From Bacteroidota bacterium (GTDB lineage Bacteria > Bacteroidota > Ignavibacteria > Palsa-1295): a DNA stretch of 54,106 nt. A program made the translations under genes and the position numbers. Of the stretch, positions 1 through 54,106 are shown piece by piece. Within the stretch, counting starts at the first letter, position 1; each line of letters begins with the position of its first letter. The notes beneath the pieces were generated by a model. That model was given only the letters and a program-made list of their open reading frames with translations. It was not told where the DNA came from and ran no database searches. Where the stretch lies: assembly GCA_021324685.1 (NCBI GenBank), contig JAJPIQ010000048.1, forward strand, positions 1 to 54,106, given 5' to 3'.

Positions 1-608
1 ACTCCAAGATAGAGACGACTCAGGGCCACCGTAATGGCAACAAGTATTCCCAGCAGGGCAAACAGCCATCGCCAGAACTGGCGGATGTCCAGCGAAACGA
101 CCCACCACGCTATAAATCCCCAGACCGCAAAGGAAGTCAGCGAATGTCCGCTCGGAAAACTGTAATTTGTTTCATGGACTAACGGTGGGAAGACTTGAGG
201 CCGAGCTTCGTGAAACAGCACTTTGAACGTGAGGACCATGAGCGAGGCGCCGATAAGTACGGCTGCATACATTCCGAGATCGACGTAGCGCTTGAGCAGC
301 CAGAACGCACCGATAATTAGCACCGAGATAACAAGAATTCCGGTCGTCGATCCAAACCACGTTGCATCGAAGGCAAGGCGATCGAGCGCCGGGGTGCGAT
401 ACGAATGAATAGTAAGCAGCATCGAGCGATTGATGTCGCCGAACTCATTCTCACTCACTTCATCGGCCAGCCATCCAAAAAGATACGCAAAGCCGGATGC
501 GATCGCGAGTGCGATAAAGTAATACGACGTAATAACTTTGAGCAGCTTCTGCAATCGCGATTTTGGAAGCTGCTCGATAGCGTGTGGATGGTGAAGCTGT
601 TCCAGCAT
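1..608 (-). CDS. PAP2-family phosphatase, C-terminus cut by window edge
   Basis: Membrane phosphatase of the PAP2/undecaprenyl-pyrophosphatase-like superfamily, which removes phosphate from lipid phosphates at the membrane. Reading leftward, the frame gives the PAP2 central motif SFPSGHSLTSFA and then SRLYLGV just before the sequence ends; the last catalytic His should follow that motif outside the window. Several hydrophobic segments precede the motif, as the family requires, and the KxxxxxxRP-like first motif appears as KVLFHEARP. The start is uncertain: ATG at 608 gives a short basic amphipathic N-terminus, while a TTG at 679 region would extend it; a stop lies just beyond. It is divergent from the phosphoesterase gene. 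Substrate cannot be assigned: lipid A, undecaprenyl-PP and phosphatidate phosphatases all share these motifs. Confidence 0.85.
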   Translation of the reverse strand, partial: MLEQLHHPHAIEQLPKSRLQKLLKVITSYYFIALAIASGFAYLFGWLADEVSENEFGDINRSMLLTIHSYRTPALDRLAFDATWFGSTTGILVISVLIIGAFWLLKRYVDLGMYAAVLIGASLMVLTFKVLFHEARPQVFPPLVHETNYSFPSGHSLTSFAVWGFIAWWVVSLDIRQFWRWLFALLGILVAITVALSRLYLG

Positions 609-754
609 AAAGGAATGGCTCAGCAAGTCCTGTGCAAAAGTCGAAATTCTGACCTGCTTAGCGATTATCTTCGACAAACCGACTCGATTTTTTATGAATC
701 GCCAGGCGATCCATCAATTCCGTTTCGGCTCGGATATTGATGAGGTGCATAATA

Positions 755-1606
755 ATGCGTACCATTATTCATCTTTCTGATATTCACTTTGGCCGCATCG
801 ACCGAAAAACGATTGGGCCGTTAATCGCAAGCGTCCATCTTTCACGGCCAGATCTTGTCGTCGTAAGCGGTGACCTGACGCAGTGGGCGCGGCGCAATGA
901 ATTTTCGGCTGCGCGTGATTTTTTACATTCACTCCCCGGACCACAGATCGTCGTTCCCGGCAATCACGACCTGCCGGTCCTGAATCCCGTTGCGCGCCTA
1001 GCCCGCCCCCTTGCGCGCTATAAACACTTTATTACTGCAAATCTGCACCCGATGTTCGAAGATGAAGAGATTGCGGCCATCGGCATCAATACGGCTCGAG
1101 CGCACACCACGAAATATGGCCGGATCAGCAAAAGTCAATTGGCGATTGTCCGAGAGCAGTTATGTCCGATTCCGAACGATCGGATAAAGATACTTGTGAC
1201 TCACCATCCATTCGACCTTCCGGAAGGATATCAGGATACGCGACAATTGGTTAATCGTGCCGGACGTGCGATGAAAATACTGGCTGAGTGCGGGGTCGAT
1301 CTTTTGCTTGCCGGTCATCTTCATCGCGTTTTTACACGAGATACCGCCGAGCGATATAAAATTTCCGGCTACGCGGCTTTGGTAGTGCAGGCCGGCACTG
1401 CAACAAGCTGGCGAGCTTCGCGTGAAGTTAACTCGTTTAACATCATCATGACAAACGGGAAATCGATCGCGGTCCGCCGAATGGCGTGGGAACCCAATGC
1501 TCAGATGTTCATTGCCTCTGCCGAGGACCATTTTGTACACACAGAGAATGGATGGAGCAAGGCGAGTGCCGGCATTACGCCAGTTCGACCGTCAGTACTC
1601 CGATAA
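755..1606 (+). CDS. Calcineurin-like metallophosphoesterase
   Basis: Cytoplasmic binuclear-metal phosphoesterase, 283 residues. All five family motifs are visible: D9-x-H11 (SDIHFG), G39-D40, G69-N70-H71-D72, H150 in THHPF, and G187-H188-L-H190. The order and spacing match the CpdA/Icc-like class that hydrolyses cyclic nucleotides or other phosphodiesters, but the substrate cannot be read from sequence. The start at 755 is preferred over in-frame TTG 737 and ATG 740 because GAGGTG lies about 7 bases upstream and the DxH motif then falls at the usual distance from the N-terminus. There is no signal peptide. Its 3' end overlaps the convergent EamA gene tail-to-tail by 32 bases. Confidence 0.9.
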   Translation: MRTIIHLSDIHFGRIDRKTIGPLIASVHLSRPDLVVVSGDLTQWARRNEFSAARDFLHSLPGPQIVVPGNHDLPVLNPVARLARPLARYKHFITANLHPMFEDEEIAAIGINTARAHTTKYGRISKSQLAIVREQLCPIPNDRIKILVTHHPFDLPEGYQDTRQLVNRAGRAMKILAECGVDLLLAGHLHRVFTRDTAERYKISGYAALVVQAGTATSWRASREVNSFNIIMTNGKSIAVRRMAWEPNAQMFIASAEDHFVHTENGWSKASAGITPVRPSVLR

Positions 1607-2444
1607 GCGCTAGCACTGCCCCGATCAAAAATTGACCGGTGAGCACGGCACGCCCCAGGAACAGCGCCAGCGACGTGGTGATGATCGGCTGAAGGTTCTG
1701 GAAGATCGCTACGCGAGTAGCTTCTAACTTCACTAACGCGGCATACCAAAGAAGATAGTTGAGGACCGATGCAATCAGCGCAAGATAGGCGACTTCGACC
1801 CAGGAAACGTTTGCCATCGATGTCAACACAGAGAAATTCGAACTGAGGATCCCAAAGGGAAGATATAAGATCGTTCCTAATATCATATTCACGGCCGTCA
1901 CGTAAACGGCGCCATATTTCAGGACTAACGGACGCCCAAGCATCGTAAACAACGACCACGCAATGACGGCAATGAAAATAAGAATATTTCCCGTCGTATG
2001 CTCTGCGCGAAGGCTTATGCCTTCTTCGAACATCAGGATGCCGGTTCCCACGAAAGCAATTATGATTCCAAGTGCCTTGCGCCAGGAGGGACGCTCGCTA
2101 TGTAAGACCGAAGTAAAAAGAAAAACAAAGGCCGGTGTCATGGCATAGAGTAACGCACTATTGGCAGGGGTGGTATATTTCACACCGTGTAAGTACAGTA
2201 GCTGGTTCAGGGGGACATTGAGCATGCCAAGGAGAAGCATTCGTCCGATATCTTCTCGCTGAATGCGATGAAAAACGTTCCACCGCCGCTCGGTGACAAA
2301 TAGCAAGATCAAAAACACCAGCGATGCACCGGTCGATCGAAGCAAGAGCAGGAGACCGGGCTCGATATGTTGTGAGGCGTCCTGTGCAACAATATGAGTG
2401 GTGCTGCCGATAAGTTGTTGTACAAGGACGTAAAAGTAGGCCAC
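1575..2444 (-). CDS. EamA/DMT-family transporter
   Basis: Inner-membrane transporter of the drug/metabolite superfamily, about 289 residues with ten predicted hydrophobic helices arranged as two EamA repeats; the second begins near GNILIFIAVIAWSLFTML and the family-typical end-of-repeat helices are present. Substrate is unknown. A GTG start at 2444, two bases beyond the stop of the upstream glycosyltransferase gene, is chosen because it begins exactly at the first helix. An ATG at 2501 would add a hydrophilic 19-residue extension and overlap the upstream gene by 56 bases, so it is possible but less likely. No good ribosome site supports either. It is the last gene of a leftward trio with the glycosyltransferase and the FemAB-like gene. 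Confidence 0.85.
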   Translation of the reverse strand: MAYFYVLVQQLIGSTTHIVAQDASQHIEPGLLLLLRSTGASLVFLILLFVTERRWNVFHRIQREDIGRMLLLGMLNVPLNQLLYLHGVKYTTPANSALLYAMTPAFVFLFTSVLHSERPSWRKALGIIIAFVGTGILMFEEGISLRAEHTTGNILIFIAVIAWSLFTMLGRPLVLKYGAVYVTAVNMILGTILYLPFGILSSNFSVLTSMANVSWVEVAYLALIASVLNYLLWYAALVKLEATRVAIFQNLQPIITTSLALFLGRAVLTGQFLIGAVLALIGVLTVELA

Positions 2445-2445
2445 G

Positions 2446-3513
2446 TTACATTGCGAGGAGGTGATCGAGCAGATGAATGAGGGGCTTTGCGTCGCACGCA
2501 AAATGGAATTCAGCGATCGCGCGTGCTCGTTCGTTCGCGAGAAGTTCTACGTCTTGGGTCTTTGCATGTGCCTTTAAAATCCCTTCGCGCACAATAAAGG
2601 GGTCGTTCTCAACGAAGATCAGCCATTCTTCATCCGGAAAAAGATCGGCAATTTGCTGCATAGGGCTGGAAACAACAGGCAGCCCGCACATCATATATTC
2701 GAATACTTTACTTGGCAGGGCGAGTTCGTAACTCTTCGAGACCGGTTCCGTCAGCACGATCCCGATATCACATGCGGCCGCAAACGTAAGGGCCAGGTGG
2801 GAATCCATCGGTCCCGAGAAATGGACATTCGAAGGTGCTTTTTCCTCGAGCGCTTTCCGGAGTGGTCCATCGCCGATAATCAACAAATGCGCATCCGACA
2901 GATCTCTAAAGGTTTCAAGCAAAATCCACAGTCCCCGTGCGGGTTGAAGTCCTCCTAAGTACACCGCGGCGATCGCATCATTTGGAATTCTGAAACGGTC
3001 TAACAATGTCCGATTCCGAGGAAGATCAGGTTCGAGCCAGGGAAGATTTCTTACCAGCAGGGGGCGGGGTAAAAAACCGTGGACATCGAGGATTGCTTCT
3101 GCATCGAGCGGAGCGGTCACGAGAATAAGATCGGAATGGGACATCCCGCGTTGCTCCAGCGTGCGCCAGATAGCCTTGACAAATTTTTTTTTCGCAACGG
3201 CGGGTAATTCTGTATAAAGTTCCCTCGCATCGTAGATCACCCGCTTCGTACGGCCATGGATCTTCATCCATCGGGCAGCGGGGAGGGAAAAAAGGTCGCA
3301 GGCAAGGACGACGTCCGCTCGTTTGGACCGCACGGCTTTCAAAAGCGCTCTATGGTAATCTAAAAATCTTCGTATTCCGCTTTTATATCGAGGCCGATAA
3401 ATAATGGAACTAACATTCCAGCCAGAGTCCTGAAATAATCGTTCAAAATTTTCCATGCGACGGTCGCGCGTGGCGCCGCCATAACAGAGGAGAAGAAGGG
3501 AGCGAGAAGCCAC
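2446..3513 (-). CDS. Glycosyltransferase, GT4-like (GT-B fold)
   Basis: Probable cytoplasmic or membrane-peripheral glycosyltransferase of 355 residues. The C-terminal Rossmann half shows the nucleotide-sugar binding pattern of GT4 enzymes: VYLGGLQPARG and LLIIGDGP near residues 190-225, then a donor-binding stretch SKVFEYMMCGLPVV near 285-300. The N-terminal half has the expected acceptor-domain layout with YDARELY near residue 95. Donor and acceptor cannot be deduced. Three bases separate it from the upstream FemAB-like gene and two from the downstream EamA gene, so the three are likely one operon, perhaps making or modifying a surface glycan or lipid-linked sugar (inference). Confidence 0.88.
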   Translation of the reverse strand: MASRSLLLLCYGGATRDRRMENFERLFQDSGWNVSSIIYRPRYKSGIRRFLDYHRALLKAVRSKRADVVLACDLFSLPAARWMKIHGRTKRVIYDARELYTELPAVAKKKFVKAIWRTLEQRGMSHSDLILVTAPLDAEAILDVHGFLPRPLLVRNLPWLEPDLPRNRTLLDRFRIPNDAIAAVYLGGLQPARGLWILLETFRDLSDAHLLIIGDGPLRKALEEKAPSNVHFSGPMDSHLALTFAAACDIGIVLTEPVSKSYELALPSKVFEYMMCGLPVVSSPMQQIADLFPDEEWLIFVENDPFIVREGILKAHAKTQDVELLANERARAIAEFHFACDAKPLIHLLDHLLAM

Positions 3514-3516
3514 GCC

Positions 3517-4554
3517 TTACGAATATTTCTTGTGCAGCGTCGAGCGAAGCACGCCGCGAGAATCGAACTTCTCTTTGAACTGAATGAGCGATAACGCCGG
3601 GGTCATCGGGTTCTCATCGTTCGTGTCCTGGGAAACGCCAATATCGACAAACGCATATCCTTCTTCTTTGGCCCACCGGGTCACGGTGTCCATCAGCAGG
3701 TAGATCGGTTTCAAATGCTGGAATGCATATCGGAGCATGTGGTAAAAAACGAGAGCGACACGGTCGTTTGCGAGGAAGAGCAGAGAACCTGCAACAGGGT
3801 CTTCGCCATCACGAACCAGAAACAATTTCATGAAATTGGGAAGCAACGATTCCAGCCGAAGCAGCTCTTCGAGCGTATGCGTAGGCTTTGCATGGTACTT
3901 CGCTTTGTTTTCGAGCAAGATCGGATAAAATTCTACAAGCATATCGCGAATCGAGTCGGGGTTCGATTCTTCAATCCAGACCGAGGGATATGTTTTTTTT
4001 ACATGACGAATATGTTTTCGTGCGACCGATTGAAATCGGTCAAAGGGAATCCCGGGACGTCGGAGATCGATTGCGTGCGAGATATAATGGCGTTGATACG
4101 AGTATCCCTGATAGAGCAGCGCGAAATCGAGATTTTGAGTGAGTACCGGCTGATAAATAACCGGCGCCGACGTCAGGTACACATCTTCGACGCCCATTGA
4201 GCGAACATGCCGTTCGAACGCGGCCACAATGTCCAGCGCGGTCTGAGCGCTTATATCTTCGGTCACGAACGATCCATAGCTTGCGCCAAGTGGCGATTCG
4301 AAGACACGTCCATGTTCCCGGAGCGCCCCCGGCAGCACGGCAACGAGCTGAGCGCCCTGATAAAAAAGAAGATGGTGAAATTCGAATCGACCCTCAGGGT
4401 GATAGTCGAGAAATTTCTGGCAATGGAATACCGTGCCGTTCATCGAGGGGGGGATAAAGGCGTCCCAATCCTTTTTATGGAGCAGAGGATCGTATTGAAC
4501 GACGCGGACGCCGGCGGTCCTGATTTCGGGGAGAGCGGCTGAAATTTCGATCAT
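3517..4554 (-). CDS. FemAB-like / BioF2-type N-acyltransferase
   Basis: Protein of 345 residues with the two tandem GNAT-like halves of the FemAB/BioF2 acyltransferase group. Family features include a FHCQKFLDYHP segment near residue 45, a basic motif KHIRHVKKTYP near 185, the glycine-rich core ending PVAGSLLFLA near 255, and a distal region LLMDTVTRWAKEEGYAFVDIG followed by NPMTPALSLIQFKEKFDS. In relatives that last segment (GxxxFKxxFG) ends the acyltransferase fold. Members transfer amino-acyl or acyl groups onto cell-wall precursors or surface sugars; here the neighbouring glycosyltransferase suggests a glycan substrate, as inference. First gene of a leftward operon; the 65-base gap to the divergent lipoprotein gene should hold promoters for both. 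Confidence 0.82.
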   Translation of the reverse strand: MIEISAALPEIRTAGVRVVQYDPLLHKKDWDAFIPPSMNGTVFHCQKFLDYHPEGRFEFHHLLFYQGAQLVAVLPGALREHGRVFESPLGASYGSFVTEDISAQTALDIVAAFERHVRSMGVEDVYLTSAPVIYQPVLTQNLDFALLYQGYSYQRHYISHAIDLRRPGIPFDRFQSVARKHIRHVKKTYPSVWIEESNPDSIRDMLVEFYPILLENKAKYHAKPTHTLEELLRLESLLPNFMKLFLVRDGEDPVAGSLLFLANDRVALVFYHMLRYAFQHLKPIYLLMDTVTRWAKEEGYAFVDIGVSQDTNDENPMTPALSLIQFKEKFDSRGVLRSTLHKKYS

Positions 4555-4649
4555 TTACTACGACGGTAACACCGATTGGGCACGAAAATTTCGCGTTTTG
4601 CCGTTTGTAGTATCCAACCTTGGATGCCGCCATTAAAATTAGTTTGTAC

Positions 4650-5252
4650 GTGACTGTTCACCCCCGTTTTTCTCGCAAAGTATTTAACTCAGCCATCGCG
4701 CCCCTTGCCGCACTTCTTGCGACGTTTCTCGTTAGCGGCTGCCTTACGGCCGATAAAAAAGAAGTCCATCTTCTGCTGAATGACGATGGCAGGAGTGGTT
4801 CCGGACGGATCATCTTCACGGGGCTTGCCAGCAGTCCGGGCGACTCGGTACAGGCCGTGAATGAAGACTTCAATACCCTCATCGCCGAATATTATCAGGG
4901 CCGAAAGATCGAACTTCAAAATAGCGGGATGAAGAACGTCCGCAAACGTTTGTTCGAGCAGGACGGAAAACTCGTCGGAGAGATCGATTTCGATTTCGAC
5001 GACGTCTCTTCACTCGGCGTGTTTCAGTATAAAAATTCCGGGCCTTATATGTTTTATACCGTTGCCGATGGCTTCTTTACAAGCGGGCAATATGAATCGA
5101 GTAACGGAACGTACATGGGCGATAAATTCCCGGTGATTTTTTGGGATTCGACGCAGCGCGAGCTTTTTTACCAGATGTCGCTGACGACTCCGCAGGAATC
5201 CAAAACCCCGCTCCTTGCCGATTACCAGAAATGGCAGGCGCGCCAGCATTGA
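4650..5252 (+). CDS. Predicted lipoprotein of unknown function
   Basis: Exported protein of about 200 residues with a lipoprotein signal: basic start, hydrophobic core, and lipobox LVSG-C with the lipidated Cys at residue 31. A GTG at 4650 is taken as start because it gives a normal-length signal peptide; TTG at 4620 adds ten residues. No purine-rich ribosome site is visible for either. The mature part is acidic, opening with KKEVHLLLNDDGRSGSGRI and containing alternating strand-like segments, which suggests a small beta-rich periplasmic fold. I do not recognise the family. No operon partner: the upstream gene is divergent and the next gene is convergent. Confidence 0.75.
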   Translation: MTVHPRFSRKVFNSAIAPLAALLATFLVSGCLTADKKEVHLLLNDDGRSGSGRIIFTGLASSPGDSVQAVNEDFNTLIAEYYQGRKIELQNSGMKNVRKRLFEQDGKLVGEIDFDFDDVSSLGVFQYKNSGPYMFYTVADGFFTSGQYESSNGTYMGDKFPVIFWDSTQRELFYQMSLTTPQESKTPLLADYQKWQARQH

Positions 5253-5290
5253 GCGGCGCGCCTTACATTTCGATAGATTTCGAGCGTTAC

Positions 5291-6649
5291 TTATTGTCCG
5301 CCTTGTTTTTCCTTACCATTGGCATCGAAGCCGTGGACTTCTTTTAAGTCCCCATCGTCATCATACGCAAAGGTCAGCATGGCGACGCCGTAATCGGACG
5401 ACTCATGCATGTTTTTGTTAGAATCGAGGTACTTAACTTCGGTAATAAGTCCGGCAGAATTATACTTCTTGTAGATAAAGGCAACGCTATCCTGTTCTCG
5501 ACCGACGGGATTGCCATCCGGCCCATAATAGATCTCGGACGTCTGATGACTATTGTCGTCATAGGTAAATTTGCGGGTACTGTAGCTATCGTCGTCAACA
5601 ATGGCTTTATTCAGTGAGTCGGTGCACGTCTCTTCCTGTAGATTACCTTTGTTGTCGTACACATAATGAAGGTGGACCCGAATGCGACCCTTTTTATCGC
5701 GCTTATATAAGTCCGTGCGATAATTTTTTGCATCGTAGCTCCATTGCATGATCGGGTCATGGGAGGAAAGGTCTTCGTCCGGCCCGAACGTCCGTTCTTC
5801 GATGACGTTTCCCCGTTCGTCCTGGACCCATTTCTTAATTTGAATGAGGCTGCCGAACGCATCGTAGAGCGTCTTCATGTTTTCGTAGCCCCATTCGTCA
5901 TACCCCATATCGACTTTCGCTGCACGGCCCGAATCTTCCAGTGGTCCCCCTTTTGTATCCAGAAACAGGACCGTGGTGACGTTGCCATCGGCATCGTAAG
6001 TAAACCGCCGGGTGGCGCCGCCCACCGATATGAGCTTGCCATCTTTATCGTAATAACTCATATCCTTCATCAGCCCGTTCTCATAGGTGTATTGCGTTTC
6101 GAATACGCCGTCATTTCGAGCGATGCGAATGCCATCGTCGTTCAGGTTCATCTCCTTAAGGATATAACCACTGTCGTCGACGATCCAGCCATAGCGATAG
6201 ACGCCTTTATTGTCGGAATTTAAAATATTATCGTGGCGATCGTAGGGATAAAGACCGCCGTTTTTCATTTTTGTATCGATCTTGAATTTTTCGCCATAGT
6301 GGCCATCGGCGTTATCATCTCGGTTTCCGTGACGATCGTAGAAGCGATAGACCGTAAACAAGCCATCATAGGCGATTTCACACCGGGCGATTTCAAAATC
6401 GGGGTCCTGCTGGAGTTCTCCGGCCGAAATATAGGCCCAACCTACCAAGCGGCCCTGGTCGTCGTAGGAAGCGCGGTAGCAATTGCAGGAAGAGGTGTCG
6501 GCGCCATGCAATTCTTTCTTGAAATAAAATTGATGGTGGCCGTCCATGCGGATCGAGCGGAAGTACTTCGTCGTGGAAGCGTTCGCGGTCGCCAGCATGG
6601 AAACACACGCCAGGAAACTAAATGCAAATGTTCGAATAGTAACAGTCAT
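5291..6649 (-). CDS. Secreted YD-repeat (RHS-like) protein
   Basis: Exported protein of 452 residues made almost entirely of YD-type repeats. ATG at 6649 gives a clear signal peptide ending ATANAS; an upstream in-frame ATG at 6697 would only add residues in front of it and lies inside the predicted promoter. At least ten units fit the pattern Y-x-YDxxGxL (for example TYDADGNVTT, AYDDDGDLKEVHGFDANG), spread over residues 45-450. Such repeats form the beta-strand shell of Rhs/Tc toxins or bind carbohydrate. Unlike Rhs proteins it lacks the conserved core peptidase motif and a variable toxin tip, and it has no obvious T9SS sorting domain. Stands alone between a convergent lipoprotein gene and exonuclease III. 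Function unknown. Confidence 0.8.
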   Translation of the reverse strand: MTVTIRTFAFSFLACVSMLATANASTTKYFRSIRMDGHHQFYFKKELHGADTSSCNCYRASYDDQGRLVGWAYISAGELQQDPDFEIARCEIAYDGLFTVYRFYDRHGNRDDNADGHYGEKFKIDTKMKNGGLYPYDRHDNILNSDNKGVYRYGWIVDDSGYILKEMNLNDDGIRIARNDGVFETQYTYENGLMKDMSYYDKDGKLISVGGATRRFTYDADGNVTTVLFLDTKGGPLEDSGRAAKVDMGYDEWGYENMKTLYDAFGSLIQIKKWVQDERGNVIEERTFGPDEDLSSHDPIMQWSYDAKNYRTDLYKRDKKGRIRVHLHYVYDNKGNLQEETCTDSLNKAIVDDDSYSTRKFTYDDNSHQTSEIYYGPDGNPVGREQDSVAFIYKKYNSAGLITEVKYLDSNKNMHESSDYGVAMLTFAYDDDGDLKEVHGFDANGKEKQGGQ

Positions 6650-6694
6650 ATAGAACACTAAAAGATTAATGGACAATCGGGGTATTAAGACGTG

Positions 6695-6702
6695 CAAATA
6701 TA
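6695..6702 (-). promoter_or_regulatory. Bacteroidota-type -7 promoter element
   Basis: On the minus strand this reads TATATTTG, an exact match to the TAnnTTTG -7 box used by the Bacteroidota housekeeping sigma factor. It sits 45 bases before the YD-repeat start codon, giving a leader of roughly 40 bases. The upstream -33 element is weak: TTTT about 20 bases before it rather than TTTG. Taken as the likely promoter of the YD-repeat gene. Confidence 0.45.
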
Positions 6703-6753
6703 CGCATTCCTGACATACGCATAAAATTATTCCAAATTTTTTTATGGGACTAA

Positions 6754-7515
6754 TTACGCCAGTACCAGTTCGATCGGGCAGTGGTCGCTGCCCAGGACGG
6801 TCGGACAGATCGCGGCATTGCGCACCCGGGACATGAGCCCTTCCGTCACCATGAACATATCGATGCGCCAGCCGATGTTGCGTTCGCGATTGTTGCGGAA
6901 ATTATCCCAGTAGGTGTAGTGATCGGGTTCCTGATTATATACCCGGAAGGCATCGATATATCCCATGTCCGTAATTTTGTCGAGCCACGCACGTTCCTCG
7001 GGTAAAAAGCCGGACTGTTTCGACCATTCGACCGGGCGCGCCACGTCAATATCCTTATGCGCGGTATTATAATCGCCGCAAATGATAAGCTCGCGGCCGT
7101 CAGAACGAAGTTCCTGCCATTGGTCGAGCATGTGGTCGTAAAAATCGAGTTTATACCGCACCCGTTCCGGCCCTCGTCCGCCGTTCGGGAAGTAAATATT
7201 ATACAAAATAAAGTCCCCATAATCGGCCGAAACGACACGGCCCTCACAATCGAAGCGGGACGCTCCGCAGCCGGAAACGACCTTTTCCGGCGTTTCGCGA
7301 GTGTATAATGCCACTCCCGAATAGCCTTTTTTCTCGGCACTGACAAAATGCGAAGTATATCCATCGATGGCAATCAGTTCTTCGCCGAGTTGATCCGGTG
7401 CGGCTTTCGTTTCCTGAAGGCATAGAACGTCGGGAGATTCCCGCTTTACATAATCGAGAAATCCCTTCTTTTGGGCGGCGCGAATGCCGTTTACATTCCA
7501 GCAGAGTAGACGCAT
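6754..7515 (-). CDS. xth: Exodeoxyribonuclease III
   Basis: AP endonuclease/3'-exonuclease of base excision repair, 253 residues, full length for the ExoA/XthA family. Motifs: N-terminal LCWNVNGIRA (metal-binding Asn), LCLQETK with the metal-binding Glu at residue 36, Y-x-PN-G segment (IYFPNGGRG), catalytic ICGDYNTAH near 146-154, the WRIDMFMV region, and the terminal catalytic GSDHCPIELVL. The start ATG directly precedes the first beta strand, as usual. Monocistronic by position: 57 bases after it comes the separate YD-repeat promoter, and upstream lies a spacer with a short tandem duplication facing the divergent RND operon. Confidence 0.95.
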   Translation of the reverse strand: MRLLCWNVNGIRAAQKKGFLDYVKRESPDVLCLQETKAAPDQLGEELIAIDGYTSHFVSAEKKGYSGVALYTRETPEKVVSGCGASRFDCEGRVVSADYGDFILYNIYFPNGGRGPERVRYKLDFYDHMLDQWQELRSDGRELIICGDYNTAHKDIDVARPVEWSKQSGFLPEERAWLDKITDMGYIDAFRVYNQEPDHYTYWDNFRNNRERNIGWRIDMFMVTEGLMSRVRNAAICPTVLGSDHCPIELVLA

Positions 7516-7551
7516 ACTTTCGTAACCGAATCGACCTTTCTCGGGTTGCGA

Positions 7552-7583
7552 AAATAACAGGGTCGCGAAATAACAGGGTCGCG
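7552..7583. repeat. 16-bp perfect tandem duplication
   Basis: The unit AAATAACAGGGTCGCG occurs twice head to tail in the divergent spacer between exonuclease III and the RND pump; a degenerate third half-copy (CGGGTTGCG) precedes it. The period is not a multiple of three and no gene covers it. Confidence 0.85.
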
Positions 7584-7656
7584 AATTATCGGCCTCGATT
7601 CTTGTTTCAACAACCTCATTCGTTTTTGCCTCTCAGGAATCTGACAAGACTCCCGT

Positions 7657-10600
7657 ATGTGGATAGTCCGCCTTGCGCTCCGCCGGCCGTATTCCGTAGC
7701 TGTCGTCGCAATTTTTCTCATCATCATGGGCATACTTTCCATCGAAGGTATGCAGACCGATATTTTCCCGACGATCGATATTCCGGTCGTGGCGGTGGTG
7801 TGGAACTATAACGGTCTTTCGGCGACCGATATGGAACGCCGCGTTGTGTTGCTCGATGAACGCGCCCTTTCAACAACGGTCAATGGCATCACGCGCATCG
7901 AGAGCGAATCGATCAACGGTCTCGGTCTCATGCGTATCTATTTCGAGCAGGGGACCGATATTGGTTCTGCCATCGCGCAGATATCTGCCGTGGGAAATAC
8001 GATCGTTCATGCGATGCCGCCGGGCATGCAGCCTCCTATCGTTATTCAGTTCAATGCTTCGAATGTCCCCGTTGCACAACTCACGGTTTCGAGCCCCACC
8101 CTTCCGGAAGAACAGCTTTTCGATTACGGCCTTAATTTTATTCGGGTTAGTCTCTTCACGATTCCCGGGCTTTCCACTCCGGCGCCCTATGGAGGAAAGA
8201 ACCGCCAGATTTCGATCGATATCGACCCCACGCTGCTGACGGCTCGCGGACTTTCCCCGAGCGATGTGGTGCTCGCGCTCCAAAACGAGAATGTGATCGT
8301 ACCCGCCGGTTATGCGCGTATCGGCGATCTGCAGTATAACGTTCAGACGAACGCAAGTCCCAGTGCCGTGGACCAATTCAAACAAATTCCGGTCAAAGTG
8401 GTGAACGGTCACACGGTCCTGCTGGGCGATGTCGCGCATGTTGCCGACGCGTTTGCACCCCAATCGAACATCGTCCGTGTGAATGGACGGCGAGCAACCT
8501 ATCTTGCGCTGCTCAAGAAATCGAATGCTTCTACTCTTGCGGTCGTACAGGCCGTAAAAGACCAGCTTCCCGCTATCAAAGCCGTCGCACCGGCTGGAAT
8601 GAATTTAAAGATCGATTTCGACCAATCGGTTTACGTCCGGGCCACGATCAACAGCCTGCTTCGTGAGGCGCTGATCGCGACGGTCCTGGTATCGCTGCTC
8701 ATTTTGCTCTTCTTAGGTAGCTGGCGGAGTGTTGTTATCGTCTGCACATCGATTCCGCTTGCGATCATGACATCGATCATCGGCCTCAAATTGACAGGCA
8801 ATACGATGAACATCATGACCCTTGGCGGACTTTCGCTCGCCATCGGAATGCTCGTCGACGATGCAACGGTCGAAGTTGAGAATATCCACCGAAACCGGAT
8901 GATGCATAAGCCTCTCACGATCGCCATTTTAGATGGTGCGAGGCAGATCGCCCTGCCCGCCATTATGGCGACATTTGCCATTTGCATCGTCTTTTTCCCA
9001 GTTGTTCTGCTCACTGGTCCTGCGAAATATCTCTTTACTCCGATGGCGCTGGCGGTCGTAATGGCAATGATTGCTTCGTATTTGCTGTCGCGCACGCTCG
9101 TTCCGGCGCTGGCACGAGCGCTCATGCGGGGTGAAGAGCATCATGGGCCGGAACCTGTTGGAAATAAAATAAAACCACAAAAGCCGGTCGGTGCCATCGG
9201 CCGATTTTCGCAACGCTTCAACCATTGGCGTGACAAGCATTTCGATCGGTTCCGAAGTGCGTACGGCCGACTGCTCGAGCGATTGCTCCATGTGCCCGGT
9301 TTTGTCCTTGCCGTTGCGGGGATCGTTGCCGCGCTCAGTTTTTTACTTCCAAGTTACATTGGGACCGATTTTTTTCCAACGTCTGACACCGGTATGATGA
9401 AAATGCACATGCGCGCGCCGGTGGGAACGCGGTTGGAGACGACCGAGCAGATCGTCGCCAATGTCGAGCAAGCGATTCGGCGACTGATCCCGCAGGCAGA
9501 ACTTTCGACGATCAATGTCAACATCGGCGTTCCGACGTTTTACAATCTTGCCTTCGTTTCGACGGACAATACGTCGCCGATGGACGCCGATTTCCTGATC
9601 TCGCTTCAATCCGACCATCATCCGACTGAAGGCTACATGCAGAAGATTCGGAAGGTCCTAGCGAATGACTTTCCCGGCTGTGTTTTTTACTTCCAGTCGG
9701 CCGATATTGTAAGCCAGGTCCTGAATTTCGGGCTTACTTCGCCCATCGATGTGCAGGTCCAGGGTCCGAACCTCGACACCGATTATAAATACGCGCTCCG
9801 GCTTCGGGATCAAATGAAAACGGTGCCGGGCACGGCCGATGTCGCAATCAAGGAAGTACTCGATTATCCAACGATACGCCTCAATGTCGACCGTACGCGA
9901 GCGGCCGAAATGGGGCTTACGGAGGAAAATGTGACGAACAGCATGCTCATTTCGCTTTCTTCGAGCGGACTCATTGCGCCGTCATTTTTTCTCAATCCGG
10001 CAAACAATGTGAACTATAGTGTGATCGTCGAAATGCCGCTCGACAAGGTCCGGAATGTTTCCGATCTCCTTTCGATGCCGGTCACCGGGCAAAATCCGTT
10101 GATCCCGACGCAGCAACAGGTGACGACCAGCGGAATTGCCCCGACCGAACAGACGCCGCCGGCCACGCCAACGGAATTGCCGCATACACAGACCGAAACG
10201 CTTGGAAACCTTGTGACGGTGGTGACCACTGCGGAACCGAACCAGATCAATCATTATACCGTCCAGCGTATCCTCGACATTACGTCGAACGTGGAAGGCC
10301 GTCCTCTCGGCTTTGTCGCTGGCGATATTCAAGATAAGATCGATGCACTCGGGAAGCTTCCCAAGGGAATGGTCATTAACGTGCGCGGTCAGAACGAAAC
10401 GAAAACGCAGTCCTTCAAAACATTTGCGCTCGGTATTGTCCTGGCCATCGTGTTGGTGTATTTGCTGATGGTGCTCTGGTTCCAGTCGTGGCTCGATCCG
10501 TTCATTATTATGGTCGCGGTGCCCGGGGCGCTGGTGGGAATTTTGTGGATGCTCGCCCTTACCGGGACCACGATCAATGTCGTGTCGCTCATGGGATCGA

Positions 10601-11082
10601 TCATGGCGATCGGTATTGCGGTTTCGAACTCGATCCTGCTCGTGAACTTTGCCAACGATATTCGGATCGAAGAACACCGCGATGCCTTCGATGCCGCGCT
10701 CGAAGCCGGCAAAACGCGACTCCGCCCCGTGCTGATGACGGCGCTCGCTATGGTCATTGGCATGGTGCCCATGGCACTCGGCCTGGGCGAAGGGGGCGAG
10801 CAAAACGCTCCGCTTGGCCGCGCCGTTATTGGCGGGCTCCTCATGGCGACGTTCGTCACGCTGTTCATCGTGCCCATCGCGTATTCGACGCTCCGAAAAA
10901 AGTTACCTTCCAAGCATGTCATGGAAGCGCGGTTCGAGGCGGAAGAAGAGGGCAGGGAGTTCGATGAGCACGCCGAGGAACGGCTTGAAATCCATCATTC
11001 CGAAGAGCCCCATTCGGATACCATTCATGCCTTAGGGGAACAGGAAGGACCAGAGCATTCGGAAGCCCAGCCCAATGAGTAA
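7657..11082 (+). CDS. RND efflux transporter permease (AcrB/MexB-like)
   Basis: Proton-driven inner-membrane pump of 1141 residues in the hydrophobe/amphiphile efflux family. It has the usual two repeats of one helix, a large periplasmic loop and five helices. The first helix follows MWIVRLALRRPYSVAVVAI; the proton-relay helix 4 carries GMLVDDATVEVEN with the Asp pair near residues 400-401; the second-half helix 10 region GIAVSNSILLVNF is intact. Length exceeds the typical 1030-1050 residues because of a central insert before helix 7 rich in Lys/Pro and a hydrophilic C-terminal tail from about residue 1085, rich in Glu and His. It overlaps the adaptor gene by 8 bases. No TolC-type outer-membrane channel is encoded nearby, so the pump must share one from elsewhere. 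Confidence 0.93.
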   Translation: MWIVRLALRRPYSVAVVAIFLIIMGILSIEGMQTDIFPTIDIPVVAVVWNYNGLSATDMERRVVLLDERALSTTVNGITRIESESINGLGLMRIYFEQGTDIGSAIAQISAVGNTIVHAMPPGMQPPIVIQFNASNVPVAQLTVSSPTLPEEQLFDYGLNFIRVSLFTIPGLSTPAPYGGKNRQISIDIDPTLLTARGLSPSDVVLALQNENVIVPAGYARIGDLQYNVQTNASPSAVDQFKQIPVKVVNGHTVLLGDVAHVADAFAPQSNIVRVNGRRATYLALLKKSNASTLAVVQAVKDQLPAIKAVAPAGMNLKIDFDQSVYVRATINSLLREALIATVLVSLLILLFLGSWRSVVIVCTSIPLAIMTSIIGLKLTGNTMNIMTLGGLSLAIGMLVDDATVEVENIHRNRMMHKPLTIAILDGARQIALPAIMATFAICIVFFPVVLLTGPAKYLFTPMALAVVMAMIASYLLSRTLVPALARALMRGEEHHGPEPVGNKIKPQKPVGAIGRFSQRFNHWRDKHFDRFRSAYGRLLERLLHVPGFVLAVAGIVAALSFLLPSYIGTDFFPTSDTGMMKMHMRAPVGTRLETTEQIVANVEQAIRRLIPQAELSTINVNIGVPTFYNLAFVSTDNTSPMDADFLISLQSDHHPTEGYMQKIRKVLANDFPGCVFYFQSADIVSQVLNFGLTSPIDVQVQGPNLDTDYKYALRLRDQMKTVPGTADVAIKEVLDYPTIRLNVDRTRAAEMGLTEENVTNSMLISLSSSGLIAPSFFLNPANNVNYSVIVEMPLDKVRNVSDLLSMPVTGQNPLIPTQQQVTTSGIAPTEQTPPATPTELPHTQTETLGNLVTVVTTAEPNQINHYTVQRILDITSNVEGRPLGFVAGDIQDKIDALGKLPKGMVINVRGQNETKTQSFKTFALGIVLAIVLVYLLMVLWFQSWLDPFIIMVAVPGALVGILWMLALTGTTINVVSLMGSIMAIGIAVSNSILLVNFANDIRIEEHRDAFDAALEAGKTRLRPVLMTALAMVIGMVPMALGLGEGGEQNAPLGRAVIGGLLMATFVTLFIVPIAYSTLRKKLPSKHVMEARFEAEEEGREFDEHAEERLEIHHSEEPHSDTIHALGEQEGPEHSEAQPNE

Positions 11083-12247
11083 AACGATCACCGAGCATAC
11101 GAAACGGACCGCGCGTCCTCCCTATCTGATGGGCGCGATCGTCGTCGCCATTACTGCCATTGCGATTGTTGGGTTGCTCCTGCTTCGAAGCAGGAGTGAA
11201 AAAGCGGACACTCGACAGTTAACACAGGACGTTGCCCGCGGTCCGGTCGTGCAGACCGCCCGCGTCATCGTTTCACCGCCGGAAGATTCGGTCGAGGTCG
11301 AAGGCGATGCCCGGCCTTATGTGAGCGCAACGCTGTATTCAAAACTGAGCGGATATTTAAAATCGATTCGCGTCGATAAAGGGGACCGCGTTCGAGAAGG
11401 CGAGCTGCTCGCGACGATCGAATCGCCCGAGACCGACCGGCAATACCTTGCCGCCGTTGCCGCGATGCGGAACGATTCTCAGATCGCAATCCGCGACCGG
11501 CAGCTCTACGAAAAAGCGCTGATGTCCCAGCAGGAGTACGAACAAGCGGAGTTTAATTATCAACAGGCCCAGCAGACCGTCGAACAATACAAGAGCCTTC
11601 GGAGCTACGAGGAGATTCGTGCGCCGTTTTCGGGGACCGTTATCGCGCGTTATGCCGATCCCGGTGCGCTCGTTCAGAATGCGCAAAATGGCGCGACCAG
11701 TTCACTGCCCATTGTTTCGGTCGCCGACGTCAGTCACCTTCGCATCGAACTGTACCTCGATCAGCGCTATGCACCGTTCGTGCATGTCGGCGACCGAGTG
11801 AAATTAATGCTTCCCGAGCGGTCTGGCTTCGAGAAAGACGCCCGTATTACGCGCTACACCGGAGAACTCGATGTTCAGACCCGGATGCTATTGGCCGAGG
11901 CGGAAGCCGATAATCGCGATCATGCGATCGTTGCAGGCAGCACGGTCCGAGCGGAGGTAAACGTCGAGCATCCAAGGGAACTCCAGATTCCGGTTGCGGC
12001 CCTCATCGTTCAGGGGAATAAACCGTATGTCGGTGAAATTATCAATGGAAACGTCTTCCATTTGCTTCCTATTACGATCGGGCAGAATTATGGCGAGAGC
12101 ATCGAAGTTGTTTCCGGGCTCATCGGGAATGAACTCCTCGCGCTCAATGTCGGAAATACCGTTCCGGACGGAGCTCACGTGCAGCTTGCAAAATCGCCGC
12201 CGATTGCAGCGGATACAACAAAAGCCGGGTCAGGAATGGGACATTAA
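11075..12247 (+). CDS. RND periplasmic adaptor (membrane fusion protein)
   Basis: Adaptor linking the RND pump to an outer-membrane channel, 390 residues. It has a single N-terminal membrane anchor (about residues 19-40, AIVVAITAIAIVGLLLL) instead of a lipobox, a split lipoyl domain (SKLSGYLKSIRVDKGDRVREG and YEEIRAPFSGTVIARYADPG), a short coiled-coil hairpin between them (about residues 125-180), and the beta-barrel and membrane-proximal domains after them. It begins within the end of the permease gene, implying translational coupling. The short hairpin is typical of MexA/CusB-sized adaptors. Permease-before-adaptor order is reversed relative to acrAB. Confidence 0.92.
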   Translation: MSKTITEHTKRTARPPYLMGAIVVAITAIAIVGLLLLRSRSEKADTRQLTQDVARGPVVQTARVIVSPPEDSVEVEGDARPYVSATLYSKLSGYLKSIRVDKGDRVREGELLATIESPETDRQYLAAVAAMRNDSQIAIRDRQLYEKALMSQQEYEQAEFNYQQAQQTVEQYKSLRSYEEIRAPFSGTVIARYADPGALVQNAQNGATSSLPIVSVADVSHLRIELYLDQRYAPFVHVGDRVKLMLPERSGFEKDARITRYTGELDVQTRMLLAEAEADNRDHAIVAGSTVRAEVNVEHPRELQIPVAALIVQGNKPYVGEIINGNVFHLLPITIGQNYGESIEVVSGLIGNELLALNVGNTVPDGAHVQLAKSPPIAADTTKAGSGMGH

Positions 12248-12269
12248 TACCAGCTTATAAACCCCGCTG

Positions 12270-12318
12270 CAGAGTTTGATCTTTCGCTTTTTGCAACAGA
12301 GTTCGATCTTTCGCTTTT
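12270..12318. repeat. 27-bp-period tandem duplication
   Basis: Two near-identical copies of CAGAGTTYGATCTTTCGCTTTT, starting at 12270 and 12297, with one C/T difference. They fill the convergent spacer between the RND adaptor and the first peroxiredoxin gene and just touch the peroxiredoxin stop. T-runs on the plus strand follow each copy but no stem precedes them, so this is not a clear terminator. Confidence 0.8.
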
Positions 12319-12838
12319 AATGGTGCTTTTTGTTATAAGCCCATATGTCACGAATGAGGTCGAGACTATGCGTGCGAGGATCGACGTCCCGATAAACTCC
12401 GGCAATTTTTCCATCTTTCCCAATAAAAAAAGTCCATCGGCCGACATACCGATGAAAATCGATCGGGACACCATAGGCATGGCAGATCGAAGTGTCTTGA
12501 TCGACGAGAAGAGGGAAATTGAGCTTGTCGGACTTTACGAATTCCTTGTGTTTTGCCATGTCATTGAGGGAAACTCCGAGAATTACGGTGTTCGCTTTAT
12601 CGAAGACCGATTTCTCGTCTCGAAACTTACAGGCCTCGATCGAGCATCCCTTGCTCATATCTTCGGGATAGAAAAAGAGTACGACGTTCGATTTTCCTCG
12701 ATAATCGCTGAGCGAAATCTTGTGTCCGGCGGTCGATTCGGCAGTAAACTCAGGAGCTTTATCGCCGATATGAAGAAATCCTGTCGGATAAACGGCCAGC
12801 GTGACGATAGCAACAGCGAGAAGGAGTTTCATGACCAT
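12317..12838 (-). CDS. bcp: Exported PrxQ/Bcp-type peroxiredoxin (paralogue 1)
   Basis: Thiol peroxidase of 173 residues that reduces hydrogen peroxide and organic peroxides. An N-terminal hydrophobic stretch (LLLAVAIVTLAV) suggests export to the periplasm. The AhpC-TSA fold begins at IGDKAPEF; the peroxidatic Cys is C65 and the resolving Cys C70 in SKGCSIEAC, the C-x4-C spacing of atypical 2-Cys PrxQ enzymes. The catalytic Thr that usually follows the peroxidatic Cys context is preserved only loosely (S in place of T at CSIEAC). AAGGA about 6 bases before ATG 12838 supports this start over the next ATG six bases later. Downstream member of three consecutive paralogues. Confidence 0.9.
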   Translation of the reverse strand: MVMKLLLAVAIVTLAVYPTGFLHIGDKAPEFTAESTAGHKISLSDYRGKSNVVLFFYPEDMSKGCSIEACKFRDEKSVFDKANTVILGVSLNDMAKHKEFVKSDKLNFPLLVDQDTSICHAYGVPIDFHRYVGRWTFFIGKDGKIAGVYRDVDPRTHSLDLIRDIWAYNKKHH

Positions 12839-12894
12839 AGCAGATCCTTAACCATGCCGGAAAGCGTGGAATTCCAAAACGGCAAACGATGCCT

Positions 12895-13401
12895 TTACTT
12901 TATTTGGGCGATGTCCTTCAGCAGTTGTTCGCTGTGCGTACGAGGATCGACGTCGTGATACGTCTGGACGACCGTCCCATTCTTGTCGATGAGGAAAGTC
13001 CAGCGGGCAGCATGATGTCTGGCCGAGTTGATCGGTACACCGTAGGCGCGGCAGATCGTCGAATCGGAATCGACCAGCAGCGGGAAGTTTAAATTATCTT
13101 TTTGAGTAAAGACCTGATGTTTGGCCTGATCGTCGAGCGAAACACCAAGAACAACCGTATGCGTGGCCGCAAATCGATCGTGGCTGTCTCGAAAGTTACA
13201 TGCCTCGATCGTGCAGCCGCTCGTCATGTCCTCCGGATAAAAATAAAGGACGACGTTCGATGTGCCTTTGAATTGATGTAAGGAAATATGCGAACCATCG
13301 GTGGCGATCGTCGTGAAATCGGGAGCTTTATCGCCTGGCTTGAGCACCACCGTGGACATAGCAAGCGTCGCGGCAGCAAACAAAATGAAGAAGAATTTCA
13401 T
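12895..13401 (-). CDS. bcp: Exported PrxQ/Bcp-type peroxiredoxin (paralogue 2)
   Basis: Second of the tandem peroxiredoxins, 168 residues. It starts with a signal-peptide-like segment (FFFILFAAATLAM) before LKPGDKAPDF. Active-site Cys C63 and resolving Cys C68 lie in SGCTIEAC, the canonical PrxQ motif including the Thr. The rest follows paralogue 1 closely: YPEDMTS, LNFPLLVDSDSTICRAYGVP, and the terminal DVDPRTHSEQLLKDI. There are 56 bases to paralogue 1 downstream and 63 to paralogue 3 upstream, so the genes may be transcribed together or from separate leaders. Probably reduced by a periplasmic thioredoxin-like protein not seen here. Confidence 0.9.
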   Translation of the reverse strand: MKFFFILFAAATLAMSTVVLKPGDKAPDFTTIATDGSHISLHQFKGTSNVVLYFYPEDMTSGCTIEACNFRDSHDRFAATHTVVLGVSLDDQAKHQVFTQKDNLNFPLLVDSDSTICRAYGVPINSARHHAARWTFLIDKNGTVVQTYHDVDPRTHSEQLLKDIAQIK

Positions 13402-13464
13402 AAGGGTAGCATTAGGAATTTATGACGGTAGATATCGACGTGCAGAATTTCGCTGCGCGTTCGA

Positions 13465-13935
13465 TCATTGCAAGCTCGAAAGATCGCGTAACAATTCCGC
13501 GCTGTGCGTGCGAGCATCGACCGAGCGGTAGGCTTTCAGGATCTTACCATCCTTACCGATCAGGAACGTCCAGCGTTTCGGCTGATGGCCATTGACGGGT
13601 ACGCCATACGCTTCGCAGATCGCGCCACTCGTATCGGCTAAAAGAGGAAAATTGAGCCGGTCTTTTTCGGTAAATTGCTGATGCTTCTCTCTGGTATCTT
13701 TCGAGACGCCGAGCACAACCGTGTTGGCGGCCTTATATTGCGCGATATCGTCGCGGAAATTGCACGCTTCGACCGTACAGCCGCTTGTCATGTCCTCGGG
13801 ATAAAAATAAAGGATCACGTTCGACTTTCCGCGGAAGTCGTGCAGAGAAATATTCGAGCCATCGGTTGCTACGGCAGTGAAATCCGGCGCCATATCGCCG
13901 GTCTTGAGTTCGGTAGAGCTGAGTGTTTCTGACAT
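13465..13935 (-). CDS. bcp: Cytoplasmic PrxQ/Bcp-type peroxiredoxin (paralogue 3)
   Basis: Third tandem peroxiredoxin, about 156 residues, lacking a signal peptide when started at ATG 13935 (MSETLSSTEL), so it should act in the cytoplasm. An in-frame ATG at 13965 would add ten residues (MCLLTTNLFP) that are short and not a convincing signal. C53 and C58 sit in SGCTVEAC. Body and tail match the two exported neighbours (DVDPRTHS here as SVDARTHS), which points to local duplication followed by loss or gain of the export signal. It lies 62 bases after the 3-hydroxyacyl-CoA dehydrogenase gene on the same strand. Confidence 0.9.
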   Translation of the reverse strand: MSETLSSTELKTGDMAPDFTAVATDGSNISLHDFRGKSNVILYFYPEDMTSGCTVEACNFRDDIAQYKAANTVVLGVSKDTREKHQQFTEKDRLNFPLLADTSGAICEAYGVPVNGHQPKRWTFLIGKDGKILKAYRSVDARTHSAELLRDLSSLQ

Positions 13936-13997
13936 GGGAAAAAGGTTTGTTGTAAGGAGACACAAAACGAGCAGTCGGCGGTAGCAATTCCTTGCTT

Positions 13998-14861
13998 TTA
14001 TCGAGGCTTTTGTTCTTCCGAATAATTATAAAACCCGCGACCGGTCTTTTTCCCAAGCCGATTGGCTTCGACCATTTTCTGCTGGATGAGATGAGGCCGG
14101 AAACGCGGCTCGTCGAAAAATTGATGGTAGACCGATTCGGTAACCGCAAGATTGACATCGATGCCGATGAGGTCCATAAGTTCGAACGGCCCCATCGCAA
14201 ATCCATTTGACTTCAGGATTCGATCGATCTGCTCGTTCGACGCGATGCCATCACCTAACAAGCGGAACGCCTCGCCATAAAAATTTCGTGCGACACGATT
14301 GACGATAAATCCCGGTGTGTCCTTTGTCAGCACGGGAACTTTGCCCAATTGTTTGATATATCCCTCGGCGCGGTACATCACATCGTCCGTCGTTTCCTGG
14401 CCTCGAATGATCTCGACGAGCTTCATAATATGGGCCGGATTGAAAAAGTGAAGACCGAGCACACGCTCCGGCCTCCGCGTTGCACTGGCAATTGCCGTGA
14501 TCGAAAGGGAAGAGGTGTTGCTCGCGAAGATGCACTCTTCCAGGCAGAGATCGGAAAGTCGTACGAATAGCTCCTGCTTCGTTTCGAGCTTTTCGATCGC
14601 CGCTTCGATGACAAGGTCTGCGGTTTTCAAATGATCGAAATGGGTCGTGGTCCGGATCCGGATCGCGGCCTGATTCGCATCGGCGTGGGAGAGCTTTCCG
14701 CGCTCGATCGACTTGTCCATCATCAGACCGACATTTTTGTAAGCACGCTGAAGGAACCCGTCCGAAATATCGTAGAGGACGACATCATATCCTGCCAGCG
14801 CGGAAGAAAGTGCAATGCCGGTCCCCATGGTCCCGGCGCCGATAATGCCGATCGTTGTCAT
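13998..14861 (-). CDS. hbd: 3-hydroxyacyl-CoA (3-hydroxybutyryl-CoA) dehydrogenase
   Basis: NAD-dependent dehydrogenase of 287 residues that oxidises 3-hydroxyacyl-CoA to 3-oxoacyl-CoA. The N-terminal Rossmann domain has GAGTMGTGIA (residues 8-17) and an acidic residue at D31, which selects NAD. Catalytic His138 is in GLHFFNPAHIMKLVEII with the partner Glu150, and S117 in SNTSSL. The C-terminal dimer domain begins near KDTPGFIVNRV and ends GRGFYNYS. Length fits monofunctional Hbd/PaaH, not the fused FadB. It starts three bases after the stop of the upstream PaaG-like isomerase, so the two are co-translated and probably act on the same acyl-CoA intermediates. Confidence 0.93.
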   Translation of the reverse strand: MTTIGIIGAGTMGTGIALSSALAGYDVVLYDISDGFLQRAYKNVGLMMDKSIERGKLSHADANQAAIRIRTTTHFDHLKTADLVIEAAIEKLETKQELFVRLSDLCLEECIFASNTSSLSITAIASATRRPERVLGLHFFNPAHIMKLVEIIRGQETTDDVMYRAEGYIKQLGKVPVLTKDTPGFIVNRVARNFYGEAFRLLGDGIASNEQIDRILKSNGFAMGPFELMDLIGIDVNLAVTESVYHQFFDEPRFRPHLIQQKMVEANRLGKKTGRGFYNYSEEQKPR

Positions 14862-14864
14862 TTT

Positions 14865-15650
14865 TTAATTCCCTTTGTATTCCGGTTTTTTCTTTTCTCG
14901 AAACGCCGCAACCGCGTTCGTGTAATCCTGGGTGCGTCCGGCCGCTTCCTGCATGAAGACTTCGTAGTCCAGAGCCTCATCGAGCGAAACGGCAGCAGCA
15001 CGGTCCATCATGCGTTTGATGTAACCATAGGCTTTGGTGGGTCCGTTGGCGAATGCCTGCGCTATCTTCATCGTCTCTGCACCAAGTTCGACATCGGGAA
15101 CCGATTTATTGGCGAGACTTAGTTCCACCGCTTTTTGTGCTGGAATATCTTCGCCCAATGCCGCCAGTTCGAATGCTTTTGCCACGCCACAATTTTTTAC
15201 GAGGAGCCAGCTCGATCCCGAATCGGGCACGAGGCCGATCCGAACGAATACTTCGATGAGCTTTGCACTCTCGGCCATGATACGATAATCGCAGGCGAGC
15301 GCGAGCGAGGCCCCGGCCCCGGCGGCTACGCCATTGACCGAGGCGATAACGGGTTTTGGCAGTTTCCGTATCGCGCGGATGAGCGGGTTGTATCTCCGTT
15401 CGAGCGAGTCGCGAAGCGAACGTTTTCCGCTGCCCGTCGGAGCGTCTTTCAGGTCCTGCCCGGAGCAAAATGCTTTTCCTGCGCCTGTAATGACGACGAC
15501 GCGAATCTCATCGTTCTTTGCCGCTTCTTTAAAACCGTCGATAAGGTCGGTCGTAAGTTGCTCGTTAAATGCGTTATAGACTTCCGGCCGGTTCAGTGTG
15601 ATCGTGAAGATACCGGAAGAAAGGGTAGTCAAGATAGTTTGAAAACTCAT
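14865..15650 (-). CDS. paaG: PaaG-like enoyl-CoA hydratase/isomerase
   Basis: Crotonase-fold protein of 261 residues. The oxyanion-hole segments are FCSGQDLKD (about 61-69) and VNGVAAGAGASLALACD (105-121). The region SLERRYNPLIRAIRKLPKPVI and the catalytic Asp143 in GLVPDSGSSWLL resemble PaaG (2-(1,2-epoxy-1,2-dihydrophenyl)acetyl-CoA isomerase), which keeps this single Asp and lacks the two Glu of true hydratases. PaaG relatives also isomerise ordinary enoyl-CoAs. No paaABCDE, paaZ or paaK is present, so a role in general acyl-CoA isomerisation with the adjacent dehydrogenase is as likely as phenylacetate degradation. Starts at ATG 15650; an unassigned 131-base spacer separates it from the nucleosidase gene. 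Confidence 0.85.
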   Translation of the reverse strand: MSFQTILTTLSSGIFTITLNRPEVYNAFNEQLTTDLIDGFKEAAKNDEIRVVVITGAGKAFCSGQDLKDAPTGSGKRSLRDSLERRYNPLIRAIRKLPKPVIASVNGVAAGAGASLALACDYRIMAESAKLIEVFVRIGLVPDSGSSWLLVKNCGVAKAFELAALGEDIPAQKAVELSLANKSVPDVELGAETMKIAQAFANGPTKAYGYIKRMMDRAAAVSLDEALDYEVFMQEAAGRTQDYTNAVAAFREKKKPEYKGN

Positions 15651-15781
15651 TGCTATTTAAGATTTTTCTTGTGGTATAAGCAAGGCTTGGAAGCTGCATC
15701 TTCAGAAGCTTTGAGGCATTCTACGAATTTAATAACCTCTTCCTTCGAGCATCCGTCGTGATCTTAGTCAAAGCGGCATGA

Positions 15782-16456
15782 TCAAGAACAATATTGCGCA
15801 AGAATATGTGCAATGTTACACATTGCATTTTTTAGATTAGCTTGAAAAGCATGAGGGGCGGCATAGTCAGCACTGTCCGTTATACCACGTATTTCAAGAT
15901 AGGGAATTTCATTGAACGCGCTTGCCCGAGCGCCCCCAGCTCCTTCCCATGCTACCGCTAATGCGCCGTGTAATGTATGTAGTTCTTCTCCGCGCAGAAC
16001 GTCAATTATATCTTCATCACCGCTTGCGATTATTCCAAAATGAATGTTGAAATTTTCAGACGGGAATGTTAACGATCGGATTTGGACTACGCTGTCCTCG
16101 TGTCCGAAAAATTGCGGTTTCGATTGCGGTGAGAATTTCTCATGATAATCATGCTCTATCGTTGACGTTGCGATGACTATATCTCCAATTGCAATGGCTG
16201 GCGAGAGAGCTCCGGCGGCTCCGGCACAAATCAGTAATTTGTTTTGTGAACGGTCCAGAAGATATTGGGTGTGAATAGCAAATTGTGTTTTGCCATGTCC
16301 CCCACGGGCAAGGGTCAAATTCAGATCTGGGAACTGAAGGACATCCATTCTGCCGATCCGGTCCTGATAGGAGTCGAATCCAGAAAAAGAAAGAGCCTCA
16401 GAAAGATAGATATATTCTGCCTTGAGAGGGGTAACGATCAGGGTGCGCTCATCCAT
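15782..16456 (-). CDS. Nucleoside phosphorylase-like protein (COG0775 type)
   Basis: Protein of 224 residues with the phosphorylase/hydrolase family 1 fold that includes MTA/SAH nucleosidase and futalosine hydrolase. Visible landmarks are LIVTPLKAEY at the N-terminus, the glycine-rich CAGAAGALSPAIAIGDIV near 77-94, the substrate-base region AVAWEGAGGARASAFNEIPYLEIRG, and catalytic-Asp-like TDSAD near 190. In MTA/SAH nucleosidase the second block reads MEGA; here Trp replaces Met and the usual preceding Asp is Ala, so nucleoside specificity may differ. Futalosine hydrolase is attractive because menaquinone genes are present, but no feature separates it from other members. The gene is visibly AT-richer than its neighbours, a possible sign of transfer. 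Confidence 0.7.
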   Translation of the reverse strand: MDERTLIVTPLKAEYIYLSEALSFSGFDSYQDRIGRMDVLQFPDLNLTLARGGHGKTQFAIHTQYLLDRSQNKLLICAGAAGALSPAIAIGDIVIATSTIEHDYHEKFSPQSKPQFFGHEDSVVQIRSLTFPSENFNIHFGIIASGDEDIIDVLRGEELHTLHGALAVAWEGAGGARASAFNEIPYLEIRGITDSADYAAPHAFQANLKNAMCNIAHILAQYCS

Positions 16457-16501
16457 GGTTTCCCAGAAGCAATCCTAACCCATTGAAGGACTGCGAATTC
16501 G

Positions 16502-17278
16502 TTACTTTCCCTTCCACTCCGGCTTTCGCTTTTCGATGAAGGCTTTCATTCCTTCGCGCATGTCTTCGGAGGCGAAGAGGAGATAGAAATTCTTTCGCTC
16601 ATATTCCAGGCCCATTTCGATCGTTGTATCGAAAGCTTTGAGTACGGCCTCTTTAGCGAGACGCACGGCAACGGGAGGCTTCTCCGAAATATCCTTGGCA
16701 AGCCGTTGCGCCTCTTCGAGATAGAATTCGACGGGAACTACTTTCTGTACGAGTCCCGCATGTAACGCTTCATCGGCGGTGATTTGCCGCCCCGTCAGGA
16801 TCATTTCCATCGCAAGCCCTTTGCCGACGGCCCTTGTAAGTCGTTGGGTACCGCCAGCGCCGGGCATAACGCCGATCAGGATTTCTGGCTGTCCGATGCG
16901 GGCGGTCTCACTCGCGATAATAATATCGCAGTGCATCATCAACTCGCAGCCACCCCCGAGTGCAAATCCGGAGACTGCGGCAATGATCGGTTTTTTAATT
17001 TTGCGGATTCTATCCCATCGGGCGAACTGATCGCGCGCGAGCATTTCCATCGCATTGGCATCGGCCATTTCTTTAATATCCGCCCCTGCCGCGAACGCAC
17101 GTTCGCTTCCGGTAAGCACAATAGCTCGAACGCCGTCGTCCTGATCGAGGGCTTCGAGGCAATCGACGAGTTCCGTCATCAGCTCGATATTGAGGGCATT
17201 GAGGGCTTTTGGACGATTGAGCGCGATCGTCGCAACAGCGCCCGCGCGGTCGACGAGAATGTTATTGAATTCTGGCAT
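16502..17278 (-). CDS. Enoyl-CoA hydratase (crotonase)
   Basis: Hydratase of 258 residues acting on 2-trans-enoyl-CoA in beta-oxidation or butanoate metabolism. Both catalytic glutamates are present: E112 in GGGCELMMHCD and E132 in IGQPEILIGVMPGAGGTQRL. The oxyanion hole is formed by AFAAGADIKE (61-70) and SGFALGGG (103-110). The end EKRKPEWKGK matches monofunctional short-chain hydratases. ATG 17278 (MPEFNN) is chosen; an ATG nine bases upstream is equally in frame. It resembles the PaaG-like gene only at the family level. It lies 45 bases upstream of the nucleosidase gene on the same strand; the 247-base region before it holds no gene I can support. Confidence 0.93.
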   Translation of the reverse strand: MPEFNNILVDRAGAVATIALNRPKALNALNIELMTELVDCLEALDQDDGVRAIVLTGSERAFAAGADIKEMADANAMEMLARDQFARWDRIRKIKKPIIAAVSGFALGGGCELMMHCDIIIASETARIGQPEILIGVMPGAGGTQRLTRAVGKGLAMEMILTGRQITADEALHAGLVQKVVPVEFYLEEAQRLAKDISEKPPVAVRLAKEAVLKAFDTTIEMGLEYERKNFYLLFASEDMREGMKAFIEKRKPEWKGK

Positions 17279-17525
17279 TTCGTACAAAAATACGGTAATT
17301 GCGAGTACGAACGTTCAAGAAGGCTGATCGAATTTATTATGAATGGGATAAAGCATTCGAATGATTGGGATATCGCATTCGAAGAAAATAAACCGAGGAG
17401 GAAGGATTTACGAAGCAAACAAGCACTTCATCTTTAGCGAAGCACGCGCACGCCTGGAATTTGCTTCGCAAGTATTGCCTGAACCCGAATGAACGCATTC
17501 AGGAAGACAAAATCTATTTCAATAA

Positions 17526-18233
17526 TTATCTTCGATCCCTGCCGCCTCCGAGAATGCGGAGCAGCATTAAAAAGAGATTAAGAAAATCGAGATAAAGACT
17601 AAGCGCCGCAAGGGTTGGAGGAACTTCGTGGGCGCGCCGAAGAATTCGCGATGTATCGACTAAAATAAATCCGGAAAAGATTATGACGCCGACGATAGAA
17701 AGGCCAAGATCGAGCGTCGTCGAGCGGACGAAAATGTTTACGAGCATGATGCCGAGGAGCATAAAAAGCCCGATCGTCAGGCTCGCACCCATATAACTAA
17801 AATCTTTTTTGGAGACAAAACTATAGAGTGTGAGTCCGGCGAAAATCGAACCGCTGAGGAACAGTGCATCGTAGATGGTCCCGGTGCTCATGCCGCGGAT
17901 ATAGCCATGCGCGATGGCGTATAGCGTCGGAGCGACAAAAAGTCCACTGATGAACGTCGCGATAGATAGAGTTGGGACCGCGCGCGAAGGGTTGTTTGCG
18001 CTCGAGGACGCAAACCAAATCGAACCGAAAAAAGCAAGAATGCCAATGATCGGCGCGTTCGCGAACGAGAACGCCAGCCCCGATTGCATAGCGATGAGCG
18101 TTCCGGCTATCGCACTGCCCACCGCGATGGCAAAATACGTATAGACTTTCCGGACATAGGCCAGCCGGGCCTCGCCAACCAAGGTCAATGCTTCGGGGGT
18201 AAACGAATAAACAGGGCTTCCAAAATTTTCCAT
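17526..18233 (-). CDS. Bax inhibitor-1/YccA family membrane protein
   Basis: Inner-membrane protein of 235 residues with seven hydrophobic helices, ending in a short basic tail (ILGGGRDRR). The family signature appears as LFLSGSIFAGLTLYSF in the middle and FSGFILVDTSRILRR near residue 190; the conserved Asp of the second, thought to form the pH-sensing pair in BsYetJ, is present. AAGGGA directly before ATG 18233 supports that start over a more upstream ATG at 18269. Relatives are calcium-leak channels or interact with FtsH; the exact role is unknown here. Divergent from the ECF sigma factor gene. Confidence 0.92.
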   Translation of the reverse strand: MENFGSPVYSFTPEALTLVGEARLAYVRKVYTYFAIAVGSAIAGTLIAMQSGLAFSFANAPIIGILAFFGSIWFASSSANNPSRAVPTLSIATFISGLFVAPTLYAIAHGYIRGMSTGTIYDALFLSGSIFAGLTLYSFVSKKDFSYMGASLTIGLFMLLGIMLVNIFVRSTTLDLGLSIVGVIIFSGFILVDTSRILRRAHEVPPTLAALSLYLDFLNLFLMLLRILGGGRDRR

Positions 18234-18378
18234 GTCCCTTAAAACGAAGAGGAATTCAGTGAGTTTCAACCCTTTTTGCTTTTAGAAATTACGATTTTGA
18301 TGAATTTTTTTGTAACCGAACTAACTCCCGGGCGTTTTATATCTATAGATGCTTCATTAGACGCTTCTCTTTTGCGAA

Positions 18379-19047
18379 TTGGTTGAATTCGTGCAAATTA
18401 GGCTGAAATCCAATAAAGGATTGCTGGAAAAAAAGGCCATCCAGGAGGTTCCCGCGGTTGTTATCGCGGATGAGGATCTCTGGCGCGCGTTTCAAAATGG
18501 TGAGGACGCCGCCTTCAACATGCTTTATGGCCGCTATGCGGACCGTATATACAGCTATTTAAAACTTTTACTTTCGAGCGCTCCCGGCTATCTTGACGAT
18601 ATTTTCCAGGATGCATGGGTCCAGCTTTTTCGGAATCGCGATAAATTCTCTGTTTCAGGGGGCGGCTCTGTGGCCGGATGGCTGTTCCGAATGGCCCATA
18701 ACATGGCGATCAGCCAGCTCCGGAAAAAAGGCTTCGTTTCGATCGACGATATCAATATCGATACGGACCTTATCGAGGGTTTTATCTCACCGGCCACGCA
18801 GGACCGCTTCGACCGGCCTTCTTCAGACGAGATTATGGGCCACGTCATGCGATCGGTCGAAAAGTTACCAGTGTTGCTAAGAGAAGTTTTTATTCTATCG
18901 GAATTCAACGGTCTGGCTCTCGACCAGATAGCAGAGACGTTGGGCGTCACAAAACAAAACGCGAAGGTCCGCCTTTTCCGCGCTCGGCGGGCGATCCGCG
19001 AGGACCTTTCGCGCATTCTCGATATCTCAGGCCTCAACGACGAATGA
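18379..19047 (+). CDS. RNA polymerase sigma factor, ECF subfamily
   Basis: Sigma factor of about 222 residues with only regions 2 and 4. Region 2 runs from AFNMLYGRYADRIYSYL through YLDDIFQDAWVQLFRN to VAGWLFRMAHNMAISQLRKK; region 4 runs from LPVLLREVFILSEFNGLALDQIAETLGVTKQNAKVRLFRARRAI, which includes the -35-binding helix-turn-helix. The linker between them is acidic and about 45 residues long. The start is uncertain: TTG at 18379 or GTG at 18391, neither with a good ribosome site. The next gene encodes its probable anti-sigma partner 61 bases downstream; a hairpin terminator closes the pair. The regulon cannot be predicted from this window. Confidence 0.9.
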   Translation: MVEFVQIRLKSNKGLLEKKAIQEVPAVVIADEDLWRAFQNGEDAAFNMLYGRYADRIYSYLKLLLSSAPGYLDDIFQDAWVQLFRNRDKFSVSGGGSVAGWLFRMAHNMAISQLRKKGFVSIDDINIDTDLIEGFISPATQDRFDRPSSDEIMGHVMRSVEKLPVLLREVFILSEFNGLALDQIAETLGVTKQNAKVRLFRARRAIREDLSRILDISGLNDE

Positions 19048-19108
19048 TACGACCAACCCTCACCGGCCTGTTCTTTAGTCTTGCTCACTCCGCACGAAAG
19101 GAGATGTC

Positions 19109-20467
19109 ATGCTTTATTTAGGAGAAGAACGAATTTTAGACTTTCTCGATGGCCGCTTAGCCACGCCGGACGAGGAAGAGCTCCTTCATACCCTTGCCGT
19201 ATCGCCCGAGCGCAGGCAGGTATTGCGCGAGCATCTGAAACTTCGCGAAGTCACCAAGTCTCTTGCCCGTGAGGACCGCTTTACGGTCCCTGAGAGTCTG
19301 ACGAACGAGCTGTTCAACCGTCTTGAATCGATCGGCCATACGGCCCCGATCGGCCCCGAGGTGTTACTGACTCGTGCTCCGGAATTTGTCCCGCTTCGCA
19401 TCGCTGCATTGGAAGCTACAGCCGCGGCAGGGGCGACGGCGGCGGCCGAAACAACGCTCTCCAGTGGATGGCGCTTTGGCGCCATGTCCATTGCGATGGT
19501 CTCACTGATTTCTTTTATATTGGGAGCAGGGGCATATTACGTCTTCGGCTCCAGCCTCGGACTCCGGACGCATTCGCAAGAGATCGCGGCGCTCAAACGT
19601 TCGCATCATGCTGTCGTACATCGGTCAGCATCCACTTCCCAATTCGATGTTGCGGAGGTCCAACCCATCGCGTGGTCTTCGAACGCGATCCGCACGAAAG
19701 CGAAGCTGCCATTACCGATTCCCCCTTCTCCTGTCTCCGCTTCTTCGGTAGTCGAGGAAAAACCGGGGCAAGATATCGTTCCGGCTTCCGAGATCACTTA
19801 CACGGCGCCTCGGAATCGTTCGTATTCGCTTGCTCCTTCACCGAGCGCCTATCTCCTGAATGTGCCGACGATCTGGCATAACGTTGAACCGACCCCTTTG
19901 GCGCTTGATCGTGGGACGATCAGCGTTCGTTTGGGAACGGGACCTTCGCCATCGAGTACGTCGTCCTCGATGAGCACTTTAAACGAATTCCGGTTCAGTT
20001 GGACGATGTGGAATTATGTGCTGGTATCGGCTTCAATGGGGCAGTTGAACTCGTATGAGCGAAGTGCAACGTTAGATCCTAAAAGCTCTCAGGGCCGTTA
20101 TTCGATCATCACTCCGGAAGGATCGACGCCGAAATCTTCTATGCTTATCGGCATGGAAGCAGGGTTTACGCTCGTTCCCATGGGAATTCCCGTCGAGGCG
20201 ATGGCTGGTATTATGTACTCGGGTTTGGACGGCGATTACTCTCCGTTCTATGAACGGGCCAGCCTGATGGTCCATTTCGAACCGTGGAAACTGCTCACGG
20301 TTTCTGGCGGCCTCGAAGGGCTTATTTATACTCACTACCTCAGCAAGTCTATCACCGAACAACAGACCTTAAATGCGTATTATGCTCCAGGCCGATCTGC
20401 AAAAGCTCTTACGCAGGAAACCTGCGGTCTTGTCGGTCCCGCGCTCGAGATCGGCTGGCATTTCTAA
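19109..20467 (+). CDS. Putative anti-sigma factor with C-terminal beta-barrel-like domain
   Basis: A 452-residue protein of unusual layout. Residues 1-75 are acidic and helical (EERILDFLDGRLATPDEEELL) and resemble the cytoplasmic sigma-binding part of anti-sigma factors, without the zinc-binding HxxxCxxC. One membrane helix covers about 123-145. A Pro/Ser-rich linker (about 195-290) leads to alternating amphipathic beta strands (about 290-452), with turns such as GLDGDYSPFYERA, ending in EIGWHF with a terminal Phe, as in outer-membrane barrels. AAGGAG five bases before the ATG is the strongest ribosome site nearby. Paired with the upstream ECF factor and followed by a terminator. Ligand or envelope sensing by the C-terminal domain is inference. 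Confidence 0.7.
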   Translation: MLYLGEERILDFLDGRLATPDEEELLHTLAVSPERRQVLREHLKLREVTKSLAREDRFTVPESLTNELFNRLESIGHTAPIGPEVLLTRAPEFVPLRIAALEATAAAGATAAAETTLSSGWRFGAMSIAMVSLISFILGAGAYYVFGSSLGLRTHSQEIAALKRSHHAVVHRSASTSQFDVAEVQPIAWSSNAIRTKAKLPLPIPPSPVSASSVVEEKPGQDIVPASEITYTAPRNRSYSLAPSPSAYLLNVPTIWHNVEPTPLALDRGTISVRLGTGPSPSSTSSSMSTLNEFRFSWTMWNYVLVSASMGQLNSYERSATLDPKSSQGRYSIITPEGSTPKSSMLIGMEAGFTLVPMGIPVEAMAGIMYSGLDGDYSPFYERASLMVHFEPWKLLTVSGGLEGLIYTHYLSKSITEQQTLNAYYAPGRSAKALTQETCGLVGPALEIGWHF

Positions 20468-20510
20468 AAGTTAAGGCACCTCGTCCTTTAAAACAATGTT
20501 TTGATCTCCA

Positions 20511-20533
20511 GGCCCGCCCATTGGCGGGCTTTT
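20511..20533 (+). terminator. Rho-independent terminator after ECF/anti-sigma pair
   Basis: GCCCGCC (20512-20518) pairs with GGCGGGC (20523-20529) around a CATT loop and is followed by TTTT. A GC-rich 7-bp stem with a short T-run 45 bases after the anti-sigma stop is a good terminator and separates that operon from yceD. Confidence 0.75.
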
Positions 20534-20573
20534 GAATCATTGGAGTCGGCTTTTGAATCGAATGGAAGCAAAT

Positions 20574-21176
20574 ATGGCGCACGGTCAACATTGGAAGGAT
20601 GAACACGATATTAAATCGGGATTTTCCAATGATCACGCTTCCATTCCGATAAACGTACGCGCTTTTGGACAAGGGAGTAATCCGATCGCTTTTGAGTTCG
20701 ACGCGAGAAAGCTGGATTACCCCGAGTTTACAAAAACCGGATCGCTTTCCGGGAGCATTTACCGTGAAGGCGACCGGTTCGACCTCGAAGCGCAGATTTC
20801 CGCAGAAGGGGAGTTCGAGTGTACCCGTTGTGCTGAAACTTTCCAGGAGCGAATTACTGCGCCGCTGCACCTCCAGTTTGTGCCGGCTTCGTTGGTCCGT
20901 GATATCGACGACCCTAATGTGATCGAATACGATCCGCTCTCGAGCCAGGAAGTCGATATTCTTGGTGATATTCGGGATGCGCTCGTTCTTGCAATCCCAA
21001 TGAAGCATTTATGCCGGCCGGATTGCAAAGGCGTCTGCCCGGTCTGTGGGAAAAATAAGAATGTGGAAGCTTGCGATTGCATCGAAAAAGAAGATCAATC
21101 CGAGGCATGGTCGGCACTCAACGGGTTGCGTGAGCGTTTGCGGGCCGAAGAAGTAAAACAGGGTGACCGAAACTGA
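20574..21176 (+). CDS. yceD: YceD/DUF177 family protein
   Basis: Protein of about 200 residues of the DUF177 family, needed in other bacteria for normal 23S rRNA accumulation and normally encoded beside rpmF, as here. Cys pairs are C83-x-x-C86 (FECTRC) and C147/C151/C155/C158 (LCRPDCKGVCPVC), with C167 and C169 beyond, in agreement with the zinc-binding pattern of the family. ATG 20574 is preferred because GGAAG lies five bases upstream; ATG 20562 and TTG 20532 are in-frame alternatives, the latter overlapping the terminator. It leads a rightward operon with rpmF and the fatty-acid genes. Confidence 0.88.
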   Translation: MAHGQHWKDEHDIKSGFSNDHASIPINVRAFGQGSNPIAFEFDARKLDYPEFTKTGSLSGSIYREGDRFDLEAQISAEGEFECTRCAETFQERITAPLHLQFVPASLVRDIDDPNVIEYDPLSSQEVDILGDIRDALVLAIPMKHLCRPDCKGVCPVCGKNKNVEACDCIEKEDQSEAWSALNGLRERLRAEEVKQGDRN

Positions 21177-21219
21177 CAAATCGACCGTAATCCTGAAATT
21201 TTAGACAGAAAGAGCACGT

Positions 21220-21405
21220 ATGCCAAATCCAACACATAGAAATTCGCGAACGCGCCGGGATAAACGCCGGACCCATTATAAGCTCGAACGGCCCTCCTTT
21301 GGGATGTGCCCGAACTGCGGTTCGCCGAAGTTGCAGCATACCGCCTGTGCGAGCTGTGGCTTTTATAAGGGCCGCTCCGTTCTCGAGCCGAAGAGCCAGG
21401 GTTAA
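21220..21405 (+). CDS. rpmF: 50S ribosomal protein bL32
   Basis: Ribosomal protein of 61 residues, complete. It begins MPNPTHRNSRTRRDKRR, the usual basic N-terminus, and carries the zinc ribbon C30-x-x-C33 and C43-x-x-C46 (GMCPNCGSPK, TACASCGFYKG), so this is the zinc-binding (C+) form. ATG 21220 is preceded by AAAGAG. The arrangement yceD-rpmF-plsX-fabH is found in many bacteria and ties ribosome synthesis to lipid synthesis. A weak hairpin overlaps its stop codon. Confidence 0.97.
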   Translation: MPNPTHRNSRTRRDKRRTHYKLERPSFGMCPNCGSPKLQHTACASCGFYKGRSVLEPKSQG

Positions 21406-21427
21406 AAGCGCTGTCTTAGCCGCTTTT
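21404..21427 (+). terminator. Possible hairpin/attenuator overlapping rpmF stop
   Basis: AAAAGCG (21404-21410) can pair with CGCTTTT (21421-21427) around a ten-base loop, starting inside the rpmF stop codon and ending in TTTT. The stem is only seven pairs with four A-T, so it may attenuate rather than stop transcription into plsX. Confidence 0.35.
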
Positions 21428-21483
21428 GTCGTCTCGGTCTTTCCGAATCCTTCGTCGATCGTTCTTTACTTTTTCGATCTTTT

Positions 21484-22524
21484 TTGACTTCGCCTGAGAC
21501 TTCCGAATCCGCGACCGTCAGCATCGTGTTGGACGCGATGGGTGGCGATTTCTCGCCTCGGAACGAAGTAGAAGGCGCCCTCGAAGCCATTGGCATGGCC
21601 CGCGTCAAAGTGATCCTCGTTGGAATGCAAGAGGAGATCGAACGCGAACTGGAACGCCTCGGCGCCCGAGAAGAGAACCGCATTGAGGTCGTCGGTGCCT
21701 CGCAGGTGATCAATATGCACGACGAGCCGGTCGCTGCATTGCGACAAAAACGCGATTCTTCCATTGTGAAAGGCTTCGATCTTGTCCGCGACGGCTCGGC
21801 TTCGGCCTTTGTCAGCGCGGGAAATACCGGCGCTGTGATGAGCGGTGCGACCTTACTTCTGGGCCGGATTCCCGGCATTAGCCGTCCGACCATCGGTTCT
21901 CAGTTTCCCCGTCCGGAAGGTGGATTCACGCTCGTATTCGACGTCGGTGCGACGGTCGATTCCAAAGCCATCCATCTGCGAGAATACGCGCTCATGGGAT
22001 CGATTTACGCCGAGCAGATCCTCGGCGTCGAGCGACCGACCGTCGGTGTGCTCAGCGTGGGCGAGGAGCGGTCGAAAGGGAACGAATTGGTGTTCGAGAC
22101 GGCGCGGCTCCTCGAACAATCGGGGCTCAATTTTATCGGGAATGTCGAAGGCCGCGATGTGCTTAAAGCCACAGCCGATGTTATCGTCTGCGATGGCTTT
22201 GTCGGCAACGTCATGTTGAAATTAGCGGAAAGTATGATTCCCGTTCTTCGGGGCCGGCTCAAACAATATGCTGCAAAAGGCCTTTGGCACAAGGTGAAAG
22301 CGGGCATCGCGGCGACGGTGCTCCGGGAGTCGCTGAAAGATTTCGATTATCAGGAATATGGTGGCGTACCGCTGCTAGGCGTGCGGGGGGTGACGATCAT
22401 TGGCCATGGCCGCTCGACTCCGAAGGCAATCAGGAATATGATCCTCAAAGCCGACGAAATGGTGAGGAAACAAGTCGTTCGTCGAATTACCGAAGCTTTA
22501 AACGCAGAACCGGTCGCTGCCTAA
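21484..22524 (+). CDS. plsX: Phosphate acyltransferase PlsX
   Basis: Peripheral membrane enzyme of 346 residues that converts acyl-ACP and phosphate to acyl-phosphate, the first step toward phosphatidic acid in the PlsX/PlsY route. The family start IVLDAMGGDFSP is at residues 14-25; SAGNTGAVMSGATLLLGRI, GSQFPRP, DVGATVDSK, SVGEERSKGNE and CDGFVGNVMLKLAE follow in the normal order. TTG 21484 is used as start; a GTG at the first strand would give a shorter, also family-like N-terminus. No clear ribosome site, as is common in this group. Nine bases separate it from fabH. Confidence 0.95.
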   Translation: MTSPETSESATVSIVLDAMGGDFSPRNEVEGALEAIGMARVKVILVGMQEEIERELERLGAREENRIEVVGASQVINMHDEPVAALRQKRDSSIVKGFDLVRDGSASAFVSAGNTGAVMSGATLLLGRIPGISRPTIGSQFPRPEGGFTLVFDVGATVDSKAIHLREYALMGSIYAEQILGVERPTVGVLSVGEERSKGNELVFETARLLEQSGLNFIGNVEGRDVLKATADVIVCDGFVGNVMLKLAESMIPVLRGRLKQYAAKGLWHKVKAGIAATVLRESLKDFDYQEYGGVPLLGVRGVTIIGHGRSTPKAIRNMILKADEMVRKQVVRRITEALNAEPVAA

Positions 22525-22533
22525 GATTTTATT

Positions 22534-23541
22534 GTGAACCAACTACGAAATAACGAACGCCGTCGAGCGGCCATCACCGCGGTCGCTCACTGGGTACCGG
22601 ATGACGTGCTCGATAATAAATATTTCGAGTCGTATCTCGATACGTCGGACGAATGGATCACGACCCGCACGGGTATTAAAGAGCGGCATATCCTCCGCAA
22701 TGGCGCGGTGAGCGATCTCGGCGTAAACGCGGCCCGCATTGCTCTCGAACGCCGTGGATGGACGCCGGACGACATTCAGCTTATCATCTGCTGCACCGTT
22801 ACGCCGGACATGCCGTTTCCGCCGACGGCGTGCATCATTCAGGATAAGCTGGGCGCGAGCAATTGCTGGGGATTCGATCTGAACGCCGCCTGCTGCGGGT
22901 TCTTATATGGGTTGGAGACCGCATCCCGCTTCATCGAGTCGGGCGCCTACGATCGAGTGCTCCTCATCGGCGCGGATAAAATGAGTTCCATCGTGAATTA
23001 TAACGACCGCAATACGTGCGTGCTGTTTGGCGATGCCGGCGGCGCGGTGATCCTGGAGCCGGCGTCCGGGGAGGGCGGCATCATGGACAGTTACCTGAAG
23101 GTCGATGGGGCCGGCCGAGAATTTTTATATATGAAGGGCGGCGGCAGTCTCAATCCGGCATCGCACGAGACCGTCGATAAAGGCTGGCATTATATCTATC
23201 AGGACGGGAAAGCCGTGTTCAAGCGGGCCGTCGTCGATATGGCCGAAGCGTCCGCGCTGATCATGGAACGCAATGGGCTGACCTCGGACGACGTGGCATA
23301 TTTAGTTCCGCACCAGGCGAACCTCCGCATTCTGGAAGCGGCACGCGAGCGCATGGGCCTCACGAAGGACAAAGTGATGGTCAATATCGATCGCTACGGC
23401 AACACGACCTCGGCGACGATCCCGATGTGCCTTTCGGAATGGTGGAAAGCCGGAAAAATCAGGAAAGGGGATAACCTGGTGCTCGCGAGTTTCGGAGCGG
23501 GTTATACCTGGGGAGCCATTTGGGTCAAGTGGGCTTATTAA
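22534..23541 (+). CDS. fabH: Beta-ketoacyl-ACP synthase III
   Basis: Condensing enzyme that starts fatty-acid synthesis by joining an acyl-CoA primer with malonyl-ACP; 335 residues. The catalytic triad is complete: C120 in DLNAACCGFLYG (the usual Ser after Cys is a second Cys), H260 in VPHQANLRI, and N290 in RYGNTTSATIP. The N-terminus DVLDNKYFESYLDTSDEWITTRTGIKER is typical. GTG 22534 is the start. It is embedded between plsX and fabD, one base from the latter. Confidence 0.96.
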   Translation: MNQLRNNERRRAAITAVAHWVPDDVLDNKYFESYLDTSDEWITTRTGIKERHILRNGAVSDLGVNAARIALERRGWTPDDIQLIICCTVTPDMPFPPTACIIQDKLGASNCWGFDLNAACCGFLYGLETASRFIESGAYDRVLLIGADKMSSIVNYNDRNTCVLFGDAGGAVILEPASGEGGIMDSYLKVDGAGREFLYMKGGGSLNPASHETVDKGWHYIYQDGKAVFKRAVVDMAEASALIMERNGLTSDDVAYLVPHQANLRILEAARERMGLTKDKVMVNIDRYGNTTSATIPMCLSEWWKAGKIRKGDNLVLASFGAGYTWGAIWVKWAY

Positions 23542-23542
23542 T

Positions 23543-24454
23543 ATGATCGCATACCTATTCCCCGGACAGGGTTCCCAGTATCCCGGTATGGCGAAGGAAT
23601 TTGCCGAAGCATTTCCTTCCGCTCGAGCGATGATGCAGGAGGCGGACGACTTCCTTCATATTCATCTTTCCAAAACCATGATCGAGGGGCCGGAAGAAGT
23701 ATTACGGCAGACCGAATACACCCAGCCCGCAATCTTTCTTCACTCGATGATCGCGCTGAAGCACGATGAAGATCGTTTGGAACCGCAAGCGACGGCGGGG
23801 CACTCGCTCGGCGAATATACCGCCTTTACCGCAGCCGGAAGTCTTGAATTTAAAGATGCGCTCGAACTGGTGTATCTTCGCGGGCGACTGATGGCCGAGG
23901 CCGGAAAACGTTCGAGCGGGACCATGGCTGCGATTATCGGCATGGAAGCAGCGCGGATCGCGGAACTTTGCGAGGAGGTCGAGAACAATACGGGCCAGAT
24001 CGTTCGCCCTGCGAATTTTAACTCGCCTGGACAGATCGTCGTATCCGGCTCGAACTTCGGAGTTCACGAAGTGATGCGCCGGGCGAAAGAACAGGGCGTT
24101 CGCATTGCAAAAGAGCTTACCGTTTCCGGCGCCTTTCATTCACCGCTCATGCAATATGCTGCGGACGGACTGCGTGAAGCGCTCCAATCGACCGACATTG
24201 AAGAACCCTCCATTCCTGTCTTCAGTAATGTGACGGCCGAACCGGTGAACGACCCGGAAGACATTCGAACGTTACTTGTCGAGCAGCTCACGTCACCGGT
24301 AAAATGGGAACAATCGGTAAAAAACATGTACGATTTTGGAGTGAGAGAATTCGTGGAATACGGTCCCGGTAAAGTATTGCAGGGGCTTGTCTCGCGAACA
24401 TTAAGTAATGTAAAAGTTACGGGTGTCGAGAAACCAAAAGTTGTTGCGGCGTAA
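23543..24454 (+). CDS. fabD: Malonyl-CoA:ACP transacylase
   Basis: Transfers malonyl from CoA to ACP for elongation; 303 residues, full length. N-terminal YLFPGQGSQYPGMA, nucleophile Ser88 in GHSLGEYTA, Arg in YLRGRLMAEA near residue 114 and catalytic His199 in SGAFHSPLM are all present, followed by FSNVTAEPV. The gene is one base after the fabH stop. The end of the protein (GVEKPKVVAA) is the standard length for the family. Confidence 0.96.
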   Translation: MIAYLFPGQGSQYPGMAKEFAEAFPSARAMMQEADDFLHIHLSKTMIEGPEEVLRQTEYTQPAIFLHSMIALKHDEDRLEPQATAGHSLGEYTAFTAAGSLEFKDALELVYLRGRLMAEAGKRSSGTMAAIIGMEAARIAELCEEVENNTGQIVRPANFNSPGQIVVSGSNFGVHEVMRRAKEQGVRIAKELTVSGAFHSPLMQYAADGLREALQSTDIEEPSIPVFSNVTAEPVNDPEDIRTLLVEQLTSPVKWEQSVKNMYDFGVREFVEYGPGKVLQGLVSRTLSNVKVTGVEKPKVVAA

Positions 24455-24462
24455 GAATAAAA

Positions 24463-25176
24463 ATGTCAGAACCCCTTACTAATATATCGCCGGACGATAT
24501 TCCTCCAAGCCGCATCGCGCCGATCACGGTCGGAGGGTTTCGCGTTGACGAGATTTTGTTTACGCACGGCTTCGTACGGTATTGCGACATTTCGAAATGC
24601 GGCGGCGGGTGCTGCCATTCGGGCGTGTATGCCGATTTAGGGGAGCACGACGAAATACTCCGCCATGCCGATACGATCGCGAAAGCCATGGACGAGACGC
24701 AGGACCCCGATATCGAAACGTGGTTCGACGGAGAGATCATCGACGATCCCGATTTCCCGAGCGGCCGCGCCATTGGAACGGAAGTTCAAGATCGCGACGG
24801 CGGAATTTCTGGTTTTACTGAGGGCTGCGTGTTCCTGGACAAGCGCCATTTTTGCTCCATTCAGGTCGCCGCTGTAAACGAAGGCCTTCATCGGTGGGCC
24901 TGGAAACCGAAGTATTGTATTCTGTTCCCGGTCACGGTCGTTCAGGGGGTGCTGACGTATGACGATGGCCACTCCGAGGACCTAATTCATTGCGGTCCGC
25001 AGGGGGCTGGAAATTATGTGCATTCGGTCTTCGAATCGATGCGCGAGGAGCTTCGATATTTCCTGGGCGATGCAGAATTCGAAAAGCTCGAGAACTATTA
25101 TCTGGCGCATCGGGAGCGGTTCGAGCGTGAACGCCTGGATCGAGCAAAACAGAATTTTCTTCAAATCACCGTATGA
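24463..25176 (+). CDS. Cysteine-rich DUF3109-like protein
   Basis: Protein of 237 residues resembling DUF3109, a family with eight conserved Cys that probably bind a metal or Fe-S centre; function unknown. The Cys are C41 and C46 and C50-C51 (CDISKCGGGCC), C122, C131 (GCVFLDKRHFCSIQ), C152 (KPKYCILFP) and C177. No signal peptide or membrane helix is seen, so it should be cytoplasmic. The C-terminal third is helical and charged. It sits inside the fatty-acid operon, eight bases after fabD and overlapping fabG by four (ATGA), which implies co-translation with lipid enzymes. I infer a link to lipid synthesis from position alone. Confidence 0.8.
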   Translation: MSEPLTNISPDDIPPSRIAPITVGGFRVDEILFTHGFVRYCDISKCGGGCCHSGVYADLGEHDEILRHADTIAKAMDETQDPDIETWFDGEIIDDPDFPSGRAIGTEVQDRDGGISGFTEGCVFLDKRHFCSIQVAAVNEGLHRWAWKPKYCILFPVTVVQGVLTYDDGHSEDLIHCGPQGAGNYVHSVFESMREELRYFLGDAEFEKLENYYLAHRERFERERLDRAKQNFLQITV

Positions 25177-25913
25177 GCGAAGTACCACAGACTAACAAAC
25201 GCGTGGCCGTCGTGACCGGCGGAGCGCGTGGCATTGGGCGCGCGATTGTCGAAGAACTCCGCGATCAGGGATGTTTCGTCATCTTCCTCGACTATGCGAT
25301 TTCGGAGGAAGCGATTTCCTTCGCAAACGCAAATGCGATCGGCTACGATAAACTCGATGTGACCGATGCGAACGCGGTCTCGGCGATGATCGATAAGATT
25401 GTGGCGGAGCACGGCGCGATCGATGTTCTGGTCAATAATGCCGGCATTACGCGCGACGGCCTTTTGCTGCGAATGTCCGAGGCGGACTGGGATGCCGTCC
25501 TGAATACGAATTTAAAAGGCGTTTTTAATGTGACAAAAGCGGCGATTCGGCCCATGATGTCCCAAAAACGCGGGAAGATAATTAACATTGCGAGTGTTGT
25601 GGCGCTCACCGGGAATGCCGGGCAGGCGAATTATAGCGCCTCGAAAGCGGGCGTGATCGGGTTTACGAAGTCTGTCGCGAAGGAGATCGCTTCCCGCGGC
25701 ATTACCGTAAATGCGATTGCGCCGGGATTTATCGAGACCGATATGACCGCCAAACTCAACGATGCGCAGCGCGCCGCCATGCTGACGCTGGTGCCAATGA
25801 AGCGTCCGGGAACGCCGAAGGATGTGGCTCGCGCCGTTGGCTTCCTGGCTTCCGAGGCTGCGGACTACATTACCGGTCAGGTGATCGTCGTGGACGGCGG
25901 AATGACAATGTAA
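25173..25913 (+). CDS. fabG: 3-oxoacyl-ACP reductase
   Basis: NADPH-dependent short-chain dehydrogenase that performs the first reduction in fatty-acid elongation; 246 residues. Cofactor motif TGGARGIG at 15-22, NNAGITRDG at 88-96 (the TRD is characteristic of FabG), and catalytic S141, Y154 and K158 are present; the end GQVIVVDGGMTM is standard. ATG 25173 overlaps the preceding stop as ATGA. A 100-base spacer with repeats follows before acpP. Confidence 0.95.
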   Translation: MSEVPQTNKRVAVVTGGARGIGRAIVEELRDQGCFVIFLDYAISEEAISFANANAIGYDKLDVTDANAVSAMIDKIVAEHGAIDVLVNNAGITRDGLLLRMSEADWDAVLNTNLKGVFNVTKAAIRPMMSQKRGKIINIASVVALTGNAGQANYSASKAGVIGFTKSVAKEIASRGITVNAIAPGFIETDMTAKLNDAQRAAMLTLVPMKRPGTPKDVARAVGFLASEAADYITGQVIVVDGGMTM

Positions 25914-25918
25914 ATTTT

Positions 25919-26007
25919 AGTGCTGAGTGCTAAGTGCTGAGTGCTTAGTACACAGCCGGATACAGAACACTCAGAACGTAGTATTTAGCATATAGCACTT
26001 TAGCACT
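25919..26007. repeat. AGTGCT repeat pair with inverted partner before acpP
   Basis: AGTGCTGAGTGCT occurs at 25919 and again at 25933 (14-base period). Within it AGTGCTAAGTGCT (25926-25938) is complementary to AGCACTTTAGCACT (25994-26007) except for one extra A. The paired arms are about 55 bases apart and the second lies seven bases from the acpP start, so a transcript reaching acpP could fold here. No terminator T-run follows. Whether it regulates acpP or is a low-complexity insertion is open. Confidence 0.65.
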
Positions 26008-26013
26008 TTTACC

Positions 26014-26253
26014 ATGGCAGATCAAAACGTAGAATCGAAAGTAAAAGAGATCATCGTAAGCAAGCTTGGCGTCGAGGATTCGCAGGTGACGCCAAACGCT
26101 TCGTTCACAAACGATCTTGGCGCCGACTCGCTCGACACGGTCGAACTTGTAATGGAGTTTGAAAAAGCGTTCAATCTTCAGATCCCCGATGAGGACGCCG
26201 AAAAGATCCAGACCGTCGGGGACGCGATCACCTATATCAACAACAAGAAATAA
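26014..26253 (+). CDS. acpP: Acyl carrier protein
   Basis: Small acidic four-helix carrier of acyl chains, 79 residues. The phosphopantetheine attachment Ser39 is in [18 protein letters not shown], the usual sequence. The N-terminal [15 protein letters not shown] and the C-terminal [12 protein letters not shown] are family-typical. It is six bases upstream of fabF. The spacer before it contains AGTGCT repeats in place of a visible ribosome site. Confidence 0.97.
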
Positions 26254-26259
26254 TACCGC

Positions 26260-27513
26260 ATGCCGCAAGGCCGCCGAAGAATAGTCGTCACCGGTATGGG
26301 AGCTGTCACGCCGCTCGGCAATGACCTGTCCTCGTATTGGGAAGGTCTCGAGCGCGGACGTTCTGGCGCCGCGCCGATCACACGGTTCGATGCGTCGGAC
26401 TATGACACGCGTTTTGCGTGTGAAGTGAAGGGATTCAATCCGCTTGATTTCATCGATCGCAAGATGATCAATCGGATGGACCTGTTCACGCAGTTCGGCG
26501 TGGCGGCGACGGACATGGCGATCAAGGATGCCGGCTGGACGCTCGACGGGCAGGACCGGACGCGCATCGGCGTGGTCTACGGTTCCGGAATCGGCGGAAT
26601 GGGAACGTATCAAAAGCAGCAGGAAACGCTGTACGAAACCGGAGGTCCGCACCGGATCTCTCCTTTTTTCGTTCCCATGCTCATTAGCGATATCTGCGCA
26701 GGATATATTTCGATGCGGCACGGGCTGAAAGGCCCGAATTACGCGACCACCAGCGCGTGTGCGACGAGCAATAATGCGATCATCGATGCTGCGATGCTCA
26801 TCGATCGTGGCCTCGCCGATGCGATCGTCGCCGGCGGCGCGGAGGCCGTTATCTGCCCCATGGGCGTCGGCGGGTTCAACGCGATGAAGGCCCTTTCGAC
26901 CCGAAACGATGCCCCGGAAAAAGCGAGCCGCCCGTTCGACCTCGAACGCGATGGATTTGTCATGGGCGAAGGTGGAGCAACGTTGATCCTCGAAGACATG
27001 GAATATGCTATGTCGCGCGGTGCCAGAATTTATGCCGAGCTGGTCGGCTTTGGCATGTCGGCTGATGCTTATCACATCACACAGCCGGCTCCGGGCGGCG
27101 AGGGTGCGGTACGCTCGATGAAGATGGCGATATCAGCGGCGGGCCTTAAGCCCTCCGAGATCGATTATATCAATGTTCACGGAACATCGACTCCTCCCGG
27201 TGACATTAGTGAAACGGAGGCGATCAAAGTCGCTTTTGGCGATCATGCACGGAAGGTTGCGATCAGTTCGACGAAGTCGATGACGGGCCACCTTTTGGGA
27301 GCGGCCGGTGCCGTCGAGGCCATTGCGACCGTAATGGCGATCGACCGGCAGATCGCGCCGCCGACTATCAATTATGAGAATCCAGATCCGGCCTGCGATC
27401 TCGATTATGTGCCGAATATCGCTCGGCCCATGCGGATCGAGGCAGCCATGAGTAATGGTTTCGGATTTGGCGGGCACAATGCGACCCTTATCTTCAAGCG
27501 TTTTGAAGCATGA
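26260..27513 (+). CDS. fabF: Beta-ketoacyl-ACP synthase II
   Basis: Elongating condensing enzyme, 417 residues. The Cys-His-His triad is complete: C167 in [12 protein letters not shown]307 in [13 protein letters not shown] and H344 in [16 protein letters not shown]. The N-terminus [16 protein letters not shown] and the C-terminal [18 protein letters not shown] are canonical. Six bases after acpP; the pair acpP-fabF is a widespread conserved neighbourhood. Confidence 0.96.
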
Positions 27514-27538
27514 GCGTCTTTTTCTCTTTCATAGGTTC

Positions 27539-28513
27539 TTGAGCGAAGCTCCTTTTTCCGATCCGAATTCACGCGAAGGTGCCGGACGAACGTCGCGGCA
27601 AAGCGGTAAAGATCGCTCCAATCTCTTTTCTCGATTTCGTAAGCGCATCGACCGCTATCGCGAGTTAGGTCGTGCCCGGCGGCAGCGCCTGGACGAAAAA
27701 CTTCGCGAGCGTGAACCCGCGACCGGTCCCGCCATCGCCTATGAGATGGTCCCTGGCACGGCACGGGGCATTCTTACCGCACAGGACTTTGACGAGCTCG
27801 AACGCCGGATCGGTTACACGATCAAACACCGTGCGTATTTTCTCCAGGCGCTGACGCACCGGTCCTATCTGCAATTTGCACAATACCCGGCGCTGAAATC
27901 GAACGAGCGGCTCGAATTTTTAGGAGATTCGATCCTGAATCTTGTCATTGCCGAATATCTCTATGGCGAATTCGAGTCCCTGCCGGAAGGCGACCTCACG
28001 AAATTGCGCTCGCGTCTCGTTTCGGGCACGGCGCTCGTTCAGCATGCCAAAGATATCGACCTGGAACAGTTCCTTCTGCTTTCCACATCCGCCGATGCGG
28101 CGCTCAAACGCGGCTCTGCAACGCTCCTTGCCGATGCCTACGAAGCCGTCATTGCGGCGATCTATCTGGACGGAGGAATGACGGCGGCGCGCGATTTCAT
28201 TTACCGCAATATCATCACGCACACGCGGCGCGATGAGCTCATGCTTTCGGACAAGAACTACAAGTCGATGCTGCTGGAATTTGTCCAGTCGAAAAAATTA
28301 TCGTCTCCGAAATATGTAACGGTGAATGAAGAAGGCCCCAATCATGCCCGAACATTTTCCGTGGACGTGTTGGTGACCGGCCTCCGGCACGGCTCCGGTT
28401 CCGGGCGTTCGAAAAAAGAGGCCGAACAAAATGCCGCCCGGGAAGCCCTCGGAATACTGGGCGTGCTGCCGCGGATCGTGCGGCAAAATGAGGACGGCAG
28501 GGAAGAGGACTAA
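27539..28513 (+). CDS. rnc: Ribonuclease III with basic N-terminal extension
   Basis: Double-strand RNA endonuclease for rRNA and mRNA processing. Counted from TTG 27539 it has 324 residues. The RNase III signature NERLEFLGDSIL covers 122-133 and the second metal site is D199-A-Y-E202; a double-stranded RNA binding domain occupies roughly 240-315 (SPKYVTVNEEGPNHARTF and SKKEAEQNAAREAL). An N-terminal region of about 80 residues, rich in Arg and Lys, precedes the usual domain and has no counterpart in short bacterial enzymes. The start is uncertain: ATG 27455 would overlap fabF by 59 bases, and an ATG at 27746 would remove the extension. Sits between fabF and aroA. Confidence 0.9.
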   Translation: MSEAPFSDPNSREGAGRTSRQSGKDRSNLFSRFRKRIDRYRELGRARRQRLDEKLREREPATGPAIAYEMVPGTARGILTAQDFDELERRIGYTIKHRAYFLQALTHRSYLQFAQYPALKSNERLEFLGDSILNLVIAEYLYGEFESLPEGDLTKLRSRLVSGTALVQHAKDIDLEQFLLLSTSADAALKRGSATLLADAYEAVIAAIYLDGGMTAARDFIYRNIITHTRRDELMLSDKNYKSMLLEFVQSKKLSSPKYVTVNEEGPNHARTFSVDVLVTGLRHGSGSGRSKKEAEQNAAREALGILGVLPRIVRQNEDGREED

Positions 28514-28520
28514 GATTCCA

Positions 28521-29867
28521 ATGACCGTCCAGATTTACCCCGCCGCGTCCCATCCCGCTCCGGAGCAGCCGATCGAATTTGCGATGCCACCCGACAAATC
28601 GATGCTCCATCGCATCCTTTTTTTAGGTTCCCTCACCCAATCGCATATTCGCATTCCGATCCATTCGATCGAAAGCATTTCGCATGACGCCGTCGCGACG
28701 GTGCTCGCGCTGGAATCGCTGGGCGTGCCGGTCGAAATAACGGACGATGCGATCGACCTTCAGGGCGTGGGCCGTCACGGTCTGCGTTCTCCTTCGCACA
28801 CGATCAATTGCGCAAATTCGGGAACAACGGCCCGGCTGCTCATGGGTCTGCTTGCAGGGCAGCCGTTCGAATGTACGGTCTCGGGCGACGATTCGCTCTC
28901 GAAGCGGCCCATGAAGCGCGTGGCAGACCTGCTCGCACGGATGGGTGCACACATTTCTTCGTCAGCCACCGGGACCCTGCCCCTTACCGTTCATGGAAAT
29001 GCGTTGCGGGGCACGAACATCATTTTGCCGGTCGCTTCGGCGCAGATCAAATCTGCTCTCCTCATTGCCGGTCTTTATGCTCAAGGAGAGACCGGCGTGA
29101 GAGAGCCGTATCCCTCACGCGATCATACGGAACGCCTGTTGGAGGCTCTCGGCTTTGGGATCGAGTTTGGAAATCGATTGACGATTCATCCGGAAACGCA
29201 GCCGGAACTCCCGGACGAGCTGGAGTTTGTAGTTCCTGGCGATCCATCGAGCGCGGCGTTCCTGATCGCGGCGGCCGTCCTGCTGCGACGACGGATCCGA
29301 ATCACCAATCTTTCGCTGAATCCCACTCGAACGCGATTTTTCGATGTGCTGACGCTCATGGGGGTCGAACTGGAAGCGACGGAGATCACCGAACTCTGGA
29401 ACGAACCTCGCGGTAGCATGACGGTCTTCGGCGATCGGACCGACGAACTGATGCCGTTCGAGATCGATGAGAGCGACGTTCCTCTTTTAATCGATGAACT
29501 TCCCGTCCTCATGGTACTCGCCTTGTTCGCCCATGGCGAAAGTTCCATCCGCGGCGCGCGTGAACTTCGCCTTAAAGAGAGCGATCGAATTGCGCTGGCC
29601 GTAAAACAATTTCGAGCGTTTGGCGCCGACATCCAGGAATTGGATGACGGCATGATCGTTTCCGGAATACCCGTGCGGCGTCTCGTGCCGGCTGTCATCG
29701 ACCACGGGGGAGACCACCGGCTTACGATGGCCTTCAGCATTGCGGCGCTTTTTTGCGAAACGCCGACCCGAGTTCCAAATGCCGAAATTGCATCGGTCTC
29801 CTATCCGCATTTCTATGAGGACCTGCACCGGTTCTGTGGCGATTGTGTGGAAATAAGCGCCTTATGA
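28521..29867 (+). CDS. aroA: 3-phosphoshikimate 1-carboxyvinyltransferase (EPSP synthase)
   Basis: Sixth step of the shikimate pathway: joins PEP to shikimate-3-phosphate. 448 residues. Motifs include MPPDKSMLHRIL at the N-terminus, CANSGTTARLLMGLLAG near 95-110, SAQIKSALLIAGLYA, SRDHTERLL near 195 and LRLKESDRI near 350. ATG 28521 is chosen; an upstream in-frame ATG would overlap rnc. It is seven bases after rnc and its stop overlaps the aroE start (ATGA). First of a block of shikimate genes. Confidence 0.95.
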   Translation: MTVQIYPAASHPAPEQPIEFAMPPDKSMLHRILFLGSLTQSHIRIPIHSIESISHDAVATVLALESLGVPVEITDDAIDLQGVGRHGLRSPSHTINCANSGTTARLLMGLLAGQPFECTVSGDDSLSKRPMKRVADLLARMGAHISSSATGTLPLTVHGNALRGTNIILPVASAQIKSALLIAGLYAQGETGVREPYPSRDHTERLLEALGFGIEFGNRLTIHPETQPELPDELEFVVPGDPSSAAFLIAAAVLLRRRIRITNLSLNPTRTRFFDVLTLMGVELEATEITELWNEPRGSMTVFGDRTDELMPFEIDESDVPLLIDELPVLMVLALFAHGESSIRGARELRLKESDRIALAVKQFRAFGADIQELDDGMIVSGIPVRRLVPAVIDHGGDHRLTMAFSIAALFCETPTRVPNAEIASVSYPHFYEDLHRFCGDCVEISAL

Positions 29868-30745
29868 AAGCGTTGAAAGCCGCCCTGTTGGGACGTTCGC
29901 TGACGCACAGTATTTCTCCGGCCGTTCACGAAGCGTTATTCCCACTCCTTTGCCAAAAATTGAACTGTCGTTTTGAACGGATCGCATACACGAATATCGA
30001 GTGTGAAAATGAGGACGTCTTCCTTGGATATTTGAACAAAGACGATCGTGTCGGTTTCAGCGTGACGTTCCCATATAAATATCTGGCTTCCCAGTTATCG
30101 GAAGATGCGAATTCGCTGGTTCATCGCATCAAGTCTGCCAATACTATTCTTACTGGCAAGCCACCGAGCGTTTATTCCACGGATGGTGCTGGCTTTGTAT
30201 ATGCCCTGGAAAAAGCATGTCCGCCGCTCGTAACAAAAGACTATCAATTAGTCGTGATCGGAGCAGGCGGGGCGGCTCGCGCGGTCATGGAAGCGGTCTA
30301 TGCCCGTGGATGGCGAGGCATTACAGTGCGCGCTCGCGCCCTTTCCGAAGCACGGCGCTCGTTCGAACGATACACACACGTAACTGTTCTTCCGCTCGAA
30401 TCTTTCGACCGAATGCCCGGTAACTATCTTATTATTCATGCGACTCCCGTGGGACAACGGGGAAGCGATTCGTTGCTCCAGCACTTCGATTGGCAAACAG
30501 GCGACATTGCGATCGACCTCGTCTATAATCCGCTCCGAACGAAGTTTTTAGATAGCGCCGAGGTAAAAGGAGCCACCGCCGTTGACGGGCTCGGAATGCT
30601 CATCGAGCAGGCGGCACTTTCGCAACACATTTGGATGTCCGGCGAGGAAGCAGACGAGTCGCTGCTTACGCTCGGCGAATTTCAGGAACTTCATCGCACC
30701 CTTTCCACGCATCTCGCACCTCGATGGGACGCCTTCGCATCCTGA
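29864..30745 (+). CDS. aroE: Shikimate dehydrogenase
   Basis: NADP-dependent reduction of 3-dehydroshikimate to shikimate; 293 residues. The substrate site is SLTHSISPAVHEALF (14-28) and SVTFPYKYLAS, whose Lys acts as catalytic base (commonly written NVTxPxK). The nucleotide-binding GAGGAARAVMEAVY and the distal DLVYNPLRTKFL, GLGMLIEQAALS are in order. ATG 29864 overlaps the aroA stop by four bases. The 3' end overlaps the aroC start by 22 bases. Confidence 0.94.
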   Translation: MKALKAALLGRSLTHSISPAVHEALFPLLCQKLNCRFERIAYTNIECENEDVFLGYLNKDDRVGFSVTFPYKYLASQLSEDANSLVHRIKSANTILTGKPPSVYSTDGAGFVYALEKACPPLVTKDYQLVVIGAGGAARAVMEAVYARGWRGITVRARALSEARRSFERYTHVTVLPLESFDRMPGNYLIIHATPVGQRGSDSLLQHFDWQTGDIAIDLVYNPLRTKFLDSAEVKGATAVDGLGMLIEQAALSQHIWMSGEEADESLLTLGEFQELHRTLSTHLAPRWDAFAS

Positions 30746-31920
30746 CCGCCGGTGAGTCGCACGGCCAGCAGCTTACGGGCATTCTCGAAGGAATGCCGGC
30801 AGGGCTATCGCTCATCGCGGAACGAGATATCGATCCCGTCCTTCTCGAACGGCAAAAGGGATATGGGCGCGGACGGCGGCAACAGATCGAGCACGATACC
30901 GCGATCATTCTTTCCGGCGTTCGAAATGGCGTAACGACGGGCGCACCGATCGCGCTTTCGATCCAAAATAAAGACTGGGTTCATTGGAAAGAACGAATGT
31001 CCGTGGAACCGTTTCGTTCCGAGGTTCAGGCGGTCACGATCCCACGGCCCGGACATGCCGATCTGGCCGGTGCGATCAAGTACGGTCATGCATCCGACCT
31101 TCGGAATGTGTTCGAGCGCGCGAGTGCGCGTGAGACGGCGATGCGGGTGGCCCTGGGAGCGATTGCGAATACACTTCTGCGCGCATTGGACTTCGAATCG
31201 ATCTCCTTTGTCGCCGCCATCGGCGGGATCGCAGGCGAAGCGGATACGATCGAAGACATCTTCAACGCTCGGCAAATTATTTCAGTGAGTCCGGTACGAA
31301 TGTTAAGCCCTGATGCCGAACGGCGCGCGATCGAAAAAATCGATCAGGCCAAATCCAATGGCGATACGCTCGGTGGCATTGTCGCGTGCATGATTCGGAA
31401 CGTCCCCGCCGGCATTGGAAGTCATGTTCAGTGGGACCGAAAGTTAGATGGCCTGCTGGCCCAGGCCGTGATGAGCATTCAGGCGGTAAAAGGAGTCGAG
31501 ATCGGTGCGGGTTTTCATGCTTCGCACCGGTTCGGCTCCGAAGTGCATGACGGAATTGGAACCCACGATGGAACGATTTCTCGCACGCGCAACAATTCCG
31601 GCGGAATCGAAGGCGGAATGTCCACCGGCGAACCGATCGTCCTCCGAGCGGCGATGAAGCCGATCTCGACGCTCATGCAGCCGCTGGGCTCGGTCGATCT
31701 TTCGACGGGTGAATCGACAAAGGCCCATATTGAACGCAGCGATGTTTGTGCGGTGCCGGCACTGGCCGTGATTGTGGAGCAGGTGGTCGCGCTTACGATG
31801 GCCAGCGAACTCCTGGAAACCATGGGCGGCGATACGATGACCGAGCTACGGGAACGAATCAAAATTCGCCGCGCTCGGTATTCGCTCGAAATTCTTCGCA
31901 ATGACCTGGCGCAACCGTAA
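30724..31920 (+). CDS. aroC: Chorismate synthase
   Basis: Last step of chorismate formation, needing reduced FMN; 398 residues. Signature 1 GRLRILTAGESHG begins at residue 2, signature 2 is RASARETAMRVALGAIA, and signature 3 is the TRNNSGGIEGGMSTGEPI region. His residues for FMN protonation appear in GESHGQ and in SHRFGSEVHDG. ATG 30724 is inside the end of aroE, so the genes are translationally coupled. The C-terminus overlaps the aroKB start by 20 bases. Confidence 0.96.
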   Translation: MGRLRILTAGESHGQQLTGILEGMPAGLSLIAERDIDPVLLERQKGYGRGRRQQIEHDTAIILSGVRNGVTTGAPIALSIQNKDWVHWKERMSVEPFRSEVQAVTIPRPGHADLAGAIKYGHASDLRNVFERASARETAMRVALGAIANTLLRALDFESISFVAAIGGIAGEADTIEDIFNARQIISVSPVRMLSPDAERRAIEKIDQAKSNGDTLGGIVACMIRNVPAGIGSHVQWDRKLDGLLAQAVMSIQAVKGVEIGAGFHASHRFGSEVHDGIGTHDGTISRTRNNSGGIEGGMSTGEPIVLRAAMKPISTLMQPLGSVDLSTGESTKAHIERSDVCAVPALAVIVEQVVALTMASELLETMGGDTMTELRERIKIRRARYSLEILRNDLAQP

Positions 31921-33589
31921 TTTATATCTCATCGGACTGCCCGGAGCCGGGAAATCGTCGATCGGGCTGAACCTTGCGCGTGCGCTCGAAGGATTCGGTT
32001 ACACCTTCGTCGATCTCGATGCCGAGATCGAGCAGGTGGCCGGTGAACGTATCTCCGAAATATTTCGCACGAAGGGGGAAGCGCATTTCCGGGAGCTTGA
32101 GACCCGAGCGCTTTTACGTATCGCGTCTCGAAACGGCCGTCATACCATCGTGGCGACCGGTGGTGGCGCGGTCGAACGCGATATTAATCGTGCTATCATC
32201 CGAGGTTCCGGGATCCCGATCTGGATCGACGTGACGGTCCGCCAGGCTGCGAAGAATGTTCGTTCCGATCTATTACAGGGCCGCGACCGTCCGCTTTTCC
32301 AGACTGCTTCGAGCGAAGAACTGAAAAAAACATTATCGGAATTGCTCGAAGCTCGTCGAAAATATTATGAAGAGGCTACCCTCCACTTTGTGACCCGCAG
32401 CGTGCGCGGCGAGGAGCCGGACTCCGAGGAATTGGCGCAGGAACTTCTCATTGCGCTCGATAAAATGTCGCTGGCGGTTGCACTGAAACCGCCGCATCGC
32501 ACGCTCCTTGCCAAAAGCGCGATGGGGAATTATCCCATTCTTATTGGAAGCGGTACTGCCGCACGAGAGCTATCGCATTTTATTCTTGGTGGGCAGTACG
32601 CTCACGTCATTATCATGACCGATTCCAACGTCGAATCGTTACATGCCCAGGATCTTTGTGTCAAACTAAAAGCAACGCTTGGTTCCAGGGCTTCGGTCTC
32701 TTCCATTGTGACAGTGCCCGGCGAGCACCATAAGAACGTTGAAACATTGTTGCAGGTCCTCGCCGAGATGAAGCTGGGTGGCGCGACGCGGCGAAAGAGC
32801 GTCGTCGTCTCCATGGGAGGTGGGGTGGTGACCGATCTGGCAGGGCTTGCTGCGAACCTATACCATCGCGGTTTGGACATCGTGCATATTCCTACGACGC
32901 TGCTCGCGCAGGCGGACGCCGCGATCGGCGGTAAAACCGGGATCGATGCGTTCGGCGGGAAGAATACGGTCGGAACGTTTTATGCCCCCTCGCTCGTGCT
33001 GGTCGATCCGATCTACTTAAAAACGCTCGCTCGGCGCGAGCTTCATTCGGGTCTGGCCGAAGTATATAAATATGCACTCATCGGCAATGCGGAGTTATGG
33101 CAAAAACTGGCGAGGCGCGTTCGCCGGCTTGTGCGCGGCTTAGATGCGTCGTATGAAGAAACGATATACGACTGCATCCGCGAAAAATTGCGTTATGTCG
33201 AATCCGACGAATTCGAACGATCGCAGGGGATCAGGGAACTGCTTAATTTTGGCCATACCTTTGGGCATGCCATCGAATCGGCCACGGATTTCTCTTCCCT
33301 GCTGCACGGAGAAGCGGTGCTCCTTGGCATGCGCGCCGCCGCATGGCTTTCCAAAGAACTTGCCATCCTTTCTGAGGACGCATGGCGCGAGATAGAATTG
33401 GTATTAGGACGAATTCCTGTCGAGGGGTCCCTGGAAACCTCGCCGGAACGAATTCTTGGAGAGTTCCTGAAGGATAAAAAGGGAAAAGGAAGGGTCGTAC
33501 TGCTGCGTGAGATCGGGAAAGCGATGATCCATGAAATTTCAGAACCGGAAGCGCGCCGGGCGATCGAATATCTATTTACATTAGCATGA
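31901..33589 (+). CDS. aroKB: Shikimate kinase / 3-dehydroquinate synthase fusion
   Basis: A 562-residue bifunctional enzyme in one uninterrupted frame. Residues 1-170 are shikimate kinase: P-loop GLPGAGKSS (12-20), VDLDAEIE near 36, ATGGGAVE near 85, and the RDRPLF lid. A short linker (about 170-195) leads to dehydroquinate synthase from about 196: GGGVVTDLAGLAANLYHRGL, IPTTLLAQADAAIGGKTGID, GKNTVGTFY and the metal-site LNFGHTFGHAIE with HGEAV. The two steps are not consecutive in the pathway (AroB is step 2, AroK step 5), so fusion probably serves co-expression. The AroB-like part is the C-terminal half, the opposite of what separate-gene neighbours would suggest. Confidence 0.95.
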   Translation: MTWRNRNLYLIGLPGAGKSSIGLNLARALEGFGYTFVDLDAEIEQVAGERISEIFRTKGEAHFRELETRALLRIASRNGRHTIVATGGGAVERDINRAIIRGSGIPIWIDVTVRQAAKNVRSDLLQGRDRPLFQTASSEELKKTLSELLEARRKYYEEATLHFVTRSVRGEEPDSEELAQELLIALDKMSLAVALKPPHRTLLAKSAMGNYPILIGSGTAARELSHFILGGQYAHVIIMTDSNVESLHAQDLCVKLKATLGSRASVSSIVTVPGEHHKNVETLLQVLAEMKLGGATRRKSVVVSMGGGVVTDLAGLAANLYHRGLDIVHIPTTLLAQADAAIGGKTGIDAFGGKNTVGTFYAPSLVLVDPIYLKTLARRELHSGLAEVYKYALIGNAELWQKLARRVRRLVRGLDASYEETIYDCIREKLRYVESDEFERSQGIRELLNFGHTFGHAIESATDFSSLLHGEAVLLGMRAAAWLSKELAILSEDAWREIELVLGRIPVEGSLETSPERILGEFLKDKKGKGRVVLLREIGKAMIHEISEPEARRAIEYLFTLA

Positions 33590-34029
33590 ATATTCTTGTG
33601 CTTCACGGCCCTAACCTGAACTTACTCGGCGAACGGGAGCCGGAGATCTATGGCACGGCGAGCCTTTCGGATATTAACGACATGCTCCTGGCCGAAGCGG
33701 GTCGCTTTGGGGTAACGATCCGGTTTTTTCAATCGAACCACGAAGGAGAACTGATCGACCGCCTGCATGATGAGCGCAAATGGCTCGATGCCATCATTAT
33801 GAATCCGGGAGCGTTTGCCCATTATTCCTGGGCGCTCCGCGATGCCGTCGCATCGGTCGCAAAACCGATGGTCGAAGTCCATTTAACCGATCTTACAAAG
33901 CGGGAAGAATTCCGGCGTCATAGTGTGTTTGACGGTCTCGGACTGGTCCGAAGGATCATGGGGCGGGGTGCCCAGGGATATGTGAATGCCCTGCGCCTGC
34001 TTGTGGATGCCGGCCCGATTTCGCTATGA
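33586..34029 (+). CDS. aroQ: Type II 3-dehydroquinate dehydratase
   Basis: Third shikimate step, converting dehydroquinate to dehydroshikimate; 147 residues of the dodecameric type II class. HGPNLNLLGEREPEIYG carries the catalytic Tyr and Arg; NPGAFAHYSWALRDA supplies the Asn and His of the active site (NPGAYTHTS in most relatives); EVHLTD is the third segment. ATG overlaps the aroKB stop (ATGA) and its own stop overlaps the mqnP start. Confidence 0.95.
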   Translation: MNILVLHGPNLNLLGEREPEIYGTASLSDINDMLLAEAGRFGVTIRFFQSNHEGELIDRLHDERKWLDAIIMNPGAFAHYSWALRDAVASVAKPMVEVHLTDLTKREEFRRHSVFDGLGLVRRIMGRGAQGYVNALRLLVDAGPISL

Positions 34030-34892
34030 AGAAATATTTCTCTTTTGTAAAAATCGAGCACACGCTGTTTTCGCTGCCGATGATCTATGCGGGGATGGCG
34101 CTTGGCCTTCACGCCGATCGTCTGCAGGGCATGGCGCTCGGCCCTGGTGAGATCGTCCGCATCGGACTCCTGGTTTTGGCGGCTGCCACGGGTGCTAGAA
34201 CGGCGGGCTTTGCCATGAACCGGATTATCGACCGCACGATCGACGCCAAAAATCCGCGCACTTCGATGCGGGAACTTCCGTCGGGTCGGATGCGGCTCTC
34301 GCAGGCCTACTACGTCCTGATCGGTGCACTCGCGTTGTATTTTGCGAGTGCCGCTTCTTTGAACCCGCTTTGCTTTGCTCTATGTCCCATTCCCTTGGCG
34401 GTCTTTTGCATTTATCCGTTTATGAAGCGCTTTACCTCGTTTTCCCACTTCGGGCTTGGTGCCTCACTTGCGTTGGGACCGCTCGGAGCCTACTTTGCGG
34501 TGCGCCCTCAGCTCGACGGAGCGCTGCCGGCCGTGTTGCTTTCTCTTTTTACCTGGCTTTGGGCATCGGGATTCGATATTATTTATTCTACGTCCGACGA
34601 GGCATTCGATAAGCGAGAAGGATTATTTTCGATTCCGGCCCGATTCGGTTCGGGCCGCGCGCTGCAAATTTCCGGATTGATCCATTTCCTTTCGTTTTTC
34701 GTGCTCGTCGGCGTTTATCTCGTCGCGTTTCGGGGCAGTCTTACGGCGGGAACGCTTCTCGCGGTATCCGGGGTGTTGCTTTATCTCGAGCAAAAAAAAT
34801 CGGCCGATGTCGAACTTGCATTCTTCAAGATCAATGCCGTGCTGGGATTTGTGGTCCTGCTATTTGTGATCGTAGGGGTATCACTCGCATGA
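34026..34892 (+). CDS. mqnP: UbiA-like prenyltransferase, MqnP type
   Basis: Integral membrane prenyltransferase of 288 residues with eight to nine helices. The two Asp-rich motifs are NRIIDRTIDAKNPRT (near 66-80) and DIIYSTSDEAFDKREGLFSIPARFG (near 188-212). These match MqnP, which prenylates 1,4-dihydroxy-6-naphthoate in the futalosine menaquinone route, more closely than MenA or UbiA. Position directly before ubiX and ubiD supports this. Overlaps aroQ and ubiX by four bases each. Confidence 0.9.
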   Translation: MKKYFSFVKIEHTLFSLPMIYAGMALGLHADRLQGMALGPGEIVRIGLLVLAAATGARTAGFAMNRIIDRTIDAKNPRTSMRELPSGRMRLSQAYYVLIGALALYFASAASLNPLCFALCPIPLAVFCIYPFMKRFTSFSHFGLGASLALGPLGAYFAVRPQLDGALPAVLLSLFTWLWASGFDIIYSTSDEAFDKREGLFSIPARFGSGRALQISGLIHFLSFFVLVGVYLVAFRGSLTAGTLLAVSGVLLYLEQKKSADVELAFFKINAVLGFVVLLFVIVGVSLA

Positions 34893-35461
34893 CGGAGTCC
34901 ATGCAACGGATTGCCGTCGGCATCACGGGATCGAGCGGGGCGGTCTATGCGATGGACTTCCTTCGGCGGTGCCCGCTCGAAAAGTTTGTCATTGTTTCCA
35001 AGTGGGGCAAAGCGGTCGTGAAAGACGAACTCGGGCTTTCCGATCCGATCGCTCAGCTGGCGCCGCTTTGCAAGAAAATTTTTGCCGATAGCGACCTTAC
35101 GGCTCCGCTGGCATCGGGAACGAACATGTTGGATGCCTTCGTCCTGCTCCCCGCGTCCACGAGCACGATCGGTAAGATCGCCTCCGGCATTGGGGACACG
35201 CTGATCACGCGGACCGCCGCGGTCTGCCTCAAGGAGCGCCGGAAACTTATCCTATGCGTGCGGGAAACTCCGCTGTCGACCGTTACGCTCCGCCAGTGTA
35301 CGGAACTTTCTGCAGCGGGGGCGATCGTCATGCCCATCTCACCGCCGCTCTATTTTGTACCCAAAACGGTGGAGGAATATATTCAGGGATTCGTGAATAA
35401 AGTCCTTTCGCACGTTGGCGTTCATGTCGGAACGGGCTGGCGCGCGGAGGAACTCGAATAA
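34889..35461 (+). CDS. ubiX: Flavin prenyltransferase UbiX
   Basis: Makes prenylated FMN, the cofactor for UbiD decarboxylases; 190 residues. FMN site GITGSSGAVYA near the N-terminus, PASTSTIGKIASGIGDTLITRTAAVCLKE in the middle, and the RETPLSTVTLR segment are diagnostic. Followed by ubiD with a TAATG junction (one-base overlap), so supply of cofactor and enzyme are linked. Confidence 0.95.
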   Translation: MTESMQRIAVGITGSSGAVYAMDFLRRCPLEKFVIVSKWGKAVVKDELGLSDPIAQLAPLCKKIFADSDLTAPLASGTNMLDAFVLLPASTSTIGKIASGIGDTLITRTAAVCLKERRKLILCVRETPLSTVTLRQCTELSAAGAIVMPISPPLYFVPKTVEEYIQGFVNKVLSHVGVHVGTGWRAEELE

Positions 35462-37326
35462 TGGCTTCGGACGAACGCGGATTCGATACGCTGACCCAGT
35501 TCCTCACCCGCCTGGAGCGGGAAGGGGAGTTGCAGCGCATTGGCGTGGAAGTCGATCCGGTGCTCGAAGCGCCCGAAATTGCAGTGCGCGCAATGCGCGA
35601 AGGCCGCAAGGCGCTGCTCTTCGAGCGCATCAAGGGTTCAAAATTTCCGCTCGCGATGAACATCCTGGCGAGCGATCGTCGAATCGAAATCGCGTTAGGC
35701 GATGATCCGGAGCGCCTGGGGACCTCCCTCGTTCATTTGGCTGAGCAGATCTTCCCACCCAAACCCCGCACGCTCTGGAACGCGGCGCGGCCGCTTGCCT
35801 CACGGCTTTTTTCTGCACGCATTCGACGGACGAGCCCTGAAGAACCGCGGCATACGATGGAAACGCCCGATCTGGGGGCATTGCCGGTCCTCCAGACCTG
35901 GCCGGAAGATGCCGGAAAGTTCCTGACCTTGCCACAGGTGTTCACTTACGATCCCGTGACCGGCAAACGGAATGTCGGGATGTATCGGATGCAGGTGTTC
36001 AATTCCCGGGAAACCGGGATGCACTGGCAGATCCAGAAGGGCGGTGGATTTCATTATTACCAGGCCGAAGCCATGCACCGTCCGCTCGAAGTGGCCGTTG
36101 CCGTTGGGACCGATCCGGCGATGCTCATTGCGACCATCGCGCCGTTGCCCGAAGGGATCGATGAAGCTATTTTTGCCGGCTTTTTGCGTGGCCGGCCGAC
36201 CGCCATGCGCAAGGGAATGTCGATCTCGATCGATATCCCGACGAATGCGGAGTTCGTGATCGAGGGAATCGTTCCGCCAGACCTGCGCCGCCTGGAAGGA
36301 CCGTTCGGCGATCATTTCGGGCATTACTCCCATGCCGGAATGTTCCCGGTCTTTCAGGTCCGAGCGATCACTCATCTTTCGAATCCCGTGTTTGCGGCGA
36401 CCGTGGTGGGCAAGCCGCCGATGGAGGATAAGTGGCTGGGCGATGTCAACCAGCTTATTTTAGGGCCGCTCGTGCGGCTCCTGCATCCGGAAGTCCACGA
36501 CCTCTGGGCTTTCTATGAAGCCGGCTTTCATAATTTGCTTGGCATTCGCACGCGGCAACGATACGCCAAGGAAGCGATGAAAACGGCTCTGGGAATTATC
36601 TCGGACGCGCAGCTCTCGCTGACCAAGTGCGCTATTGTCGTCAGCGAGGGGTCGGATAATCGCAATGTTCGTTCGTTACTTCGTGCTATTCGCGATCATT
36701 TCGATCCGCGCTACGACGTCCTCATCCTCCCCAATACGGCGATGGACACGCTCGATTTTACGAGTTATACCATGAATCTGGGAAGTAAAATGGTGCTCGA
36801 CGCGAGCGAAAAATTAAGCGCGACCGCGAGCGGCGGCAGCTATCCCGAGCGTATTCCGAGCCCCTGGTTCGCCAAAACAGGGACCGCGTTCGAACCCCCG
36901 AACAACCTCGATGCGCGAATTGCGGAGTGGACCGTGCTCGAGGACGTCCTCCTCGTCGTAAAGGTATCGGGAACGTTCTCGAACGGCACCGCGCGAGAGA
37001 AGACCATCGGCCACGAGATCGTGGAAAAGCTTACCGCGAAAAGCACCATTGAACGATTGCCGAAGGGGACCAAGATCGTTGCGGCCGTCAGCGAGGATGT
37101 CGACCTTCATAACGATATGGAAGTGATATGGGGAATGTTCACTCGTTTCGATGCCGCGCGCGACGTCATCTTTACCCACTCTTCGCTGGCCGGAAGTACG
37201 GTCGTCAACGAAGGGATCATGGGGATCGACGCGACATGGAAACCGGGTTATCCCAACCCCTGTATCATGCCGGACGAGATCGTGAATACAGTGGACGCAC
37301 ATTGGAAGGAATATGGATTTCGCTGA
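35461..37326 (+). CDS. ubiD: UbiD-family decarboxylase (menaquinone pathway)
   Basis: Prenylated-FMN-dependent decarboxylase of 621 residues. The family block LEGPFGDHFGHYSHAGMFPV near 277-296 contains the Glu and His-rich site, preceded by the metal-site region around residue 185-195. In futalosine-type organisms a UbiD relative removes the carboxylate after MqnP prenylation, which fits the mqnP-ubiX-ubiD order. Length is somewhat above UbiD of E. coli (about 497) and close to the menaquinone UbiD group. The stop overlaps folB (TGATG). Confidence 0.92.
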   Translation: MASDERGFDTLTQFLTRLEREGELQRIGVEVDPVLEAPEIAVRAMREGRKALLFERIKGSKFPLAMNILASDRRIEIALGDDPERLGTSLVHLAEQIFPPKPRTLWNAARPLASRLFSARIRRTSPEEPRHTMETPDLGALPVLQTWPEDAGKFLTLPQVFTYDPVTGKRNVGMYRMQVFNSRETGMHWQIQKGGGFHYYQAEAMHRPLEVAVAVGTDPAMLIATIAPLPEGIDEAIFAGFLRGRPTAMRKGMSISIDIPTNAEFVIEGIVPPDLRRLEGPFGDHFGHYSHAGMFPVFQVRAITHLSNPVFAATVVGKPPMEDKWLGDVNQLILGPLVRLLHPEVHDLWAFYEAGFHNLLGIRTRQRYAKEAMKTALGIISDAQLSLTKCAIVVSEGSDNRNVRSLLRAIRDHFDPRYDVLILPNTAMDTLDFTSYTMNLGSKMVLDASEKLSATASGGSYPERIPSPWFAKTGTAFEPPNNLDARIAEWTVLEDVLLVVKVSGTFSNGTAREKTIGHEIVEKLTAKSTIERLPKGTKIVAAVSEDVDLHNDMEVIWGMFTRFDAARDVIFTHSSLAGSTVVNEGIMGIDATWKPGYPNPCIMPDEIVNTVDAHWKEYGFR

Positions 37327-37679
37327 TGTGGATACGCCTTAAAAATATTCAGGTTTACGCCTATCACGGAGCCCATGCGCACGAGCGGGAGCACGGTGCG
37401 CGCTTCGAGATCGATGTCGAGATCGAGGCCGCGCTCGAAGGCGCCGTTCAACGGGACGATCTGGCGCAGACCATCGATTATGTTCAGGTCCAGGAGACCG
37501 TTGTCGGCATTGCGACGGGAAGACGGTTCCACCTCATCGAATCGCTGGCCGATGCGATCGCCGCTTCGATTATGGAACGGTTTCCAGCGCGCGAGGCCAT
37601 TGTGCGCGTCCGCAAGCCGGGTGTTTCAGCCGGCGTCGTGCTCGATACGATCGAAACAGAATGCCGGAAAACACGCTGA
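37326..37679 (+). CDS. folB: Dihydroneopterin aldolase
   Basis: Folate synthesis enzyme of 117 residues that cleaves dihydroneopterin to 6-hydroxymethyl-dihydropterin. The pattern VYAYHGAHAHEREHGARFEIDVEIE (catalytic Tyr/His and Glu22 region), TIDYVQVQETV and HLIESLADAIA is characteristic. ATG 37326 forms a TGATG junction with the ubiD stop; longer in-frame starts lie inside ubiD and are rejected. folK starts 19 bases before its stop. Confidence 0.93.
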   Translation: MWIRLKNIQVYAYHGAHAHEREHGARFEIDVEIEAALEGAVQRDDLAQTIDYVQVQETVVGIATGRRFHLIESLADAIAASIMERFPAREAIVRVRKPGVSAGVVLDTIETECRKTR

Positions 37680-38176
37680 GTTCCCATCGCGCGTTCATCG
37701 GACTCGGATCGAATCTCGAGCCTCGGCGGGCCTATCTGGACCTCGCGATTCGTGAGCTCTCGACCGTCGGAGAAATCGTACGAATAAGTTCAATCTATCA
37801 AACGGCACCGGTCGGTGGCATTCCGCAACCGGACTATCTGAATGCTGTGTTAGAACTTCGTACGCCGGTGGGACCGCTCGAACTTGCGGCCTCCATGAAG
37901 ACCTTTGAAAAAAAGATCGGGCGTATTTCCCGGCCGCGATGGCACGAGCGGGAGGTCGATCTGGACCTGTTGTTTTACGATGACCTTGTACTGGAATCGT
38001 CGGAGCTTACGGTTCCCCACCCGGAGATCGCGCGTCGCGCCTTTGTACTGGTGCCGATCGCCGAACTCGATCCGATGCTCGAGCATCCCGTCCTGCACAA
38101 GACGGTTGCCGAATTGCGAGATGCGGTCGGCACGTTCGGAGTAACGAAAACAGACTTCGCCCCTACATCAACATGA
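37661..38176 (+). CDS. folK: 2-amino-4-hydroxy-6-hydroxymethyldihydropteridine pyrophosphokinase
   Basis: Transfers pyrophosphate from ATP to hydroxymethyl-dihydropterin; 171 residues. FIGLGSNLEPRRAYLDLA opens the protein; the HPPK signature is REVDLDLLFYDDL near residue 95-110 with the metal-binding Asp pair, followed by VPHPEIARRAFVLVPIAEL. Adjacent to folB in the correct pathway order. A four-base overlap (ATGA) joins it to the kinase gene. Confidence 0.95.
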   Translation: MPENTLSSHRAFIGLGSNLEPRRAYLDLAIRELSTVGEIVRISSIYQTAPVGGIPQPDYLNAVLELRTPVGPLELAASMKTFEKKIGRISRPRWHEREVDLDLLFYDDLVLESSELTVPHPEIARRAFVLVPIAELDPMLEHPVLHKTVAELRDAVGTFGVTKTDFAPTST

Positions 38177-38826
38177 GTTATATTGCCGTCGAAGGACCGA
38201 TCGGAGCCGGGAAGACAACGCTTGCCGAATTGCTCGGCGAGCGACTGCGCGCGAAGCTCGTCCTCGAACAGTTCGAGGAGAATCCGTTCCTCGGGGCTTT
38301 TTATGCCGATCGCCGGCGCTACGCGTTCCAGACGCAGATCTTTTTTCTTCTCTCTCGATACCGGCAGCAACGCGAGCTTTCGCAGACCGACCTGTTCTAT
38401 GAAAACGTCGTGAGCGATTATATCTATGCGCGTGACCGTATCTTCGCCTCTGTTAATTTGACGGAGGAAGAACTTGCGTTATACGATGAAGTCGAATATG
38501 CGCTGGGCAAAACGGTTCCCGATCCCGATGTGGTGATCTACCTCCAGGCCAGCGTAGCGGATCTAATGGAAAGCGTTCATCGGCGTGGGCGCGAGTTCGA
38601 GCAGCCGATCTCCGAAGAATATCTAACGAAAGTCGTCGAAGCGTACAACGATTATTTTTTTCACTATCGCGAATCTCGCCTCATCGTCGTCGAAGCACAG
38701 AACATCGACTTCCTGACACAACCGCAGGAAGTCGACCGGCTGCTCGCTGCGATCTATCGCAATCCACATCCGCCCGTCGAATATCTGACGGCGCCTCGCT
38801 CCGTTCCTTTCTTTTCTCAGGATTGA
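38173..38826 (+). CDS. Deoxynucleoside kinase (dNK family)
   Basis: Phosphorylates a deoxynucleoside for salvage; 217 residues. P-loop VEGPIGAGKTTLAE begins at residue 6; the substrate/Glu region EENPFLGAFYADRRRYAFQTQIFFL near 36-60; DLFYENVVSDYIYARDRIFA supplies the DRS/T-like catalytic motif (here SDY); VHRRGREFEQPIS is the lid. Most resembles bacterial deoxyadenosine/deoxyguanosine kinases; specificity is not readable. Last of the folate-linked block. Confidence 0.88.
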   Translation: MSYIAVEGPIGAGKTTLAELLGERLRAKLVLEQFEENPFLGAFYADRRRYAFQTQIFFLLSRYRQQRELSQTDLFYENVVSDYIYARDRIFASVNLTEEELALYDEVEYALGKTVPDPDVVIYLQASVADLMESVHRRGREFEQPISEEYLTKVVEAYNDYFFHYRESRLIVVEAQNIDFLTQPQEVDRLLAAIYRNPHPPVEYLTAPRSVPFFSQD

Positions 38827-38856
38827 CGTTTTTCGCAGCTTACGTGTTGCAGCATC

Positions 38857-39075
38857 ATGGCCCGGCTTATCGAGATCGCATTTTTCGCATTAATTATTTT
38901 TTGGGGATATCGCCGTGTCGTGGCGCCATTTCAGCATGGCTTTAAAGAGCGCGAACGGGAACGGCAGGCCGAACGTCAGCGAGAAAACGAGCGGCGTGGC
39001 TGGCGCGACGTAACGGCATACTCTCGCATCGACCGCGCCAGTGCTAAAGACGCCGAATTCAAAGACCTCCAATAG
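38857..39075 (+). CDS. Small single-span membrane protein
   Basis: A 72-residue protein with one N-terminal membrane helix (IEIAFFALIIFWGYRRVV) and a highly charged cytoplasmic tail in which Arg and Glu alternate (ERERERQAERQRENERR). Looks like the short DUF4834-type proteins of Bacteroidota, a resemblance I cannot confirm. Thirty bases after the kinase gene and fourteen before the OmpA gene, so it may be the last member of either transcript. Confidence 0.65.
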   Translation: MARLIEIAFFALIIFWGYRRVVAPFQHGFKERERERQAERQRENERRGWRDVTAYSRIDRASAKDAEFKDLQ

Positions 39076-39089
39076 TTTTTCTTTTTCGC

Positions 39090-41162
39090 ATGACCGCCCC
39101 CTCGTTCTATTGGAAGTATCTTCGCGTGCTTCTGCCGCTGATCCTTTTTTTCCTGACAAACTCCCTTCTGTATGCCCAGCACGTCGAATGGGCAAGCCAG
39201 CTCATCGACTTTTCGTCGCAAAAAAGTGAAAAGCAGTATAGCGCGGCACAAGTGCTCGGTAAGCCGAACGCGTGCCCGGCTACCGGCGACAGCCCGTGTG
39301 CCTGGCGCCCCGCCAGCGATCCCGATATGGGTATGCAGGAAGAGTGGGTGAAGGTCGGCTTCGACGAACCGATGAAAATTCAACAGGTCGCCGTGGCCGA
39401 GAACTTTTATCCCGGTGCCATCGAAAAAGTTATTCTTTACGACGACCGGGACCGTCCGCGCGATTCGGGAATTTTCGCGCCGCACTTCGATGGGATCAAT
39501 GCCAAGGTCTGGAGTTGGCGCTTTATGCCGAGGACGATGTATGCCGTGGCGGCGGTCCGGATCGTGCTCCAGCCGGGACTCGTACAGGGACCGAATGAGA
39601 TCGATGCCATTGCGATCTCCGATGGGACCGAGGCCGTCCAGGCGGAGATCAATGTCGCGCCGAACGTGAACGTCGGCGTGCGCGAGAATCTGGGGCCCAA
39701 TATCAACTCGCCCTACGATGAAGTGCTGCCGGTGATCTCGCCGGACGGTAAAACGCTCTTCGTCGATCGCAAAAATCACCCGCAAAATTTCAGGCGTCCC
39801 GCGCAGGACATGGCGGACACGAATTCGTTCGATAACATCTGGTACTCCACACAGGACGCCGACGGCAATTGGACACCGCTCAAAAATATCGGCCCGCTCC
39901 TCAATAATGGCTATGGGACCTTCGTCCAAAGCGTAACGCCGGACGGGAACACGCTGCTCATCGGCGGGACGTACACGCCGAAAGGCGAGGCGGGCCCGCC
40001 CCATTTCGGGCTCTGGCTGACGCACCGCATCGCCGATGGATGGAGCTATCCCGACGAAGTCATTGTCCGGAACTATTATACTCGCGCGGCCTTCGTTAAT
40101 TTCTGCCTTTCGAACGACGGGCGCACCATCATTTTAAGCCTCGATCGCGAGGATTCCTTCGGCGCAAAAGACATGTACGTCAGTTTTCGGCAACCCGATG
40201 GCACATGGTCGGCCCCGAAAAATCTCGGGCCCGATTTAAATACGGCCGCCGATGAAGACACGCCGTTCCTTGCATCGGACGGCAAAACACTTTATTTCGC
40301 TTCCAACGGCTTTGCCGGATATGGCTCGACGGACATGTATATCTCGCGCCGATTGGACTCGACCTGGCAGCATTGGAGCGAACCGCAAAATCTGGGGCCG
40401 CAGGTGAATACGGCCGGATGGGACGCCTATTATACCGTTCCCGCCTCGGGAGAATATGCCTATTTCGTTTCGACCGAAAATACGTTCGGCATGGGCGATA
40501 TCTTTCGCGCAAAACTTCCCGAACAGCTCCGCCCGAAGCCCGTCGTCCTCGTAAGTGGAAAAGTGCTCGATGCCAAGACCGGAAAACCGGTGACCGCCGA
40601 CATTCATTATGAGAACCTGACGACCGGCAAAGACATCGGCAGCGCGCGCACCAGTCCCGGGACCGGAGCCTACAAGATCGCGCTTCCGGCGGGGGAAGTT
40701 TATGGTTATCGCGCCGAAGCGCCCGGATATATTCCGATCAGCGAGAATCTCGATGTCACGAACGCCCAGGAATATCAGGAACTCCAGCGCGACCTAACGC
40801 TGGTGCCGATCGAAAAAGGGGAGACCGTGCGGCTGAACAATATCTTTTTCGAGACGGCCAAGGCCGATCTCCGGTCCGAGTCCTTTGCCGAGCTCGACCG
40901 CATCGTGCAGGTACTGAACGACAATCCCCATATGGAGATCGCCATCGCCGGACATACGGACAATGTGGGAACTCCGGCCTTTAACAAGCAGCTCTCCGAA
41001 GCCCGCGCAACGGCAGTGGAAAATTACCTGATCCAAAAAGGTATTTCCCCGAAACGCCTGCGGGTTCAGGGCTTTGGCGATTCCAAACCGGTAGCCAGCA
41101 ACGACAACGAACAGGGCCGCCAACAAAACCGAAGGGTCGAGTTCACCATCACGAAGCAGTAG
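39090..41162 (+). CDS. OmpA-family protein with PD40-type repeats
   Basis: Exported protein of 690 residues. A signal peptide ends near LLYAQ. An N-terminal discoidin-like region (about 40-185) is followed by a PD40-type propeller whose units repeat the pattern PV/F-SPDGKTLF... (VISPDGKTLFVDR, SVTPDGNTLLIGG, CLSNDGRTIILSL, FLASDGKTLYFAS) over about 200-470. Next is a carboxypeptidase-regulatory-like beta sandwich (about 480-570) and a C-terminal OmpA domain (NIFFETAKADLRSES, IAGHTDNVG, SEARATAVENYL, NRRVEFTI) that binds peptidoglycan. This order is common in Bacteroidota outer-membrane proteins, including PorE of the T9SS machinery, though equivalence cannot be shown here. Confidence 0.88.
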   Translation: MTAPSFYWKYLRVLLPLILFFLTNSLLYAQHVEWASQLIDFSSQKSEKQYSAAQVLGKPNACPATGDSPCAWRPASDPDMGMQEEWVKVGFDEPMKIQQVAVAENFYPGAIEKVILYDDRDRPRDSGIFAPHFDGINAKVWSWRFMPRTMYAVAAVRIVLQPGLVQGPNEIDAIAISDGTEAVQAEINVAPNVNVGVRENLGPNINSPYDEVLPVISPDGKTLFVDRKNHPQNFRRPAQDMADTNSFDNIWYSTQDADGNWTPLKNIGPLLNNGYGTFVQSVTPDGNTLLIGGTYTPKGEAGPPHFGLWLTHRIADGWSYPDEVIVRNYYTRAAFVNFCLSNDGRTIILSLDREDSFGAKDMYVSFRQPDGTWSAPKNLGPDLNTAADEDTPFLASDGKTLYFASNGFAGYGSTDMYISRRLDSTWQHWSEPQNLGPQVNTAGWDAYYTVPASGEYAYFVSTENTFGMGDIFRAKLPEQLRPKPVVLVSGKVLDAKTGKPVTADIHYENLTTGKDIGSARTSPGTGAYKIALPAGEVYGYRAEAPGYIPISENLDVTNAQEYQELQRDLTLVPIEKGETVRLNNIFFETAKADLRSESFAELDRIVQVLNDNPHMEIAIAGHTDNVGTPAFNKQLSEARATAVENYLIQKGISPKRLRVQGFGDSKPVASNDNEQGRQQNRRVEFTITKQ

Positions 41163-41174
41163 GATCTTTTATAA

Positions 41175-41223
41175 TGTAGAACATGCTTTAGCTTGTTCTT
41201 TGGGTATTTTCAAAATAAGTGTT
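41175..41223. repeat. Palindromic intergenic repeat, copy 1
   Basis: Contains the interrupted palindrome GAACATGCTTTAGCTTGTTC (41179-41198) followed by a partly conserved tail ending ATAAGTGTT. A second copy lies 189 bases downstream in the same orientation. Confidence 0.85.
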
Positions 41224-41363
41224 GTATGTTGCTCTATATCAGTGAAGAGACGCCCTTCAGCATGAAAAGCATGTCGAAATCAGTCTGAAACAGCCTATGG
41301 TAAAATTTTGTGGATAAAATGTGCGATACTTTTTGTCCCTTTAAGAGTCTTCTTATAGGAGCT

Positions 41364-41410
41364 TGTAGAACATGCTTTAGCTTGTTCTCTTGCTTTTCAA
41401 GATAAGTGTT
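41364..41410. repeat. Palindromic intergenic repeat, copy 2
   Basis: Same 20-base palindrome at 41368-41387 and same ATAAGTGTT tail, with a slightly shorter middle. It ends 28 bases before the start of the large secreted protein gene; the 276-base spacer otherwise contains no gene I can support. Confidence 0.85.
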
Positions 41411-41438
41411 TGTTCCGTCCACTTAAAATTGGTGTGTT

Positions 41439-44400
41439 ATGAAGCTTATTGTCCGTTTTGCTTTCGTTCTTTGCGCCGTGGGAACCACAGCTTTGGCTGG
41501 ACCAACGATTATTAAGGCGCAGACCCCACTCGCACGGTTCGTCCTGCCGACAAATACCACGGCCACCGCGGTGCAGCCGACGTTCGAAATTATTACCTCG
41601 CTTCCGATGGACACGACGAGTGTACATTGGAGCGCCGATACGACCGATAGTACGACGAACTATGGGCCGACGATTTGTGTAGTCCCTTTCGATTTTTATC
41701 AAAAGAATAGTGATACGTTGTGGCCGATTCAAGCTTTTGGCGGAACTGGTACAATTATCAACGATACTACAATTCAATTTACGGTTCAAACACTGTGTAA
41801 CCATTTTGAATGCGAAGCCATTATTATGGGCCTACGATTAATTTCGGGTGCCGATACGATTACTGTTCCAGATAGTGTTGCGAGAATAACTTTTACCACG
41901 ATCGATTTGCCGCCATCACTGTTGGGTACATCATTTATAGGGAAACAAGTGTTTTCGCACGATACACTTTCCGTATTTTTCCGTAAAAAATTGGATAGCA
42001 CAAATAGTGCTTCAGGGCCTATTGTGTCACTTATCATACCCACAATAATTGACGATGTAGCACACGACACAGTGTATAAAATGGATAGTGCAATTTCTGC
42101 AACTACGTGGCTGGATGCCACTGATAGTTCCACAATTCACATTCTCCCTAACCAACCTTTTGCTCCAGGGAAAAGCTACGCTTTAAAAATAGCGTTGAGC
42201 GGTCTGACTGGTGATACTGATGATGACGGTTGTTGGGGTTTCACCTGCCGGCAATCGTATCGATTAAACATTCTCGCTGCGCCTACCGCAGGCTTAAGTT
42301 GTCTGGGTACGGTCCACTTTAACCCGCCGATCAACGAAAGTTATAAAATGGTCTATGATAGTGCATTTGATTCGAGCACCATGGCGGAACAATATGATAC
42401 CGCTGTCGTCTATGATTCATCTCAGCTGGGAATTGTTTTAAATGCCGATGATTCTGTAACGTATATTGCTCCGAAGCAGGTTGGCGCGGCAATCTTCAAG
42501 CAATGGAGCGGTTCCGGGAACCCTGCTATCGACACTTCAACGAATCCAATTCTTACGGTTACGGAAACATCCGGCCAACTGCATGATATGACTGTTACTG
42601 CTCTTTATACCGTAGTAACTACGGACACAATTTGTGTTTCAACAGGCGGTGTGAATTCAGCAGGTCGCAACTCCGACTTTGTTGCGATTAGCGGCGATAC
42701 TCAGGATTGTCCTTTCACAACACCGAATGACACGTGCGCGTCGACTTCGAATATTACTTATTTCACTGAGCCTGGAAAAACCATTACTCTTCAGGCGTAT
42801 TCGACGTCGGATACAATATTTTTCGATCATTGGGCGTCAAGCGATCCCAGTATTAACGGACAAACAAGCGCGATTCTTGCGATGCAACCTTCGGGAAGTA
42901 CTTGTGCTACCGCGATATTTGGCTCGGGAACAGGAAGAGGCGGTCCGGGATGTTCTAATACGATCATTGTTAATATCTTCGATGAATCGACTAGCCAGTA
43001 TGTAACAACCGGAATCGGTGGGTCGAGCACCGGAGTTGCATCAATCAGTCCGCTCGCGCCATGCACGAGCAATACGTGGTGTGCCTGCGATGTGTTGCAA
43101 ACTCAGTACATTTTGAAGGTAAATCTTCTCGATATATCCTACGCCGTAGACAAATATACCATCACTGGGCCAGCTCCGACGACTCCCGGAACGAAAGTCC
43201 TTAATCCTCCTTTTTCTGGAGCCCCATATTTTTATGCAGTTCCAAATGGCGTTCCACCGGCGGGATATAAAACGTATTCGACAGCGCCTAATACGACCTA
43301 TGTTACATTTTATATAAAAAAAGCATTTAACAGTCTGACGATCCAAACAACGTTAGAAGACGATAATACGCTCACATCGATGCTTATAACTCCGTCCTTC
43401 GAGGGTTCAGTGAAGCCGACGGATGCTTATATTCAAGTGAATCAAGAGCCTTCTCATATAACGCAAGGACCTTACGCTGCGGACAAAGACCATCCTAATA
43501 GTTATCAGTGGGTTCTTGATTACCCGTTCACAACAACTTCGGTGAGCGTCACATCCGGAACCAAAAAAACCAACCTCACATTCGATAAATGGGAGCAAGG
43601 ATCCCCGAATACCGATCCTACAAGTGTACCCCCGCACACAAATCCGCTTGCGGTATCTATGAACCAGAATAGGTATGTAACCGCATTGTATCAGGAACCA
43701 TTCGTGCTTACGGATATCGGCTGGTATTACATTAACGGGAGTGGCCAGACAATATACAAAAAGGTACATGATCCTGATAACAATTGGCCTCCTCCAGCTG
43801 ATAATACGGGTGTTCAACCAGATTTGGCCGTTGTAGCAAAACCTTCGACCTGGAGTAGCACCAATCCACCGGAAATCGATTTTTGGTTCAATGGGACTGT
43901 AGTATATAATAACTATGGTGAAGCTAACGGTCTTGACTATGGCCCTATAGCGACAGAAGAGGATGGAACGGCTTTTGACATAAATACCCTTACTTCGCAA
44001 CCAGGTATGCGAATTTATAATCAAAATATTTTGGGCTCGAAAAATTCGATGTGGTTCGGATTAAGCCAGCATGGAGGCTATATTTGGAAGGGGCAAAAAT
44101 TCAACATAGATATAACTAATATTTTAAGCGATCAGTTGGAATTTCCTTCAAACAAAACGAAAATATTCCAATTCAAAACGGTTGAACCCGATATCCGGTG
44201 GAGAATCCCCACGGCTGTAGTTTATAATACACATGAGTCATTTTGGTTTACGTCGAATTCCTGGATCATTTGGGCTTCGCAGTATGGAATTCCGGACAAT
44301 AGTCCACTTGCAAGCGCAGATCTAAATCAGGGGTTTTATAATGGGGGCGGTTCATGTTTCGATACGATCACAGATCGGTTCGAATACATGCAAGTACCAG

Positions 44401-45023
44401 AAGCTCCGCTCCATGCGGGTAATGATCTTACATATAATACAACTGAAAAGGTTTGTCAGGACTGGGGAGATGGTCGCCTCGGAAATACACTCGGGTTAAT
44501 TCTCATCGGTTCAGAACACGTTCCATATTCAAATACTTTAGATGGAGGATACATTACACAAATTAGTTACGGTGCTACATGTAGCGCTGGGGTTTTGAAT
44601 TCAGTTGTCAATCCGATCTATAAGGTTTCCGATTGGACGGGAGGGTGGTTTCGACCGTATCCACAATATGACTATGGACATCTTTCCGGTGTAGATATCG
44701 ATCAAAAGGATGTGATGGGAAAAGACTTTAATTATGGCGCGGGGCCATACACTCCACCTACAGGTTGGCTTACCCCCGCGCAAATTGCAGACATTCCTGA
44801 TGACATGGGAGAATATATTCACTATCGACTTCAAGTCCCTATCGACGCAATAGAAGTAGATAATACCGGTACGGAAGTAGGCTGGTGGGAAAATATTAGT
44901 TATAGTTATCCGCGTGCAGGAAGAATAGACTTTTGGGGAGCTGGTACATGGTATAAAAAAACGTATTGGAATGCCGCATCGAATGGCAACGCCTCCATCA
45001 CTCTTCAGGTCGATATTCAATAA
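41439..45023 (+). CDS. Large secreted protein with InlB-like repeats
   Basis: Exported protein of 1194 residues, no overall family recognised. A signal peptide runs to about AGPTIIKAQ. Residues 30-280 look like two Ig-like (Big_5/SbsA-type) domains (PTFEIITSLPMDTTSV and the later SHDTLSVFFRKKLD). Three divergent InlB/Listeria-type units centre on KQWSG (about 353), DHWAS (about 460) and DKWEQ (about 714). The remainder (about 760-1194) is aromatic and Asn/Tyr-rich with few helices. Cys residues are frequent (about 20). No C-terminal T9SS domain is obvious (it ends ASITLQVDIQ). DNA is AT-richer than the surrounding operons. Its stop overlaps the next start (TAATG), so it is coupled to the T9SS propeller. 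Confidence 0.75.
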   Translation: MKLIVRFAFVLCAVGTTALAGPTIIKAQTPLARFVLPTNTTATAVQPTFEIITSLPMDTTSVHWSADTTDSTTNYGPTICVVPFDFYQKNSDTLWPIQAFGGTGTIINDTTIQFTVQTLCNHFECEAIIMGLRLISGADTITVPDSVARITFTTIDLPPSLLGTSFIGKQVFSHDTLSVFFRKKLDSTNSASGPIVSLIIPTIIDDVAHDTVYKMDSAISATTWLDATDSSTIHILPNQPFAPGKSYALKIALSGLTGDTDDDGCWGFTCRQSYRLNILAAPTAGLSCLGTVHFNPPINESYKMVYDSAFDSSTMAEQYDTAVVYDSSQLGIVLNADDSVTYIAPKQVGAAIFKQWSGSGNPAIDTSTNPILTVTETSGQLHDMTVTALYTVVTTDTICVSTGGVNSAGRNSDFVAISGDTQDCPFTTPNDTCASTSNITYFTEPGKTITLQAYSTSDTIFFDHWASSDPSINGQTSAILAMQPSGSTCATAIFGSGTGRGGPGCSNTIIVNIFDESTSQYVTTGIGGSSTGVASISPLAPCTSNTWCACDVLQTQYILKVNLLDISYAVDKYTITGPAPTTPGTKVLNPPFSGAPYFYAVPNGVPPAGYKTYSTAPNTTYVTFYIKKAFNSLTIQTTLEDDNTLTSMLITPSFEGSVKPTDAYIQVNQEPSHITQGPYAADKDHPNSYQWVLDYPFTTTSVSVTSGTKKTNLTFDKWEQGSPNTDPTSVPPHTNPLAVSMNQNRYVTALYQEPFVLTDIGWYYINGSGQTIYKKVHDPDNNWPPPADNTGVQPDLAVVAKPSTWSSTNPPEIDFWFNGTVVYNNYGEANGLDYGPIATEEDGTAFDINTLTSQPGMRIYNQNILGSKNSMWFGLSQHGGYIWKGQKFNIDITNILSDQLEFPSNKTKIFQFKTVEPDIRWRIPTAVVYNTHESFWFTSNSWIIWASQYGIPDNSPLASADLNQGFYNGGGSCFDTITDRFEYMQVPEAPLHAGNDLTYNTTEKVCQDWGDGRLGNTLGLILIGSEHVPYSNTLDGGYITQISYGATCSAGVLNSVVNPIYKVSDWTGGWFRPYPQYDYGHLSGVDIDQKDVMGKDFNYGAGPYTPPTGWLTPAQIADIPDDMGEYIHYRLQVPIDAIEVDNTGTEVGWWENISYSYPRAGRIDFWGAGTWYKKTYWNAASNGNASITLQVDIQ

Positions 45024-47215
45024 TGTCAATAACTATGAAATTCAGACTCATAGCCTTGATTGCGATCCTTTCATTTGTTAAGGAGGACGCCTTTGCGCAA
45101 AATTCTCAGATCTCCTGGGCGCATGGTGCTGGGCCTAACCTCCTTACGTCGTTCCATGCTTCTGAGCGCGATGGTGTTATTATTGCTGGGGATGAGGCGA
45201 GGCCCTACTGGATATGTACGCTTCCACCAGCTTCCGTGACATGGCCTGTCAACGATTCGAAAGGTGGCAGCCAATGTACGTCTCTCGACCGGCATGATTC
45301 GGAGTTGTTGATCGCTGGTGTGAATATTTATTCGTTCAATCTATTTACTCGTGACTACTCGCCAATCATAAATGTAAATAATATTATCAGGTATATATCT
45401 GCAACATTAAACGGTGACTTACTTGCATTTGAAACGGACAACGACGAAGTATTGCACCTCTACGATCGCACGGAGGGAACGATCGTTGCGACGTGGCCAA
45501 ATTGCCTGAGTCCATCTGCATTTAGTCCTGATGGCAAGCTGCTTGTGACAGGCTTTAAGGATACTGACCAGGAACATGGCCTTGCTGTGATCGACGTAGC
45601 GACACATAAGGTCCTGCACCGGTACTCGATGCGAATTTTACAAACCGAGGCTTATGAGATCGTTTTTGCAATTAAATTTAATCCACAAAATCCAGCCGTA
45701 TTTGCAGTTCTGGACGATTACGGCGTCTTGGAAATGGACACCTCGGGAGCGATTTTAGCTTCATGGCCAGTTGCTACGTCGGTCGGCAATGATGTGATCG
45801 ACTATAGTCCGGACGGATCTGCTATAGCGGTCGCTACCGACGGTGACATTATGATTTTTCATCCTTCGGATAGGAGTTCTACGTCACTGCCGGGCGGAGC
45901 ACAGTATTTGGCGTTCTTCGGTAACGATACGATCGTAGCCACGAACGGATTGGATGTTTATTTCTTTTCCATCAAACAGCAAAAGTTCCTTGGTCTCCTG
46001 AATGAGAGCGATATCTATCTTGACGCTCTTGCCTACTCGAAAGACGGAACAAAACTTTTTGACGGATACAATCTTTGGGACTCTGAAACCGGCAATTTGC
46101 TAATGACCTATCCCAAAGGTCCTGCATCTTGGCAGTTTGCTGCTACTAGCGATTTGAGCCGCTTTGTGGCGACACGAGGGGATGGCAGAGCGTATATATG
46201 GAACAGTATTTCTGACTCAATTCATCTAATAGCAGGAAGTGGTATACAGAGCGATACGGACTTTGGACGAGGCTTAGTGGCCTTTTCCCCGAATGACTCT
46301 ATGTTTGCTGCTGGTGGGTGCATTACCGATGGGATTGGGAATCCCGTACTCGACAGCCGTAATATTCTTAAGCTGTGGTGTGCGTTTAATGATTCCCTAA
46401 TTTGCAATTTTGAAGCTCCAGCTTATCCCGCAAGTTCCCCTTCTTTTTCGCATGATGGTTCCATGCTTGTCGGAATGGTTAACGAAGCGTGTTACCTTTG
46501 GGACGTGAAGACTGGCAAACAAATTAAAACACTGGGAAATAATATTTCTCCACAAAAAGAGACTCCCGTCAATGTGACATTTTTACCGGGAGATTCCACG
46601 GTGCTTATTGGATGCGATTCAGGATGGTATATGAATCAAGCCGTAGGCTTTGCGATTGATCGTATTCGCGACGATTCTTTTTATTTCGTTCCAGTTCCTT
46701 TGCCTAAATTCGATGGAACAATTTCGCTTTTTCCGGACGGTCGACATTTTACTATACGAGAACACTATGACACAATCTTTAATGTTATCGATTTAACTGA
46801 TGGCTCAGTTAAAACACGATATGTCAATAATGGCGAAATACTATCGGCGCTTGCAATTAATCCGATTACGGGCCAAATCGCGACAGGTGGCTATAATAAC
46901 TCGGACGGCTCGCTTATTGTTTGGGATTATCCATTCGGTGCCGATGCCGTGAATGAGCCTCCGGTCCCATCTTCGGAGTCACTTCAGGCATTTGCCTCAA
47001 ATAGGCGCATTACGGTATTCGTTCCGGCGGGGAATCGGGAACTGGATGGCGGGAAGGTTTTCGTCTATCGCTCCGATGGGCGGTGTTGCTTTTCGGGAAG
47101 TGTGGAGAGCAGCCAAAGTTCCATAACGACCGGCGTCCTGCCAGCGGGCGATTATTTTATTGTATTAAAACGCGAGCATGGAGAGCCGGCTTTTACGAAG
47201 GTTTCACTATTCTAA
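45023..47215 (+). CDS. Secreted WD40-like propeller with T9SS sorting domain
   Basis: About 730 residues. A signal peptide (LIALIAILSFVKEDAFAQ) follows ATG 45023; ATG 45035 is an alternative four codons on. Repeating units of the type SPDGKLLVTGF, SPDGSAIAVATDG, SHDGSMLVGMVNEACYLWD and IATGGYNNSDGSLIVWDY indicate a beta-propeller. The last about 75 residues (SLQAFASNRRITVFVPAGN to TKVSLF) have the shape of a Por/T9SS type-A sorting domain, including GDYFIVL. Translation probably depends on the 1194-residue gene upstream (TAATG). Likely displayed or released at the surface; ligand unknown. Confidence 0.78.
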   Translation: MSITMKFRLIALIAILSFVKEDAFAQNSQISWAHGAGPNLLTSFHASERDGVIIAGDEARPYWICTLPPASVTWPVNDSKGGSQCTSLDRHDSELLIAGVNIYSFNLFTRDYSPIINVNNIIRYISATLNGDLLAFETDNDEVLHLYDRTEGTIVATWPNCLSPSAFSPDGKLLVTGFKDTDQEHGLAVIDVATHKVLHRYSMRILQTEAYEIVFAIKFNPQNPAVFAVLDDYGVLEMDTSGAILASWPVATSVGNDVIDYSPDGSAIAVATDGDIMIFHPSDRSSTSLPGGAQYLAFFGNDTIVATNGLDVYFFSIKQQKFLGLLNESDIYLDALAYSKDGTKLFDGYNLWDSETGNLLMTYPKGPASWQFAATSDLSRFVATRGDGRAYIWNSISDSIHLIAGSGIQSDTDFGRGLVAFSPNDSMFAAGGCITDGIGNPVLDSRNILKLWCAFNDSLICNFEAPAYPASSPSFSHDGSMLVGMVNEACYLWDVKTGKQIKTLGNNISPQKETPVNVTFLPGDSTVLIGCDSGWYMNQAVGFAIDRIRDDSFYFVPVPLPKFDGTISLFPDGRHFTIREHYDTIFNVIDLTDGSVKTRYVNNGEILSALAINPITGQIATGGYNNSDGSLIVWDYPFGADAVNEPPVPSSESLQAFASNRRITVFVPAGNRELDGGKVFVYRSDGRCCFSGSVESSQSSITTGVLPAGDYFIVLKREHGEPAFTKVSLF

Positions 47216-47287
47216 TTCAGGACCACGATTACGCGGATTTCGATCGATTACGAGGAGTGATTTTAGGATCTTTTGAAAGGATTTATT

Positions 47288-47944
47288 ATGAACACATTTT
47301 TGAAAGCATTTGCAGTCGCGTCGCTTGCTACCCTGCCGTTCCAATTAAGGGCGCAGTCGGTAATCACCTCGCCGATGGGCGGCGAAGAGATGCTTTCGGG
47401 TTCCACTCAAACAATCTCGTGGAATACGAAACTCGTTACGGGCATGCTTACCGTCTCGCTGTGGGACGGCGAGCACGGGAAATGGCTGCCGGTGTTTACG
47501 AACGTTCCCTCGGAAGAAGGGAAGGTTTCCTGGTCCGTGCCGGAATATCTCGAGGGACATAAGTTCCGCATCAAAGTCTCTACGACGGGGACCATGCAAG
47601 GCTCGGCGCTCTCTCGTACGTTCTTTTCCATCCTGCCACCTGCGCCGAAGGTCGAGGCGAGCGTTCCGGCTGCGGCGACTGCGTTCGAACTCACCGTCCA
47701 CCCGAACCCAGCTTCGAATTACGTGCGGCTGTGCGTGCCGGAAATACCGGCGGGCATGCAGGCGACGATGGTCGTCGTGAACACCGCTGGTGAGGTCGTG
47801 GCAACGCTCTATAATGCGACGCCCGAAGGGGATCTCGGCCTTTGCTGCAGCTTAGACTGTTCGAAGCTGGCCGATGGTATCTATTTCGCGCGTCTTTGGA
47901 ACGATACATATGGGCAGTCGATGAAATTTGCGGTCACCCATTGA
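47288..47944 (+). CDS. Small T9SS cargo with Kre9/Knh1-like domain
   Basis: Exported 218-residue protein. ATG 47288 is supported by AAAGGA eight bases upstream; TTG 47273 is a poorer alternative. After the signal peptide (to about RAQS) residues 25-120 match the Ser-Thr-rich/Kre9-Knh1 domain (VITSPMGGEEMLSGSTQTI). Residues 140-218 form a T9SS type-A sorting domain: FELTVHPNPASNYVRL, VVVNTAGEVVATLYN, and LADGIYFARLWNDTYGQSMKFAV. A compact surface protein consisting of little more than one domain plus the sorting signal. GC content is back to that of the housekeeping genes, unlike the preceding pair. Confidence 0.85.
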   Translation: MNTFLKAFAVASLATLPFQLRAQSVITSPMGGEEMLSGSTQTISWNTKLVTGMLTVSLWDGEHGKWLPVFTNVPSEEGKVSWSVPEYLEGHKFRIKVSTTGTMQGSALSRTFFSILPPAPKVEASVPAAATAFELTVHPNPASNYVRLCVPEIPAGMQATMVVVNTAGEVVATLYNATPEGDLGLCCSLDCSKLADGIYFARLWNDTYGQSMKFAVTH

Positions 47945-48060
47945 TTTTGACATTCGCGTCTTTGCTGTCATTCCAGCAGCGATCAGGTCGAGAAAATAGT
48001 CACGTCCAGAAAACGGCGCCCTTCAAACGTTAGGCATTCGATCGGTGTTTTGCCGGCGAA

Positions 48061-48951
48061 ATGCTCATTGACTTACCAATTGCGGAGTTACCGAACGCGG
48101 AGCCACGACCCGAGCGTGCGCCACGGCCCGAATGGCTGAAGGTGCGGCTGCCTTCGGGCGAAAATTTTCATAACCTGAAGCGGCTGATCGATAGCAAAAG
48201 CCTGCATACGGTCTGCGAGGAGGCCCGGTGCCCCAATATGGCCGAGTGCTGGAATGCCGGCACGGCGACGTTTATGATCCTGGGGGACACCTGCACGCGC
48301 TCCTGTGGATTCTGTGCGGTAAAGACCGGCCGGCCGGCTACGCTGGACGAGAACGAGCCGCGGCACGTCGCCGAAGCCGTGCGGGCAATGCGCGTAAAAC
48401 ATGCGGTCATCACCAGTGTCAACCGTGACGAGTTGAAAGACGGCGGCTCGGTCCTTTTTGCGGAAACGATCCGGGAGGTGCGCCGGCTCAATCCGCAAAC
48501 GACGATCGAAGTACTGATCCCGGACTTCAAAGGCAAGGACGATTGCCTGGACCGGATCCTGGAGGCGAAACCGGATATCCTGAACCACAATACGGAGACG
48601 GTTCCCAGCCTGTACCGCATGGTGCGGCCGCAGGCGAAGTATCCGTGGTCGCTCAGGGTACTTCGGCGCTCGAAAGAGGCCGGATTCAGAACGAAGACCG
48701 GGATCATGCTCGGCCTTGGGGAAGAGCGGGAAGAGTTACTGAAAGTAATGCGCGATCTTTCGGAACTCCACGTCGATATCCTGACGCTCGGGCAATATCT
48801 TCAGCCCTCGAGGGACCACCTTCCGGTCCATCGCTTCGTGCCTCCGGAAGAGTTCCAGGAACTGCACGACATTGGGATCGGAATGGGGTTCCGAATGGTC
48901 GAGGCCGGTCCCCTGGTACGGAGTTCCTATCACGCCGAGAAACACGTTTGA
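48061..48951 (+). CDS. lipA: Lipoyl synthase
   Basis: Radical-SAM enzyme that inserts two sulfurs into octanoyl groups; 296 residues. Auxiliary cluster Cys C52, C57, C63 (VCEEARCPNMAEC) and radical-SAM Cys C78, C82, C85 (CTRSCGFC) are all present, with the family-specific RSSYHAEKH near the end providing the Ser ligand of the auxiliary cluster. No lipB or lipM next to it. It lies 55 bases before waaA on the same strand. Confidence 0.96.
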   Translation: MLIDLPIAELPNAEPRPERAPRPEWLKVRLPSGENFHNLKRLIDSKSLHTVCEEARCPNMAECWNAGTATFMILGDTCTRSCGFCAVKTGRPATLDENEPRHVAEAVRAMRVKHAVITSVNRDELKDGGSVLFAETIREVRRLNPQTTIEVLIPDFKGKDDCLDRILEAKPDILNHNTETVPSLYRMVRPQAKYPWSLRVLRRSKEAGFRTKTGIMLGLGEEREELLKVMRDLSELHVDILTLGQYLQPSRDHLPVHRFVPPEEFQELHDIGIGMGFRMVEAGPLVRSSYHAEKHV

Positions 48952-49006
48952 AGCCCCGAAAAGACATTCGAAATTGTCTATCGGGCCGATTCGGGAACAT
49001 TGATCG

Positions 49007-50317
49007 ATGCTCTTTCTCTACAACCTGGTGCTGCCGGTGCTGTACGCCGCGTTTCGCCTGGCCGCACTGTTCGATCCCAAAATTCGAGCCGGGCTCCGGG
49101 GGCGGCGAGACCTCGAGAGGGAAGTACGCGAGCATTATACGACCGTCGATGCCTCGCGCCTCCGGGTCCTGGTACATGTCGCCTCGTACGGTGAACTCGA
49201 GCAGGCAAAGCCGATCGTCGCGGAGATAAAGAAAGCGTATCCCACGGCCCATATTCATCTGACGTTTTTTTCGCCCAGTGGATATGAAAATGCGGTCGGG
49301 AAGTATGTAACTCCGGATTTTATAACGTATTCACCGCTCGACTCAGCGCACAGCGTTCGTACATTTTTAGATCGTGTTCGTCCCGATATTGCCCTGTTCA
49401 CGCGATATGACGTCTGGCCGAATATTGCGAAAGCCCTGAACGAGCGTGGCATTCCTTCGCTCCTTTTTACGGCCACTGCCCCGAAAGGATCGTTCCGAGC
49501 CTACTATCGAGCGGTATTTGGATTTCTAAGTAAGATCCTTGTTATTTCGGAAGAGGAGAAATTCCGCTTCGAGTCGTTGGGCGTTAATTCTGAGTCCATT
49601 GTGGTCGCGGGCGATACACGGTTCGACCAGGTGCTCGACCGGCGCCTGGAACAGAACGAACCGCTGCTGCCGGAGCGAATGCGGCAGGAAATTCAAAGCC
49701 AGGGAACTCTGGTCTTTGTCGTTGGGAGTTCCTGGCCATCGGACGAGGCGATCTTCAACGATTCCGTAAAGGAGTGGCTGGAGCGAAAGGACAACATTCT
49801 TACCATCATCGCGCCGCATGAACCGAGTGAGTCGCGAGTCCGGGAATTGCTCTCGAAATTTCCAAACCGGGCGGTTCGTTTTTCGGAGCTGAGTTCGTGG
49901 CAGAAGGAACCGGTGATCGTCGTCGATTCGATAGGGAAATTATTTGGACTTTACCGCTATGCCGATATTGCGATGATCGGCGGTGGGTTCGGAGCGGGAC
50001 TTCATAATGTGCTTGAAGCCGCCGCATGGGGTGTTCCGGCAATGGCAGGCCCGAAACACGAAAAATCGCCGGAAGTAGGCCGGCTTATCGACCGCCTCGC
50101 TGCCTACGAAGTAAAATCGAAGCAGGAATTCAATTTCGTCTTTTGGCGCCTGGCAGAGTCGGAGGACCTCCGAAAGTCATCCGGTTCGAACGCACTGCAA
50201 TTTGTGAATGAAAACCGTGGCGCGACAAAACGGATCATGACCGAACTTCTGCCCTATCTGATGGCAGCAGAAAAAGATCCCGGGCAGAGACACGGCGTTT
50301 CTTACGATCGCTCGTAA
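49007..50317 (+). CDS. waaA: 3-deoxy-D-manno-octulosonic acid (Kdo) transferase
   Basis: Adds Kdo to lipid A precursor, GT30 family; 436 residues. An N-terminal membrane anchor (LYNLVLPVLYAAFRLAALF) is followed by VHVASYGELEQAKP with the catalytic Glu of the SVGE motif (SYGE here), TRYDVWPNI, and the CMP-Kdo side with VGSSWPSDE, IIAPHEP, and IGGGFGAGLHNVLEAAAWGVPAMAGP. This implies an LPS-bearing outer membrane. The 3' end overlaps the convergent amidase by 16 bases. Confidence 0.94.
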   Translation: MLFLYNLVLPVLYAAFRLAALFDPKIRAGLRGRRDLEREVREHYTTVDASRLRVLVHVASYGELEQAKPIVAEIKKAYPTAHIHLTFFSPSGYENAVGKYVTPDFITYSPLDSAHSVRTFLDRVRPDIALFTRYDVWPNIAKALNERGIPSLLFTATAPKGSFRAYYRAVFGFLSKILVISEEEKFRFESLGVNSESIVVAGDTRFDQVLDRRLEQNEPLLPERMRQEIQSQGTLVFVVGSSWPSDEAIFNDSVKEWLERKDNILTIIAPHEPSESRVRELLSKFPNRAVRFSELSSWQKEPVIVVDSIGKLFGLYRYADIAMIGGGFGAGLHNVLEAAAWGVPAMAGPKHEKSPEVGRLIDRLAAYEVKSKQEFNFVFWRLAESEDLRKSSGSNALQFVNENRGATKRIMTELLPYLMAAEKDPGQRHGVSYDRS

Positions 50318-51072
50318 ACCGTTTTATATCGTTTGATCGCTTCGAAAATCCCTTGCGCATAATCCGATTCTCCGGCGTCGCTTTTTAACAGCGCTTCTTC
50401 TTTCGGATTGCTGATAAAACCGGTCTCGATGAGGACGCTGGGCATGGCCGCGCCAATAAGGACATAAAACCCGGCCTGCGAGACACCATTGTCGGGGATC
50501 GAGAGTGTTTTCGAAAGTTCTTCCTGTGTAAAGGCTGCAAATTTTTCGCTGAACTTCACGTCCTGATTCCGCGACATCGAAGTAAGGATAAAGTCGATGT
50601 CCGAGAGATTTTGGTATTGGTGCCGATCGGTCTCGTACTTAATAACGGCATTTTCGCGGGCTGCAACATGGATGGCGGCGTCCGTTTTACCGGGCCGCAG
50701 AATGTAGGTCGTGAACCCGGTGGCATTCGAAGGTTTCTGCGGAGTCGAGTTACAATGGACGCTGATAAAAAGCTTCCCGTGCGCGGCATTGGCGATCTCT
50801 CCACGCCGATAGAGTTCCACGAAATGGTCGTCGTGGCGGGTGTAGATCACTTTCACGCCCGGCATTCCTTTTTCGATCAGCGCGCCGAGTTTGCGGATAA
50901 TGCCAAGCGCGGCCTGCTTTTCCATAAATCCCCCCGGACCGATAGCGCCGGAATCCTTTCCGCCGTGCCCGGCATCGAGGACGATCACGTCCAGTTTGGG
51001 ATGCGGGGCATAAGCCGAGTGCGGAACAAAACTGGCACAGACGAACAGGACCGAAAACAGGGACTTCTTCAT
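50302..51072 (-). CDS. N-acetylmuramoyl-L-alanine amidase (Amidase_3)
   Basis: Periplasmic zinc amidase that cuts peptidoglycan between MurNAc and the peptide; 256 residues. Signal peptide at the N-terminus (SLFSVLFVCASFVPHSAYA). Zinc and catalytic residues: H36 (DAGHGGKD), E51, H106 (ISVHCNS), and E215 (LIETGFISN). Lacks the AMIN targeting domain of AmiC, so it is the short catalytic form. yajQ precedes it on the same strand with a three-base gap. Confidence 0.93.
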   Translation of the reverse strand: MKKSLFSVLFVCASFVPHSAYAPHPKLDVIVLDAGHGGKDSGAIGPGGFMEKQAALGIIRKLGALIEKGMPGVKVIYTRHDDHFVELYRRGEIANAAHGKLFISVHCNSTPQKPSNATGFTTYILRPGKTDAAIHVAARENAVIKYETDRHQYQNLSDIDFILTSMSRNQDVKFSEKFAAFTQEELSKTLSIPDNGVSQAGFYVLIGAAMPSVLIETGFISNPKEEALLKSDAGESDYAQGIFEAIKRYKTVYERS

Positions 51073-51075
51073 CCG

Positions 51076-51570
51076 TCACCGATAATTTGTAAACTGGACA
51101 GGGAAGTCGAAATTTTGCGTTTTTAGAGCCGCGATCGCGGTCTGAAGATCGTCTTTACTTTTACCGGTGATCCGAACGGCATCCCCCTGAATTTGCGCCT
51201 GGACTTTAAGCTTCAGGTCTTTTACGGCTTTTGTGATTTGTTTTGCCTGCTCGCCCTCGAGGCCATGTTTTATTTTTACCAATTGCCGCAAGGTCGAGCC
51301 GGAGGCCTGTTCCGCTTTTTCATAGACGAGTGCCTTCATGGAAACGCCGCGTTTGATCATTTTTCCATTCAGCGTTTCGGTCAGCGCCCGGAGTTTCATA
51401 TCGTCCGACGTATGCAGCAGGATCTCGCGTTCCTTCGGGCGCCATTCGATCGTGGTGTTCGAACCTTTAAAATCGTAGCGCTGGTCTATTTCCTTGCGTG
51501 TCTGATTGATCGCATTGTCAACTTCCTGTTGATCGACTTCCGAAACGACATCGAATGAGAATTGGGGCAT
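51076..51570 (-). CDS. yajQ: YajQ-family nucleotide-binding protein
   Basis: Cytoplasmic protein of 164 residues, the full length of the family, made of two ferredoxin-like halves. It begins MPQFSFDVVSEVDQQEVDNAI and ends QNFDFPVQFTNYR, both family hallmarks; RYDFKGSNTTIEW and KLKVQAQIQGDAVRITGK lie between. Some YajQ proteins bind cyclic di-GMP and act as transcription cofactors; whether this one does is not visible. Start of the yajQ-amidase pair. Confidence 0.95.
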   Translation of the reverse strand: MPQFSFDVVSEVDQQEVDNAINQTRKEIDQRYDFKGSNTTIEWRPKEREILLHTSDDMKLRALTETLNGKMIKRGVSMKALVYEKAEQASGSTLRQLVKIKHGLEGEQAKQITKAVKDLKLKVQAQIQGDAVRITGKSKDDLQTAIAALKTQNFDFPVQFTNYR

Positions 51571-51990
51571 GGTTAATTTTTGATTGAAGACCCGATAACA
51601 TTATTTTTCGCTCATGTAACTCCCAAAAGCGCGCTTCGGAGAGCTCTTCGCCCGATAAAGTTCATCGGCGTGTTACCTTTTGGCGTTTCGTGTGTCTTAT
51701 GAATAAGAGCCATTTGTTGCGAGGGGCACCCCGATGGGATGGAGGTTCGAGAACTCATCGGCCCGAACGACGAGAATGAACAGCCGGTGAAAATTCCCGA
51801 AATCGAGCAAAATAAGGGCATTCGAACGCTTGGCACGGAAATGCAGGATGAATAGGATAAATGTAAATGTATGGCAGGAATAGTAAAGTAAGTAACAAAG
51901 TAAGTAACAAAGCTAAGGTCGTAAGGTAGATGGAACGATACGAATGAAACATTAGACGGACGATAAACGAATACTCGAAAGAGAGTTTTT
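51571..51990. other. Spacer without a supported gene
   Basis: About 420 bases between divergent yajQ and the TPR gene. No homologue-like frame is visible. A 38-codon reading frame starting ATG at 51739 (MEVRELIGPNDENEQPVKI) and ending at a TAG near 51855 is possible but has no ribosome site and no recognised relatives. The right half holds a 12-base tandem duplication and leads into the TPR gene, whose start is preceded by GAAAGAGAG. Confidence 0.5.
51886..51909. repeat. 12-bp tandem duplication
   Basis: AAGTAAGTAACA occurs twice head to tail, with a further AAG after it, about 80 bases before the TPR gene start. Confidence 0.8.
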
Positions 51991-52515
51991 ATGGAACAGA
52001 TCAATAATTCAGGCTTCGACTCTTCATCGGAAGATTCCACGTCGCTCAAGGAGCGGGCACAGGAATTTTTACAACGAGCGTACCGGCTGCAGATGTCGGG
52101 ACATCTCAATGAAGCCATCGAAAATTATAAGAAATCGATCGAAGTCCTCCCGACCGCCGAGGCACACACATTTCTCGGCTGGGCGTATAGTTTTTTAGGC
52201 GATTACGATTCCGCGATCACGGAATGCCGGAATGCGATCGAACTCGATCCGGACTTTGGCAATCCGTATAACGATATTGGCGCTTATCTTATTCAGCAGG
52301 GTGACCTCGACGATGCGATTCCTTACCTCGAGCTTGCAATGAAGGCGAAACGGTATGCGACGCCCCATTTCCCGCATTATAATTATGGCCGCATCCTCGA
52401 GCGCCGCGGGCTTTGGTTCGAAGCGCTGGGGGAGTATAAGACGTCGCTCGATCTCGAACCGAATTACAGCCTCGCAAAGGACGCGTTTTACAGGCTGCAG
52501 GCGTTACTGAACTGA
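51991..52515 (+). CDS. TPR-repeat protein
   Basis: Soluble 174-residue protein built of about four tetratricopeptide repeats: RAYRLQMSGHLNEAIENYKKSI, HTFLGWAYSFLGDYDSAITE, PYNDIGAYLIQQGDLDDAIPYL, and YNYGRILERRGLWFEALGEY. No signal peptide or membrane helix. Likely a protein-interaction adaptor; partner unknown. A strong terminator follows 17 bases after the stop, so it is probably transcribed alone. Confidence 0.85.
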   Translation: MEQINNSGFDSSSEDSTSLKERAQEFLQRAYRLQMSGHLNEAIENYKKSIEVLPTAEAHTFLGWAYSFLGDYDSAITECRNAIELDPDFGNPYNDIGAYLIQQGDLDDAIPYLELAMKAKRYATPHFPHYNYGRILERRGLWFEALGEYKTSLDLEPNYSLAKDAFYRLQALLN

Positions 52516-52532
52516 GAACGATTTAGAGAGAA

Positions 52533-52570
52533 AATAAAGAGAGCCTCGCAACGGAGGCTCTCTTTATTTT
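52533..52570. terminator. Strong bidirectional terminator
   Basis: AATAAAGAGAGCCTC (52533-52547) pairs perfectly with GAGGCTCTCTTTATT (52554-52568) around a GCAACG loop, flanked by A-rich and T-rich ends. It can terminate the TPR transcript on the plus strand and the leftward Cox24-like transcript on the minus strand. Confidence 0.9.
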
Positions 52571-52607
52571 AAACATGTAAAAACGCGCATCGCAAAAGGC
52601 GGCGCTC

Positions 52608-52703
52608 CTAACGAACGCGCTTCTTATGACGATTCTTACGCAGACGTTTTTTCCGTTTGTGAGTCGCCATTTTATGGCGTTTTCGTTTCTTTCCGCTTGG
52701 CAT
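52608..52703 (-). CDS. AURKAIP1/Cox24 (DUF1713, mS38-like) small basic protein
   Basis: Complete 31-residue frame MPSGKKRKRHKMATHKRKKR followed by LRKNRHKKRVR and a stop. Two-thirds of the residues are Lys, Arg or His. The sequence agrees closely with the short AURKAIP1/Cox24-domain proteins annotated in many Bacteroidota, which are related to the mitochondrial small-subunit protein mS38 and so may be a ribosomal component. It is read leftward 58 bases after the zinc-ribbon/TPR gene and just before the bidirectional terminator. Easily missed because of its size. Confidence 0.88.
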   Translation of the reverse strand: MPSGKKRKRHKMATHKRKKRLRKNRHKKRVR

Positions 52704-52761
52704 GAATGGTAGGGTTATAAGTTCGGGCTGTTGAAACAGTCTGTTTTTGAGAGAGTTTCCG

Positions 52762-53601
52762 TTATTTTGTCATTCGCTCGCCGGTTTTATCGATTTCCTG
52801 TATCAGGGTATCGATTCTGCCGGCAATCGCCGGGCTCGATGTATCGGCTATGGCTTTAGCCCGCAGGAAATACTTTTTCGCCTTTGCGAGTGCTTCGGCG
52901 TGATTCGAATCGGTGATCGACTCCGTCGTCAGAATTCCGGCGTTGATCAGGACATCGAGATTGTCCGGCTGGTAGTGCAAACCGGTGTCGATTTCCGATA
53001 AGGCTACGGGCATATTTCCGTCCTGAGCGAGGGCGTACGCCAGATCGACGCGAGCGTCGGCATCCTGTGGTTTTTCTGAAAGATAGATCCCGAGCTCTTT
53101 CTGGCTTTCGCTCCAATTCCCGTCCTGGTATAATGCGTCGCCAAGGGAAAAATGAAGCTCGGTATCCTCCGGATGAGCGGCGAGTTCGGCCTGAAGCGAG
53201 TCGATTATGTGTTGCATAAACAAACGCCGCTGAAGGATGGACGTCGAATCGATCGCATGACCGGGTGCATAAACGTCCGGCTTGGACGAAATTCGGAAAA
53301 CGCCATAGCTGATCGCAAAAATCGCCGCTAAAACAATGGCAATCGTTTGCCACGGGATCCGATTGCGAGGGGAGGGGGTCGCCTTGAACCGTTCAAGGAG
53401 CGTTTCTTCGGTGGACAGCCGGTTCGCCGATTTCTGCAGTAGAGCATCATCTTCGGCGACCGATTGCGGATCGTTTTTAAATTCGGTCCCACACACGGGA
53501 CATCGGATAATGGCATCGGCTGCAGCCGGTCGTTCGATACGGGCGGCGCAGCTTGGGCAGAAAATGGAATCTTCCCGTTTGTGTTCCGAAAGGTGGTCCA
53601 A
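52762..53601 (-). CDS. Zinc-ribbon, membrane-anchored TPR protein
   Basis: Protein of 279 residues. The N-terminal zinc ribbon has C15-x-x-C18 and C34-x-x-C37 (FCPSCAAR, RCPVCGTE). A membrane helix covers about 85-103 (TIAIVLAAIFAISYGVF), placing the ribbon in the cytoplasm and the remainder outside it. The C-terminal half contains TPR-like repeats (LHFSLGDALYQDGNWSESQKEL, ARVDLAYALAQDGNMPVAL, VLINAGIL). This layout is common among uncharacterised Bacteroidota/Chlorobiota proteins; function unknown. It begins 31 bases after the HU-like gene on the same strand, so the two are likely co-transcribed. Confidence 0.8.
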   Translation of the reverse strand: MDHLSEHKREDSIFCPSCAARIERPAAADAIIRCPVCGTEFKNDPQSVAEDDALLQKSANRLSTEETLLERFKATPSPRNRIPWQTIAIVLAAIFAISYGVFRISSKPDVYAPGHAIDSTSILQRRLFMQHIIDSLQAELAAHPEDTELHFSLGDALYQDGNWSESQKELGIYLSEKPQDADARVDLAYALAQDGNMPVALSEIDTGLHYQPDNLDVLINAGILTTESITDSNHAEALAKAKKYFLRAKAIADTSSPAIAGRIDTLIQEIDKTGERMTK

Positions 53602-53632
53602 TGAGAAAAAAAATATCGCGTTGCGCGGTCGT

Positions 53633-53965
53633 TTAATGTTCCGATGCGCCGACTTCGGAGTCCGAGGTTAGCTTCGATTGACGTTTTTGGCTCTCATCGA
53701 TGAATTGGCGAAGTTCGCGTGAAGGTTTGAACGTCGGTATAAATTGTTCGTCGAGCGCGATCGGCATTCCGGTCCGTGGATTCCGGGCCATTCGGGACGC
53801 GCGTTTCTTGATGCGAAAAGTTCCGAACCCGCGAATCTCGACATGATCGCCGCCTGCGAGCGCCTCGGTGATCGTCTTGAAAAATCCGTCGACCAGGACT
53901 TCCGTCTCGATTTTCGTTATTCCGGTCGCGGTGGCGATGCGATGTACGATGTCAGCTTTGTTCAT
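53633..53965 (-). CDS. HU/IHF-family DNA-binding protein
   Basis: Nucleoid protein of 110 residues. The start MNKADIVHRIATATGITK and the DNA-binding arm GFGTFRIKKRASRMARNPRTG are diagnostic; the Pro-containing tip (NPRTG) that intercalates DNA is present. The C-terminal 20 residues after ELRQFI are a Gln/Lys/Ser tail longer than in E. coli HU (about 90 residues). Whether it behaves as a homodimeric HU or an IHF-like subunit is not settled by the sequence. Read leftward out of the tandem-repeat region. Confidence 0.93.
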   Translation of the reverse strand: MNKADIVHRIATATGITKIETEVLVDGFFKTITEALAGGDHVEIRGFGTFRIKKRASRMARNPRTGMPIALDEQFIPTFKPSRELRQFIDESQKRQSKLTSDSEVGASEH

Positions 53966-53987
53966 GGTCAGCGATGAGTCACGTCGG

Positions 53988-54106
53988 TTGTCGGCGCCTT
54001 TACGACGGGCGTGAAATTGTCGGTGCCTTACGACGGGCGTGAAATTGTCGGTGCCTTACGACGGGCGTGAAATTGTCGGTGCCTTACGACGGGCGTGAAA
54101 TTGTCG
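53988..54106. repeat. 28-bp tandem repeat running off the window
   Basis: Exact units beginning ACGACGGGCGTGAAATTGTC repeat at 54002, 54030, 54058 and 54086 (period 28), with the linker GGTGCCTT completing each unit. A degenerate partial unit precedes them at 53988 with C for T and one extra T. The array continues past the last base and lies 25-140 bases upstream of the HU-like gene. Confidence 0.95.

Follow-up and report, generated by a model that had tools for sequence, protein, structure and literature searches.

The 54,106-nucleotide stretch of DNA analysed here (the window), from an organism on the Kapaibacteria side of Bacteroidota, carries an ECF sigma factor gene followed by an open reading frame whose 452-aa product looks like an anti-sigma factor at one end and an outer-membrane barrel at the other. 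How might a single chain with these two ends be placed in the cell envelope, and does it regulate its neighbour? A sequence-only reading of the locus had drawn attention to this arrangement; its observation was real and its interpretation was mostly right. The promoter, the regulon and the difference between this anti-sigma head and the head found in Bacteroidia are additions of the present analysis. The features of the locus are as follows.

18310..18337, + strand: predicted ECF-type autoregulatory promoter, TGTAACC-N14-GCGTTT (equivalent to GTAAC-N16-CGT), from ortholog conservation
18379..19047, + strand: ECF sigma factor gene, 222 aa, TTG start (Sigma70_r2, 7e-13; Sigma70_r4_2, 5e-13)
19109..20467, + strand: anti-sigma/barrel ORF, 452 aa, ATG start (open frame, ortholog alignment)
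19109..19342, + strand: predicted class-I anti-sigma domain without zinc ligands, residues 1-78 (PDB profile, Pfam, Foldseek)
19493..19549, + strand: single inner-membrane helix, residues ~129-147 (hydropathy, AF2 helix)
19550..19909, + strand: Pro/Ser/Ala-rich tether, residues 148-267, 120 aa (composition)
19910..20464, + strand: predicted 8-stranded outer-membrane barrel, residues 268-452, ending WHF (AF2, Foldseek)
20512..20533, + strand: intrinsic terminator-like hairpin, GCCCGCC-CATT-GGCGGGC-TTTT (read from sequence)

Pairing with the ECF gene and the anti-sigma head

The ORF lies directly after the ECF gene, as the sequence-only reading had stated: 61 nt separate it from the ECF stop codon, and a GGAG ribosome-binding site is found 5 nt 5' of its ATG. 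The closest PDB sequences to the ECF protein are ECFs of the sigma-E and sigma-H/W class. Read from the sequence, the two genes form a predicted two-gene operon that is ended by the hairpin at 20512-20533. Full-length orthologs of the 452-aa protein were identified in 9 of the 12 other genus and family genomes sampled and a tenth is split across contig ends, while the two sampled genomes with no ortholog are only 67% complete. Because orthologs occur across the genus and family and the head recurs elsewhere, the architecture of this ORF is not due to chance. Among the fetched loci, the head was found in 76 distinct ORFs. The survey for the same gene order that had been proposed bore out the pairing, as the head is directly 3' of an ECF gene in 75 of the 76 (that is, in every readable case, since the remaining ORF begins at a contig end). 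In the window's genome, five head genes coincide with five of the 22 places at which Sigma70_r2 is found. Among the matches listed from the 296 phylum genomes sampled, long head-bearing frames (~370-700 aa) occur only in the window's class, and those outside this class are short frames of 84-328 aa. Head and ECF distances are correlated in a mirror-tree comparison (r = 0.63, 0/2000 permutations), but among distant pairs only the correlation falls to r = 0.09. We therefore rejected the mirror-tree as proof of fine co-evolution between head and ECF, and read the correlation as showing co-descent.

A profile of the head built from 32 sequences was searched against 177,635 PDB sequences. The best natural matches were RseA (1or7, E-value: 0.065) and RsiW (5wuq, E-value: 0.082), with a designed helical protein scoring slightly better (E-value: 0.022) and the remaining matches unrelated and weaker. 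Each of these matches is weak alone, but the appearance of both RseA and RsiW at the top of the natural matches is hard to explain by chance. No family was matched in a Pfam and NCBIfam scan of the entire 452-aa protein; anti-sigma Pfam models emerged only when the heads of relatives were scanned, with zf-HC2 in 26 of 32 family members (best E-value: 6.9e-7) and RseA_N in 10 of 32 (best E-value: 1e-5). The AF2 model of the head is helical and of low confidence (pLDDT 60), and five of its seven Foldseek fold matches are to structures of RseA, RsiW and RslA that were determined together with the respective sigma factors. The check that had been set on a contact between head and ECF factor is thus answered by these sigma-bound relatives and by the head-ECF distance correlation, which support a putative contact. 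The earlier description of the head as anti-sigma-like thus stands on matches to PDB profiles, to the Pfam models in relatives and to known folds, by which residues 1-78 can be classified as a class-I anti-sigma domain (ASDI; the helical RseA/RsiW/RskA kind). The HxxxCxxC zinc motif of ZAS (zf-HC2) domains is absent: the equivalent stretch reads LAVSPERR and there is no cysteine in residues 1-78. Because it lacks zinc ligands, the domain is RseA-like and not a zinc-binding anti-sigma domain.

It could be argued that the two genes are neighbours with no regulatory partnership, the second encoding an outer-membrane protein that carries an unrelated extension at its N-terminus. We consider this highly improbable for four reasons. 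First, the order of ECF gene and then head gene is kept in every readable case. Second, the head matches anti-sigma families. Third, head and ECF show co-descent. Fourth, the promoter described below is common to both genes of the operon.

Two further groups of ECF-associated proteins were observed. Some head paralogs found behind ECF genes have no barrel (~240-290 aa; L034, L039, L050:1965-2762 and L026) and carry a conserved C-terminal motif of the SS(R/H/N)DR type. In the window's genome, three more ECF genes (L067 G000:C61, L069 G000:C23 and L071 G000:C34) are each followed by a gene for a 335-357-aa protein with a short, different head, a single membrane helix and a C-terminus that looks strand-like (ending in GFAW, VYRW and EYTFAP). 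These are possibly further independent two-membrane anti-sigma proteins.

Membrane helix, tether and C-terminal domain

The one inner-membrane helix that had been noted at the outset is the sole membrane helix of the protein (mean hydropathy 1.97) and is also predicted as a helix by AF2. The Pro/Ser-rich linker that was said to follow it is present, but it is longer than the ~100 residues first given: the 120 aa of the tether include 14 Pro, 18 Ser and 14 Ala and have a contour length of ~43 nm. Among 61 complete barrel-bearing relatives, the linker has a minimum of 66 and a median of 109 residues. Even the shortest of these would reach ~24 nm fully extended, which is enough to cross the periplasm; this minimum is compatible with a linker that spans the periplasm and is not proof of it.

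Structure prediction of the C-terminus, which had been set as a check, gave eight long strands (AF2 with 8 homologs; pLDDT 82, pTM 0.73) and not a soluble non-barrel fold. All 50 PDB matches listed by Foldseek for this model are outer-membrane or designed transmembrane barrels. The top one by TM-score among the matches listed is OmpW (0.52/0.57), and OmpA, Ail, OmpX and OprG are also found. As the E-values of these matches are above 0.001, they support a fold class and not a family; a search of PDB sequences with the barrel profile gave no match. The alternation of apolar and polar residues along the strands is above that of 4988 of 5000 shuffled sequences (all but 12). The strand-rich C-terminus had also been said to end in a Phe, and it does so (...EIGWHF), as do 43 of the 61 complete barrel-bearing relatives, with some others ending in L, P or K. 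The model and its fold matches point to a predicted 8-stranded outer-membrane barrel.

Alternatively, the C-terminus may be a soluble, barrel-like or strand-rich periplasmic ligand binder, in a protein that spans the inner membrane only. The inner-membrane helix alone is certain, the tether may be a mere spacer and some relatives have no terminal Phe, all of which agree with such a domain. This alternative is nevertheless rather improbable, given that the eight strands are long, with apolar faces that alternate, that the fold matches listed are all transmembrane barrels and that the linkers of the 61 complete forms are never too short for the periplasm.

The barrels are far less alike than the heads. 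When window-ortholog barrels are compared with those of other paralog groups, the profile probability is at most 23%, as against ~99% for the heads, and barrel homology across most paralog groups is not demonstrable by profile comparison. We treat this low similarity as a probable sign of fast divergence and not as proof of separate origins.

The promoter, its predicted targets and a proposed mechanism

Every one of the 11 orthologs, the window's among them, has the motif GTAAC-N15/16-CGT 5' of its ECF gene, and the spacer itself is not conserved. It is present at only 2 of the 64 other head-paired ECFs, and the expectation from shuffling is 1.5 in 75. Genomes were searched for other targets with the strict pattern TGTAACC-N13-15-GCGTTT, using the reversed pattern as a control. 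A looser pattern, TGTAAC-N14-16-GCGTT, was dropped as it gave 11 matches versus 5 for its control; because the contrast was lost, the regulon is taken from the strict pattern only. In the window's genome, this pattern has four sites versus none for the reversed control. The first is 5' of the ECF/anti-sigma operon itself, two are 5' of genes for giant proteins (~1420-1445 aa) that carry IgGFc-binding as well as type IX sorting domains, and the fourth is 5' of a gene for a 171-aa secreted or lipoprotein-like product.

In six genomes of the same genus, the strict pattern has 57 sites versus 2 for the reversed control. Of the 30 sites read, 29 have a same-strand ORF (at least 140 aa) whose start lies 5-210 nt downstream; four of these ORFs are the ECF gene itself. 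Nearly all of the non-ECF targets begin with a signal-peptide-like stretch, and TIGR04183 (the type IX secretion sorting tail) was found in 14 of the 18 non-sigma targets scanned, which are partly orthologous and hence not independent. Each of five genomes contains at least 150 copies of TIGR04183 among roughly 3000 genes, or perhaps 5-9% of genes (a share for which the gene number is an inferred estimate). As 78% of the scanned targets have the tail versus perhaps 5-9% of genes, the excess is strong. From these predicted sites, the ECF/anti-sigma pair probably controls a regulon of surface proteins, largely type IX cargo.

Other features of these genomes were also recorded. The window's genome and the same-genus genomes (~3.5-4 Mb) each have a very large cargo set, with at least 150 matches to the type IX sorting domain. 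In the window's genome, L172:5095-16692 (G000:C15) encodes three giant IgGFc_binding (PF17517) proteins in tandem, with an OMP_b-brl_2 protein after them; two of the three giants have type IX sorting tails, and both of those are behind a predicted promoter. The spacers of ECF promoters are usually free. Within one genome, near-identical predicted promoter spacers (GGAGGCACYCTCGAG) nevertheless precede different genes (L181, L184, L187, L193, L199 and others in G001/G002), which points to promoters having been copied or to an additional bound factor.

Taking the locus as a whole, we think it likely that the ORF encodes an outer-membrane-tethered anti-sigma switch that acts on the ECF factor and drives its own operon and a surface-protein regulon. 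The cytoplasmic head would bind the ECF factor and keep it off RNA polymerase, a sign of regulation that is assumed from what is known of the family. The single helix would hold the protein in the inner membrane, the Pro/Ser/Ala tether would cross the periplasm and the Bam machinery would place the C-terminal 8-stranded barrel in the outer membrane, so that the chain would be inserted in both membranes simultaneously. We infer that the signal would arise at the outer membrane, through tension, through loss of barrel insertion or through a ligand or partner that binds the barrel, and would expose a periplasmic stretch to a site-1 protease, after which an RseP-type site-2 protease would release the head. 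From TGTAACC-N13-15-GCGTTT promoters, the freed sigma factor would then transcribe its own operon together with genes whose products are secreted surface proteins, exported for the most part by the type IX system. The window's genome encodes several PDZ proteins, as well as an M50 protease whose PDZ domains are in tandem; M50 and PDZ proteases are near-universal.

A related possibility is that the barrel is a sentinel of outer-membrane protein assembly, in a scheme like that of RseA and DegS except that one chain would act as both sensor and client: failed Bam insertion would leave an unfolded barrel with its terminal Phe in the periplasm, where the protein would be cut. Most members have a C-terminal aromatic motif, the head is of the RseA/RsiW kind and PDZ proteases are encoded in the genome, all of which speak for such a sentinel. 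We nonetheless regard it as unlikely. The predicted regulon consists of surface cargo and not of chaperones or Bam parts, and barrels that are far more divergent than their heads are a better fit to different ligands than to a common assembly signal. Because the barrels diverge more than the heads among paralogs, we lean towards a receptor role for the barrel of the tethered switch.

Comparison with Dma proteins and other known systems

The earlier statement that similar proteins occur beside Bacteroidota sigma factors was sound, but the remark that they are poorly described is out of date. According to PMC13088901 (citing Pardue et al. 2024), the Dma family of the gut bacterium Bacteroides thetaiotaomicron has an anti-sigma head, a helix, a disordered tether and a C-terminal barrel and is encoded beside an ECF21 sigma factor. 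Dma1 and Dma2 are reported there to restrain Das1 and Das2 and to affect vesiculation. Dma proteins share the order of parts, the ECF neighbour and the Bacteroidota host with the window protein, but their published phenotypes concern vesiculation and polysaccharide loci, whereas the predicted targets here are type IX cargo.

For comparison, proteins behind ECF genes were collected from Bacteroidia genomes, not all of them long enough for a barrel. The label "Dma-type" for this set rests on architecture and neighbour. The Bacteroidia heads have ~45 residues and roughly the pattern F..xF...L...E..P...W..I...L. Alignment of the window-type head with these heads (Dma-type by architecture) using hhalign gave a probability of 0.3%, versus 98.7 and 99.2% for within-family controls. 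In an ECF tree, the 35 Bacteroidia ECFs and the 75 head-paired ECFs separate completely (split support 0.73), which places the window's ECF outside the clade of Bacteroidia partners; the Bacteroidia side also takes in two head-less ECFs from the window's genome. Since the heads are unrelated by profile and the ECFs form separate clades, the two-membrane anti-sigma layout was apparently assembled more than once, independently in the window's lineage and in Bacteroidia. On this evidence, the window protein would work like a Dma protein but with a different head. What looks like an unfused layout occurs in one Bacteroidia genome (L119, G154:C27): an ECF gene is followed by one for a 363-aa protein with two copies of the Dma-type head motif, and then by another that encodes an outer-membrane barrel with a signal peptide.

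It is quite possible, though we put this forward tentatively, that two-membrane anti-sigma proteins arose at least twice in Bacteroidota (with RseA/RsiW-type and Dma-type heads) and that the Kapaibacteria one monitors the outer membrane and sets the supply of type IX cargo. If so, the type IX secretion system would have a fused, one-protein control loop from surface to promoter. Proteins of this class were known before; as far as a literature search shows, what is new is the variant, where it occurs and the surface-protein regulon predicted for it. Little is known of how Bacteroidota inform their promoters about the outer membrane, and fused barrel proteins are one answer. A layout that recurs with two unrelated heads is presumably of use in itself, and the predicted promoter and regulon make the switch testable and link it to type IX cargo.

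RseA of Escherichia coli and RsiW of Bacillus subtilis resemble the window protein in having a cytoplasmic class-I anti-sigma domain, an inner-membrane helix and a sigma partner of the sigma-E/sigma-W class. They differ in having no outer-membrane barrel, and RseA senses outer-membrane stress through the separate proteins DegS and RseB. In one survey, class-I anti-sigma domains were found beside only 6% of Bacteroidetes ECFs (PMC7406223). MlaD of Veillonella parvula, like the window protein as predicted, is a single chain that has both an outer-membrane barrel and an inner-membrane helix, and fractionation supports the placing of its two parts in two membranes (PMC10665443). It functions in lipid transport and not as a regulator, its domains are unrelated and its barrel is ten-stranded, and no barrel-bearing MlaD was found in the Fibrobacteres/Chlorobi/Bacteroidetes group (PMC10665443); by analogy, it may be taken as an independent precedent for helix and barrel in one chain. 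Finally, in FecR/TonB-dependent cell-surface signalling, an inner-membrane anti-sigma factor is informed by an outer-membrane barrel, as is proposed here. In the FecR system that barrel is a separate TonB-dependent receptor, whereas in the window protein the predicted barrel is fused to the anti-sigma factor.
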